Positions 1-64,000 of a stretch of DNA of 64,000 nucleotides are shown one piece after another (position 1 is the first letter of the stretch; each line of letters opens with the position of its first letter). The notes under the pieces are model-generated. The model ran no database searches. It was not told where the DNA came from and was given only the letters and a program-made list of their open reading frames with translations. The stretch covers positions 115,543,121 to 115,607,120 of the forward strand of contig NC_091125.1 in assembly GCF_040183065.1 (NCBI RefSeq), written 5' to 3'. Both the position numbers and the translations under genes were made by a program. This stretch comes from Periplaneta americana (lineage: Eukaryota > Arthropoda > Insecta > Blattodea > Blattidae).

Positions 1-1101
1 CACAAGTCCCCAAGTTCCGAGCTTTGGTCATGACCTACTGCGGTGCGGAACGTCGCAACAGCTTCTCTTCTGGGCCATTCGGGGAGAGTGGAGTTCAGTG
101 TGTCCTTCCAGTGTTTATCTTTAATTTGGTCCTCCAAACTCTTATGGAAACATTGTCTCACTCGACTGCTTATATTTGTAGATGCTCTAAGGAATGGCAG
201 CATGTTAGAATATGAAAGGGGGATAGTTGTTCCTTTCTTTGCTAGAAAGTCTGCTGCTTCATTCCCAGCAATACCGCAGTGAGAAGGTATCCATTGCAGA
301 TGTACAATTTTATTTAGTTTCTTGATGTCTTCTCTGCATTGTTGAATGTCATCATTAGCTAGTTGTAGTAAGTAAATAGTTTCCAATTGCAGATATCACT
401 GCTTTTGAGTCACTGAGGAGGACAATGTTTGGAAATGGGAAGGACCTGCACAACAGTTGTTTCACAGCAGTACATATGGCTCTTACTTCTCCATCAAAAG
501 GTGTATGGTTGTTGCCTAGAGTGAGATAGGTAGAGAACAGTTGGCAATGAATTCTGGCTACAGTGGGCCCGTGTTTTTCTATTTGGGAGCCGTCAGTGTA
601 CACATGCAGCCATTTGTCTTGTGGGTAGCGGATTTGTAATGTTTCTAAGGCAGAAAGACGGAGTACTTCACTACATTCGTCCTGTTTATTTTCTATTGCA
701 ATAAGATGAAGTGCATAGTCAATATGATATAACGCAAGTGGGTTGGTTGGTAGTATCAATTGCTGGGGTTTTCAGGATAGATCCAGATTATGCCTTTCAG
801 TGATTACTTTTTGCAGGAAACCCTCTTGGGTTTTTAATCTGCTGTTGGTGTGTGAGGAGCAAGGGGAGTATTCAATATCAGACAAACCAGTGAGTTTTTC
901 ATGAAGTTTTAACGCTGATTGTCTTATTTCTGATTTGATGTCCATGTTATTGGTATGTAGCAAGAGTGAGTTTATTGGTGTTGATTTTACAGCACCAGTA
1001 ATCAGTCTCCTGGCTTGATTTTGGACACAGTCTAGCTTACTGATTGTCTGATTAGATGCAGTTATAAGGGCACCACAGCAATATATCATGATTGGTTTCA
1101 C
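1..1101 (-). mobile_element. LINE fragment with RNase H domain (3' part of ORF2, decayed)
   Basis: Read on the minus strand, the sequence from 1101 down to 1 gives the region after the reverse transcriptase and then an RNase H domain. The tract at 1101-772 resembles the RT-RNase H linker (NQARRLITGAVKSTP). The tract at 759-355 has the RNase H start YTDGSQ and the later LLSDSKAVISAI. The part below 350 has IPSHCGIAGNEAADFLAKKG followed by a VATFRTAVGHD-like tail. The frame breaks between blocks, so this is a dead copy. RNase H-bearing LINEs belong to the I/R1-like groups. The 3' end lies to the left of the window. It sits upstream of the first visible FOXRED1 exon, probably in an intron of that gene. 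Confidence 0.8.
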
Positions 1102-1289
1102 ATATTGATATTATTAAATTATGTTAGTTCGCCACAACAGATACATAAATATACACCCTAATATTTATTACATTTTTTCTGAATTGACGGAAGAAGAAGG
1201 TAAATTGTTCACATTTCATATAGAATAAATTTACCATGATTTGTGTAGTGTGTAGTTGTTAGAGATTGACAGGACATGGACATATTTGG

Positions 1290-1840
1290 AATGGGGAAGA
1301 TAAGCTCTGTGGATCACATAAAATAGGCTATCTTGGTTCTATTATTGATAAATCCGATACTTGTGAAAGAGATGTAGAGGACCTTATCTGTCAAGCAAGA
1401 GGTGCAATTCGGGCACTTATTGGTGTCCTTTGGAGTAGGTAAATCTAACAGGAGGCAAAAAATATGACTTTGAAAACCATCATTGAAAGTATTTTAATCT
1501 GCAGAGGATAAGGATAATCACTGACTGAAAGACAAAAACAAAAGCTATGTTCGGTGGAAATGGTTGGATTGTGAAGGAATTGCCGAGTTTCTAGGTTACA
1601 ATGAATTAGAAATTATGTAATAAGAGAAAAAGTGAGCCAAACGGAATCAGTAACTGAAAGACTGGAAGATAGAGCATTTTATTGGTATAGTCACATTCAA
1701 ATTATGTCAGAAGAGAGCTGGCCAAAACAGATCTTGTCATGGTCACCATAAGGATGCAGGAAAAGACAAAGATCATGCATTACATATAGAGGAGGAACCT
1801 TGATGAGGCTGATAGAATGATAGAAGACTCTGGTGTCAAG
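1290..1840 (+). mobile_element. Decayed LINE fragment, RTE-like C-terminal region
   Basis: Broken reading frames resemble the region after the RT catalytic core of RTE-like LINEs: YLGSIIDKSDTCERDVE, then an FYWYSHIQIM-like block standing where other copies have GHV.RM, and a PKQILSW-like block. Several stops and frameshifts interrupt it. The assignment rests on the order of these motifs only. Apart from this fragment and the transposase remnant further on, I see nothing coding in the 2.4 kb before the first FOXRED1 exon. Confidence 0.45.
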
Positions 1841-2544
1841 CAATAAAAGGCAACAACTGCTGACAAGAAGAGAAACCTTTAAAGTTAAAGTAAGTAATTT
1901 TGTGAAATTTTTGGTGATTGCATTGTGAGCCATAATTTGTGGCATCTGAAGATCCTCAATTTGAATCTCTGTAACTTTTGTTTTTGATGCAAACTTCAAG
2001 ACATTATATGAGAATACTTGTCAATTCCTAAATCAACTTAAAATAATATTAAAGAAGAATATTTAATATTTCACTGAGTTTCGAAGAACATGGGTCGAAG
2101 ATGTGATGCATACATAATGTAAACTAATAGACACATAGAATGTATTAGAAGGTGACCATATGAGGCAGTGGCAGCTAGTGTTTTGCACTTTTATCACATA
2201 AAGATTAAGTGTGTTCATAATGGTGTATCAAATATTTCTACTCTTTGGTTCCTAAGGATATAAAAGGAATTCAGCGAGTGCTACAGGTATATAAGATTAT
2301 ACTTGCCACTGTACTACTTTGGCTAGTTCATAATTTATTCTTTCAAGGGGCTAACATAGGCTGACTTTTAAGTCTAATTTATTTTAGACCATTCGTAAAA
2401 CTCTCTGTTTAAGAAAAAAAAGTTTCAGATCTATGCTTGTGGTGTGTAGGTCAAGAATATTATGGAGTCAGAATTATTGTTTTTAACACAAAATGTACAG
2501 AAAGTATTCTCACTAAGAATTTCAAGGAAAATACAGTGTGTGGC

Positions 2545-3330
2545 ATAAGTCAGTTAACCAAAAATGCATAATATAATATTAATATATTATTAATATACAA
2601 AAACTGTTGTTGTTGTTGGTGGTGGTGGTGGTGGTGTTGTTGTTGTACAGAAATTGTCCAAAGTGGCCTCCATTGTTATCTAAACATTGAAGACATTGTT
2701 AAAGCACTGATTTACATATCTTGTTACGTACACAAGTCCCCAGTTTCACCAGTGTTTTCAAATTTTTGTTCAATAAAATCCTTTAAATGCTGTAGATTTA
2801 ATGGCTTTGTAGCATAAACATTGTCCTTCATATACCCCTCATTGAAAAATCACATGGTGTGAGGTCTGTGATCTTGGGGCCAATCAATTTTCCCTCACCT
2901 TCCTATCCACTCTACAAAATGTTCATTCAAAAAGTCACGGACCTCTAATCTATAGTGAGGTGGAGTACCATCTTGCTGCCAAATAAGGTTGTTTTGTACT
3001 GCTCCAAATACAGGGCTGTTGTCTAATTCTATCATAATTTCTTCTCTCAACATTCGAAAGTACTTACTCGCAGTTATGGTCCCATTGAAAAAATGAGAAC
3101 CTATCACTCCTCCGCTGCAAATACCTGCCCAAACAGAAACTCAGGAACATTTAATTCTTCCTCAATTACAAACCGTGAATTTTCAGAAGCCCAGTACATG
3201 CAGTTATGTTTATTAAATCATCTATTTAATTTAAAGCATGCTTCAACAGACCACAAAATTGTTTTATAAAAGTTAGGATCACTTTCAACCATCAACAATA
3301 ATTGCAGCAGTTAACTGGCTTGCGCTGTAC
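2545..3330 (-). mobile_element. Tc1/mariner (IS630-type) transposase remnant
   Basis: On the minus strand, 3180-2895 reads as the middle of a DDE transposase: RFVIEEELNVPEFLFGQVFA, then SHFFNGTITASKYFRMLREE, then IWQQDGTPPHYRLEVRDFLN with the catalytic Asp of the (Q)QDGAPPH motif, and EHFVEWIGR. Below 2890 the frame continues, broken by stops, through a DLTPCDFSMRG-like block (normally SPDLTPLDFFLWG). No terminal inverted repeats were found. This is an old, inactive fragment, probably inside a FOXRED1 intron. The tract at 2604-2645 is an imperfect (GTT/GGT)n simple repeat. Confidence 0.7.
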
Positions 3331-3498
3331 CCGGTATTTATTTTTAACCTCTCTCATACAAAAAGGAAGTTTTTTTTGGAATCTTTTCTGTCTCTCTGTC
3401 TTTTTGCAGCCTTTGGTGGACAAATAAAATTTGAAACAAATCAAAGTGCACTCTTTCACTAACATTTAACATTTGTAACTTTTTCATCCCTGTTTTAG

Positions 3499-5219
3499 TA
3501 TGCTGAATCATCAACAGCTCTTTCTGTAGGTGGCCTCAGGCAGCAGTTTTCATTAGAAGAAAATATAAAGATGTCACTTTTTGGTGCTGACTTTTTACGA
3601 AACATCAAGCAGTATCTTGGAATTGAAGGGCATGACGCACCAGATGTATGTTTCACACCGTTTGGTTATTTACTTCTTGCAACAGAAAAAGGAGCACAGC
3701 AGTTGGAAGAGAATTCAAATCTTCAGAAGTAAGGGGTAGTCATAATTAATTGTTTAATGCCTTCATTACTGGTATTATCTGTGTTACAGTTGTTTTATAT
3801 TTCATTGCAGTATAGACGAGAAATTCAAAGAATAATGGGTGGGCAATTGCCTTATTGTTTCTTTTCTGTAATATAGGCTAAGTTAAAAGAACATATAAGT
3901 ATGTGTTTTAAATTTGTCTCATTTTGTACTATACATGAACAATATTATCATTTTACTTATTATCTCCACCACAAACACCACCACCATTTTCTTTTTCTCT
4001 TTCTTCTTTACCTACTCTTCCTCCTGCTTTTCTTCTCCTCCACTTGTGTGGTTCTGATGATTGACTGTGATTTTGTAGAGTGTATGTGTAGTTCCCTGGA
4101 TTATTGCCTCTTGTGTTCTATGCAGATCGATGAGTAGGGACAATTTTCTATTATTACCGGTATATCATAAAAATTTCACTTTAGGAAGCAGGGAGGTGAA
4201 TGAGATGAACAAGTTATTTGCTTAATATCATTTCGTGATTTTCATTGTAGTAGTAGTATTGAGTATTTATTTATTTAACCTGGTAGAGATAAGGCCATCA
4301 GGCCTTCTCTGCCCCTCTACCAGGGGATTACAACTATAATATGAAGAATAAAATTACAATTAATATTACAGTTACAATTACAATTACAATAAGAATTAAA
4401 GTACGACAAGATTACCTGATTAATGAAAGCTAGACAATTTATCATAGCAGTTAAGAACAAAGAATATTTTTGTATTTACTGAATTACAAATTAAATCTAG
4501 AATAACAAAATTCTATAGTGATGAAATTACCATATACTGAGATATTTTGTGACAGATTAAGGGAACTATTTACAAGAAACCATGTCTGAACGAGTCTCAA
4601 TTACTGACCAAGTGCCTAGTAAATTTGCGTTTGAATTCAATTTTATTTGACAGTCCCTGATGCTAGCAGGTAACGAATTCCAGAGTCTTGGCAGGGCTAC
4701 TGTGAAAGAGGATGAGTATGAGGAGGTGTGATGGGATGGTATTGTTAGTATTGTTTCATGGCGAGAGCGTGTGTTCAGATTGTGGTGGGAAGAAAGGTAT
4801 GTGAAGCGAGACGACAGGTACGAAGGAATAGAAGAGTTCAAGATTTCGAAGAGAAGGAGAAGTGAATGTAAATTTTTTTCTTATCTAGTTTAAGCCAACC
4901 TATTGTTTCCAGGGATGGAGTAATATGATCATATTTACGAACATTGCTTACAAAACGTACACACAAATTATGAGCACGTTGAAGTTTCGTTTTGTTGTCG
5001 CTGGAAAGGTTAGTCAGTAAAATGTCAGCATAGTCAAAATAGGGAAATACAAGCGTCTGCACAAGGGACTTTTTTAAGCAAGAGGGAAGATTGTGTCTCA
5101 ACAGTTCACATATTATGTTATTATAACCTGTTAGAGATTTTGAACCATTCTTAAATGTCATATCAGTGGTGAATATTCTGAGCATGCCCTGACATTAAAA
5201 AAAACACACTTGATTATAA

Positions 5220-5273
<54 letters not shown>

Positions 5274-8200
5274 TTTTTAGTACATCAGTCATAGTCTTTT
5301 GTTAATTCTTATATAATTGCAAGGCAGTTTGAGGGTACAATTAATATATTTTGGGGGTACGCAAGTAAACAAATTGAATACCACTGCCTTATAGGATCAA
5401 TGAACATTATTTGCAATATTATACCACAAAATACTAAAGAATTTCATCCAGTAGTGAACAACATGTATCCTTATATTATAATATATAGTCATTTGTGTTG
5501 ATATGTTGATTGATGTTTTCATCTTCGTATATGGTTAAAGAGAATATTGTTTTTTACTTCTTTCTTTTCCTTCAGGAAATTTGGTGCAAGAAATGAACTT
5601 CTTACTCCTGTCAAATTGAAGGAGAAATTTCCATGGATAAATACAGATGGAATCGCACTGGGATGTCATGGATTAGAAAATGAAGGATGGTAAATATATG
5701 TAAAACTTTGCTTTAGCTGGTGGTGAATTGCATAGCGCGTTGATTGATTTTCATTTGATTTTCAATGCCTCCAGAGGTTGTCAGTAGTCTCTGCACTCCA
5801 GCAGTGTTGAATTTAATTTTTGAGAATGGAGCACAAGAAAAGCGTAATTCATTATTTTCTCTGATGGGATGGCAGGTGGAAGCAACGAAAATTAGTGAAT
5901 TTGGAAAGTTGATGTGCGAAATTTCATTGTGGTTTTTACAGCCCTACATGAAATTATTACATGTTATGGCTGAATAATCTAAATAGTACAATTTGTGAAT
6001 ATGAATATAAAATATATCTGTAAAATATTATGTGTACATAATTAGTGTATGTAATGTAAATGAAAAGTTGTGAAAAGTATGTGTGCATGTAATGTTCAGG
6101 ATTTGACAATGAAATAATTTTCCTTCTTGCATCCCAATATTTGGAAACAATATCTGTGTATCTTCAAAACTCCACAGGAGCTCAGATGTTCCAAATCCAT
6201 ATTCTTTCTCCCTCTGCACTCTGGACGGCTTGGTGATGGTGACAAGTGAAAAGTGGTGTGAAAAATAGCTTATAATAATCTTGTCATAAACTAATATTCA
6301 GGTGTATGGGATAGAAGAAAGTTGCACGGTAACTTAATTTCAATGTTTACTTATTACAGATTAATTGAAATCTATTTTAATATCATGTTTTCTTCTCAAA
6401 ATGGGAGGAAAAAATGCACCAATTTCATACTAGCAGTGACTGAACCGAATTTTTCTATACTGATAGTTGTTGCAAGTCAGTATAAAAAAAAGTTTTCTGG
6501 GGGGAGAGGGGGTGTAACTAGAATTACCTTGTAGAGAGATGAGGGGCATGTGTCTGGTAGTGTAGAAAAAACTGTAAAAATTTGTATTCCAAAACATTTG
6601 AAGTATACTGACTCTGTTTTATAAAGAAATTGCCTCATGAAGAAAGATATTACTTGGTTATTGATTTATTAAATTTAAATAATTGTTTAAACTTAGGTAT
6701 TAAATTTAGCTTGACTTACAGGGAAGTGTAAGTAAGCATTATATCACTATTACACAGTCATTAAGAGATCCAAAGAAGATTAATAAGTAGTAATAAGGGA
6801 AAAGGTGTGTGGTGAAAATAAGATACAATTCAAGTTTTTGTCTGAATATTAACATTTATTTGTTCTTATTAATCATTTTATTGCAGCTTATGTCATCATG
6901 TTGTACATTCTGTAGGTTTGACCCTTGGAGCTTATTATGTGCCTTCAAGAGAAAAGCAATGTCACTAGGAGTGGAATATGTTGATGGAGAAGCTGTTGGT
7001 TTTGAATTTAAAAAAATGACAGATATTCTAATGGATGGAGTAGAACCTGGTACCTATGAGACAGTTGATAAGGTCCTGGTATGTATGCGTTGATGAATTA
7101 TGTGCAGAATAACACAGCTAAGTTATACATCTAGCCTATATACAGAGTGATTCAGGAGGAATAGTCAATATTCTTAGAGAATGGTAGTATGGACTGTTCT
7201 GAGTAAAATGTTCACATAAACATGTGTCAATTTTCAATGGGTGTGGAGATACAGCTGTTTGAATGCTATGCATAACAAGCCTTACAAATGGTTTGAAGGA
7301 ATGACAAATCACTACATACGAAGGAATAGTGCATGTCACTTTTCTGTGATTGCCTGAGGGTAACACTGTTCATAATGGGTGTAGAGAAACAGCTGTTTGT
7401 AGTTCTCTTGGCTACAAGGATAGTTATGATCTTCCATTATGACTGAGCTCCCCTACATTTTAGCCATAAGGTGACACATCATCTTCAATATTACATTCCC
7501 TGAACGATGACTCAGCCGTAGTGGCCACATGCATTGGCCACAAAGGCCTCCAGACCTTACTTCTATCGATTTTTGTCTGTGGAGATGGATGAAAAGCGAA
7601 TTGTACAAAAACAAAGTAAATACAAGGGATGATTGGTCACTCATATTATGAATAGGAGAAGAAATGTCGGAAGGAAGTGAAATAGGAAGAGAAATATGAT
7701 AAGGATTCCCTTTATCATCGACCATGTTCAACATCTACTTCGAGGATTTAGTGAAGAATTGTTTTCAGAAAATGGAAAGGGTGATAGTAAGAGGAAGAAG
7801 AATAAAGTGTATAATGTTTGCTGATGATAAGGCCATGGATGAATATATAATAGGATGCGAAACTTGCTGAGTTTCCTGTAACACATGCTAGAGGCGCTAA
7901 TGTAGAAACTGATCTTGCTGCCATCTGTTGAATGGCGGAAAACTTATTACATCTAGCAGCACACCAAGTAGCGAAAACAAAAACTAATTACTCCATGCAT
8001 TTAGCAGCGCACCTGGTGACGAAAATGTTCCTTCCCTCCCACCCTCGTTGATATTCTCAACTAACCCAATTTAAAATAAAACATTTACATTTTTATTTCT
8101 CACACCATCTTCCACTGAAAATTCTTGCTGGAATCAACAGGAAAATAAAAGAGACGATCTATTTTACACTACCCAATTAAAATGTAACCAAAGAGAGACA

Positions 8201-11200
8201 GAAAATAAAGCAAAAGTTATATAATTGGGATTGTATTCTTTGGGTATTTAGTGTTCAGTGCAATGAAAAAGTTTGCAAAAACTACTTAGATAGTTCAATT
8301 TATTATATTACTATTACTTTACAATACATTCAACAACACTATTTTTACAACGTCCATAAACATCACTGTTTAACATACACTGCTTATATACACACTTAGT
8401 ATCACTTTATGTCCACTTATTAGCAAGTTTCTGCCTGCCATCTTGTCTTATTGAGCATCGTCTGTTCGTCTCGAACAAACGGATAAATAGAGAACTCTGG
8501 ATAATCTACCCAACATGTAGTTCTAATGTTCACCACCCACGACGTCGGGTGCTGATCATCTTATTTGAACTCCCTTCTGTCATATGGTGCTGACCGCAAT
8601 TTCGCATCCTGTTATATATTCATCCATGATATGGCATTGTTAGCAGAATAGGAGATGGTAATAAGGGTTATGCTACTGGAGGTAAATGACAATGGGATGG
8701 AAATAATTGTAAACAAGATGAAGACCATGATTATTGGAAGAAAAATAAAGAAGATAAACGTGCGAATCCTAAACAAAGCAGTAGAACAAGTAGAAAGTTT
8801 CATATACTTGGGGTATACTATAAGCAGTAACATGAGCTGTTGCCAGAAAGTCAAGAGAAAGATAGCAATGGCAAAGGAAGCTTTTAAGGATCTGCAGACC
8901 TCTGGAAAAAGAACTAAGAGACTATTGAAGTGCTTTGTATGGAGTGTAGCATTTTATGGGGCAGGAACATGGACATTACAACAAAGAAAAAGAAGCAACT
9001 AGAAGCATTTGAAATGTGAATATGAAGAAGAATGGAGCATGTGAAATGGATGAAATGGACAGATAGAATAAGAAATGTAGCTGTGTTGGAAAGAGTCGGT
9101 GTAGAAAGAATGATGCTGAAACTAATCAGGAAGAGAAAAAGGAATTGATTGGGTTGCTGGCTGAGGAGAAACTGTCTGCTGAAGGATGCACTGGAAGGAA
9201 TGGTTAATGGGATAAGAGATCGGGACAGAAGAAGATATCAGATGATAAACAATATTTATGGATCATGTGCGGAGACAAAGAGAAAGGCAGAAAATAGGAA
9301 AGGTTGGAGAATGCTGGGTTTGCTGTGAAACGCCTGCCCTTGGGCAGAAAACTGTGAATGAATGATGATTAGTGCTGATGACCTCACAAGGACAAACTGT
9401 TGTCAACAGAGTGGAAAAGTGCATTGAAATGTATTGATACCATGTATATAACCAATAAATGTAATCAATCATTAAGACATTTGTCTTTCCTTCTTGCCTT
9501 TTGTAACACTTGTTACGCATAAAATTCGAACAGCTGTATTGCTACACTCATTGAATATTGGACACATGTTTGTATGAACTTTTTTACTGAGAATAGTCCA
9601 TACAATCACCTCCTAAAATATTTAGTATTCCCCCTGAACTGCTAGACAGACAATTAACGTACTTAATCATTGGCATAAACTGTAAAAGTAATTTAAATTT
9701 AAGTCTTTTCTTGTATTTCTTTTCAGAAATATACTTAGTATTTTTTAATTCTTATGTTATTTCAGGTAAAAACTAAAGAAGGAGAATTACGAACTGTTAA
9801 ATTTGCGATAGTAATTATTGCAGCAGGACCTTTCTCAGCGAAAGTTGCAAGAATGGCTAGGATTGGTACTGAAGAAGGTCTGCTAAGCATACCTTTACCA
9901 GTAGAACCAAGGTATGTGTCTTTCATTTCGTTGTGAATCTGATATGTAACAGAATTACACAATATGATACTTTAACACTGTCTGCACTCTGCTCTACAAA
10001 CATCTGTAACTGATATTGGGAAACACGTGCAAAACTCCCTTCCTAATACTTTTCTTTTTATTTCTTATTACTGTTATTCTTTTAAACTTTTGTTCGTTGC
10101 ACATTGTATGTTTTAAGAGAATGGCCATTGACTGAGTTCTAAGCTGCATTAAATATTAAAAAAAAATAATGCTGGTCAAGCAACTTATTCCTTTTATAAA
10201 CAATCACAAGTCACAAATAATACTGTTTGTTAAATAAAAAAAATCAAATTAATTACAACTGCATTTTATAACCAAGTGTTTCCTTTTACTAGAGAGAATG
10301 TTACTATACCTTCTTTGAGATGACAGTGCATAAAAAGAATAAAATTGCTATAAGGAATAACTCGAAATTATCATCTCGGTAGATTACTTAATGTGGAATT
10401 AGCATCTAGAAAATTACTGGTATCAGCTGAAAATAATGTTCAGCGTCTAATTCTGATATATATATTTGTGAGTAATTGAGGTTAACTGTTTCAAAGTTTC
10501 AAGGTCACTCCCTCTGCAGGGAAAGTTATGTTGATGGTATTCTGGAATTCAAAGGAGTTCTTCTTGTTGAATTTCTCGAACCACAAGAGATAATAAACAC
10601 TGATCGTTACTGTGCAACCTCACATCTCAAATCTGACATCTGTCATAAGCGCCCTGGACTCTTCACCTGAGGTATCTTCCTCCTTGGTGACAACACTAGA
10701 CCGCATACTGCAAACCAAACCCAATGCCAAATTGCACGGTTTTGCTGGAAGCGCCCTGAACATCTGCCTTACAGCACTGATTTGGAACCTAGCGACTTCT
10801 ATCTGTTCCCAGCACTGACAATATTGGAAGGTCACCGTTTCCAGAGCGATGAGCAGATCGAAACAAAGGTGCAGTGTTTTTATACAGCCAAAGTCATATG
10901 TACTTTGAAGATGGCATTCAGAAATTGGTACACATATGGGACAAATGCCTCAACATCGAAGATGCTTACATGGAGGAGTAGGCCATGGATGGAGTTAAAG
11001 GATGTGTAAAGTAGTTGAGTGTAAATTAATAATAATACATTTCACAGCAGAATTAACTAAAATGCTCTCTCAATTAATATCACTCAATAAAAGAATTGTA
11101 TTCCAATGGATACCATCCCATTGTGGAATCCTGGGAAACGAGAATGCGGGTGCTTTAGCAAAGAAGGGCAGCACTGCTACTTACAGACCTGTTACTAAAT

Positions 11201-14200
11201 CTACGTATTACTCTGTGAAAAGATTTATTAAATCTACATACTTAGACTTCAACAAACAAAATTTGATAACACAATCCCATGGGAAAAAATGGAACTCTCT
11301 GCATCATAATCCACAGTTAATTCCTGATTTACCACGAAAATCGTCTGTAGCTGCATTTAGATTGGCAACAGGCCATGATTGTTTGGCCAAACACCTGCAT
11401 AGAATTGGAATATATGAGTCCCCTAACTGTCCATTATGCAACTCAAACCAAGAAATGGATTCGGAACACCTCAAAATCTGTGCTTCAGTGGCTGGTCATG
11501 ATAATATCTTTGAAAAATATTGGAGTGCAAGAGGTCAAATGACTTTATTGTCAAACGCCTGGCATTAGAAAACAACAACAACAACATTTCACAGCTCTGG
11601 AAAAATTATTTATAGAATGCGCCTTGTATATTGCAATGTGAGGGGATCCATTGTATACTAATGGTATTTTTTAAATTGATGAAATAAAATATAAGTTTTC
11701 TAGATTACTTGATTTTGACATTTTTGAAGCTGATGAATGACCCAGCTATTGCTTGTATGGTGACTTGTGAATCTGGCAGAATTAAAACTTTCCGAAAATT
11801 ACTTATTCTGTTTAATAGATTCTGTAGAGCTATGTAGATAGCGTTATTTCTTCATCAGAATTTGTTGAATCTGAACCAACATTATGGTAAACTGAAAAAA
11901 GGGGGGGGGGGCATGTAATTCTAAAAGTAATTTGAAGTATTGGGTTGTATTGAATTTCCGGGCTTGTGCTGCATTGTCTTAGTTGCTAGAGCTAACGTTT
12001 CGATCATCCTACTGTAATCGTCCTCAGAGCTATGGATGATCACAGTATGATGATTGAAATGTTAGCTCTAGCAACTGAGACAATGCGGCACAAGCCCAGA
12101 AACTCAGTACAACCCATGAACAGCAGCTGCAGAAGCCTTGTCAACAACTTGAAGTATTGTTTGATTTATAGTTAGACCTATGAAAAATAACAATGATTTT
12201 GCCAGGATAGTATAATATATTTGAAGTAAATCCCGAAAAGACTAAGTATATGATTATGTCTCGTGACCAGAATATAGTACGAAAGGGAACTATAAAAATT
12301 GGAGATTTATCCTTTGAAGAGGTGGAAAAATTCAAATACCTTGGAGCAACAGTAACAAACATAAATGACACTCGGGAGGAAATTAAACGCAGAATAAATA
12401 TGGGAAATGCCTGTTATTATTCGGTTGAGAAGCTTTTGTCATCTTGTTTTCTGTCAAAAAATCTGAAAGTTAGAATTTAAAAAACAGTTATATTACCGGT
12501 TGTTCTGTATGGTTGTGAAACTTGGACTCTCACTTTGAGAGAGGAAAAGAGATTAAGGGTGTTTGAGATTAAGGTTCTTAGGAAAATATTTGGGCCTAAG
12601 AGGGATGAAGTTACAGGAGAATGGAGAAAGTTCCACAACGGAGAGCTGCACGCATTGTATATTTCACCTGACATAATTAGGACCATAAAATCCAGACGTT
12701 TGAGATGGACTGGACATGTAGCACGTATGGGCGAATCCAGAAATGCATATAGAGTGTTAGTTGGGAGGCCGGAGGGCAAAAGACCTTTGGGGAGGCTGAG
12801 ACGTAGATGGGAAGATAATATTAAATTGGATTTGAGAGAGGTAGGATATGATGGTAGAGACTGGATTAATCTTGCTCAGGATAGGGACCAATGGCGGGCT
12901 TATGTGAGGGCAGCAATGAACCTCCAGGTTCCTTAAAAGCCAGTAAGTAAGTATAATATATTTAGTGCAATACATGTACAAGAATTAAATAATGAGTGTA
13001 GTTTCAAAACTGGAAAATTCCCTGTCCCCATTTTTTTCCAGAAGAGAGTAAAAGAAATTGTACGAAATGGTATGATATTCAAACTAATTTCAGTTTTCAG
13101 ATTCCTTATATTCTCATTTTTGTGTAAATATAGAGCATAAATGTACAAAGAGCAGAACATGTTTTGTGTGTCATCTAACGGTTACTATGCTTGCCAAGGG
13201 TCAAAGATTTTTAAGGGCATTAAAAATCCAAAGTATCAGTGGTGGTCCATCAGAGAAAGGAAAGGAAACACTGCTGGGGTAATTAAAATTGGCTGGGTAA
13301 CTAAAATTAAAATAATAAAAGTGTACATATGAGCCTACTCATTTTCTACTCCAGATGGTTTATCTAATCAGAATGTACTTTTAAAAATTCCCCGTGGGTG
13401 ACCGTCTAAAGTTCATATTATAATATGTATATATTTTACAGTAAATTACATTTCCTACAAATTAAACTAAAATCCAGCATACTATACAAACCATCTTGTT
13501 TGCATTTAGTAATTGCTAAGTCTTAAGTGCATTTTTCAGCCTTTTTGATCTGGCTATATTAAAAAAAAGTTTCATATCATAAATGTCCCATTTTGCAACT
13601 GAAAATTCTCTTTTACGTAATATCCTATTATTAATTGCCTTTGCATAAAAGGAAAAAAAAAATTAAAATTATTATATTTTTCAGGTGTTACAATATATTT
13701 TTGGAAAAGTTTGTTTCTTCAAAGTGGCTTATCATATAATCCTGAAAAAGAGAAAAATAGACATATTGGAATTGATCACCATGCACGAGCCACAGAAGGT
13801 TTACGATTGTGTCTATGCCATGGATTCCACTTTCTCCAATTGTCACGAAAGTGTGATCTACAAATAGCGTTTTAAGTAATAAATCATATCTCCTACATAC
13901 AATCTCCCAAGAGCTGTGACAATCTTATGTCATTTAAAGATACCGGTATGCCAAAAGTATAATCTGGAAAAATGTTTAATTTTTAACTATGTTTATGTAC
14001 GAACATTAACCAATTTAACCCAAACTATGTAATTTAATTTTTGAGTTATACTTACCCTGCTTGATCTTAATTCTGTACAAATTCTTTCAGGTGAATAAAA
14101 ATTATTTAGCTTAGTTACTTTGACTGTGACATTTTTTTATTTCACAGGAAACGTTACGTATACACAATAAACTGCAAGGATGGACCAGGACTAAATACTC

Positions 14201-17027
14201 CGTTATTGATTGATCCTTCGGGAACATATTTTAGGTGAGACATTCATCATATTACATGTTTCTTTGATTAGTATAGAGTTTTTATATATAAGAGACCATT
14301 TGTATGCGAACAGTTTTTTCACAAATGAATCTCGACAAAACTTGGCGAAGACCACGTTGGACAGATTCTCACATAGAGTCCATTATGAGGATAGTTTTCA
14401 GCAAGACTGACATAGGAAAAATTATTATAGAGAACATCACAAAAATTTAGAAGATTGAAATTTTCACAAATAAGGACAAACCCAATTGTTTGTATAAAAA
14501 TAAAAGAGATTTTAATTATTTTAGTTTTATTTCGAAAAATTATCTGGAGTATATGACGAAGAAATTGATAGAGGAATATGAAAGTTGAGGACTAACAATC
14601 AATTAAAAAAAACTAATTATATATGGCAATTAATGAAGATGTAAGAGATTTAGAATTAGTAAAAAGAAAATAAAAAATTAAAGAATGTCTAGAATTTAAA
14701 TACTTAGAAAGTAAACTAACAAAGGATGATAGACATGAAAAAGAAGAATAACAAAGGGAAGAGCAACAATAAGTAAGTTAAATGGAATTTTGTGGGGACA
14801 AACAAATTTCATAAAGAAATAAAATAATAGTCAGGAGTACACTAACCAATGGAGCAGAAACATGGATACTAAATTCAAAGACAAAATCTAAATTGACCTC
14901 TGCTCAAATTAATTTTTTAAGAAGAGCAGCATGGTATTCAAGATTGGATAGGGTGAGAAAGAAGGAGATTAAAAGACGTATGGAATATGAGGGTTCTGTT
15001 TTTAGATTATGTATAATATGTAGCTAGTTGGCGATGTATGCAATGGAGGGGGAAAGGAATAGGTCATCCTACACCATTAACTCCTGTTTTAGTTGCCTCA
15101 TGAGTGGTGCCTTGTTGATAACACTTGTGAGGTTCAGACCTGCCTTCAGACAGTTGACTAACCAACAAAATAATAAGCAGCTGACATTGTGTGGACACAT
15201 TAGAAGGATGGATGACGATTGACTCTAAAAACAAATTTTAGATTGGATACCAATGGGAAACAGGAGAAGAGGAAGACCAGTTATATGAATGAAAGGGATT
15301 GCAGATGCTGTAAAAATAAGGGGCTTAGAACGAGGCGACTAGGTGGATAGAGAAGAATGGCGGAAAAGAATTTGGGCACAGGAAGATTCTTGAGCATTTG
15401 AAAATCTGTTCTTATATATAGTACCTGTTTTATATTTCCTTCTATTATTCTCATGTATTTTAATTATTGTTGTAAATAATGGATTATGTATGTTTCTTTC
15501 TTTTGGGATATGGAATAGTAATACCTTATTGGGGAAATTTTACTTACAAAGCTTATAAACAACAGTAAATTTTATATTGAAAATAAACTTCATTGTAAGC
15601 TGTTCTGTGATTCATGTTCCATTTGAAAACTTTTGAACATATTTTCTGAAATAAATAATAATAATAAAAAAAAACATTGTGTTCCTCTACAAAAAATCGT
15701 AAAACGTTAGTGTTCTTATCAATTTTTTTTTGTGGTGGACACTGGTTTATCTGGGGATGGGACATTTTCTTTCTTTATTTTCTTTCATTTTGTTGTAGTA
15801 GAATTTTCTGTTATGTAATTACTAATTATTCTTGCTGTCGTGATTGTAATAAGAAAGTCACTTCTGCGATATGAACATATTGAATTTGTTTGTACTTTTG
15901 GTCATCATCCTAGGCTATTTGTTTGGAGTAATCAGACATAAAGGATCCAACACAATAGTCAACTCTTCAACAGGCCTTACTAATTTACCCTGTGTGCAGT
16001 ACATGGTGGAATACCTAATACTATTCTTATGTAGAACACACTACAGTCCACACCTGTGGAGTAACGGTCAGCGCGTCTGGCCGCGAAACCAGGTGGCCCG
16101 GGTTCGAATCCCGGTCGGGGCAAGTTACCTGGTTGAGGTTTTTTTCTGGGGTTTTCCCTCAACCCAATACGAGCAACTGCTGGGTAACTTTCGGTGCTGG
16201 ACCCCGGACTCATTTCACTGGCATTATCACCTTCATTTCATTCATACGCTAAATAACCTAGATGTTGATACAGCGTCGTAAAATAACCCAATAAAAAAAA
16301 CACACTACATTTTCAACTGTGCTAGACTAACTTTTCAGAAATATCTTTGTTGAGTGTATAAGGTGTTAGGATAGGATAGGATTGGAACTAATGAAAAAGA
16401 GTAGAATTAAAGTATGAGTAAATACAGCGAAATGTAGGATTACAGAACATTGTTACTAATGTACTTCACTTCATATTCCTTTGTTCTCTCGCCTTATATT
16501 CTTGCATATTATATATTGTAAATCTGGATTTGGATTGCAATACTGTGTGCAATCTAAAGTTCAGTTTATTGTAACTTGGTTAAGTAATATGAAGTAATTA
16601 GGTGTTATAGTAGCTTAGTACTGTTCCAGGTGTCTAATATAACCTGATAAGAGTTTGTTTGTTAATGTGTTTGTCCTCATGGTATTATGTTATTAACATC
16701 ATTTACAGACGGGAAGGCCTGACAGGCAATTACATCTGTGGTAGATCTCCACTTCCTGAGGATGAACCCCCTGTTGATAACCTGGATGTAGATTATGACT
16801 TCTTTGATAAAAATATTTGGCCTACACTTGCATCCCGTGTACCTGCCTTTGAATGTGTCAAGGTCAGTTCTTGAAGTTTTACAATAAATTTTAAGACCTG
16901 TTACATCTGGAACAGGGATATTTATCGTAATTACTTATTTTCCGTTTACTCATTAGTATTTATATGTGATTGATCTGTGATCTTTAATACAGAATGAGAA
17001 AGGCTTATCTGGAAATGTGATACAATG

Positions 17028-17078
<51 letters not shown>

Positions 17079-19188
17079 TAAAACTCTAGAATATCATATT
17101 GGTTTTGTTAATAATTATACACATTTCCAGACTGGAACTTCTCTTTGTGAGCAACCATGTAAAATGTTACCATGATATCAAATAATTATGGTGTATTAAA
17201 CGTATTGTATGGTTTCAGGTAACGAATGCATGGGGTGGTTACTATGAATATAATACTTATGATGAAAATGGAATTGTAGGCCCACATCCTTATTATACAA
17301 ATATGTATATTGCAACAGGCTTCAGTGGTCATGGTAAGATTAAATAATGTCCTTTTGTGATTTCTCTCAATGTCAGACATAACTTCAGTAGATTTCTGTT
17401 ATTAACTTTATTACTTCCTGCTTTTTTCTACTTCGCTTTTCTTCTTCTTCCCTTTTGCAATGCTCATCTCTTTGGTTGTTTTTCTATCTTTCATAAATAT
17501 ACGAACTACTCTGCAGTACATATAAGGATCACCTTCAAATTTATACAGGTGGATCTCTAAATCCTAATAATGGGACATCAGGAGCAGGGTATTATATTCC
17601 AAAATATCAAGAAAGTTATTTCATACCATGTTCGTCCTCCTCCAGTCTTGACACTGAATTGCTAGCTATTGATGCTGCTCTTCAGTGTGTTACTCAAATT
17701 TCTGAAAAATCTATTTGCATACTTACCGACTCCAAGGGGGCTATATTTAATATAATTAAATATGTACCAAACCTATATGCACATAGAATTATTCCAATTC
17801 AGAAACAACTAAGTAAACTGAAAGAACTCCAAAAGGAAATAACATTTCAATGGATACCTAGTCATTGTGGTATACCTGGAAACGAGAAAGTCGATAATAC
17901 TGCAAAACAGGCAACATATTTGCAACCAAGACCTCTTCAAGTGATATCTCTATCCAATGCTTTTGCTTCAGTAAAGTCTCTTTTTACAAACCTATGATCA
18001 ACAATTGGCTCTCTTCTGACATAGGAAAAATTTTACAGTCTATACAAAAGAAACCAAATGACCTGGAAATGTACAAAAACTTGCCCAGACATGTTCAAAC
18101 ATTTTTAACAAGAGCCAGAACAGGTCACATTGTCACTCAATTGTACCTACACCGATTTCACAGTTCTGATAATCCTACTTGTCTGTGGTGTAATAATCAT
18201 GATGAAGATCTGGAACACATTCTTCTATACTGTCCATCCGTAAACCACAAAAGAAGTAAATTAAAATCATCAGTACCAGTTGCAGAAGACACAGCCCTGC
18301 AGTATATATTGACTACACCCCACCTCTGCCTACTAGCAACAGGCATCTATAATGAACACCGATCAAAATACCCCTCATTTCTCGTGAAAAGCAACAACTG
18401 AATAGACTACAGTGGACTATATGTTGTCAGCAAACAGCTGGATACATTAAGAAGATTGATGGATAAATGTGTAGTCATCCACCGCTCTGGAATGGTTAGC
18501 ATTTCTGATCGTGAAACGAGTGGGGCCCGGGTGCAAATCCTGGTTGGGACAAGTTACTTGATTCAGGGTTTTCCTCAACCCATTAAGAGTAAATACTGGA
18601 TAACTGGACCCTGGAATCATTTCGCTGGCATTATCACCTTCATTTCACTCAGATGCTAGAGAAGCATTACAGTTGATAAAGTATCATAAAGTAAACCAAT
18701 AAAAAATTAATGTGTAGTTATGATCTTATCTGCTTGCTTTTTATTTGATCTACTTTATTCACATGTCTTGAAAACGTAATTTTTGCTTCCTGAATGCTTT
18801 GTTCATTCTCTTTCTCTATCTGTTTCTTTTTTTTAATTCTTCCCACTCACCTTTCCCTTCTCCACCTTCCTCTGTCAGATGCATTTGTTCAGCATCTAAT
18901 TCTGTATAAAAATGTAATCTTGTATTCCATATCATTACATTTTTAGATGTTTGTGTGTAGTTTCACAAGTTAAAGAGAAACAATTGTGTGAGGATTTGTG
19001 AAATTAATTTGTTAATACAAGTAAATATTTGTTGTTTTCTCATTGCAGGAATACAGCAGTCTCCAGCTGTTGGCAGGGCTGTTATGGAAATGATTTTGGA
19101 TGGAGGATTTGAAACAATCGATCTTAGTCGCATGAGTTTTGATAGATTTATAACACATTCACCTCTCCTTGAACGAAACATTTTTTAG
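3499..19188 (+). CDS. FOXRED1: FOXRED1, FAD-dependent oxidoreductase domain-containing protein 1 (3' eight exons, 382 residues)
   Basis: Exons as I read them: 3499-3728, 5576-5689, 6916-7078, 9766-9911, 14148-14234, 16709-16862, 17219-17333, 19049-19188. All have AG/GT borders; the summed length is 1,149 nt including the TAG stop, and every phase joins. The protein resembles animal FOXRED1 throughout: [47 protein letters not shown], an [15 protein letters not shown] block of the FAD fold, [41 protein letters not shown], the conserved [19 protein letters not shown], and [17 protein letters not shown]1 is a DAO-family flavoprotein of the mitochondrial matrix needed for respiratory complex I assembly. 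The Rossmann GxGxxG exon and the targeting peptide lie upstream of the window, so about the first 100 residues are missing. No exon is damaged. The introns carry most of the repeats listed between these exons. Confidence 0.95.
4262..5200 (-). mobile_element. Jockey-like LINE, 5'-truncated copy
   Basis: On the minus strand, 5185-4838 encodes the region after the RT core: [57 protein letters not shown]. This continues in another frame through [10 protein letters not shown], the Ser-rich [11 protein letters not shown] and [15 protein letters not shown] (4841-4566), which is the typical C-terminal tail of jockey-clade ORF2. The 3' UTR ends near 4262, close to the stretch reading aacctggtagagataagg. 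A (TTA)n microsatellite at 5220-5271 adjoins its truncated 5' end. It sits in the FOXRED1 intron 3729-5575. Confidence 0.8.
5220..5271. repeat. (TTA)n microsatellite
   Basis: About seventeen uninterrupted ATT/TTA units in a FOXRED1 intron, immediately beside the truncated 5' end of the jockey-like LINE. Confidence 0.9.
5690..6915. other. FOXRED1 intron, no recognisable element
   Basis: Between the exons ending at 5689 and starting at 6916 I see AT-rich sequence with only short chance frames (for example 5765-5977 and 6322-6534). These show no family motif and no splice-consistent exon. Confidence 0.5.
7700..9370 (+). mobile_element. RTE-like LINE copy inside the 7143-9653 transposon, itself split by another insertion
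   Basis: 7700-7833 reads as the RT block [20 protein letters not shown] then IKCIMFADD, with the catalytic FADD box. After a foreign insertion (7834-8627) the same frame resumes as DMALLAE at 8628, followed by [20 protein letters not shown] (8655-9002 region), a TWTLQQRKR block, and in broken frames [24 protein letters not shown] and a RRYQMI-like end. The 3' end near 9365 (gcccttgggcagaaaactgtgaatgaatgat) recurs antisense at 62620-62705. Frameshifts and stops make it inactive. Confidence 0.8.
7834..8627. mobile_element. Non-autonomous TIR transposon with 8-bp target duplication, inside the LINE RT
   Basis: The ends are inverted repeats of about 28 bp with one mismatch: atggatgaatatataata at 7835 onward, and its complement ending at 8627. 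The flanks GATAAGGC (7826-7833) and GATATGGC (8628-8635) fit an 8-bp target site duplication with one substitution. Removing the insert and one flank restores the LINE FADDMALLAE block. It has no transposase frame. An 8-bp duplication is typical of hAT or P-type elements, and 9 bp would fit MULEs; I cannot choose firmly. Confidence 0.75.
9912..10509. other. FOXRED1 intron start, no recognisable element
   Basis: AT-rich intronic sequence after the exon ending at 9911, with short A-runs. I see no frame with family motifs before the mariner fragment. Confidence 0.5.
10510..10985 (+). mobile_element. Mariner transposase C-terminal fragment
   Basis: The + strand shows, with one frame change, [20 protein letters not shown], then [14 protein letters not shown] (the D of the HDNARPH box is present), then [29 protein letters not shown], and in a shifted frame [19 protein letters not shown] ending in a stop near 10982. 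This is the order of the second half of a mariner transposase (D..D(34)D type, with SDFYLF). The N-terminal half is absent. A LINE has inserted about 60 bp downstream of its stop. Confidence 0.85.
11049..11583 (+). mobile_element. 5'-truncated RNase H LINE with (AAC)n tail and 12-bp target duplication
   Basis: One open frame gives the end of RNase H ([20 protein letters not shown]), [20 protein letters not shown] and the C-terminal zinc-knuckle [18 protein letters not shown], then ends HW-stop and runs into aacaacaacaacaac. ACATTTCACAGC occurs on both sides (11037-11048 and 11584-11595), so the insertion borders are visible. Near-identical copies are at 53607-54322 and, antisense, at 63475-63612. 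The intact frame suggests a fairly young insertion in the FOXRED1 intron. Confidence 0.9.
11941..12116 (-). repeat. Foldback element with hammerhead-like core
   Basis: Arms of about 75 bp (11941-12015 and 12042-12116) are inverted repeats with roughly 10% mismatch. On the minus strand the left arm and loop read CTGAGGA (12027-12021), a short hairpin with GAT/ATC stem ends, then GAAAC (12001-11997), the arrangement of a hammerhead ribozyme core. See the findings for the other members of this set. Confidence 0.7.
12223..12949 (+). mobile_element. RTE-like LINE, 5'-truncated, (TAAG)n tail, 14-bp target duplication
   Basis: AGTATAATATATTT flanks the element at 12209-12222 and 12950-12963. The coding part reads [34 protein letters not shown], then after a TAA codon [73 protein letters not shown] and a [19 protein letters not shown] end. 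The 3' end is aaaagccagtaagtaa. Other copies of this family are at 28397-28784, 58340-60352 and 61470-61837. Confidence 0.9.
12964..14147. other. FOXRED1 intron, no recognisable element
   Basis: AT-rich, with short chance frames (13141-13332, 13685-13867) that show no family motifs. The palindrome TACCGGTA is at 13941-13948. Nothing else could be supported. Confidence 0.45.
14460..15400 (+). mobile_element. Strongly decayed LINE, RTE-like C-terminal half
   Basis: Broken + strand frames show [17 protein letters not shown], a [12 protein letters not shown] block (the GAETW motif after RT), [19 protein letters not shown], then [11 protein letters not shown] (GHxxRM motif), a GNRRRGRP block and [13 protein letters not shown]. 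There are many stops. It lies in the FOXRED1 intron 14235-16708, upstream of a young SINE. Confidence 0.65.
16046..16298 (+). mobile_element. tRNA-derived SINE, full-length, 11-bp target duplication
   Basis: AACACACTACA is present on both sides (16035-16045, 16299-16309). The head at 16051-16120 is tRNA-like, with an A-box region (gtggagtaacggtcagcg) and a perfect B box (ggttcgaatcc). The body has ttttccctcaacccaat, and the tail is cgtaaaataacccaataaaa plus an A-run. Internal RNA polymerase III promoter boxes imply pol III transcription. It is well preserved and therefore young. Diverged copies are at 18479-18708, 29870-30101 and 30765-31005. Confidence 0.92.
17027..17076. repeat. (AT)n microsatellite
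   Basis: About 25 AT units in the FOXRED1 intron between the exons ending at 16862 and starting at 17219. Confidence 0.9.
17541..18463 (+). mobile_element. RNase H LINE fragment (different family from the AAC-tailed one)
   Basis: It begins at the start of RNase H, where the usual YTDGS reads YTGGSLNPN, so the first catalytic Asp is replaced by Gly. It continues [27 protein letters not shown] and [20 protein letters not shown], breaks frame near 17995, then gives [32 protein letters not shown] and [15 protein letters not shown]. The 3' UTR (18366-18463, ending aagaagattgatggat) is the same as the small insertion at 59715-59818, which fixes the 3' terminus of the family. It lies in the last FOXRED1 intron. 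Confidence 0.85.
18479..18708 (+). mobile_element. tRNA-derived SINE, diverged copy with 13-bp target duplication
   Basis: AATGTGTAGTCAT (18466-18478) and AATGTGTAGTTAT (18709-18721) flank it. The B box is degraded (ggtgcaaatcc), but the body (gacaagttact, tttcctcaaccca, catttcgctggcattatcacc) matches the young SINE at 16046-16298. It inserted directly behind the LINE 3' end at 18463. Confidence 0.85.
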
Positions 19189-20289
19189 ACTGTGATATCT
19201 GCATATTTTGTGTAAAATAGTAAATAGATCACATTATTTGTGTTGTAGGCGGTGACTGAGAAGACTAAGTGCTTCAATTTTACTGTCAATGCACCACTTT
19301 GTTGAACTACTGTACTTTAATGTTTTTACTCCAGTTTGTATAACAAACAACTTAGGTACTGTTAATAGAGTATTTGTGTAAGAACAAAATAAACAAGTTA
19401 CCTAACTTGTTAAAATGTAACTCAAACATTGTGAATGAATTACGCTTTGTAACTAAGACTTGTATAATACAACATAAATTATAATAAAACATAACAAAGC
19501 GTTCTAATAAAGAATTCCTTTCCGTATTTTCCAAAAACTGAAACTACTTGAATTCATGGTAAAGGCAGCAGTGCATCCTCGCAATAAATATTTCTTCCGA
19601 GCCTATAAGAAGTCATGGCATTTAGAAAATAAAAGTTTAACAATTCGAATCTCTTACTGCAATGAAATATACTGTAGCTGAGCAGCAAACTAATATATAC
19701 AAATTTAAGAAAGTAGTGTAATTGAGTGACAACCTGCACTCTGTCACTTGCTGACTATTGTTTCCCTTTATCATGGTTGACTAGTACGAGGTAAGTTACG
19801 TTTATTCCTTCTTCATAGAAAGTGATTTGCTCGAGCATTGTGTATCAAGTTTCATTGCATATTGAACTCCCTGTATATTCCAAATATTCTTTCCAGTTTA
19901 CAATTAGGATTAGATTTGAAAAAAAAAAAAACTACAATTGATGTGAATCCCTCACACAATTAATACAAGACTGTTATAAATTTCTAATGTTTCTCTCGCT
20001 AGGATTAAGTTTATCATGCTTAATAATTACTATACTACAGTTGCAAACCTCATAATAAAGTGAAGATATTCAACACACACCCATACTTTACAAGAATTGC
20101 TAGAGTTTGTATTGACAATTGGTTTCATGCACACACAATGTACGTGAAGCAATAGCAAAAAAAAGTATTTATTATTTATTCAGAGACTGAAATTGTGTAA
20201 TAGACCTTGTCAAATACAAATTAAAAGTTAGAATTAAAAAATTCTAGTATATCATAAAAAGACTACTAATGAGCCAATTAGAGATAACA
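19189..20289 (+). promoter_or_regulatory. FOXRED1: FOXRED1 3' UTR and downstream region, candidate polyadenylation signal
   Basis: After the stop at 19186-19188 the first canonical AATAAA on the + strand that I noted is at 19388-19393, about 200 nt downstream, a normal place for a 3' end. A second candidate lies in the caataaatat near 19582. The rest up to 20289 is AT-rich with no recognisable element. Confidence 0.5.
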
Positions 20290-23250
20290 TTTCTAAATTC
20301 ACCACTGCTTAAACTAAATAGATATGTGGGTGTTTTATTGCCATTATTTCAACATTTTCGACGGTTTTTGTTGGTCGACATTTTGATTGATGAAACATAC
20401 TTAATTGCCTAGTATTATGATCATGACAATACTTCCTAAAAGTGTAATTATTAAAACTTTGTTTGACATATGTACATTAATAATTCAAAACTATGCAGTT
20501 AAGATCTTCTCGTTAATAAATAAAGGATGACAATGTTCATGATAATGAGAATTGGTGATAATTTTAATGGCCTTTTTCTGTAATTTAAAAATCTTGATGG
20601 CATGAGTTCTGTTGCCCCATAATAAGATATGATACCATATTTTTAAATACTGTGAAAATAGACGTAATAGGCAGTCTTAATATAATTTAATGATAAAATA
20701 ATTTTTAATCTTCTTGAAAAAAATAAATAAATAAATTCCTGGATAATTTGATACTTCAATGCTCAATATGTTATTTCCAAGTTAGCTTTGTGTCAACCAC
20801 AATTCCAAGCATGTTACAAGAACAACTCATTGAACAAGATTCTAATTTAAATGTTAAATGATTCTGTTTTATTTTCATTTAAGACTAAATCATTAGCTTT
20901 AAACCATTTTTTAACTCTTACAATATAAGTCGGTGTTTCATTTTCAACCAACTGGAGGTTTCTATTACGATTGAATATTGTTGGAATGAATATTAAAACC
21001 ATTATCATTAATGGCAATGAAGAGGAAAATTGGCCTGATACTGATCCTTGTGGAACTCCATATTGAACATTCATTACATTACATTTCTTATTATTAACGA
21101 CAACACACACTTTACGTTCAAGTAAATATGAAGAAAATAAGGATATTCTGTACTACAATAATTTGACTTTGAAATTAATATTTCATCATCAATAAAATTA
21201 AAATTCTTGCTAAGATAAAAAACCCGTTGCTTTAATTAATTTGTTATTGTCAAATGCATTAAGTATATTCCTTGTAAGATAGGCTACTGTACTAGTTCTG
21301 TGATCTGGCCGAAATTCATGCTGATGTTCATTAAATACATTATAATGTTCAAAATATTAATCAATTTGCTCTTTAATCAGTGATCCTAAAACTTAGAAAA
21401 ATACAGCTATATTAGCAATAGGCATATTTACTACGTTCATCCTGATTTATTTTTTTATAAACTGGTACAACTCTTGATAATTTAAGAGTAGTTGGAAAAA
21501 TGCCAGTTAGAAGACTATTGTTTAAACAAATTGTCAGAGGATGTACATTATTATAAATGATCTGTTTGATAAAATAATTTGACATGTTGTGAGTGTCTTT
21601 AGTTTTAATATTTTTTAGTTTTCAGACATGTTTCATTATGTCACTCTTGTAATCGCTTTCCATTAGAATTCGGTTTATTATTTATTTCAATTAATAAATT
21701 AAGAGCAGAGCCTATTGTTTGAGGTAACTGAGCTTTAATTCTTGATGGGTATTCAGTTAAAAATGAAATTAACTCTAATCGGGTATAATAGGAATATCAT
21801 TCAGTCGTAGTACTGAGTCTTTTCTGATTAAATACCAAACAGCTTTGCTTTTATTTCCCGAGGTTCCAATGAAATTTACATTAGCATTCATTTTGAAGTT
21901 TTTGTTGAGAGTTTTATATTTTCGATGGTTTCTTAAGTAGTCTGCTGCAACAAACATTAGCTGTAGCAGGTTGCAAGGGACAGTGAAGTGCATTCCATAA
22001 CCTCTCCTATCCAAAACCCAACCTCAACCTGCTCGTGGTGCAACCTGCTTTTACAGATGAGGCTCTGGGGACCGAGTATTGGCGGTATAACCACAACATC
22101 AGAAATAGAGGAAATGCTATTTCATCTCTTATGCTGGCCTGCCATGGCGTAGAAATGTTCCACAAGTGGTGCTTGTGAGAAAGGTCGGTGGACTCTAAAA
22201 CTCCTCCTGGCCAGGTCCGATGAACCCATTAACCAACGACAGGTGTGGCCCTCCAGTCATACTGGGGGTTTACGTGAGTGGGTGATGTAACCACCATTAC
22301 AAACAAAAAATTTGTGCCCACTTAAAAAACTGTTACACTTATGCTAATTAACCTAATGGCAAATCCTTCAAATAAGTTTTCCGGAGGTAAAATAGTCCCC
22401 TTTCGGATCTCCGGGTGGGGACATCTGCAGGACGTCATTTACAAAACATCCTTAAAATTCTCCAATGGAACACAGGAGGACTTACACAGAGCAAAAAAGC
22501 CGAACTACAAACAATCATAGAGGAAAAAGGGATAGATATATTTATTATACAAGAAGCAAATGTATCAAGAGATCAACTGAAATACTTTAAAATTTCTGGA
22601 TTCAATATATATATATTCTCCCTAAATCACGTCAAGTAGCTAGTGGAATTCTTGCAGGTGTTAGAATAAACATTTTATCAAAATTTAAAGTTATACAGGA
22701 AATGCAACAAGAAGACAAAGTAGAAATTATCCAAATTGAAATCTGGAAAGGAAATTCACATTACACCATATATGGAATATACAATCCACCTAATAACAAC
22801 CCTGCTTACAGAACACGATTATTTGGCCAAACATTTGAATAAAATAGGAATTTACACAAATCCAAATTGCCCTCTATGCAACAAAGAAGAAGAAATGACT
22901 GAAGATCATCTCATAACCTGTGAAGTTCTACCTGATGGATCCACTACAGAGAAATATTGTAGAGCAAGAATGCTAATGGCTTCGTTGCCAAAGCCCGGCA
23001 TTAGATAACAACAACAACAACATTAGCTGTAGCAGCTCAACTCTAGTATACATCTCTGTGTTATCCCTTAAGACTTCCATTTGATCCCACAGGAAGAAGT
23101 CAGGTCTAGCAGTCAATGTGGCCTTTTCTGTTATAAGTGTAAAATGAAATGAATTAGTTCTGCAGCAGTGGTGGCGGATTTTCAGGAAGAGGCAAGGGAG
23201 GCCACGCCTTCCGTCATATTTTATCAGAGTACAATATGTCACTATTCAGT
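20290..23250 (-). mobile_element. Jockey-like LINE, decayed, interrupted by a + strand LINE
   Basis: Minus-strand frames: 22014-21775 gives LRNHRKYKTLNKNFKMNANV and SKAVWYLIRKDSVLRLND (region before RT). 21110-20847 gives the RT box MNVQYGVPQGSVSG and WFKANDLVLNENKTE. About 20640-20310 gives ILLWGNRTHAIKIFKLQKKA and CHPLFINEKIL (C-terminus). Stops and frameshifts are frequent. A continuation RVELLQLM lies beyond 23036, on the far side of the inserted element; how far the LINE extends towards 23250 is uncertain. It lies in the intergenic region. Confidence 0.75.
21970..23019 (+). mobile_element. Internally deleted AAC-tailed LINE with 16-bp target duplication
   Basis: ACATTAGCTGTAGCAG occurs at 21954-21969 and 23020-23035. 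The insert starts with a G+C-richer 5' UTR (22000-22400). It then encodes the start of an apurinic-type endonuclease: ILKILQWNTGGLTQSKKAE, IDIFIIQEANVS, and in a shifted frame WKGNSHYTIYGIYNPPNNN. At about 22800 it jumps directly to the C-terminal EHDYLAKHLNKIGIY and CPLCNKEEEMTEDHLITC, and ends in aacaacaacaac. The RT and RNase H domains are missing. It shows what the 5' end of the family at 11049 and 53607 looks like. Confidence 0.9.
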
Positions 23251-24812
23251 CTGGCTGAGTTAAGATCATAGACAAGTTATAGCAACTGATGAAAATGTTT
23301 CCTTTTGTATTGATGAATATTACTATTCATTACGAGTAAGTTACGTCAAGTCAATCGCATCCAGTAGTTGGTGAGGCCTGCTTGGTATAGATAGTACAAT
23401 TCGTACTGATAAAAACAGATATTGCTATAAACTGTACAGTGTTTGTGCTCTTGCAGTGATGGCATTGATGAGAGAGCAGGTAGGAAATATAATGGCACGA
23501 TTCTCTGTAACGATGATGAGAGCAGTTCAACCAATAAGAAAGATGGCAAGTGGAATGTTTAAAACTAAACAGAACCTGCGAGAGGAGGTAAATTTAGAGA
23601 AAACCTACTCAATTCGGAGCTAGTTGTTGACAATGTAATGTTAGTCTGGGCTGCTTTCGGCTGTGCTTGATTGTATTGGCAAGCTATCTCTCTCTTTTTT
23701 GGTTTTAGAAAATCGCGCCATGTTTTCTTCCATTTTAGTTTCTCTTCCTGCGTGAAAGTTTTATTTTATGTTGGTAATTTTTTCTCTCTTGTTTGTGGGT
23801 GTTCCTTTTATCTTTTTCTTTTGTGTAGCAACATGTATGTATTGATAATTTATAAATAAATGCAAATTTTTCTCTAGTTTATTCTAGTAATAGTTGTAAC
23901 CATGTTGTGACCTAATTGATCAGTTTGTGAAGAAGAAGGATCGTCGAGTGAATTTGCTGTACAAGTGTGTGTAGGCCCTAAATTTCTTTTTAATGCCTAC
24001 AGTGCAACCTTTCATCAATTACATCTTGGCCTCAACTTTCAAGCATACTGGTCTGCAGCGACATAAATTTGATTGTGTTTGGGTAAAGGGGGTAGGTCAT
24101 TTTTTGTGCGAATGAAGTTTTGTTCCCCAGATGAATAGACAAGTTAAATTTTGCAAGTGGGTTTGCAAAAAAAAAAACAATATAATACTAACATTTAATG
24201 TATTTTATTTGTGTAGAAAGTTATTTGCAATAAGGGTCCGAAGTTTAATTTTCATATATCTCAAAAATAAGTTATAAAAATTATCTCCCTTTACCCAAAC
24301 ACCATCGAATTACGGCACATTGAAGAACAATATGGTGCGATTTCTATCTTAAAATGACTCCCAAATTTAATGATTTTGGTTATGGATGAAGGGTTAAGTC
24401 GACAAAGTTGGACCCGAACCATATTTCCTCTTTTAAAACCATGTTTAAAATATTTGGAAATGACAGTTGAGATTATATTTTGTACTACTGTCAGAGTTGA
24501 GTTCAATTTTTAAATAGATATATTTTGTTTTCCAAAGGCAGGTACCGGTACTTGACTTTGTGTCATTCACCTAAGTATCCTAATCTAGGAATGGCCGAAG
24601 ATTTAGGTTTTTTGCCGCTGTAGGCCTTGCTCTCAGTGCAACATAGGAACGATAATATAATTTAACATTTTTGTGAATATATGAATCAATCTTTTCCTTT
24701 ATTTACGTTCGATAGTAATGGGCAGGGAACTAATCCGCAGAAAGGAAATTATGATATCTAGAGTTTTTATATTGTGGAGCTTGCCCTGTTCAAAGCAGTG
24801 TTCTATCACAGT
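23251..24812. other. Intergenic, no recognisable gene
   Basis: Mixed AT-rich sequence. Short frames on either strand (23346-23549, 23671-23859, 24291-24506) lack family motifs. A TACCGGTA palindrome is at 24543-24550. Confidence 0.4.
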
Positions 24813-24981
24813 CTAGTATATACAGTCACGAAGCTTGAGTTTTGAGGGTACTAGGAACAATAGACTGTGCTGGTACTATTTCGCATTGTCTGTAATGAGG
24901 CGATAGTAGCGATCTTAGTGGTTAGCAACTATCTATGGATGCATATTTACTACGTATTGAGCTTCGTGACTGTGGTATAGC
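24813..24981. mobile_element. MITE with about 20-bp TIRs (copy A)
   Basis: The left end agtatatacagtcacgaag and the right end cttcgtgactgtggtat are inverted repeats. The interior (gagggtactaggaacaat, gttagcaactatctatgg) matches the element at 38852-39032 in the opposite orientation. Two independent copies with the same ends show that this is a mobile, non-autonomous family. Confidence 0.7.
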
Positions 24982-25003
24982 TACATCTCGAACTATGTAT
25001 TTA

Positions 25004-25439
25004 CAGCTTGACCAAGTTAAGTCTGCGAGCCGAGAGGGGAAGTTGGAGACAGTTCTGTAGTTAAAGGAGGCGGTAACGAGAGGAGACCAGTACAGTCTCT
25101 TATGATAGCAAAGTTTTCCTGCTGTGCTTCAATTCATAGAGCGGTAACAATTTAAGACGCTTTGAAATAGACTGTACTTCTAATTCTGCTTGACAGTGAG
25201 GTTTGGCGTTCTGATTGGCAAGCGTGGAGAAATTTGCATGAGGGGGGAGGCTGGGAGACAGCGTAACTGTTGCCTTTATCTGAAGACAAGGACAACAAAT
25301 GCGTGCGCTCCATAGTGTATTTTAAACGATGTTCACACGTTGAAATCTGAGCGTCAAGTGACCTATGTGGCAACTGTGTTTTGCCTCTACATTCCATCCT
25401 GTTATCCCCACTCGCAGACTTGACTTGGTCGAGCTGTAC
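25004..25439. mobile_element. Candidate MITE with about 27-bp inverted ends
   Basis: tacagcttgaccaagtt...gtctgcgag near 25004 and ctcgcagacttgacttgg...gagctgta ending near 25439 are inverted repeats with a few mismatches. The 380 bp between them have no transposase motif. No second copy occurs in the window, so mobility is inferred only from the ends. Confidence 0.5.
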
Positions 25440-25820
25440 GTGTCTTCCTGCTCAATACCTCCTAGCAGTCCGCCTTCAGGCTAGTCAGTATTGACAGAGT
25501 AGGCTAGTCTCGTAGATTACCTTCATTCTCTTGTTGCCTATATGCTCGCAGATTACCAGTACCGCTTTCCTACAGAAAAACTTGCCATTATATGAACAGC
25601 TTACCCATACACTTCGCAACAATTTCAACCATACTGAAAATCGTAATATTTGGTACATGAGAACTACAGAATATAATAAGATTATTAACTTTAGACTCTG
25701 CATGAAGGAACAGGAGCCTCGTCCGAGATTGACCACAATATAATGCATATAATATTGTATTTGAGACCCAACTATTACAGGATATTGAAATAAAAACGAA
25801 AATAGGACATGCAGCTTATT

Positions 25821-26081
25821 TTACAATGTTTGTGAATCGGACGGTTTTTCTTCTGATTCAAGTTGCAGATTTGTATCCACAGTGACAGTAGGTCCATGTA
25901 TGAAGGAATACTTGAATATTGAACCATCAGCCAAACGAAGGCCGAAAAGTAAATTATTTTGTGCAAGTTGCAAACGTCGGGGATCTCTGTGGTCACAGAA
26001 GAGTCCTTCCTCGAGTGCAACCATATCTATCAGGCAGGTGAAGAGTGGTAATTTGAAAACAGTATTACCGGTATGACTTTC
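25821..26081 (-). CDS. Candidate minus-strand terminal exon of an unrecognised gene
   Basis: Reading from 26081 down to the TAA at 25821 gives an 86-codon open frame including ESHTGNTVFKLPLF, LIDMVALEEGLFCDHRD, LLFGLRLADGSIFKYSF and a polar end with EEKPSDSQ. It starts directly after a strong 3' splice site: a branch-point-like tactaac, then a pyrimidine-rich run and tttcag. The frame also stays open upstream to an ATG at 26129, which would give a hydrophobic, signal-like MRVIFVLLTALSFVF start. The two readings are mutually exclusive. I do not recognise the family. No upstream exon or AATAAA was found. Confidence 0.35.
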   Translation of the reverse strand, partial: ESHTGNTVFKLPLFTCLIDMVALEEGLFCDHRDPRRLQLAQNNLLFGLRLADGSIFKYSFIHGPTVTVDTNLQLESEEKPSDSQTL

Positions 26082-26129
26082 CTGAAATACAAATGACAAT
26101 GCAGTTAGTAAAACAAAAATAACACGCAT

Positions 26130-27824
26130 TATTTATACAAAACAATAGTTTCGAAGTCTTCGCGGATATTTTTCTTGAAGGTTAAGTAGCTGCCAATGCT
26201 TTCTGTCCTTCCCGTGTATGCGCAATAAAAAGTAAATTAAAATATCTTCTAAATTTGTTTACTTACCATGTTGTTATTAAGGCGAAGTACGCTGTTAATA
26301 TACAAAAAAACTTGGCTTCAAATAATGATCGTGTGAGAATTAGTTTAATCGCTAAGTATTCCCGAAATCCCTATTTCTTTGGTTAAGAATAATTGAGAGA
26401 TCATTGTTTTGAATTTCCCACCTTTTCCGATTGTCAGTCTAAACCTAAACCTTCAACTGTTTAATCTTTCTGCTCAAACGCAGTGGTGTGTGACGTCTGG
26501 CCCGAATGTTAATGTAAAAACGTAGTTTTAGGGTGGTACGGAAGCTTGAAAATTGATCGATTATCCATATTAAAGAATAATTACTGACTGAAAAATGAAG
26601 GTACACAATTATTACTGTCAATATACATTCTCTATAACTAGATGCCGAAAGAAATTGTGTGTTACTTTAATTGTTTACAACTGTGACAGTTTTGCTTGAC
26701 CTCCTTGTAGCAGGTGGTAGTTTTTGAGAATTATGTATCGTATTGAAATGTAAAGTTGTATGTAATTAATAAGACATAAACGATGTGTAGATGGTGTTTT
26801 GCTTAAATTATTGAACATTTGTTTGTTGTATGTAATATTTTGAACAGCTAGATTGACATCTCGCTCATATTTTGTTGCATTTCGATTTTACACGATACTT
26901 ATTTGAGAATCGTGCGAAGAATATTGAAATCATATTGTGAAAAATATAAGCAACGTACTAACTTTGAGATCTAATGCAAATGTTTAAGCTTGTTACATGA
27001 AATGTACTATTACATAAGCTAATTATGTAAGCACTTGTCTGACTACAGTCAATGAAACATGACATCGATGGTGGTATTTTTTCTTCTAATGATTGATCGA
27101 CAGTACTTGAAAGTGTTCAAAAATTGTTATGACCGGCATTAGCTGGAACCTCTATTAGTGTGGAAGTCTCGGCAAATGTTCATGTAATTTTATGCTGTGA
27201 AAAATGAACTATGTTTATCTTTTCATAATTTAAAATGTTTTATGGCATTAGAAGGGTATTTTTTAGTGACAATGAGACCAAATTTTCAAATTTGGAGCAT
27301 CGTAGTCTGTTCCAATACGTAGTAATATTGTTACTATTGAGATTGAGTGATAAGTAAGTATGCATATACTACCTCTCATAGATCCTAAAGCATAATATTC
27401 AATATTTAGGCCCACAGAAGGAATTTTAAAGCCCTTGTTTACTAAATAGACCCAATCTAAAGTTCATTTTGGGGATTTCTTTACAATTACGTTACCACGT
27501 TAAGGTACAAATGAAGGGAATAACGCTCAAGGTCCATTTTAGAAAGTTTTGAGAAAAACGAATTTTAAAGTTTAAGCACATAATACTTAATTATCGTATG
27601 TGTGTATTTAATAGAAAAAGACATAGTGGAATGTGAAGAATGATTATTTCTTATTAATTAAACAATTACATTTTGTTCTGAAGTTGGATGGCAACAATGG
27701 AAAATGCAATATAAACGAACAATGTGTAAACTGCCAAAATAACGAGCAAGGTCCAAATAGATTACATGGGATACAGCGTGCATTATAGCGAAACACCACT
27801 TTTAACTCAAACAGCCTAATTTGT
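26130..27824. other. Intergenic, no recognisable element
   Basis: AT-rich sequence without family motifs on either strand and without a convincing exon; only short chance frames. Confidence 0.4.
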
Positions 27825-28076
27825 AGGATGGGTATTTTCCGAGCTAGAGGGCCGTGGTCTGTCAGTGTTACAACCAAACGTTTCGTCCACTACTCCAGTG
27901 GACATCTTCAGTGGCGTGGTACACGTGTGCGGAGAGATCTGCTGTGTGTATCAGGAACTGGCATTGAGACTGGTAGCACGTCGATATTTAAGGTGTGGGA
28001 TGGTTGTGGCTTGTCGTCACTGCGGTCCGCCACGACTGACAGACCACGGCCCTCTAGCCTGGAAAATACCCATCCT
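27825..28076 (-). repeat. Inverted-repeat element with hammerhead-like core
   Basis: The arms 27825-27866 and 28035-28076 are inverted repeats of about 42 bp (ggatgggtattttcc at the left end). Next to the left arm, the minus strand reads CTGAAGA (27911-27905), a GTCCAC/GTGGAC hairpin, then GAAAC (27884-27880). This is the clearest hammerhead-like core of the window, with a 6-bp stem II. The interior 170 bp have no protein motif. Confidence 0.7.
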
Positions 28077-28396
28077 ATCAACGCCGGAGGTGAAAGCCTA
28101 CATTCTAAGATTAGCGTAATTTGTTTTTGACAGTCTGATGTGTAATTTCAAAATATAATTATTATTCTTTTCCTTTCATTGTTCTTGTACTGTGGGTCTG
28201 TAAAACTGACCATTATTTGAAAGTTGACGAATTTTGCAATTTTGAAATAGCTTATAACATCATCACATGAAGCTGTTGAGGATTTTCAACTCTTTCACAT
28301 TGTTTTTCTTCTGATTTCTTTTCAGTGGTCTGATATATAATTAAAATAATGTTAGAAAATGACTATTAAAACTAATTTAAATGCTTAATAGAATTT

Positions 28397-28784
28397 GAAA
28401 GGAAAATATTTGGGGCTAAGCGGGATGAAGTTACAGGAGAATGGAGAAAGTTACACAACGCAGAACTGCACACATTGTATTCTTCACCTGACATAATTAG
28501 GAACATTAAATCCAGACGTTTGAGATGGGCAGGGCATGTAGCACGTATGGGCGAATCCGGAAATGCATATAGAGTGTTAGTTGGGAGACCGGAGGGAAAA
28601 AGACCTTTAGGGAGGCCAAGGCGTAGATGGGAGGATAATATTAAAATGGATTTGAGGGAGGTGGGATATGATGATAGAGACTGGATTAATCTTGCACAGG
28701 ATAGGGACCGATGGCGGGCTTATGTGAGGGCGGCAATAAACCTTCGGGTTCCTTAAAAGCCATTTGTAAGTAAGTAAGTAAGTA
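28397..28784 (+). mobile_element. 5'-truncated RTE-like LINE with (TAAG)n tail
   Basis: An open frame reads [59 protein letters not shown] and [15 protein letters not shown]-stop, followed by aaaagccatttg and four or more taag units. It is close to the copy at 12223-12949. Confidence 0.9.
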
Positions 28785-29000
28785 AAATACGATAAATAAA
28801 ATTAAAGATAAAATATTTTTGACAAATAAAATAGAAACTCACTATATAGCTTTCGTTTCGTCCGCTGGATGACTATCAGGAACACCATTTTGGTGTCTTA
28901 TTTTCCATAGTAGATTGGAATGGACCTCTAGGCGAAAGTGCAGTAGCTATTCAGAAATTCTCCTACACTTCTTCCATCTTACAGTCAACTACGAAGAATG

Positions 29001-29123
29001 TAAATAATTGATTAAATGGCGATCTTACTCGTGTTAATTGTGTAAGCATGTGCATGTACAGCTGTAAGCCGCATATGCTTACACAATTAACACGAGTAAG
29101 ATCGCCATTTAATCAATTATTTA
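29001..29123. repeat. Perfect 49-bp palindrome with 25-nt loop
   Basis: 29001-29049 is the exact reverse complement of 29075-29123. Perfect arms of this length imply a recent inverted duplication or continuing gene conversion. It ends 37 nt before the ATG of the candidate gene at 29161 and overlaps the upstream part of its open frame. Confidence 0.9.
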
Positions 29124-29160
29124 TATTGAAGTGTTAAAAGTAGTGTACGAAAGATTCAAC

Positions 29161-29573
29161 ATGGATTACGAAGAATGGTTCAGATTTCTTCCTAGCATTA
29201 GTACCGGTAATCTTTTACTTCCGGTCATCAGACATCTCACATCTTATTTTATGGTTTATAAATCCCATATACTTATTGCGCTCGAGGTACCACTTGCTGG
29301 AAATGTCGACAGACAATAAAATTTCTCCTTTTATACACTAAGAAATGGCAAAATAGTATCACAATAAAATTTGTTATTCTTTCCCCACAGGATTCAGAGA
29401 ATGTATTGAATTCACGCACAGAGTTAAGCAGAATTTCAGAACAGAAATACCACAACGTTAAGCATACTTCATCAGACGCTTTGTTCGAAACTGTTTCCTC
29501 ATGTGTACAAAATCTACAAAATACAGATTTCCTAGTAGAAAGTGTAGACTATGGAGATAGCACGAAAAAGTGA
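29161..29573 (+). CDS. Candidate two-exon small gene, 102-residue unknown protein
   Basis: Exon 1 is 29161-29286, ending CTCGAG before gtacca. Exon 2 is 29391-29573, preceded by ttgttattctttccccacag. The 104-nt intron has a good donor and a very good acceptor, and the join is in phase 0. The ATG context is caacATGG, with an in-frame stop upstream at 29110. The product starts MDYEEWFRFLPSIS, has a moderately hydrophobic middle (LLLPVIRHLTSYFMVY), and a polar Ser/Asn/Gln-rich second exon (SRTELSRISEQKYHN, FETVSSCVQNLQN) ending DSTKK-stop. I recognise no family and see no repeat motif in it. No AATAAA follows nearby, so it could be part of a larger transcript or a chance pairing. Confidence 0.4.
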
Positions 29574-29869
29574 TAGTTGCCTGCAGTAATATGCTTCACT
29601 TGTTGAAATATTAGGAATAGGAAGATTCTTCTGGTAATCCATACAAATTGCTTCTTTAATCATAGACTTTATGGATTTAAAACATATCCAAACATTCAGA
29701 ATGTTTTATAGCTCACACAACGTATCTCCTTTCCTCTTATATAGCTCATTTTGAATCAGATATGGTTTCTATTTATTCAAATTTTGTATTTGAGTTGCAG
29801 CTTTATTGTTGTTTACTTCTAATTCAAGTTTAGAAAAATATCGGCTCTAAATTTATCGCAAATAGGACG

Positions 29870-30101
29870 TGTTACCTGCCTGACCGTGAAACAAGCGGGC
29901 CCAGACTCAAATCCTGGTTAGGACAAGTTACCTTGTTGTTTTTTCCGGGATTTTCCCTCAATTCAGTACGAGCAAATGCTGGGTAACTTTTGGTGTTGGA
30001 CCCCGGACTCATTTCGCTGGCATGATCGCCTTCATTTCATTCAAACGATTGATAACCACAGCAGTTGATAAAACGTCGTAAAATAACCAATTAAAAAAAA
30101 A
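29870..30101 (+). mobile_element. tRNA-derived SINE, 5'-truncated
   Basis: It starts inside the tRNA-like head (B box degraded to gactcaaatcc) and continues with gacaagttacctt, ttttccctcaatt, ggaccccggactcatttcgctgg and a cgtcgtaaaataacc tail plus A-run. Same family as 16046-16298. Confidence 0.85.
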
Positions 30102-30764
30102 GTGTCACTTCTGGAATATCCAAAACTTATGTTATACTAATACTCAAAAATCAGTATATATTGTTTGTATGACCTCATAGTATTTACAATGATAAACTCC
30201 TCAAATGAGCATTCTATGTAGCATATGAAGCCATTAAATTTCATTCCTTTATTAATATTATGAGAAAATCTCAATCTTGAACACTTACAATCGTCTCCTG
30301 TAATGTGACTCATTGTATCCCTTTCGATGAGTTAGAAATACTCCCAAAAACTTTTCTTTGTACTCTCATTTTACACAGCAATTGAATGTTCATATACATT
30401 CTCTATTACTTCTGGTGTCTCCATTTCATTCATTTCATTCAAGTATTCATTGCATTCGTACTGACCAGTGAAGAAATAATTAAATTATCTTTCAGGTCAT
30501 TTTACATATTAAATTTCCAGAAAGCCAGTGACAGCTGCAGCATTATATGGCGAAACATAGAAGGAGAAAAAGCGGAATAGGAAAATGGATCTCGATCTTT
30601 CTTCATCAGAACCGACTGGAGCTTGATCGTTCTTCTGAAGTACCGGTACATGAAAACTCTAACACTCATTTTCGAGGACCATGATCGTTTTAACAGAAAA
30701 CTAGCTAGATCACATGATAGTAGGCCTACTCCCTTTCCACACTAAGATGGCAATATTTTTTTTT
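30102..30764. other. Intergenic, no recognisable element
   Basis: A possible 3' splice site (ttatctttcag ending near 30494) precedes a short open frame (QKASDSCSIIWRNIEGEKAE) ending at 30580. Without a partner exon I do not call it. A TACCGGTA palindrome is at 30641-30648. Confidence 0.35.
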
Positions 30765-31005
30765 TTTATTTTTTTAGTGAGTTATTTTACAATGCTGTAT
30801 CAACATCTCAGATTATTTAGCATCTGAATGAAATGTAGGTAATAATGCTGGTGAAATGAGTTTGGGATCCAGTACCAATAGTTACCCAGCATTTGTTCAT
30901 ATTGGGTTGAGAGAAAACCTCGGAAAAAGCCTCAACCAGGTAACTTTTCGTGACCTGAATTCGAACCCAGGCCACATGGTTTTATGGTCAAATGTGCTAC
31001 GGCAT
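30765..31005 (-). mobile_element. tRNA-derived SINE, diverged, antisense copy
   Basis: On the minus strand the B-box region reads gggttcgaattc, followed by ggttgaggctttttccgagg and ctcaacccaatatg, and an end gcattgtaaaataactca. It is the same family as 16046-16298, with a T-run on the left (+ strand) marking its tail. Confidence 0.8.
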
Positions 31006-32513
31006 TATTAACTCAATTTCGATTTTTGATGGACCGTGATAATTTTTTCAGTTTACCCTTCAAATGTATTTACGCACTTGGTTTCTATTTGAGTCATATG
31101 TATTGTAAATACCATAATCAAAAGAAAAATTGAGTGCCGACACCAATTTCACACCGAAATAAGGGTGGAAAGTAGCTGTAAAAGTGGTGACTGGCAGAGA
31201 GATGTGGGCAGACAGGGTTGTTCTGTCGAGATGGAAGACTAGGTGGCAGGGAGGACTGCACATATATCTTATTTCCGTGCATTTCCTTATTGATCACAGT
31301 AACCACAGAAAAATAGTGAATTTTCTTAAAGTCGAATCAGTGACGAAAATACACGTCTTTACCTGGTTTCTGTGTTGCAAGAAAAATATGGCCCTTTGTC
31401 ATAAACTGTTAGAGTTTGTCATTTTAGAAGGAAATTGTACATCTGATTTGTCAGAACATTTACTTGCAAAGTAACTAGTTCATTCATAATCGGTAGAAAA
31501 AAGAGTTGCGATTTGCTTAAAATCTGCTTATTTTTTTCTCCATTTTATCATGTATAAGAAAATGCAATATAAAATTTAATAATATGGATTGTATGTTTAA
31601 AATATTTGGTCTGGAGCAATAATAATAATAAGCCTCACGTCAAAAACTTAATTTACCAAATATTTACTTTGTACAAATTAACATAAAGCTAACTGTTTGA
31701 GAGAGAAAAAGGAAAAGTGACACAAAAGTGACACAAGTAGAATAGGTTTTCGTCAATAAACATGGACAGGTAATGACTTCAAGTCGTTGTGCTTCCCATT
31801 ACGCTACCAGTCTCAAGGCCCCTACATATTTTCTTTGACATTGATATATGCTTTATCTGTAATAAAGAAATATAAATATGTGTTATATGTACTGGTATAT
31901 CTTTTTTCTTTTTTTTTAATTCTTAAACATGTGTTATATGTACTGGTATATCTTTTTTTTATATTAGTGTACATCTGCATTGTTTCTATATCCATTCATT
32001 TTAATTCTGTGCCATCAGTTTTTATCAGTGAAGTGTAGGCCTACACTGTTTCATTGTATTCTCACTGTTTGCTGGGCATATGACGTGCTATGATTTTTGG
32101 AAAGTAAAATATTTGGCAACAGCTACTTGAAATTAATGCAGTGATTAAATTAATTCTTTTTTACAACATTGAAACTAATTTACGGCACAAAGTGTCATAA
32201 AAATAAGCAGAGAAATTTGAATAATCATGTCCCTTTTTTGTTTTTAATACTAGCTGAATTTAACCTATTTTTAAAGTTTTAAATACTTTTATACTCACAT
32301 CTATTTGGAGTTCTAATCCTTTTGTCAGATAGAATACCAGTGACAGTTAAGAAATCCTCACAAGTGTAAAGGTGAAATGAACCACATGACCTAATCTTTG
32401 TTACTTGATGATGATAATGAAATTGATGATGTCGATGATACTAACAGTAATAGTCATGCAATGGTTGCATGGTTCCATTACTAATCTTTACTTCATGTTC
32501 ACATACTTGTAAA
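31006..32513. other. Intergenic, no recognisable gene
   Basis: AT-rich. A short direct repeat near 31875-31960 (tgtgttatatgtactggtat twice) is the only structure noted. Frames at 31060-31474 have no motif. Confidence 0.4.
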
Positions 32514-33225
32514 TCACATTTGAAGAGCCCGGGCAGAAGTCAAGTAAACCATTGAGATTTTGTAACAACACTGCAGAGTAACAAAATATGAATACCAGTT
32601 TAGTGGCTGTGAGAAGTGTCCCAGGGCAGAAATCAAGTAAACCATGGAGATTTTTGTAACATCATGGCACTTTTTCTATGCCGTACTTAGTATCATCATC
32701 ATCATCATTATCTTTTCACGGTATAAGCATTTCCATTGCCTGTTCCGGCTTCAAAGATCATTTCATCTCTTGTGAGGTCGACCCTGGTTTCTTCTTCCAC
32801 ATGGTTTGTAGTTCATTCCCAATTTGGGGATCCTATTTTCGTCCATTCGTAATACGTGTTGTCTCCATTTATGTCTGTAGTCCAAAATTTTTTCATTCAT
32901 AAAATAGATGTCCAATTTTTTCCTGATATCTTCATTATATAGTTTGTCCAAACTTGTGGAACTTTTGACTTGACGTAAAAATTTCACTTCAACACTGTAC
33001 TTAGTACAGTAACAAAATATAAATGCCAACTAAGTGGCTGTGAGAAATGTCCTGGGCAGAAGTCAAACCATCGAGATTTTGTAACATCACAGCACTTCTC
33101 CTATACCATACTTAGTAAGTAACAAAATATGAATGCCAACTTAATGGCTGTGAGAAGTGCCCCAGGCAGAAGAGAAGTAAACCATTAAGATTTTTTGTAA
33201 CATCACAGCAATTTTTCTATACTGT
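32514..33225. repeat. Tandem array, about 110-117 bp unit, split by a LINE fragment
   Basis: Units share aacaaaatatgaat, ggctgtgagaagtg, gggcagaa, aagtaaacca, agattttgtaacatca and a ctatnc..gtacttagta end. aacaaaatat occurs at 32582, 33011 and 33121; taking out the 314-bp LINE insert, the spacing is about 115 and 110 bp. A partial unit precedes at about 32520-32575. At least three diverged copies are visible. Confidence 0.75.
32693..32996 (-). mobile_element. LINE 3' fragment, (GAT)n-tailed family, 10-bp target duplication
   Basis: GTACTTAGTA flanks it (32683-32692, 32997-33006). On the minus strand it reads ILDYRHKWRQHVLRMDENRI and CGRRNQGRPHKR and ends in a gatgatgat tail, the C-terminus of the LINE type also seen at 41745-42440. 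Confidence 0.8.
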
Positions 33226-33236
33226 GAATTGAATGG

Positions 33237-34480
33237 AATTTAAGATGGAGAGGGCTATAACAGCCCTAGCACTGCGACCTGAAAGATCTATTGTGCATCC
33301 CCGTCATAATATCCTATCGGTTCAATAGTTTGATGTTCTTAATAAACTGAATCAAATTACAGACTGGGACAGTTGATAACTCATCAAGCTTTGGAAAATG
33401 TTTTCGAAAGATGAGAACTATTTGATGGGTGAGTGCATTGCAGTTGCACAATAAATGAGCGACAGACTCATCTCCCTGTGAACAATGAGTATGGCCTGGG
33501 TTGATATTATGTCCCATCCTTTACAGGTTCTTCTTGAGGGCACAGTGTCCTGTAAGGAATCCGACTGCCAGTGGAGCTATTTCTTGCTCAGATTTAACAG
33601 GTCACTTGACTTGCTTTTATTAAAATCTCTTATGAGGGTCTTAGAGTGTTTGCAGTCTTCACTTGAGTTCCAGTAGTTTGCGTTTCTTGAAAGCCCAATC
33701 TCTGATAACCTGTTTTACTGGTCTTAGAGATAGTCCCAGCACAGGCTCAGGTCCCATGAATGGGAATACCAGTTTTGACTTAACCAAGGGGGCTTCAAGT
33801 GCCTTAAGTGCCACTTGGCTGTCTGAAAGTATAAGAATATGTCTATGATTGTAGCCCTCCTAATACTTTCCCTGATATTGGCTAAGATAGCAAAAATCTC
33901 AGCCTAAAAGACTGTGGTATATTGACCCATTCTAAAAGAAAGCTTGGTGCCATTTCCAAATAACCCAGCATCAGTTCCTGACTTGGTTTTGGAACCATCA
34001 GTGTACCAGACTGGACCCTTATTGTGTTCTCAGGTTTAACCTGACTTTCTCATTCACTGCTCTTTGTGTAAGTGACAGTGAATTTGTTGTCAAACGAAAC
34101 CCTTTGTTCCAAAAATGTCGGTTCTCATATTGAGAATCCGATAAACATCGCTGTCCCAAGGGAGTCTGAGGTGATCCAAGTGTTCAATATTGAACACCGT
34201 TGTCTGGCAACAGATTCTGTGGAATGCTATGAGGGCCTCAGCCTCAACCCAGACGTGTAATGAGGTGAGTCCTATCGCATTTCCAGTGCCGCAGTGGGAG
34301 TTGTTCTAAATGCTCCCGTTATTGCTATGCAGAACACCCTTTGCAATTTGTTAAGTTCAGTTCTGCAGTTCTTTAGTTTAACTCTTGGCCATCACATAAG
34401 GGCGGCATAAGAGAGTAAAGGTCTTACCATAGTGAAAAGGCAGCTATAACTTTTACTTATTGCTCTCTCTAATATTATTG
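33237..34480 (-). mobile_element. RNase H LINE fragment (R1-like C-terminal half), decayed
   Basis: On the minus strand, from 34400 down: NELNKLQRVFCIAITGAFRT (the linker after RT), then RNase H pieces including ILILSDSQVALKALEAPLVK and VLGLSLRPVKQVIRDWAFKK, and near 33510-33320 the tail MGHNINPGHTHCSQGDESVA and HLLCNCNAL with a CxxxH..C-like knuckle. Frameshifts and stops separate the blocks. It occupies most of the 1.5 kb upstream of the first visible LYST exon. Confidence 0.75.
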
Positions 34481-34785
34481 TTCCCTTAAATTTGACTTGA
34501 ATGGAATATCTTGCCGGTACATCTGCCTGTATCTGCATTCTACATCTCTCCCTTTAATTACTTCCCATATATTCCACAGTAAGTAATTTTATTTCTCTAG
34601 CAGTTTTCTAAATCAATAAATAATTGTGAATCTGAACAATTTCGTGCGTTTTTTTTTACGATAATGTAATTACCTGAACCTTTATATGAAGCTCTGATGT
34701 AAACCCTGTGTGAATTGCTTACAACCGAATATCTTTATATAACTCGTGTTTGAGATATGTGACTTTTGTACTTGTCTTCCTGCAG

Positions 34786-37221
34786 GTGTACTGGATAGAG
34801 ATGTAAAGCCATTAATGTGGATGTTAATATGACTTCACCCAGCAGGATTCAGCAGTTGTGGGAACTGTTTGTACAAGCAGAGCATTCATCTTATGAGGTA
34901 GGCACCTGCCGTTGTCTATTGCATGCAGTAGTCATGAGATAAAGTTTGATTATATATGTTGATTACACACTTTTAATACTTTGTATCACTTAGGAATAAG
35001 ATTGTAATGACAACTTTCATGTGTTAAAAAATGAAAAACTAAGTTGTAAATTACCTAGTTGACTAGTTTTGACTTCGTATGAGCCATCTTCAGAATTAGT
35101 GAGGTCCTTGCTTCTTACAGTTTCTTCAGTTCAAACACGATACAAAGAATATATTACAGCCATAACCAAATCACACAATACCACCACATATGCAGAACAC
35201 ATCACAAACACCAACTAAGTTATAGCAATATAGAAACAGACATGGAAATCCTACATATCCAACTGAAAAACCAGAAATTAAACACACTAGAACAATACGA
35301 AATAATACAAACACACAAAAACACACCCACAACACAGCCTCAATACAAAACTAAATTTGAGGGCACACACCCTATTTGACTCCACACTACCAAATAAAAA
35401 TGTATCCCACATCAAAACAATTGAAGAAACCGGAAGAAACAAGGATCTTGCTAGTTCTGAAGATGGCTGATACGAAGTCGAAACTAGTAAACTAAGTAAT
35501 TTACAACTTAGTTTTTCATTTTAACACATACAAGTTGTCATTATAACTATATTCCTAAGTAAAATTTGATTATTAACATTTGTTGGCCATTACGACCAAG
35601 TTGATTTATTTTTTTTAATTATATGTTTTTAGTTTCCAATAAATTTCAAATGCGACACCATAAATTATTTTATGAGTTGAATTGATGGTAAGTAGTATAT
35701 TTTGTACCGAAAATTGTTCTAATTCAGTGTTTATCCAAAATTACGTGCAAGTTATCTTTTTTCCTGCTTTTTGTCATTATAGGTAAATTCTGGATAACAT
35801 TTTTAAACATGTCATAATAATTTTATGCTATAATCTCTCCTTTTCGTCACCAGTATGTTTTAGTAAGCAGATATGGTGAATATTTGTATGAGTTTTACAG
35901 TCGTGTTTAACACAAACACAAGTCATTCTGTTTTATGTTACCATCTCGAATGAATGTTTTGTTGGGAAAAAGATGCCCAGACCATACTTTGTATTTGACG
36001 AGTAATTTGAAAATATCTGAAACTGTAATTAATCCTCACAACAGAGGAGCACGTTGAATTTAGGAGAGAGTGGATTTGTGTAGTAACAAATAATTTATTT
36101 ACAGAAACAAGGATGGTTGGACATTTTCTTAGCAGAGTTCCTGGTTCAAGTCAAGGAAGGAAAAAGTGTTGAAGAAATATTATCATTCTGGTATGTCATA
36201 GCTAACAATTTTTTTTTAATAATCTAGACGCAAATCAAATGCCCGTCATTAGTTAGAAAAAGAAGAATTTTAGGTCTAGCTTTTTCTTCATTATCACAAT
36301 TGCCATCATCCTCAATCTCAACCTCCTCCTCCTCCTCCTCCTCCTCCTCCTCCTCCTCCTCCTTCTCGTTCTCCTCCTCATCGTCGTCATCATCATCATC
36401 ATCGACATCATCCAAAAGAAAATGTCTGTTCTGACTGTATACTTTTATATTAGGTAATTCCGATGTTACTCAAGTCTACTTGGATCTAAGCTTGTGTCAG
36501 TAAACTCGTGATGATATCTGTTACGTAAATATACAGTGTTATTAAGTACATAATTTTTTTTATACTCTGGTCATATCACGAGTTAATCTTTTGGGTGAAA
36601 TCCGAAGGCCTATGTACTATTGTTGAGACTGGTTCTATTGTTGTGAACTAAGTAGATGGCGTCTGTTATGTATTACTGATTTGTTATGAATATGATTTTG
36701 GTGATGAATGAAACCGATTCAGGGATGTTGTGGCCCGAATTTCCTGGCATTTGACTTATGGTTGAGGGAAAACCCTGAAAAACCTTAACCAGGAAATTGA
36801 ACCCGGGCCCTCTGTGTAAGAGACCAGCATGCTGACCCCTACACCACAGAAGTGGTCTAAATTTCCCTATATTCTGCAACTAGCAGAGAATAATGTTAAC
36901 AACACTGTTGTAAATTATTATAATAATATATCTCAATTTAAATACTTCCATTTTCATTTGTTTTTGTGTGTAAGTTGTGTTATAAATGTGAAGCTGATTA
37001 TGGTTATGAAGTTATTTTCCAATTCCTCTACTTGCAGTGCACCTGGTGGTGTTGCAACATTAATCGGCTGTGAGTTACTATCAGATGTTCACAAAATCTG
37101 TTCCCTGCCTGGTGATGGAGAGGATTTATCTTTACTACGTAAACACTTCCTGCAGGGACGGGGTTGGCGCAGTTTGGCAACACTGCAATGTCTTGGAGTG
37201 CGGGTAATGAAGTGAAATATC

Positions 37222-37279
<58 letters not shown>

Positions 37280-38740
37280 GTAATAATTGTTCTATTCTCA
37301 ATGGTTTTGTTTTAACTACATGTTTTAATGCACTATTAAAATGTTATGTACTTTTCAGAACTTGTCATGTGGACGAGAATTGGCAAGCCTGCTCATTTCA
37401 CTGTACCCTGTGTGTCTCCAGAAGTTGGGTCCAGAACAGAAAGAAAACATGACATTAGAGAATCCCTTTATCCTGTTGTCCAAGGATTCTGGCAGCTTAG
37501 ACGATATTCCGAGGTAATCTCTAACTTGCGTGACATGTAATATTGACATAATGTAGTAAATACTAATACCGATATGTTGTCGAGCATTATAATGTACAGG
37601 CCTAAACATATCATAAACTGATTGTACATTCATCACATCATGTACATTCCTTTACGAGCAAATGAAATTTATTTCACAGATTCACATTATTTCGTAAGAT
37701 AGTCATCCTCACTGATAATAAATCTGAAATAGAATAAATTGTTTCTTTTGAACGACTTAATGATAAAAACTTAAAGGAATAGCTTACTAACAAAGGAATG
37801 ATCAGAAATAAAATAGACATAAACTTCTGTACTACACTCCCATTCATTGAAATCAACAGCCAAGAGAACATTTAAACATGAAACAGACAATATATAGAAA
37901 CGTAATGAAACAAATTCTGGTGTACTATACTTCATAACTCCTCTCTGGTGCCAGAACTTCCGAGAAACTCTTTTCAGATTAACAACAGGACATGATTGAT
38001 TTTCGTATCACCAAAATGTACTCTTGGTTGTAAGTTCAATGAGTTCAATGCTATTATGGATAGAAATAACCTCCAAGTGTTGAATAACAGCAAAACAATC
38101 AGCAGTTTATAGTAGGAAGCAAGAAGGGAAATAGACCGCTAGGTGCTTATGTATGAGACCAGATTTTAAAAATGACTTCCCTTTAGTGAACTTTATAGAG
38201 TTTCAATTGAACTCCATTACAAGGATTCGAACGCCTCCCAAGATGAAGTTGATGCGCACCGTGCAGCAGGGTCTTTGTCCCCCGATCAGAGCCGAGCTGA
38301 TGCGAAGCCACAGCAACACATCAACCAAGACAAATCGCTCTGGGCGCCGCACCAGAACGCCTGTGAAGGGCAATGCTTCACCTATTGTGACACTGGGTGG
38401 CGCAAGTGGAGACACCACTGGAGCTACTAGTGACTCTGAGCACTGTCTGGGCACAGAAAACCAACTAGAGCAGCTTAACAAATCCAGCACCACACTTAGG
38501 TAAGCTAGCACATAAACAACTATGGATCCGAAGTTTGGCCAAGGACATTGACTTTCTGAGGGATATTGACAATTGATTACCTCAGATGGGAGTAGTGACT
38601 AACAATATTTAATGAATTTTGACGTGAATGAGAAACTGTTCTTTTGTTGATATCCTTTCATTCAGGATTTTTTTTATATTGTATATTTATGTCTTGTGGC
38701 CCCTGGCCTTATTTTCTTTCTGAAGAATGCTGTGCTATGG

Positions 38741-38816
<76 letters not shown>

Positions 38817-41800
38817 TTTTTTATTGTTCACTTTAACACTCATATTAAAACCACAATCTAGTATATACAGTCACGAAGCTCAATACGTAGTAAATATGCA
38901 CCCATAGACAGTTGCTAACCACTAGGATCGCTAATATTGCCTCATTACAGGCAATGCGGAAAAGTCCGGCACAGTCAATTGTTCCTAGCACCCTCACAAC
39001 TCAGGCTTCGTGACCGTATATACTAAACTGTGTTAAAACTATAAAACTTTAAGCTGAAACGTTGAAAGTGTTAGAAATTAAAAAAAAAAAGTAATATACT
39101 TTATGACTATGGCTCGGATAAAGTAACTGCAACAGAATAGGCATTCTTGAACCATGCATTTTGTTTACAAACATGAACTGCTGGAAAGAACACTCCTCAC
39201 CCCCTAGCTAAACACTTTTAACGTTTTAACTTAAGAAAGTTTTATAGTTTTTATTATTTTTCATTAAACGTCCACTGCCCTCGACCTTGTTTAAACTCAC
39301 AAACTTCGGAGCATAGTAATCACTCAACCAGTAAAGACAACAGATGCGTGTTGCATATATATACAGTTGTTATTTCCTCAACAAATTAGAGCCATTTGGC
39401 CTCCTCTTCCTACTCCTCAAAGTATATCTGGATACAAGTTTTATCACTTATGAATTATTAAGTTGTTTAGATAAATTCTGAATTCAGAAGATGATGTATG
39501 TAACATCGAAACTAGTTAATCAGATAAAATAATATCATAATTTAAATATTAACACAGTGAAGTTGTTATTTAATTAATCTAAATAACTTAATAGTTCATC
39601 AGTGATTAATGATTATATAACTGTTAAAAAAGTGTATTCAAGAACGAAGAAACATGTTTTGTCTTTGTGTGTTGTCAGAATTTGGCTGGACCCAATGGAC
39701 TTCGACTATTTCACCTCAGTTGTGCGCAGTGAAGATGAGGCCCGGTTGGACCGACCTGACTACACTCCCAGTAGAAGACGGCCTCATGGAGGTAGGTACT
39801 GTGTTGCACAACTGAGGAAAAGATAATGGACATTATTCATTTGTTTATAGAATTAATTTATTAGAGTACAGTTGTGTAAGGTTTGACAGAAAGGAATTCT
39901 TCACCACCACTGCCACAAATACTTCATTAACTTCACCATGAATGTGATCATGATGATGCTCATCATCAGTTAGACTACAACCATCACAATAACACACCAC
40001 TACTACTTTTACTTCTATTACTACTATTGGTGCTGCTTCTGCTGCTGCAACCACCCATCTATAGTGAACTCAACTGCAATCACCACATTGTCGTCCTTAG
40101 TGGTCTTGCGATTACCATACTGGATGTTAGATCTGGAGTTCGTGGGTTCATATCCAGCTGAGTGTAACGAACTTGAAAAGACATTAAAATTTTTATCGAC
40201 TTCCTCTTGGAGGTAAGTAAAGCCTGGAGATTCTTGCAATAATTTATGGCACTTAAAAGAAATTTGTCCCTCGTAGAGGAGTCGAGGCAAGATTCGTCAG
40301 CCATTTCTCATCCATGTTTAATTTCGACGTTGAATAACCTCTGTAGTTGAAAACATTGTTAAATTAAATACTACTATTGCTGCTGCTGCTACTGCAGCCA
40401 CCATTGCTATGGTTGCTGCTCCTGCCACTGTCGCAACTACTATTTGTTAGAGGGAATAAAATACAATTAGAAAGATATGTTCACGTAAGACGAATGCCAG
40501 AGCAGAAATTACTAATGAACATTTTAGAATGGTTTTCACCCGGAAGAAAGAAGAGAGGTCAACCTATGATCATATAGTTACATGAGGTTAGAAGATCGAT
40601 GGGATGAAAAGGATTTGAAAGAAATGGACTGAAAGGAAGACAGGATGGAATGGAAAAGAAGAATTGAGAACATCACCCGAATAAGGGCGTATAGAGCAAA
40701 ATGTAGCTCCGATATAAACTAATTTCAATATTTGTCAGCTGTCAGGTTCATCACAGTTGTGTCGAAAAAGTTTTTCTTCAGTGTGTAAAGTATACTTTTT
40801 CGACACAACAATGATCAGCCTGACACCTGACAAACATTGAACTTAGTTTATACCAGAACTACATTTTGCTCTATACGCCCTTATTCGGGTGATGCCCTCA
40901 GTTGTTGTTTATTTCCAATCTTATATAGTGTTCCTTTATTAATTTGCATGTTGTTGGGATTTCTACACTAAAGACAGGCTTTGCTTTAATTTGGGTGGAT
41001 TTTTTTAGCTACTTATCAGCTTCATTGTCAAGCAGATCCACATACGATGGCATCCATTGGAAGACAATTTCCTTATTTCTTGATTTGATGTTTTTATACT
41101 GTTTTCTTATATCTTGTAGATTTTCTGATGTTTTGTTGTTATTGGATATGCTCTTTAATGCTGCTTTGGAGTCTGATAGAATTATGTTTTTCTTTATATG
41201 TGGCTTGTATAAAACATTAAATAGAGCAGTTTTTATTGCTGTTCTCCTTCGAAATTGTTTGTATATTTTCGCAAGGGTGTATATTGCGAAAATTCTGTGC
41301 TAAATATTCCAAAGCTTGCCTCGTTGTTTGTACATGAACCATCACTATAATCGTATACCAAGCACCAGTTGGATATCTTTCTTCTATAGTTGCTATACTT
41401 GTTGCCTTCAGCACTTCTGGTGGGTCACTTGATTTTGAGACTGGTTTCTAGTTGTATGTTAATGTCTTTAAATTCGAGGAGGTGTAATAAAATGTTTGTG
41501 TATTTTGTGTTTATTTGTGAAATTTCCCCAGTATCATATTCAGCCAGTTGAAAATAGAACCTTCTCTCTGATTTGTATGATACTTTACTAATTCCTGTAG
41601 TAACTCGCTAATATTTTGAAATGAAAGTATTGTAATGAAGTGAATGTGAATGTTTTTCACTTCTGTTTTGGGTTAGCTCTCACTGAATAATGCTGTTTAT
41701 TATCGGAGATGGGTTAAGGTTTTATTTATTTCATTCATCATCATCGTCCTTGCAGGTATTAGGCGTAGTGGCCTGTTACGGTCTCCATCCATCTTTTCAG

Positions 41801-43056
41801 GGGGCGTCCCAAAGATCGTCTTCCATGTGGTATATAGCGGAGAATTTGTCTTGGGAGTCTGGAACGGTCCATTCTATTGACATGGTTAAGCCATTTTTGT
41901 CTATAGTGGTTGAGATGTTCATAAATAGGTGTAATTTTCAATTCTTTTGTAATTAGTTCATTCCTTTTGTGGTCAAGCAAGCTGTAGCCGGCAGTCCTCC
42001 TTAGAAATCTCATTTCTGCAGTTGTTAGGCGTTGAACATCTGAGTTTCGGACAGTCCAGGCCTCACTACCATACATGAGGACAGGTCTTGCTAGAACTTT
42101 ATATGCTTTTAACCTGGTATGTTTTTGGTTTTTTGTGGTTGTGAAAACCTGGTTGATGGTTCTTAAGGCTCCATTAAAATGTTGAATATTTTCAGATATA
42201 TCAGTAACAGGTAAACATGTCAAATTATAACCTAAATATTTAAATGAGTTTACCTGTTCTAACGTATGGGTTCCAATGCAAATTTTACTCCTAACTGGCT
42301 GTTTACCTTGGAATGCCATAATTTTTGTTTTGTTTGGGGAAATTTTCATATTGAAATTTTGTGCTATTATATTCAGGTGATGTATTGAGTATTGCAGCTC
42401 GTCTTTATTTGTAGCAAAAAGAACCTGATCATCTGCATTTAATAATGTATCTAGAGTACAATTTCGGAAGAGCAGGATGTTTCCATGAATTGTTAGTCGC
42501 CAGTGTCTGAATTTATTTAATTATTTTTTATAATTTATTAATTTAATGAAATTTTTAAATTTACTTTCTTTAATGTAGGAATGAAAAAGTGTGATGGATA
42601 CCCTGTATGCAATGTGATGAAATTTTAGACTGATTACAGATTATGTAATTGTTTATTGGTGTTATTCTCTAACTGCTTCGCAGGAAGAGGGGACAGAATT
42701 TTGGACTCCAGAAGGTCCCTTAGTCCGGGTGACTTTGAAGACTCACGGACAAAGGAGGTACTATCTGCAGAGATCCACTGCTACGAGTTCTTCCGCCTAG
42801 TGATTGATTTGCTGAGGAGCTTGTGTGGCACAGAACTAAATGGAATCTCTCCAGTGACTGCCAATAGTGGACAGCATATTTCCCTGCAGGCTGTCAACTT
42901 CGCGCTGGAGAACCTATGCACACTGCAGTTTGGAGGCAATACCAACATCAATCTAGTCACTGCCCAAATAGCTGAGCTCAAGGCAGCCATGACCCGCTTA
43001 CTACTTACGGCCTTGGAGAAGGTAAGTTGTCTCTGTTATGGAAAAAATTGTTTATG

Positions 43057-43109
<53 letters not shown>

Positions 43110-46100
43110 TGTGCGTGTGCGTGTGCGTGCCACACAGTGATATTATTATTGTTATTTGTTACCTGTACTTACTTTAAATTAAATATTTTTTCTCTTAGCG
43201 TGTAATATTCTTTATAATGGCTACTGTTAAGACATAAATATGTAAGTTTTATAAGACCTAAAAATGTAGTAAATTGAACTGATAGGCCTTTCGTCTACTA
43301 GTTGTCACTTCATATATTCGACAGCATAGCATCATTCTTAATTGTTACAGCTATAAATTGTAGCACCCGCGTTTTTGTCCATGAAGAGTACAACCCTTGG
43401 CTTCTATCTTGTGACGAGATGTTGAGTGGTGAAGTTCTGGTCTTTTATACTTATTACTGCATTAGGAATTTGAATCGTAGACGTAAAAGGCCTAAGTGTA
43501 CGGTAAAATTCAATAAATGTATCAGATCTAGGAGAAGATAGTGCTAAAATGATAACAGAATTAATAGCTCCATCCATGCAAGTAGATTATGGCGAAGATA
43601 TACTGCACTACGTTAACTCACTTAATCATTGTGTAAAAATGTACTGTTGCAGATATTACTGCATCCTGAGGCAACAACAGCAGCCATTCGTAATGGCATG
43701 TTGCCTGTAATGCTGAAGATTCTGGAGGATGCAGTCAGGAAACTGGATGCTGTAGTACCCGAATCACACGAGCAACTGGTGCAGGAGTTCGTATTTGGCA
43801 CTGCATATGGAGTACTTATGTTCCTGTACTGTCTACTACTGCAACGCTCCACTGTCGACAAGTTCCAGGACTTCCTGCAGCTGTTTCAGCTCTTCTCAGA
43901 GAGCCACGGCGGACGCCTCATCGAGAAAACTGTTATGGCCCTTCTGGCCTTGCCCAATGTCGAGTTGCAGCTTTCCATGTCCAGGGCCAAGAAGGTGCTT
44001 CACTTAATTACATTTGTAGAAATAGAATTAAACTAGAGACTGTTAGATCAATCCTGAACAATTATTATATTCTCATCATGTTTGCCTCTTGTATACCAAA
44101 AGGCGGAATTAATTACTGTAAACAATTCTGAAATTATAGTCATTTTTAGAATCTTACTCTACCTGCTTTGCTTTATGACACTAAGCTATTTATTTCGTCT
44201 GAGAATTAATGAAACGTATTCATAGTTTAAACACCAAACAGTCTCTTCTGCTTGCTTACTATGTTGGTCGTTGGATTCGAGGTTTCATAGGTTCAAGCTT
44301 AGTCAAAGATGTTGAATTTTAAAGAGCAATATAAACCTTAGCATGGATTTCTCTGAGAAGCAAATAACGTGTGGATCCCATGTAGTAGATTTACTATATA
44401 TAAAAGGCTTCCTTTTTTCGCCTGTATTGAGTTTCGATACTGCAGAACGTTTGCAGTTGAAAGCATCATTAAATAAACTGCTGCTGCTCTTCCTTCTGTT
44501 TCTTCTCTCTCCTTCTTTCACACATCATATACACACATACCTTTGCAAAAAAAAAAAGTAGTAGTTTGTTGCTGGATGTTGATTTTTTACATTCTTTGTC
44601 ATGCATTCCTGGAAATTATTGATTGCTTCACATTCAAAATAATGTTTTCCATCGAATCGAAAAAAATCGAAAATCGAAAAAAAGAGGAGAATTGGGAGGA
44701 CAAATTTAAAAGGTACGCAAAACGCGTCCTTGCAAGGGGTGGGGGGCTGTAAGAAACTAAATATGTGAGCTCCAGGCCTGTTGGCCACTAGTCTCACTCT
44801 GGGTTACGCTGCTCCACTGAAGGAGCTCTAGAAAATTTTGAAGGGGAAAACCGAAAATGGACGTAACCTCTTAGGTACCACATACGCGAGGGAGATGTAA
44901 ATGTGATCAAAATGATCACGGGACGGGACGAGGAGGAGATGGCTGGTGTAGATCTGCACATTGAAATGAACTGTCATTTCGCAGTGCAGGAGGAGTCGAG
45001 AAGACTCTGTCGTTTGTTGTTCAATGACAAGGCAGGTGAAGACCGCCAGGAGAGACGCCGTGAATTCTTAATCTGCAAATTGAAAGGTTCCCTGTCCTTT
45101 CGCATTGCGACATGTGTGATGTTGCACATGTATTTCATAATTTATATACTCTGAACTAGGGCTTTAAGTTGTTTGTTAGAAAAAAAGGGGGGGGGGGGCT
45201 TATGGGGAAGGACATATAGGTCCGTGGCCCATTTCTCTTAGGGCTTATCCCGACATTTGTCTTAACGCCTTAGGAAAACCACGGAATACCTTAGGCAGGA
45301 TGAGTTGTCTCAATATAAGAGACTAGCCAATTTGGCTTTTAGGTAATAGGTCGATTGATTTATGAATTTTGGATAGATGTAATTAATAATTAATTTTGAG
45401 TAATTAAGGGGTTCATGGGGATATGAGTGCAGGTCCGTGGCCCATTTCTTTTAGGGCTCATCCCGACATTTGTCTTAGCGCCTTAGGAAAACCACGGAAA
45501 AACCTTAGGCTGGATGAGTTGTTTCAATTTCAGAGACTAGCCATTTGGCTCTTAGGTAGAATGACTCTATGAATCGATGGATATATGCTAGCCAATTGGC
45601 TCTGTGATAATTCCATCGATCAACAAATGTAGATGTAGTCTGGGAGGGATTTTGTTTAGCGCAGTTAAGACAAGGTCATTTCAAAGTAGTTGCACTATCC
45701 AAGGAGTCTCATGGAGTCGAGTCGTGACTACCAAAACCTGGGAGTAACGCCTGCCTCCCTGTCCTGTCTCAAGAGTATATCTAATGGACCTGTCTGGTGT
45801 CTATGCTGTAACGTAGGATCATACTGGCCAAGGCCAGATATGAGCGGGTTGGGGTTAGCACGAGCTTCTGCATACACATTTTCTGCTGTTTTAACTGGGA
45901 TTTCTGATTGACCACCATGGTGGTTCAGTGCTAGCGAGTTGGGCTTACAAGCCAGGGAACCTGGATAAAAACAGTATACCTTGAGCTCTGTTTTTGATAA
46001 GGACCTACTATTAAACAAGTCCGTTAAATATTTGGGAGTAATCCTAGATACTCAACTGATTTGGAAAACTCATATGGAGCATGTACCAAACAGGCTACTA

Positions 46101-49100
46101 CTGCCTTTTGGATATGCAGATGAGCTGTTCTACGCTCCATGATTGTATATGCAGCAGTTGTATGTGATCCCGGAGCTTGATTTCTCATCTAGATGAATAT
46201 GTTATGTGTTAGCCAACCAGAGTTCCCCTAAGTTTAACCAAGAGCTTCTCAAAATAAAAAATGTTCAGAAACGACTGATATATGCCTACAGCCTAGGTAT
46301 GTTGTTATTTATTCTTCAGATCTTACAGTTTTGGTTCAGTCTTCATTAAAATATTACGTTTCCTGTTGTGAAAATGATAAAAATATTGAAATGGACTTTT
46401 TCATTGTGTGCAGGTGATCGACCTGATTGGGCAGCTGGTGACTGCTTTGAAAAAAGTGCGTGGCGAAATCGTTCACTCCCATGATTGCCGCCGGGCTCGA
46501 CACAAACGATGTGTGAACCAAGCATCAGGTGCTCTGCACCATCACTACGATCTTCTTGGTGGACCATTTAGTCCCACATTAGTTGGTCCACGTCAGCCCA
46601 CCTGCTGTGTGGCCTCTCTCTTTATGGTTCTGGTTCGCATCCTGACAAGCTCCAGTCCCACCATCAACATCCGTCCACATGTGCTGCGCACATTGACCCT
46701 ATGTGGCACTTGCTGCTGCTTCCCTGCACGCAGTGTCATTGGTCCACTCATCGACCTATTCAAGAATGGCAGCAATGGCAAGGTGCGGGCACTGGGATTT
46801 GCTTTGTTGGAGCGTACCATCTACTCGGAGCTGGGAGCCATCTCCCAGCATGAGTCCACTGTGTCCTGTGTCTTCTGCAGTGGAAACTTCGCCCCAAAAT
46901 CTGTGTTGACTTCCGAATATTCTGCAGAAGAATCTTTATTCGAAAACGTGTGGAAGAAAACTGAACGGCGACTCTCTGAAACAGATATGGAGAAGACTGA
47001 TGAGGCAGAGACCCCAGCGAGGAGCTCTTGGGAATGCCTAGAGTTGTACCGCGATCTGGTCCAGTCCCCAGATACCAAGCTCAGCCATACCACAACCTCC
47101 CATCTCCTGAAAGTGGCACCTCGCTGCACCCCTGCCATAAAGCACCGCTTGCTTTTTAAGGTATTCTATCCCACATTCATCACAGCCAAGACCTGCTGGT
47201 TTAATCCCTCAAGTTCTAGTGAAGAGATGTCGAATGCTAAGTTCAACATTCTCTCATGCTTATCCGCATTCTCGTCGATACTATCAGGAAATGTGATGTT
47301 TGTAGAGGAGTTTGTGACACAGTATGAAGGGCTCAACCACATCTTGGAGCTGATATCCCTGCCAGCCTTCTCGAAACTATGTTGTTCTATCCTGGAGGTG
47401 ACTGCAATCGTTGAGATATGGAAGCTGGAGTATGAAAATGGCGATGTGGATGACGATGTGGGGAAGCTACCCTCACTGTGCATGCTGCAGGGGGCGGTGC
47501 AGTCAGCTACGACACGTGTTCTCTCTCTTCTTGGGGTTGCCATATCTGAAGATGATGAACTGGAGCAGACAGTATGTGACGAGGAAGATGAAGAGACGAC
47601 TGTGCATGATTCCGAGAGCCATATGCAGCTGCTGGCCACTGTTTGTGTGTTCTGGCGGACATGCGCCAACCTTGTCCTGTACAGCCCACAGTACAGGAAG
47701 CATCTAGCACAGAACCCCCTTGCTCGAGATGGACTGAAACTCCTGCAGGTGCTTCTTGATCGAGTGACATCAAAGCAGCCAGGTAATCTAAATGTAAAAT
47801 CCTGTGTATTTTTGGGCTACTTTATAGATCTCCTTAATACTGCGATCTTCAAAGGCATTTTCTGCCCCATTTCACTGTGTTTCCTACATAATCATAGGAT
47901 TCTGCAGTCAAAGACGTCCTGCAGATCTGTGTGTATGTGTTTTGTATGTACTAAACACAACAAAAATGAAAGTGGTAAATTATAGCCTTGGGAGGGTTCT
48001 GAAACAAGTTTTAGCTGCACTTTCAATACTTGTTTGAAGTGGAGAAAGGGCAGTCTAAGAGTCATACTAGTGGTGACTTCTTGGTCTCAGTACAGTTTTT
48101 TTTGTGTGCGTGCGTGCGTCTAGGGAGTCAATATCTGCTACTTCCCGAGTAAAGAATAAATTGGGACCACTGTGAATGCTGCAGCCTACATTCAAACGTG
48201 AATGTTGCATCGTGCCCTTTGTGACAATGTCATACTTCTTCATGACAGTGCTTGCCCCCCATGTTGCGGCTTCAGTTCGAGAGAAAATCAACACATTTGG
48301 TTGGGAGGTACTCCAGCATCCACCATACAGTTCAGACCTTGCACTGTCGGACTTTATCTGTTTGGTCCCATGAAGAAATTTCTGGCTGGCCATCGCTTTG
48401 CAACTGATGCTGAAGTGCAATCAACTGTCTGCAGATGGCTATACTCAGCCAAACAGACTTCTGTGAACAGGGTATACTAATACTGGTACCACGATGGGAG
48501 AAATGCGTTGAGGATATATGATATGATGTGATATGATGTGATGTGATGTGATGTGATGTGATGTGATGTGATGTGATATGATATATTATATGATATGATA
48601 TTATATATGATATGATATATGATATGATATGATATGATATGATATGATATGATATGATATGATATGATATGATATGATATATGATATGGTATGATTAAAA
48701 CGTTTCGATGTTACACAGGCATGCGGATGGCTGACAGTCACTCGGAGAGCCATCTGTGCATGAAGGTGATAGAATCAACTCTGATTGTCATCTTGACGGC
48801 ACCACCTGTTGTTGATGACTCAGGTGAGTACATTCCATCATTTATCATTTAATGTATATGATTCTGTTTACTCTTCTTCAGAAATGTTACAGCTATCTTT
48901 TTAATTTAATTTAACATTTTACTGTTCCATATCATACTATGTCATTTTACATAATTTGGTATTTGCTTGTGTATGTCTTTTAATAACTGATATTCTACCA
49001 AGAGCTTTGAACAGAGTATCGTGAATCTGATCTTAAACTTCAGCCTTTATCCATTTTTATTAATGAACAAAGGGATCTTACATGCACTTAATCTATTACA

Positions 49101-52100
49101 TGGGGCAAACAACATTTCTTTATCCATTGATAGTCATTTAGAATTATTTTCCGCCAAATATCCATTGTCCTTGTTAGGGTTTGAACCCAAAATACTGTGG
49201 TCTAAATGCATGCACAGTAATCTATCATGTTTCACAAAATTTGACCATAGAGTAATATATTTGAAATGGAAATAAGCTTTGATTGTATAAAAATTTTGTA
49301 ACTGTGGTAGTGGAAATTATTTTAGACAATGGGATAGAGAGGGAGGGGGGAGGTAATGGGATAGGAGGGGGAAGGGAGGAGAAGAAAGATTAAAATTTCG
49401 TGACCTTTTGCCAATCCTGTAACTGTTATATCATCGAGGACAGTTGAAGTTAATACGAGTAAATGTCCATTATTCATGTAAAAGAACATTATTACATGGT
49501 AACGTCAAAAAAGGAAAATGAGAATTTTTTAGTAGAATTTTTGGATGGAAGGAAATCTCTTAATTTCAATGCCAGTCTCTGAAATAATAGTTACTTCTGT
49601 TGGTGCTCTTTAAGAAACACGTTGCATGTACTTGAAATGTTCTTTGCAATGAAATGCTGCTGCTAGCCATTAGTCATTCTTAATTATAATGTATCGAAAT
49701 TTCAAAGGAACTTGGAAAGTAAATAAACAATTAGCTTATCAGCAAATTCGTTTCATTGTGCTGTTACACCTATAATAGCATTAAAGTAAATATATGTCTG
49801 ACCTGTTTTGAACGCAAACAGTCCTCTGCAGATAAGTGACGTCTTTACTCAAAGTTCATACAGTCGTTTCTCTCGTGATAAAGTGTGCCATTGTGCCCAC
49901 AAGTGTGAAGAAATTTTTGGTATCTCATTGAGTGCATAGCAGACACCCATGAAATGTGCCATATGACAGTGGAAGGATTGCCCAGGAGAAATCCGAGCAA
50001 CATACATCAGAAATTCGTTGTGGAATGTGTTACTAGTTACTGTATTCCGTGTGGAAAATATAATATTAATTTTACATTGCATACATTATGCAATGTCTAC
50101 GGTGAGTTTGTGTTTCTGTAATTTGTAACTCCTCAGTGGCATTCTTGAAACTTGTCTAATAGTAAGTTTATATTTATCTGCTAATTGTGTCGAGCTCAGA
50201 GTTTAACTATAATTGCATAGTGGTCTAGGTAGAACTCACTTTTAGTTTACAAATGGATGGTTTGGTGGAAAAATCAATGAACTCGCATTAGCAATTTCAA
50301 GGATTTTGTGAATTTGTCACATTTTGTTGGTTTGACTGTTGGTGCAGTTATACTAAACATTAACAAAATTGTCTCAGTTCAGAGCTTTTCATTTTTGTAG
50401 GTGATTCTTATTTGTTGTTGTTTTCCAATGGCCGCTTTTGGGATCATTAAACTTATTTTGCTTCTTGCCTCCCAGTAAAGAGCACTCAGATTTCTGCGCT
50501 GCTGTGCTTCTTTCTTCAGTTCAATGCATTGAAGCAGATGTTCTTTGACCAGAATTGTTGCTCATATTGCACTACCCAGGGGACACGTGTGACTTGAGAA
50601 AATGTCACTGATGCGAGCAACCCTGTCCCCCTTGTTCTTACTTGTTAATGTATCTATGCCTTTGCACATCATGCACTGTTTTATGTAGACAGTTTATCTT
50701 GAATAAATGTCAATCTAGTCAATTTTAACATGTTTTTGTCTCGAATGCAGCAACTGGGCTCTTTCGTCGCATTATTATTGTTAGTGTGTTAGCTTATATT
50801 TTAATAAATTATATTTAATTATCTTCTCTTAGTTCGTGAAATAGCTAGTTGAGAGACCTATTAGACAATCATACGCTCATTCCTTGCATCAAATTGTTTA
50901 TTGTTTAGTTAGTCAACTGTCCGAAGATAGACTTGAATCTCATAAATGACACCAATAAAGCATCACTCATGAGACAAATAAGCCTGGAGGTAAAGGGGTA
51001 GAATATGTCAAATTATATTTTAATTTTTTTTTGTTTGATATAATTCGTTTATAAAATAATTCAGTCCCAGTAGCATGGAGATATTCTCCACTTTCTTGCT
51101 GGGAATTGTACCCAAGACAAGCAGATATGTAGCTTTACGCACTACAACTTGAGCCACAGCACATAAAATATTTTTACACAACTAAAGGTATAATACAGAT
51201 ATGGCGTCATTGGAAACTAAACAGATTTGTGGCACAAACATTATCAGATGAAAATGCTTTAACCTGAAAATATCAGAGTTGTGAGAAGTCAGTGTTCACA
51301 TTTTCAGTTGTTACATCACTTTCACCAAAAATGTATCATCAGGGTAGGAAATGCGTTCAGTTCTCAATATTCTTGCGAGATTTACGGCGGAGAATGTGGC
51401 TGTGAGGCAGATTTCAGTTCTTACTTTTCCCCCATTATCACCATTCTGTAGTTTAAAAGGGTCGTTAATAAGGTACTATGTTCTCAGAAGAAATAACTTG
51501 CCTTTGCAGTTAACACAAACGTTCAAAGTCCGTTCAGTGAACTTCGTTTGTTTGCCTTGTGTCAAGTGAAAGTTGTATGCCTGTGAACTAATTTCTGTCA
51601 AGATTCATATTGTTGCTTTAAAGTCTATTTTAAATATTTACAATTAGGCTTGTAGCCTGTTTAACTCACAGTACAGTATTTCCATCATTTGCTTGGGTGG
51701 TCAATACTTGGAATTTTTTTGGTGTTCTATCCTGCTCTAGTTTTAGTATTCTGTTTTCGTTCTGTTTCATTTTTGTGTTGTGAACATCCCATTAATTTAT
51801 TTTCCTTTCTATTCTGCTCTATGATCTATTCTTGTACAAGTTGTATATCTTTATTTCCGTTTCAACTGTTCTGTTGTAAACAGTTTTACAAGTATGAGAT
51901 CTGGCTTCAGCCATTTGTATCAAAATAGAGACACAACTGCTTTCTTTATTATAATTTTTGCTTTATTTCATAAATAATTATTTGTCAAAGCTCCTTATAT
52001 TCGAAGCGCTTTCTGTATTAAATTATCCACTTTTTTTTATCACCACATGATCTTACGTCTATTTCTTAGTAATTAAAATATGATCCAGATTCTCAAATTC

Positions 52101-55100
52101 CACAATTTTGAGTGTTTACATCATAGTAAGAGAAAGGTGTTATTCATCTCTCCACAGGATAATTCAAGGTAAAGAGTCATGAGCTTCTATCCTCCCTTTG
52201 GTTTATATTATAAAAAGGGAAGATGTGACTTAAGCACCCCTGGGAAGAGGTGGGCTGAGGTCGGAACAGGTCAAATGATATAATCCATAAAGGAGAAAGA
52301 ATAAAAACAAAACCAGTTTCTCTTTACAACAGTGAATGTTGGAATTTGCTGCAAAAAGAAAGAAAGATACCGCATAAATATAGCTGAGATGATATTTTTG
52401 CATTCCCTAATTGCCAGATACAGATTACCATCTTCACTATTCTAGTACAATACAAACATTGTGACTAAGAGATCTAGGAAGACCTTGACATATTTGTGTG
52501 TACTATGTGGAGTAAAGTGAACCTTCAGAACTTATGACTCACATTACCTTGAAGATGATGACCAATTTTTTAATCATATCAACTGCCTATAAATATTCTT
52601 AATATTTATAGCTATGATAATTAGAAATTCTCTTTATTTTTAAGGAATGATTGCTTTATTTTCTTTTCATTTTGAATTATCCTTCAGTTACTCTTATTTT
52701 CTCGGGAGGAAGTGAGAAAGTGTTGTTACATCGTCGTATGTTTTAAGCCTCTTTTGATAGATGGACCTTAATTTTTTAGCTATTTAACACAGAACAGTAG
52801 GTCACAAACTTTTAAATTGTGAGTTGGTTATTATTTTAATTTTTATCTTGGTTACCGGTACAGTATTTGTCTAAGATATTTTGAAGGGGGAAATGTGAAA
52901 TTTAGTTATGGCATTTATTGAGAGATTGAAATGAAAATTAGCATAAAAATGGGTCATTAAATTATGCTATTCCTCATTATAGTATGTATTATGTAGTAAT
53001 TAAAATAACGAAAATATTAATGTACCAAATGACTTATTTCATCTTGATTCTTCATTGTTCTACATACACTTTTAACACTTATATATCACTGATTAACTTT
53101 TCAACTTTTTTACTGTGTTAATTTTTAGGAAATTATCTGGCTGACTAGTTTCGAAGTGTTGTATTCATTGTTTTGGAAACACTTCGAAACTAGTCAATCA
53201 GGTAATTTCCTAAAAATTTACATAGTAAAGAAATTGAAAAATTAATCAAAGGTTTGTCAAACTGACTGTAACGAATTCTTTCAGAGCACGGTGGTGTTGT
53301 GTTTAATATTCATGCCTTGTATTCAGATGCCTGGGGTTCGATCCCAAGGATCGACTATCTTGATTTGGGTTTTTCGTGATTTATCTAGTTTCCCCAGGCA
53401 AATATTGAGATAGTACTCAATTCTTAACTAAATCTGTAGGCCTTCATCATCACACTCTTCATATGTCATCAGTCATCTTCTGCAGCAGATTAAGCTACCT
53501 GTTCAGTAAGTAGCGCATTAAAATGGCTGAGACGCCCTCTGTCCTCTGTTGGAAGACAAAGAGAGGTAATTTTGTCAGTTATGCGGTGTGGAAACATTAG
53601 AAAAAATTATAGATCTCTTGGATATGGAACAACAAGTTTTGAGGGTGAAATCATTGCAATAAGTGAATGTCTCAGGAATCTTCTATGCCACATCAATAAA
53701 TTTAGGAATGCAGTTATATTGTCAGAGGAATGCAGTTATATTGTCAGACTCCAAAGCAGCTATTCTGTCAATCGTCTCTAAACACACACCTTCATCTCAA
53801 ACAGCAGAAATAACTAAAATGCTCTCTCAATTAATATCACTCAATAAAAGAATTGTATGCCAATGGATACCATCCCATTGTGGAATCCTGGGAAACGAGA
53901 ATGCGAATGCTTTAGCAAAGAAGTGCAGCACTGCTACTTACAGACCTGCTACTAAATCTACGTATTATTCTGTGAAGAGATTTATTAAATCTACATACTT
54001 AGACTTCAACAAACAAAATTTGATAACTCAATCCCAAGGGAAAAAATGGAACTCTCTGCATCAAAATCCACAGTTAATTCCCGATTTACCACGAAAATCG
54101 TCTGTAGCTCATTTAGATTGGCAACAGGCCATGATTGTTTGGCCAAACACCTGCATAGAATTGGAATGTATCAGTCCCCTAACTGCCCATTGTGCAATGG
54201 GATTCGGAACACCTCAAAATCTGTGCTGCAGTGGCTGGTCATGATAATATCTTTGAAAAATATTGGAGTGCAAGAGGTCAAATGACTTTATTGTCAAACG
54301 CCTGGCATTAGAAAATAACAACAACATTAGAAAAAAAAATTCATGTCCCTTTCCTTTCAGTCACAAAATTCCACTGTCGGAATTTCAATTTGTTCTAACT
54401 CGATAACTTCACACCCAAATAAACCAAATAATGTTGCCTTCCCCCCCCTCCCCTTCTTATTGTGCGTACTTGACTGTTCGTCATTTACCCTATGAAACCA
54501 GTTGAGTAGACCAATTTGTTGCCCAGAGTGCGCCATAGGAGGCAGGTTTATGCTATCTCCACGATGAGGTGAGATGGGATACCACAGAGGAATCGGAACT
54601 TCTAGAGAAAACCCTTGTGTTACCTGGACTACGAGCTTGTCCAACACAAGCCATAAATCTAACCCAAATAAAGTAATGACTAGTACTAAAAAGAAGTCTT
54701 TTAATATGCATTATTTCGGGTAAGAATTGGCATATTATACCAGTAGATACTTAATATAAACAGGTTTGGAATATCTCCGCCATCAGTCTGCCCCTTATGT
54801 GATCTTCAAGAGGAAATGGATCAAAATCATCTTCATCACTGCCTGGCCACTATCAACTTGGCGTCCTTGAGTGAAGAATACTGGAGAGCGAGAGAATTAA
54901 TTACTTCATTGTCAGAAATTCAGCATTAGCAAACAACAACAACAACTTAATATAAACAAAATATGGCCAGTAATATAGGAGACATTGCTGTACACAGAGA
55001 GCTGGCACCCCTAGTTGATTTTCTAAGTATGATATGCAAAAAATAAAATAAAATAATTTTTCATAATGAGAAAGTAAAAATTGTATTATCCTATTTTGTT

Positions 55101-58100
55101 GTAAGGCTCTGGATACGTATATACGAATGCAATTGATTGTATTTTAGTTTCTTCATTACACTGACTCGAGGAAAATCAGTAACAAATAAGAATTGAACAG
55201 ATAATGTGACAGTAGTCATTGTAATGACACAGATGTGCATGGGATTATACAGATGGCTCATCTGCTGTTATGACAGCTCAGGCAAATCCCACTGGCGTCA
55301 GTTGTATGTAACCTGTGATCGAAAGTGGCTAGTTTTATAGTTTTATATGGACCAAGAATATGTACAGAAGATATCACGGTAACTTTTTAGAAAATTAAGA
55401 GCAAAATAATGTGTTAGTTATCTGTGGCTAATATGGTCTACGCATTTTTAACTTCATTATAACTTATGAGATCCAAAAACTTACGTATTTTTTAACGTAT
55501 ATAAAATAACAGAAGTAAATCTATTCCACTTATTCGGTTTTTGGAAATAAAACAAACTAGTTTATAAGTCTGTTTATAAGCAATATAAAACATTTATATT
55601 TGAAGCAATGCTTAGTTACAGTGTTTAGATATATATTTATATTACTACTGAAGCTTTCCTGGCAACGTGATAACTCAAAATTTCCTCTGGCTTCCAGCCA
55701 AGTCATAAGTTAGTGATCCACCGACGTTTCGAGGATGTTCTTCTTCCTCATCTTCAGGGTTAAAAAAAATGAAGATGAGGAAGATGAACATCCTCGAAAC
55801 GTCGGTGGATCACCAACTTATGACATGGCTGGAAGCCCGAGAAAATTTTGAGTTATATTTATGTTATTTTGTATACGTTAGAAAATACGTAAATAACTTA
55901 TTTTAATTATATTGCAAAGAAGGAGGAGTCCACTAAGAAGGTGCCTATATTCTAAATGGTATTTTCTTAATTCTGAAGCACTATAGCAATTTTCCTCAAG
56001 AATTTGAAGTTCTTATCATCATTACTACTGCCATTGTGTTTTTCTAAGTGCATGTCTATTGAACTGGAAATTCGACTGACAATAAAACTAAAAGAAAAAG
56101 TCAGAAATAACATGAATCTTATGATCAGTCTATTTGTGAATTATGGAATTGATTGTGTGTGTCAGGTGTTCCTGTCAGCAACGAATCTGTGGTGGAATGT
56201 CTGCAGAGGGCTTTGTTAAGTGTCGATGTGGACCGCAGTGTCAACATGCGGCAGCTATGCGATGTGCTGCTGCGCTGTGCTGTCGCGCACAGTTGCCACG
56301 AGCAAATGTTGCCACCCAACAAGAAGCCCAAGGTGAGTGCTGAAAATTGTTCCACGTTGAATTTGAAGATCACACATAATATGCATGTCCATGTATGCAC
56401 ACTATATGTGTAGTTTGTGGTAAGAATTTTGGGATAACGAGGTTGTGAATTCACTTAGTTTCTTTTAAATTATGTGAATTTAATTTAATTTCCATAACTG
56501 AATTAAAAAGACTTGCACATGTGATAGAAACGCCACAAGGAAGACCACGATTGATATACACACAGGGTGTCCCATTTATCTTGTACACTTATTATAACTT
56601 TTTTGTTTGGATAGGTATTGGAATTTTTGTTTTTGAGAGTTACGTTAGAACGAGGGGCTAACATGAGTGTAGAGATTTGGTGCATGTAACTACATTATGG
56701 TACAAGATACACGTGACGTCATCAATTTTTCAAATAGCACTACATGCTTTAATCATATTACATTGATTACACACATTAAGACGAGTTCAAAAATGTATCA
56801 CAATGTCACTTTTCCAATCAATAACAACAACAAAATGCAAGATGAATGCCATCAGAATGTGCCGTTTGTTGTGGTGCCCCATTCATCTTGTGCATTAACT
56901 TACACAAAACGAAAGACAACTGACGTCCGTACACGTCGTGTGTTGTGTGTTTGCTGTCTTAACATGTAAACAAACCACGACGACTGTCGACGTCACAATC
57001 CACGTACAGTAGCCTGCACGTTCTCCGGACCTGTCGCCACTCGGCTTCTTTCTGTGGGGAACTGTAAAGGACAGTGTGTACCAGAGCATTCTGACAACAC
57101 CAGACGACATGCAGCAACGCATTCAACAGGCTTGTGTGTCCATTCAGCCAGCAACATGCCAGGCAGTCATACCGTCTTTCGGGGAACGCTTTCGAATGTG
57201 CTTTAATGTGAATGGTTACCATTTGGAACATCTTCTGTGACTCTCAAAGCGTAAAATTATCACATTGGAAGTACGTTTTTGTTTCGTTTTGTTGTTATTG
57301 ACTAGGAAGGTGACATTGTGATACATTTTTGAACTCGTCTTAATGTGTGCAATCAATGTAACATGATTAAAGTATGTAGTGCTATTTGAAAAATTGATGA
57401 CGTCACGTGTATCATGTACCATAATGTAGTTACATGCACCAAATCTCCATACTCCTGTTAGCTTCTCGTTCTAACATAATGCTCAAAAACAAAAATTCCA
57501 ATACCTATCCAAACAAAAAAGTTATAATAGGTGCACATGATAAATGGAACACCCTGTATATGTTTTATAGTAGATATAATGAAGAAAAGAATTTCTATAA
57601 AATAAGATTATGGAGAAGGCTAATGAGCAGAAGGAAAGGATTAAGATCAATTTTTAATTTTTTCCGTGTAAAGAGGAGATGCACCATACTATTTTTTAGC
57701 TTGCGAATTGGTGTTGCAGTTGCCTTCACTACTGGCTGGGGTTGGAGGAGGCGCAGCATGGGATGAATGCGTGTCAGAAGGGGAGGATGAGGACGAGGCA
57801 GAGGCTGGTGATGGCAGTGAGGGGGGCAGCGAGGCCTATGTGACAGCTGATGAAGGCTATGAGGCAGATGTAGAAGTACTGGACAGCTGTGGGGTCTCTG
57901 GAGCAGGCGGCGCCACCAGCTGTGTGGGTGGGGATATTGAAGATGAGTCGAGCAGTTCCATTGCCACCACAGCTGTTGCAACACCCATCCCTGCTGTAAT
58001 GAGGGTGCCCCACAGTATTGCACACCCTGCTCTTTGCTTGCTGGCAGTCGAGCTGCTCGTGCACCTCAACAAGAGGTCAGTCATAGAAGTAATGATTTCA

Positions 58101-58248
58101 GCATAGTATATAATCTTAGTTTTTTATCTCTTACCATTTCATTCTGAGAGAAGGGGAAGTAGTGCCCAGATTCTGTTAATACATAGAATTCGCCAAAAAA
58201 AAAAAAACTATAAAATGACATAAAGTCACTAATGTCTGTAATTTACAA

Positions 58249-58338
<90 letters not shown>

Positions 58339-61300
58339 GAAAATTATAAAAAAGTAGTATATATATGGCACTTGATATTGGGAAAAGGAAATAGTACCAG
58401 AACAATGGAAGGAATCCATAGAATACCCGCCCAGAACAAGGTTGTAACCAGCAAAACTGATATTCTTAAAAAATGGGGGGGAAAAAACACATTGTACTGT
58501 ACATACTTTTAATTTTTTAGAACTAGATTGACAATCAGACATGTCTTCTGATTTCAATATGAGTACAAGCATTACACATAGCGCATCATTAACAACCATT
58601 ATTCACTAAAAAGTCAACTTACGAGAAATAAGAGATATACCGTAAAGTGGGGTGACTTTGAACGCTGAGGTGACTTTGAACAGTAATTTAGCTCCTTTCT
58701 AAATTAAATTCTGTACCCAATTGCGAAAAAACTGTTTAAGTTGTCAATAAATTAGTTCAGTTTTTTCGAAATAGGGTACAGCATTTAATTTAGAAGGGCG
58801 CTAAATTGCTGTTCAAAGTCACCTCGGCGTTCAAAGTCACCCCACTTTACGGTAACCTTGTTCTGGGCGGCTATTGTACCTACGTTTAAGAAGGGGGGGA
58901 AAGACTAACTGGAGCAACTTTCGAGGAATATCTTTTTTATTGACATCATACAAAATTTTGTCTAATATTCTTTTGAAAAGATTAACTCGTTATGTAGAAA
59001 TTATTGGCAATCATCAATGCGATTTTAGGCTTAATAGATCGACTATTGATCAGATTTTTTGTATTCAATAGATATTGGAGAAAAAGTGTGAGTATAAGGA
59101 CACAGTACATCAGTTATTCGTAGATTTCAAAAAGGCCTATGACTCGGTTAGGAGAGAAGTTCTATATAATATTCTTATTGAATTTGGTATTCCCAAGAAA
59201 ATAGTGCGGTTAATTAAAATGTGTCTCAGTGAAACATATGGCAGAGTCCGTATAGGCCAGTTTGTGTCTGATGCTTTTCCAGTTCACTGTGAGCTAAAGC
59301 AAGGAGATGCACTATCACCTTTACTTTTTAACTTTACTCTAGAATATGCCCTTAGGAAAGTCCAGGAAAACAGGGAGGGTTTGAAATTGAATGGGTTACA
59401 TCAGTTTCTTGTTTATGTGGATGACGTGAATATGTAAGGAGAAAATCCACAAACGATTAGGGAAAACACAGGAATTTACTTGAAGCAAGTACGGAGATAG
59501 GTTTGGAAGTAAACCCTAAAAAAACAAAGTATATGATTATGTCTCGTGACTAGAACATTATACGAAATGGAAATATAAAAGTTGGAAATTTATCCTTTGA
59601 AGAGGTGGAAAAATTCAGATATCTTGGACCAAGAGTAACAAATATAAATTACACTCGAGAGAAAATTAAACGAAGAATAAATATGGAAAATGCCTGTTGT
59701 TATTCTATTGAGAACAAAATACCCCTCATTTCTCATGAAAAACAAAAAGTGAATAGACTACAGTGGACTTTATATTGTCAGCAAACAGCTGGATACATTA
59801 AGAAGATTGATCGATTGATTCTGTTGAGAAGCTTTTATCATCCAGTCTGCTCTCGAAAAAGCTGAAAGTTAAAATTTATAAAACAGTTATATTACCGGTT
59901 GTTCTGTATGTTTGTGAAACTTACTCTCACTTTGAGAATGGAACAGAGGTTAAGGGTTTTCGAGAATTAGATGCTTAGGAAAATATTTGAGGCTGAGAGG
60001 ATGAAGTAACAGGAGAATAGAGAAAGTTACACAATGCAGAACTGCACACTTTGCATTCTTCACTTAACATAATTAGGAACATTAAATCCAGACGTTTGAG
60101 ATGGACAGCAGGGCATGTAGCACGTATGGGTGAATCCAGAAATGCATATAGAGTGTTAGTTAGAAGACCTGAGGGAAAAAGACCTTTAGGGATCCCGAGA
60201 CGTAGATGGGAAGATAATATTAAAATGGATTTGAGGGAGCTGGGATATAATGATAGAGACTGAATTAATCTTGCTCAGAATAGGGACCGATGGTGGGCTT
60301 ATGTGAGGGTGGCAATGAACCTCTGGGTTCCTTAAAAGCCATTTGTAAGTAACACAGCATATGTTATTTTAGAGCATATGAGTTGGTTTTCATACTATGT
60401 GGGAATTTTCAGTCCATTGTAAAACTGATTCTGAAAAGCTCAAATTTTATTTCGGGTCATCTCGTCTAGGAAGATCAATTACCACATCTACAAAGTTCTA
60501 ACTAATCATGATATTCTGTTGAACAGACCAACATCGCACAGTACTGATATCTACACATTCATCTCCATAAACAGTCTTCATTCTCCCGTTGAATGTCAAT
60601 CAGGGCCACATTTTTTCCTGTTAGAAGCTCTATCACAGCACGCTGCTTCAGATGCACTGACATAATGCTATTACATGTCACCATGTTTCAGACTATAATT
60701 CAGAGCTCTCTACTGGCAGAGGTACGAAACTTTGCTTCAGTGAAGCAGGAAAGTTAACTGAACAGAGTATGTGGTAGCTAGTACTCCGAAATATGTTAAT
60801 AATAACACAAAAAATTAGGAACCATTACTTTTCAAAACACCCTCGTATGTGTACTCACTACAAAACTTCCGTCATTTCTTTCAACCTGCGTTACCAGTAC
60901 TTCAGGAATGTACTCTATAAATGGGCTGAGGTTTAACTCCCGATAAATTCTATGAAGTTTGGTGTGGGACATGGCTTTTCTGTGTACATTAAATAAATAA
61001 CCATCATTGGTGTATCTTCGGAGTCATCAATATTCAAAATGTGATAAGTAGTCTAAATTATATTTCCTCAATTTTATAGGTTATTCATCACATGCTGCTA
61101 ATACATGCTTCGTGTGATTTTAGAAATTATTCTTTATGAAATAAAAAAAATATTTGCACACACCTTTGTTTGTAGTTTCATATTTGTTTTCAGATACGAA
61201 CTATTCCAAACATGAAACTGTTGAAAGCAGTCAAGTGTTAGAAGCAAATAATGCTGCATGTTTAAATTATTTGCTTTGTAAATGCTTTCAGTGAGTTGTA

Positions 61301-62203
61301 TTTGTTGTCAAATATTTAATCTAAGATACAGACAAACTGAAATCTACAGTATATTCCTCTAATTGCTTCTTCACAAGATTTCAGCTCAATGCAAACGGAA
61401 CAGCTGCACATCTATGTAAAGATTAATTTTTTGGTCTTGCAGAATTTATCTGTTATGGTAACAATGATTGTGAATATGTTAGGAGAAAATCCACAAATGA
61501 TTAGGGAAATCACGAGAATTTTACTTGAAGCAAATAAAGAGCTAGGTTTGGAAGTAAATCCCGAAAAGACGAAGTATATGATGATGTTTCGTAACCAGAA
61601 TATTGTACGAAACAGAAATATAAAAATTGGAAATTTATTTTATCCTCTGAAGAACTAGAAAAATTCAAATATCTTGAAGCAACAGTAGCAAATATAAATG
61701 ATACTCGGGAGGAAATTAAACACAGAATAAATATGGGAAATGCATGTTATTATTCGGTTGAGAAGCTTCTGTCATCCAGTTTGGTTTCAAAAAGCTCATA
61801 CTTTTGGGGTTCCGTAAAAGCCATAAGTAAGTAAGTACCAGTATAGTGGTGATGATGGTGAAGCTGTTGCTGCTGTGATGATTAAGATTATGATATGATG
61901 CTGGTGAGAGTAGTGATGATGATCATGGTGATGTATATGACTAAGCCTCCTCACAAGAGTGCAGCTAAGTCAGACAAGTGTGTTGCAGGTACTACGAGAT
62001 GTCATCTGGGATATTGACATCTTGTCCAGAGCGCCCAAATGAGTCAACACACCTGCAGAGCCTGGTGCACTGCATCCAACGACTGGTGGCTCTTTGCCGA
62101 GACAACCAACAGAACTGTGTGGTTCTGGCCAACAGTGACCTCTCCTCCAAACTGCTCAAAGGCTTTGCAGCCATCCTGTCTGTCAGCGAGACCAAGTTTG
62201 GAG
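34786..62203 (+). CDS. LYST: LYST, lysosomal-trafficking regulator (mauve orthologue), N-terminal 1,252 residues
   Basis: Exons: 34786-34897 (ATG 34829, preceded by an in-frame TAA), 36105-36190, 37038-37203, 37359-37513, 38224-38499, 39679-39791, 42684-43021, 43653-43994, 46414-47782, 48719-48823, 56166-56332, 57720-58075, 61989-62203. The coding sum is 3,757 nt; every phase joins and the last exon ends in phase 1, so the gene continues. Similarity to vertebrate [22 protein letters not shown] followed by [14 protein letters not shown]; an RRARHKRC...HHHYDL block; [20 protein letters not shown] (about residues 611-630); and an acidic EGYEAD motif (about 1107-1112) before a [12 protein letters not shown] helix. 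LYST is a giant cytosolic BEACH-WD40 protein controlling size and fusion of lysosome-related organelles (Chediak-Higashi gene in humans). The window covers only the N-terminal alpha-solenoid; BEACH and WD40 lie beyond the right edge. Weak borders: acceptor at 38223 and donor at 43995 (gtgctt). The exon starting at 34786 follows an acceptor, so a non-coding first exon lies upstream. Confidence 0.93.
34988..35560 (+). mobile_element. Penelope-like retroelement remnant: GIY-YIG C-terminus between inverted hammerhead-bearing arms
   Basis: Arms 34988-35125 and 35428-35560 are inverted repeats. Between them, about 35128-35392 on the + strand reads, with one base lost near 35217, [26 protein letters not shown], then [34 protein letters not shown] and an end FDSTLP. 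This is the back half of the GIY-YIG endonuclease found at the C-terminus of Penelope-like reverse transcriptases (YAEH, MEILH and LNTLE..EI blocks). The + strand right arm has CTGAAGA (35457-35463), a GGCT/AGTC hairpin and GAAAC (35480-35484); the left arm has the complementary, degraded version. It lies in the first LYST coding intron. Confidence 0.75.
35561..36104. other. LYST intron, no recognisable element
   Basis: AT-rich intronic sequence before the second coding exon. Confidence 0.45.
36320..36405. repeat. (TCC)n(TCA)n microsatellite
   Basis: About a dozen cctcct units followed by tcatca/tcgtcg units in the LYST intron 36191-37037. Its minus-strand reading gives a meaningless poly-Glu/Asp frame. 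Confidence 0.9.
36684..36850 (-). mobile_element. tRNA-derived SINE, second family
   Basis: On the minus strand it starts with a tRNA-like head (A-box ggtgtaggggtcagcatg, B box gggttcaatttcc) followed by ggttaaggtttttcagggtt and ttccctcaacc, the same central block as the first SINE family. The tRNA head and the 3' end differ. It lies in a LYST intron. Confidence 0.75.
37222..37279. repeat. (AAT)n microsatellite
   Basis: About nineteen AAT units, starting some 20 nt downstream of the LYST exon ending at 37203. Confidence 0.9.
37514..38223. other. LYST intron, no recognisable element
   Basis: Frames at 37355-37636 and 37674-37871 are chance frames or shadows of the exon. The 3' splice site before 38224 is poor, with no clear pyrimidine tract. 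Confidence 0.4.
38745..38820. repeat. (ATT)n(ATTT)n microsatellite
   Basis: About thirteen ATT units passing into about ten TTTA units in the LYST intron 38500-39678. The adjoining poly-Tyr frame is meaningless. Confidence 0.9.
38852..39032. mobile_element. MITE (copy B) with about 28-bp TIRs and TTAAAAC target duplication
   Basis: cacaatctagtatatacag at the left end and its complement ending ctaaactgtg at 39031 are TIRs. TTAAAAC flanks both sides (38845-38851, 39033-39039). The interior matches 24813-24981 in inverse orientation. Confidence 0.8.
39450..39599 (+). repeat. Small TIR element with hammerhead-like core
   Basis: The ends 39450-39473 and 39576-39599 are inverted repeats (tgaattattaagttgttta type). 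Inside, the + strand reads CAGAAGA (39485-39491), a GATGT/ACATC hairpin, then GAAAC (39508-39512) followed by tagttaatcag, matching the downstream context of the members at 35480 and 53185. It lies in the LYST intron before the exon at 39679. Confidence 0.6.
40436..40670 (+). mobile_element. RTE-like LINE C-terminal fragment
   Basis: A broken frame reads [35 protein letters not shown] and then, with stops, a [14 protein letters not shown]-like end. This is the GHV.RM/GRRKRGRP region of RTE-type LINEs. The (GCT)n-rich stretch at 40370-40435 precedes it. Confidence 0.55.
40671..40894. repeat. Foldback repeat, about 101-bp arms, 22-nt loop
   Basis: 40671-40771 and 40794-40894 are inverted repeats with roughly 10-15% mismatch (catcacccgaataagggcg at the left end). 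Near the loop the minus strand has ctgaaga, a short A/T stem and cgacac, a likely decayed form of the CTGAAGA...CGAAAC motif of the other foldbacks. It lies between two LINE fragments in a LYST intron. Confidence 0.7.
40896..41460 (-). mobile_element. RNase H LINE fragment with AAC-type tail
   Basis: The minus strand from 41440 shows [17 protein letters not shown], the RNase H start as [30 protein letters not shown] and [17 protein letters not shown], then an early end at 40900 in aacaacaac. The C-terminal zinc-knuckle part is missing. Confidence 0.75.
41745..42440 (-). mobile_element. LINE 3' part, long open frame, (GAT)n tail
   Basis: The minus strand 42349-41759 is one uninterrupted 196-codon frame: [91 protein letters not shown] and [18 protein letters not shown]-like sequence continues up to about 42440. 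The 3' end is gatgatgatgaat at about 41745. The intact frame suggests a recent copy, truncated at its 5' side, in the LYST intron 39792-42683. Confidence 0.85.
43057..43130. repeat. (GT)n microsatellite
   Basis: About 35 TG units with some CG interruptions, about 35 nt after the LYST exon ending at 43021. Confidence 0.9.
43995..45180. other. LYST intron; unassigned open frame at 44903-45154
   Basis: Mostly repeat-like. The + strand frame at 44903-45154 ([36 protein letters not shown]) is of unknown nature and unsupported by splice sites. A tRNA-like B box (ataggttcaagctt) near 44290 suggests a SINE relic. Confidence 0.35.
45197..45570. repeat. Direct repeat, two copies, about 213-bp period
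   Basis: ggtccgtggcccatttct starts at 45219 and again at 45432. Each copy continues with cccgacatttgtctta, gccttaggaaaaccacgg and gatgagttgt, and ends near a shared gactagcca. The copies are about 90% alike by eye. Origin unknown. Confidence 0.75.
45980..46300 (+). mobile_element. RNase H-type LINE fragment (region after RT)
   Basis: The + strand reads [20 protein letters not shown] (the KYLGVxLDxxLxW box after the RT fingers) and, after stops, [19 protein letters not shown]. It ends about 110 nt before the acceptor of the large LYST exon at 46414. Confidence 0.7.
47783..48169. other. LYST intron, readthrough frame
   Basis: The open frame of the large exon continues past the donor at 47783 to a stop at 47983-47985, but the extra 67 codons have no LYST-like features, and the next exon joins in phase from 47782. 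Confidence 0.6.
48170..48500 (+). mobile_element. Mariner transposase C-terminal fragment
   Basis: Across two + frames: [20 protein letters not shown], the aligned HDSA..P block of the second catalytic Asp in the shifted frame, [20 protein letters not shown] (PYSPDLAPSDF motif), and [20 protein letters not shown] followed by WLYS. Frameshifted and truncated. It lies in the LYST intron 47783-48718. Confidence 0.8.
48505..48690. repeat. Pentanucleotide repeat (TGATG/TGATA)n
   Basis: About 35 units of TGATG passing into TGATA, ending some 28 nt before the acceptor of the LYST exon at 48719. It takes the place where the branch point and pyrimidine tract would be expected. Confidence 0.9.
48824..53106. 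other. Long LYST intron, mostly unassigned; traces of tRNA-type SINEs
   Basis: At 49170-49260 (minus) gggttcaaaccc and at 51060-51165 (minus) gtggctcaagttgtagtgcg with gggtacaattccc look like tRNA-derived SINE heads. Elsewhere I see AT-rich sequence with chance frames only (51351-51569, 51689-51928). A TACCGGTA palindrome is at 52853-52860. Confidence 0.4.
53107..53232. repeat. Foldback repeat related to the hammerhead-like set
   Basis: Arms 53107-53160 and 53178-53232 are inverted repeats with few mismatches. Both contain cgaaactagtc followed by aatcaggtaatttcc, the context found downstream of GAAAC at 35480 and 39508. The CTGAAGA half of the core is missing, so this copy could not form the motif. 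Confidence 0.7.
53284..53470 (+). mobile_element. tRNA-derived SINE, third family
   Basis: The head has cacggtggtgttgtgtttaa and a perfect B box (ggttcgatccc). The body includes tttgggtttttcgtgattta and ttccccaggcaaatattg. It lacks the ccctcaaccca block of the first two families. It lies in the LYST intron. Confidence 0.65.
53607..54322 (+). mobile_element. 5'-truncated AAC-tailed RNase H LINE, 14-bp target duplication
   Basis: AACATTAGAAAAAA occurs at 53593-53606 and 54323-54336. Coding blocks: [74 protein letters not shown] and CPLCN, then an aac tail. A 22-bp tandem duplication (53704-53725, 53726-53747) and a lost G near 54108 break the frame relative to the copy at 11049-11583. Confidence 0.9.
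54763..54944 (+). mobile_element. Short LINE 3' end with AAC tail, 14-bp target duplication
   Basis: ACTTAATATAAACA flanks it (54749-54762, 54945-54958). It reads [20 protein letters not shown], then [17 protein letters not shown]-stop and aacaacaacaacaac, the zinc-knuckle tail only. It is a diverged subfamily relative to 53607-54322. Confidence 0.9.
54959..55672. other. LYST intron, no recognisable element
   Basis: AT-rich sequence with no motif-bearing frame on either strand. Confidence 0.45.
55673..55854. repeat. Foldback element with hammerhead-like core in both arms
   Basis: Arms 55673-55755 and 55771-55854 are inverted repeats with about ten mismatches. The minus strand of the left arm reads CTGAAGA (55757-55751), a GAGGA/TCCTC hairpin and GAAAC (55730-55726). 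The + strand of the right arm has the same with ATGAAGA instead of CTGAAGA (from 55769) and GAAAC at 55796-55800. Confidence 0.75.
56563..57556 (+). mobile_element. Long-TIR Tc1/mariner-type transposon, deletion derivative (994 bp)
   Basis: The ends are inverted repeats of about 265 bp (cagggtgtcccatttatc at the left, cagggtgttccatttatc read inward from the right), roughly 92% alike by eye. The interior + strand 57003-57239 encodes a transposase end: [40 protein letters not shown] and the terminal GYHFEHLL-stop, as in IS630-like insect transposases. The catalytic D-D part is deleted, so it is non-autonomous. It lies in the LYST intron 56333-57719. Confidence 0.85.
58245..58337. repeat. (AAT)n microsatellite
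   Basis: About thirty AAT units just before the 5' end of the RTE-like LINE in the LYST intron 58076-61988. A minus-strand poly-Ile frame over it is meaningless. Confidence 0.9.
58427..58870. mobile_element. TIR element inside the RTE-like LINE
   Basis: CCGCCCAGAACAAGGTT at 58427-58443 is the exact reverse complement of 58854-58870. Removing the block brings the LINE ESI codons next to ATTGTACC, as expected for the ESIIVP motif. No transposase. The target duplication is not clear. A further MITE lies inside at 58640-58852. Confidence 0.7.
58640..58852. mobile_element. Palindromic MITE with TA target duplication
   Basis: ccgtaaagtggggtgacttt starts at 58640 and its complement ends at 58852; the arms extend about 90 bp inward with few mismatches. 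TA flanks it on both sides (58638-58639, 58853-58854), as for Tc1/mariner-derived MITEs. Within each arm a gtgactttgaac unit occurs twice. Confidence 0.85.
59715..59818 (+). mobile_element. 104-bp LINE 3' end inserted in the RTE-like LINE, 12-bp target duplication
   Basis: TTCTATTGAGAA (59703-59714) and TTCTGTTGAGAA (59819-59830) flank it. The insert (aaaatacccctcatttctc to agaagattgat) matches the 3' end of the RNase H LINE at 17541-18463, positions 18366-18459. It interrupts the CYSIE...KLLSS region of the host LINE. Confidence 0.88.
60353..61469. other. LYST intron, no recognisable element
   Basis: AT-rich, with broken minus-strand transposase-like traces around 60480-60700 (hydrophobic and polar runs without a firm motif). 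Nothing could be named. Confidence 0.35.
61470..61837 (+). mobile_element. RTE-like LINE copy with large internal deletion
   Basis: It starts [37 protein letters not shown] and [18 protein letters not shown], continues through a shifted [17 protein letters not shown] region to about 61785, then jumps to the 3' terminus ggttccgtaaaagccataagtaagtaagta. The roughly 430 bp in between, present at 12223-12949, are missing. Confidence 0.85.
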
Positions 62204-62619
62204 GTGAGTGGTGCCTGCCCATTCCTTAACCTGGCATTTTATAATCAATTGATATTGTCCATTGTGGTATGGTATCTTGTATAGCGATTAAAAAGTTTTA
62301 ATGTTGTTGTCTTTGTTAGTATTTATCATTCTGCTTATTAGCCTGAATAAATGAGTCTCTCTCTTGTTCTGATGATTTTTCCTCTAGACAGATTATCATC
62401 TGGACATATAATAATGTCGGTACATATATTTCATTTTATGGAAGTTGTGCATAGAATTAGGCCAAAGGAAACGGAAGGAGTAATTCAAGGAAATGTGATC
62501 CAACATTGTTTGTCTACTACAAAAATCTCTAGAACTTACTTTGAGTTGAACCCAGATATTTTGGCTAGGAAGGCTGCTGTTAATAGCATGATAATAATAA
62601 GTTGTGTACATAAATATTT

Positions 62620-62705
62620 TAACTTCCATATTCATTCATAGTGTTCTGCCCAAGGGCATATCTTTCACTACAAACCCAGCATTCTCCAATCGTCCCATTT
62701 CCAAA
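62620..62705 (-). mobile_element. Very short RTE-like LINE 3' end
   Basis: The minus strand matches the 3' terminus of the LINE at 7700-9370 (ggagaatgctgggttt, then gcccttgggcagaa and a gaatgaat tail). Confidence 0.75.
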
Positions 62706-63760
62706 TTATTCTTTACCGGTTGTTTTTACTGACAGACCCCATGTAAGTGATTATGTCAGTTGTTCCTTTGTTGCTAATGGACAGATATTTAAATATAAAT
62801 TGAGCCAGTATACCAGTGTTTTTACTTCTGAACTCTACGCTTTTTACAGAGCTTTATTGTTTTTAATTAGACAACCCCGGGGCAGATTCCTTATCTACTC
62901 CGACTCTTTAAGTGCCATTCAGTCCCTGCAGTGTTTGAATTCTGATGATCCGTTTGTGTTGAGAACCCAGGAGCTTTTCCACACTCTCCTAAGCTCTGAT
63001 TCTGAGATTGGAGTAGTGTGGATTCTGGGTCATGTTGGAATCTCCGGTAACAAGGCAGCTGATGCTGCAACAAGGGACAGTGCTATGAATTGCTCTCAGG
63101 TGTATTGACGCGAGAGGTGGGAAGATATTCAAAATCACCTGAAATATACAATATGGTGGCAATGGGAAGGAGATTGGTCTGCACAAGAGAGAAACAAATT
63201 ACGAAGTATAAAGAATACTGTTCGAGTTTCGGATTTGTCTCCAAGAGCTTCATGACACGATGTTTTACTCACCCAGTTGAGAATTGGCCACTGTCGTCTG
63301 ACACATGGTTATCTCCTATGTGGTGAGCCTCAGCCGGAGTGTGATATATGCTGTGTACCACTTACGGTCGAACATATTTTATTACATTGTAGGAAATATG
63401 ACTGTGACTGTCGAGAATATGCAATTTGGCCGACTTTAGGCCTACATGACGCTCTTGGAAATGATTTTAATTGTTGTTGTTGTTGTTTTCTAATGCTAGG
63501 AGTTTGACAATAAAGTCATTTGACCTCTTGCACTCCAATATTTTTCAAAGATATTATCATGGTCAGCCACTGAAGCACAGATTTTGAGGTGTTCCGAATC
63601 CATTTCTTGGTTTGATTTTAATTGTGCAAATGCAGTTCTGAGATTTTGATCGAATACAGGATTTGACAGGGTGATTTAGTTTCTTTTTATTGACCCATTT
63701 TACTTATCCTCCGGACCCTTTACATCCAGAGGTTATATTTGTTGTTTTATACAAGTTTTT
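62706..63760 (+). mobile_element. RNase H LINE fragment interrupted by an antisense LINE tail
   Basis: RNase H blocks: YVSCSFVANGQIFKYKL, FTSELYAFYRALLFLI (catalytic Glu), RFLIYSDSLSAIQSLQCLNS (catalytic Asp) and VVWILGHVGISGNKAADAAT. In broken frames RIGHCRLTHGYLLCGEPQPE and CCVPLTVEHILLHCRKYDC follow (zinc-knuckle). After an insertion at 63475-63612 the frame resumes, with an RF/stop end and a 3' UTR to about 63760. The 5' side is truncated. It lies in the LYST intron after 62203. Confidence 0.82.
63475..63612 (-). mobile_element. AAC-tailed LINE 3' end nested in another LINE, 13-bp target duplication
   Basis: TGATTTTAATTGT is at 63462-63474 and 63613-63625. The minus strand matches the end of 11049-11583 (tggattcggaacacctcaaa to ggcattagaaaacaac). 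Confidence 0.9.
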
Positions 63761-64000
63761 AACATACTTAACATTTCGGACCTTGTACAATCGAATATTT
63801 TATAAAAATTCTATTGTTTTGAATTGCGCCATATAATCTATCTCTGGTGGTCATTGTTTTATTATTTTATTGTTTCTTTCTAAAATACTACCTAGGGTCT
63901 GTGAACTGCTCACTTTTATGATTTTTTTTTATAAATTACCTTGTGGATACTGCATTTGTGTACCTCGTTTTTACTGTGACAAGTGTTTTAGTTTTGTGTT

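Follow-up and report, generated by a model that had tools for sequence, protein, structure and literature searches.

The window analysed here, a stretch of 64,000 nucleotides of the Periplaneta americana genome (contig NC_091125.1), contains at its positions 27824 to 28116 a short insertion which is flanked by a target-site duplication, possesses two opposed end segments, and carries on the minus strand of one of them the parts of a minimal hammerhead ribozyme (Table 1). A preliminary description, covering 27825..28076, had noted a hammerhead-like core at the edge of an inverted-repeat element. The arms of the inverted repeat are real and have TA at both of their ends, but they do not constitute the full ends of the element, because the insertion extends over 27824-28116 and includes a 39-nt tail outside one arm. 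The arms of the focal insertion are opposed, and it contains a single hammerhead.

Table 1. Features of the focal insertion, of its hammerhead motif and of the other insertions with the same anatomy in the window
Feature	Position	Strand	Details
Whole insertion, very probably a truncated Penelope-like element with two opposed pLTR ends and no element ORF left	27824..28116	-	293 bp
Target-site duplication (TSD), copy 1	27817..27823		TAATTTG; counting a shared first base of the element, 8 bp (TAATTTGT)
Target-site duplication, copy 2	28117..28123		TAATTTG
pLTR-end segment with hammerhead	27824..28030	-	207 nt, common to relatives
Inverted arm 1	27824..27866	-	43 nt, 95% complementary to arm 2
Inverted arm 2	28035..28077	+	43 nt, 95% complementary to arm 1
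One-sided extension, the 'tail' of Penelope-like elements	28078..28116	+	39 nt
Minimal hammerhead ribozyme (HHR) motif	27872..27916	-	Covariance model R1, 51.6 bits, E 2e-14
Stem I, 5' strand GCCA	27912..27915	-	CCA plus G for a G-U pair; fold, family comparison
Core CUGAAGA (C3-A9)	27905..27911	-	
Extra U between A9 and stem II ('A10' place)	27904	-	Middle letter of ATG 27905-27903
Stem II and loop	27885..27903	-	GTCCAC (27903-27898), loop TGGAGTA (27897-27891), GTGGAC (27890-27885)
Core GAAA (G12-A15.1)	27881..27884	-	GAAAC is 27884-27880
Stem III stub ACGU	27878..27881	-	Self-complementary
Stem I, 3' strand UGGU	27873..27876	-	Fold, family comparison
Predicted cleavage site	27876..27877	-	Triplet GUU, U17 (27877) / U1.1 (27876)
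Second insertion	11943..12148	-	Hammerhead 12032-11989 (37.7 bits), TSD TTGAAGTATTG, 32-nt tail
Third insertion, foldback (28997-29127)	29001..29166	+	TSD TACGAAGAATG, 39-nt tail
Fourth insertion	34954..35564	+	Hammerhead 35452-35494 (19.2 bits, not above the decoys), 34-nt tail, TSD TTTGATTAT
Fifth insertion	55641..55853	-	Hammerhead 55762-55718 (48.3 bits), TSD TATATTTAT, 29-nt tail
Fifth insertion, partial opposed hammerhead copy	55770-55803		30.6 bits

Parts and predicted fold of the motif

The preliminary description had noted CTGAAGA, a GTCCAC/GTGGAC hairpin and GAAAC on the minus strand in the order of a hammerhead core, and all three are indeed present in this arrangement, with CUGANGA at 27911-27905 followed by GAAA at 27884-27881. 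It had overlooked a stem I, in which GCCA (27915-27912) pairs with TGGT (27876-27873), as well as the GUU triplet and the ACGT palindrome at 27881-27878; given these additional parts, the motif is a complete minimal hammerhead and more than a bare core. Read on the minus strand from 27915 down to 27873, the parts follow each other as GCCA, CUGAAGA, U, GUCCAC-UGGAGUA-GUGGAC, GAA, ACGU, U and UGGU. The place of stem III, which in a minimal hammerhead is absent or a short self-complementary stub, is taken by ACGU (27881-27878). Hammerheads obey an NUH rule for the cleavage triplet, and the focal GUU fits it; of the 29 stem-II classes described below, 27 have U, C or A at position 17, and 2 have G there. 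The cut itself (U17/U1.1 at 27877/27876) is predicted from the hammerhead numbering. In the MFE fold of a 50-nt RNA both stem I and stem II are present, and the extra U is paired in addition with G12 of the GAAA as a U-G wobble, which in this model would have to open for catalysis. The energy of the fold is unremarkable (z -1.34), with 21 of 200 shuffles equally good.

A search of the whole window with the Rfam models at their gathering thresholds recovered no hammerhead, and none of the hammerhead models matched positions 27700-28200 at E 10; weak matches to sR16, MIR1144 and proV in these searches lay far under their cutoffs and were rejected. In the canonical consensus A9 is followed directly by the 10.1-11.1 pair. 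The focal motif departs from this canonical Rfam 15 type in scoring below gathering and in the extra U at 27904. Thus the Rfam covariance search, which the preliminary description had put forward as a check, would by itself have rejected the motif. As no Rfam match was available, the fold was instead checked against other copies.

Covariation, the extra residue and the reading frame

The loci for this comparison comprised the best matches of the focal element, the first 30 pattern matches (all from one contig) and some picked for diversity. They contain 88 CTGANGA ... CGAAACGT sites, 48 of them distinct, which fall into 29 stem-II classes, a count that leaves out sites close to locus ends. The first three pairs of stem I are all formed in 18 of the 29 classes, taking good and bad classes alike; when the 3' sides are shuffled the mean is 5.2 and the maximum 12, with 18 never reached in 2000 trials, and in a shifted register only 0 or 1 of the 29 classes is paired. 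For both stems together an alignment (A1) of 11 of the 29 classes was used, which were chosen post hoc and mostly by visible stem II, and which include one class (L100) with a poor stem II. Pairing is formed in 92.9% of its cells versus 55.1% in shuffled and 31-42% in slid versions, and its covariation score is 0.962 versus 0.226 in shuffled versions; double changes are seen at 8 of its 9 pairs, a number also reached by 87 of 500 shuffles. At the level of sequence, stems I and II are maintained across families through double changes. Compensatory changes in other genomic copies, whose absence the preliminary description had named as grounds for refutation, are therefore clearly found, and in both stems. 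The stem III stubs of several families, judged self-complementary by hand and without a null, are ACGU, ACUAGU, ACGGGCCGU and ACAGCUGU.

A covariance model (R1) was built from A1, such that it excludes the focal sequence and the focal family and includes related families; its scores for the four window sites, from 51.6 bits for the focal one to 19.2 bits for the site at 35452, are listed in Table 1. An exact-pattern scan of viral contigs recovered 24 loci with both core strings, and since none of the 24 has a stem II of more than 4 bp, they were used as decoys. The highest R1 score among these decoys, which are thus preselected for both core strings, is 22.7 bits. The site at 35452 and the hammerhead of a relative described below (L103, 18.1 bits) lie within the decoy range and cannot be separated from decoys by score alone.

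In the window, a pattern consisting of CTGANGA, 0-1 nt, a stem of at least 4 bp and GAAA is present at 5 loci, whereas 60 Markov-1 simulations give a mean expectation of 0.25. The locus at 413 was dropped, having neither an extra nucleotide nor a C after GAAA, unlike the other four (12027-, 27911-, 35457+ and 55757-), each of which possesses exactly one extra nucleotide and lies within an inverted repeat. The combination CTGAAGAT...CGAAACG occurs twice in the window as against 0 in 100 shuffles. The genome (3.23 Gb in 91 contigs) was then scanned with the reversed pattern as control. The strict motif CTGAAGATG-N8..30-CGAAACG, which demands the extra U, was found 2544 + 2473 = 5,017 times, in comparison to 6 + 6 = 12 times for its reversed control; the variant with A, C or G after CTGAAGA, a pattern that does not demand an extra residue, was found 1264 + 1252 times versus 67 + 82 in the control. 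Positions were listed for the first 100 motifs per pattern, all on a single contig. The hammerhead-type core of the preliminary description is hence borne out by the covariation, by the score of 51.6 bits against a decoy maximum of 22.7, and by the genome-wide excess. Current Rfam models can, then, miss hammerheads that are matched thousands of times in a single animal genome; a description that includes the extra core residue and has been tested by covariation could be added to these models.

Two further claims made for the focal copy were not supported. The perfect pairing of its stem II had been considered unexpected for neutral debris. However, the T which lengthens this stem from 6 to 8 bp is replaced by C in 26 of 29 relatives' copies, and among 29 matching stretches of the focal family the divergence of the core (0.0128) does not differ significantly from that of the rest (0.0310; p about 0.19). 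As the focal motif is alone in a 293-bp insertion with no tandem partner, this copy is presumably inactive at present, and it is probably not cutting RNA now. The extra U had been taken to suggest that the motif may be derived or weakened. An extra residue at this place is, however, found in the relatives as well (15 of the 29 stem-II classes have U, 11 have C and 3 have A), and a stem II directly after CTGANGA was not seen in two fetched sets of loci; among the relatives inspected, the sequences indicate that a single extra nucleotide before stem II is the normal state. In the hammerhead of chrysanthemum chlorotic mottle viroid (CChMVd), which has an extra A at this place, a U raises trans-cleavage 3-4 fold and C and G are harmful, according to a review (PMC3705267). 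By analogy this would speak against a weakened form in the U families and would predict weak activity in the C families.

In the focal family the extra U belongs to an ATG (27905-27903). The frame listing gave only the longest frame per motif string; for every string of this family the copy with that frame is open for at least 27 codons, i.e. to the end of the segment. The families share a peptide of the form MSxxVxDETxG...RPRxxSPEN...GRESLHS, but the frame is closed early in several other strings as well as in the copies at 35 kb and 55 kb. Changes between families are distributed over the codon positions as 64/87/65, with no third-position excess and thus no indication of coding constraint. 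Where the extra residue is C or A the ATG is lacking, and several of these families still keep the fold. Since the extra U lies in a start-codon-like AUG, the ribozyme of the AUG families would straddle the start of a putative ORF.

Related insertions and Penelope-like elements

Including the focal one, the window contains five insertions built in this way, each with a single tail (29-39 nt) and a target-site duplication (8-11 bp), whereas random placements of the same geometry reach a duplication of at least 8 in 7 of 120 cases. The third insertion, which lies 900 bp from the focal site, ends inside an apparent hammerhead of a family with the stem III palindrome ACAGCTGT. In the 35-kb copy the frames of the internal stretch hold stops. 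Among the other contents of the window are several long inverted repeats (56562-57557, 40655-40910, 58638-58854 and 53090-53248), in which no hammerhead match was obtained up to E 1. There are also two copies of one C-terminal reading frame (12481-12936 and 28376-28756), which is presumably the 3' end of a LINE and is followed in the 28.4-kb copy by GTAAGTAAG repeats. Further, positions 46390-47985 contain a 531-aa open frame that resembles host coding sequence and has no Pfam match at E 0.01.

Relatives were sought with the 254-nt inverted repeat as query, whereby 40 of 1107 first-look candidates were scored and at least 91 matches obtained; among the matches listed, most of the long ones cover about positions 48-254 of the query at 91-96% identity. 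Twenty regions were fetched, and together with the window 21 loci were examined. Both ends are matched in 14 of the 21, one of which (L047) was left out of the anatomy counts, its right end being cut by the locus edge. The remaining 13 two-ended copies, which include the focal one, have a target-site duplication in 12 cases and a tail on exactly one end in 12 cases, counts that have no null of their own; the duplications are 10-14 bp long in the relatives and 8 in the window, and L037 has neither duplication nor tail. The presence of a tail on one end in 12 of 13 copies and in all five window insertions, the focal one being counted in both sets, is a stricter pattern than the 'optional' tail of the literature.

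The opposed copies in the relatives range from 53 to 952 nt in length. At the upper end of this range is L033, which has the hammerhead segment at both ends in opposed orientation, with arms of 952 nt at 97%. Between its arms are an ORF for a reverse transcriptase (RT; RVT_1 at E 6.2e-6, below the Pfam cutoff) and a second ORF with a GIY-YIG-like stretch, a motif recognized by eye. The endonuclease-like ORF gave no Pfam match, and in a sequence search against solved structures the endonuclease part had no match while the RT matches were weak only. A tandem arrangement is seen in L103 (C1:147708800-147712600), which belongs to another hammerhead family and has 221-nt direct repeats at 98% with a hammerhead in each. 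Between these repeats lie matches to RVT_1 (E 1e-16) and, just short of the cutoff, to GIY-YIG (E 7.6e-4; 20.2 bits versus a cutoff of 22.6). The ORFs of the two elements are related, the endonuclease-like ORF of L033 being 40% identical to the GIY-YIG domain of L103 over 86 aa, and both are Penelope-like elements. The final codons of the GIY-YIG ORF of L103, whose frame ends in ...GSRDTEDDDK, overlap with the hammerhead in the 3' pLTR. Another arrangement is present in L104 (C1:72050700-72052600), where positions 793-1017 consist of four head-to-tail units of 56 nt, each a complete minimal hammerhead scoring 48-52 bits; this array sits inside an apparent Penelope-type insertion.

Interpretation and comparison with known systems

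Opposed ends, a single tail, a target duplication and kinship to an RT-bearing element are all observed for the focal insertion. We consider it highly probable (about 0.9) that these 293 bp represent a dead-end insertion of a Penelope-like element, with two opposed pLTR ends of which one carries a minimal hammerhead of known kind. The preliminary description had named Penelope-like elements and retrozymes as the homes of such motifs; the former is supported by L033 and L103, while the latter is disfavored by the opposed arms and the single hammerhead.

That the motif is a chance resemblance, in which common short strings have come to lie next to an unrelated hairpin, might be suggested by the lack of an Rfam match, by the shortness of both core strings and by the 24 viral contigs that carry both of them, apparently by chance. 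In these viral loci, however, a stem II of more than 4 bp is never found in the required place and the best score falls far from the focal one (22.7 versus 51.6 bits), the genome-wide counts are 5,017 versus 12, and covariation across families already refutes such an origin, which we hold to be extremely improbable. The same low standing is assigned to a MITE that merely happens to carry the motif. Inverted arms of 43 nt at 95% with TA at both arm ends would be in keeping with such an element, but the 39-nt tail lies outside one arm, so that the arms are not the ends of the element, and the target duplication of 7-8 bp is found beyond the tail; the tail and the duplication refute this explanation, and in the relatives the opposed copies vary from 53 to 952 nt, those of L033 enclosing RT and endonuclease-like ORFs.

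A retrozyme would be a non-autonomous element with a circular RNA and tandem hammerheads, dependent on Penelope proteins. Such an identity would agree with the five window insertions being short, hammerhead-bearing and devoid of an element ORF, and with the four tandem units of L104. Against this, the repeats of the focal insertion are opposed and not direct, a single hammerhead is present in it, and its segment forms the terminus of an element with ORFs, making a retrozyme very unlikely here. Somewhat more weight, though still a low one, may be given to the possibility that the conserved string was selected not as a ribozyme but as coding sequence, or as a site of protein binding or of the start of reverse transcription. 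The segment overlaps an open frame from an ATG, and in PAc, a Poseidon element of the lizard Anolis carolinensis, the template needs the first 172 nt of the ORF, while mutants with a dead hammerhead still insert in vitro and no RNA-seq ends are found at the cut site (PMC11167929). Such selection does not account for the double changes that keep stems I and II across families, nor for the lack of a third-position excess, nor for the C and A families, which lack the ATG and yet in several cases keep the fold. We thus favor the dead-end Penelope-like insertion with a hammerhead over all of these.

The origin of such an insertion may be pictured from the lizard element. In PAc the DNA is cut by the protein at AT-rich sites on both strands, each of which is also extended; reverse transcription begins internally, at two sites, and the sequence separating these sites forms the tail (PMC11167929). 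By extension, the protein of the cockroach element would likewise cleave both strands at AT-rich sites, and reverse transcription would begin at either of two positions within the element RNA; the ends here differ by 39 nt. Priming on both strands would then generate opposed copies of one end, one with the tail and one without, and early stopping of reverse transcription would leave no gene behind. The minus-strand segment would retain a minimal hammerhead without a real stem III; two copies, supplied by the tandem pLTRs of one transcript or by two RNAs, might pair via the palindromic stem III ACGU, with U17 (27877) as the residue after which each paired hammerhead would cut. One short stretch would hold the ribozyme together with a likely start codon and two probable RT start sites of a Penelope element, and such co-location makes the role of Penelope hammerheads testable.

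One might speculate further that the core was built around the ORF start, with the ribozyme acting as a switch that divides the element RNA between mRNA and RT template; the sister families with C or A would have been left without the AUG and perhaps with little of the activity, and arrays of the L104 type would be a by-product. We regard this proposal as rather unlikely. If it is true, the same RNA stretch would serve either as catalytic core or as start site, cutting 29 nt into the ORF would remove the start, and tandem arrays of 56-nt hammerheads would release very small RNAs.

Minimal type I hammerheads of Penelope-like elements have reportedly been described by Cervera and De la Pena in 2014 and by Lunse, Weinberg and Breaker in 2017. 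Among the matches listed in a literature search on hammerhead ribozymes and Penelope, Periplaneta did not appear. According to two published accounts (PMC6155905, PMC7761336), Penelope pLTRs of many animal genomes contain thousands of hammerheads without helix III, which possibly cut as dimers. The cockroach motifs are reminiscent of these in their pLTR location, in the missing helix III and in their number of thousands per genome; a possible difference is that, in the stem-bearing cockroach examples inspected, a single additional nucleotide separates A9 from stem II. The anatomy of the insertions resembles that of the Penelope elements of Adineta vaga, for which PMC3846280 describes opposed pLTRs, an optional 31-bp tail on one of them, target-site duplications of 8-10 bp and a pLTR that covers the first ORF codons; as a difference, the word 'hammerhead' is absent from the main text of that paper. 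In PAc reverse transcription starts 111-118 bp into the ORF, and the focal insertion ends 82 and 121 nt from the ATG (PMC11167929). Host and element family are different ones, and in PAc cleavage has been demonstrated, only in the presence of the protein. Finally, the plus-strand hammerhead of CChMVd is comparable in its core: PMC3705267 gives it one extra residue (A10) between A9 and G10.1, as here, the residue being A in CChMVd and U, C or A in the cockroach families.
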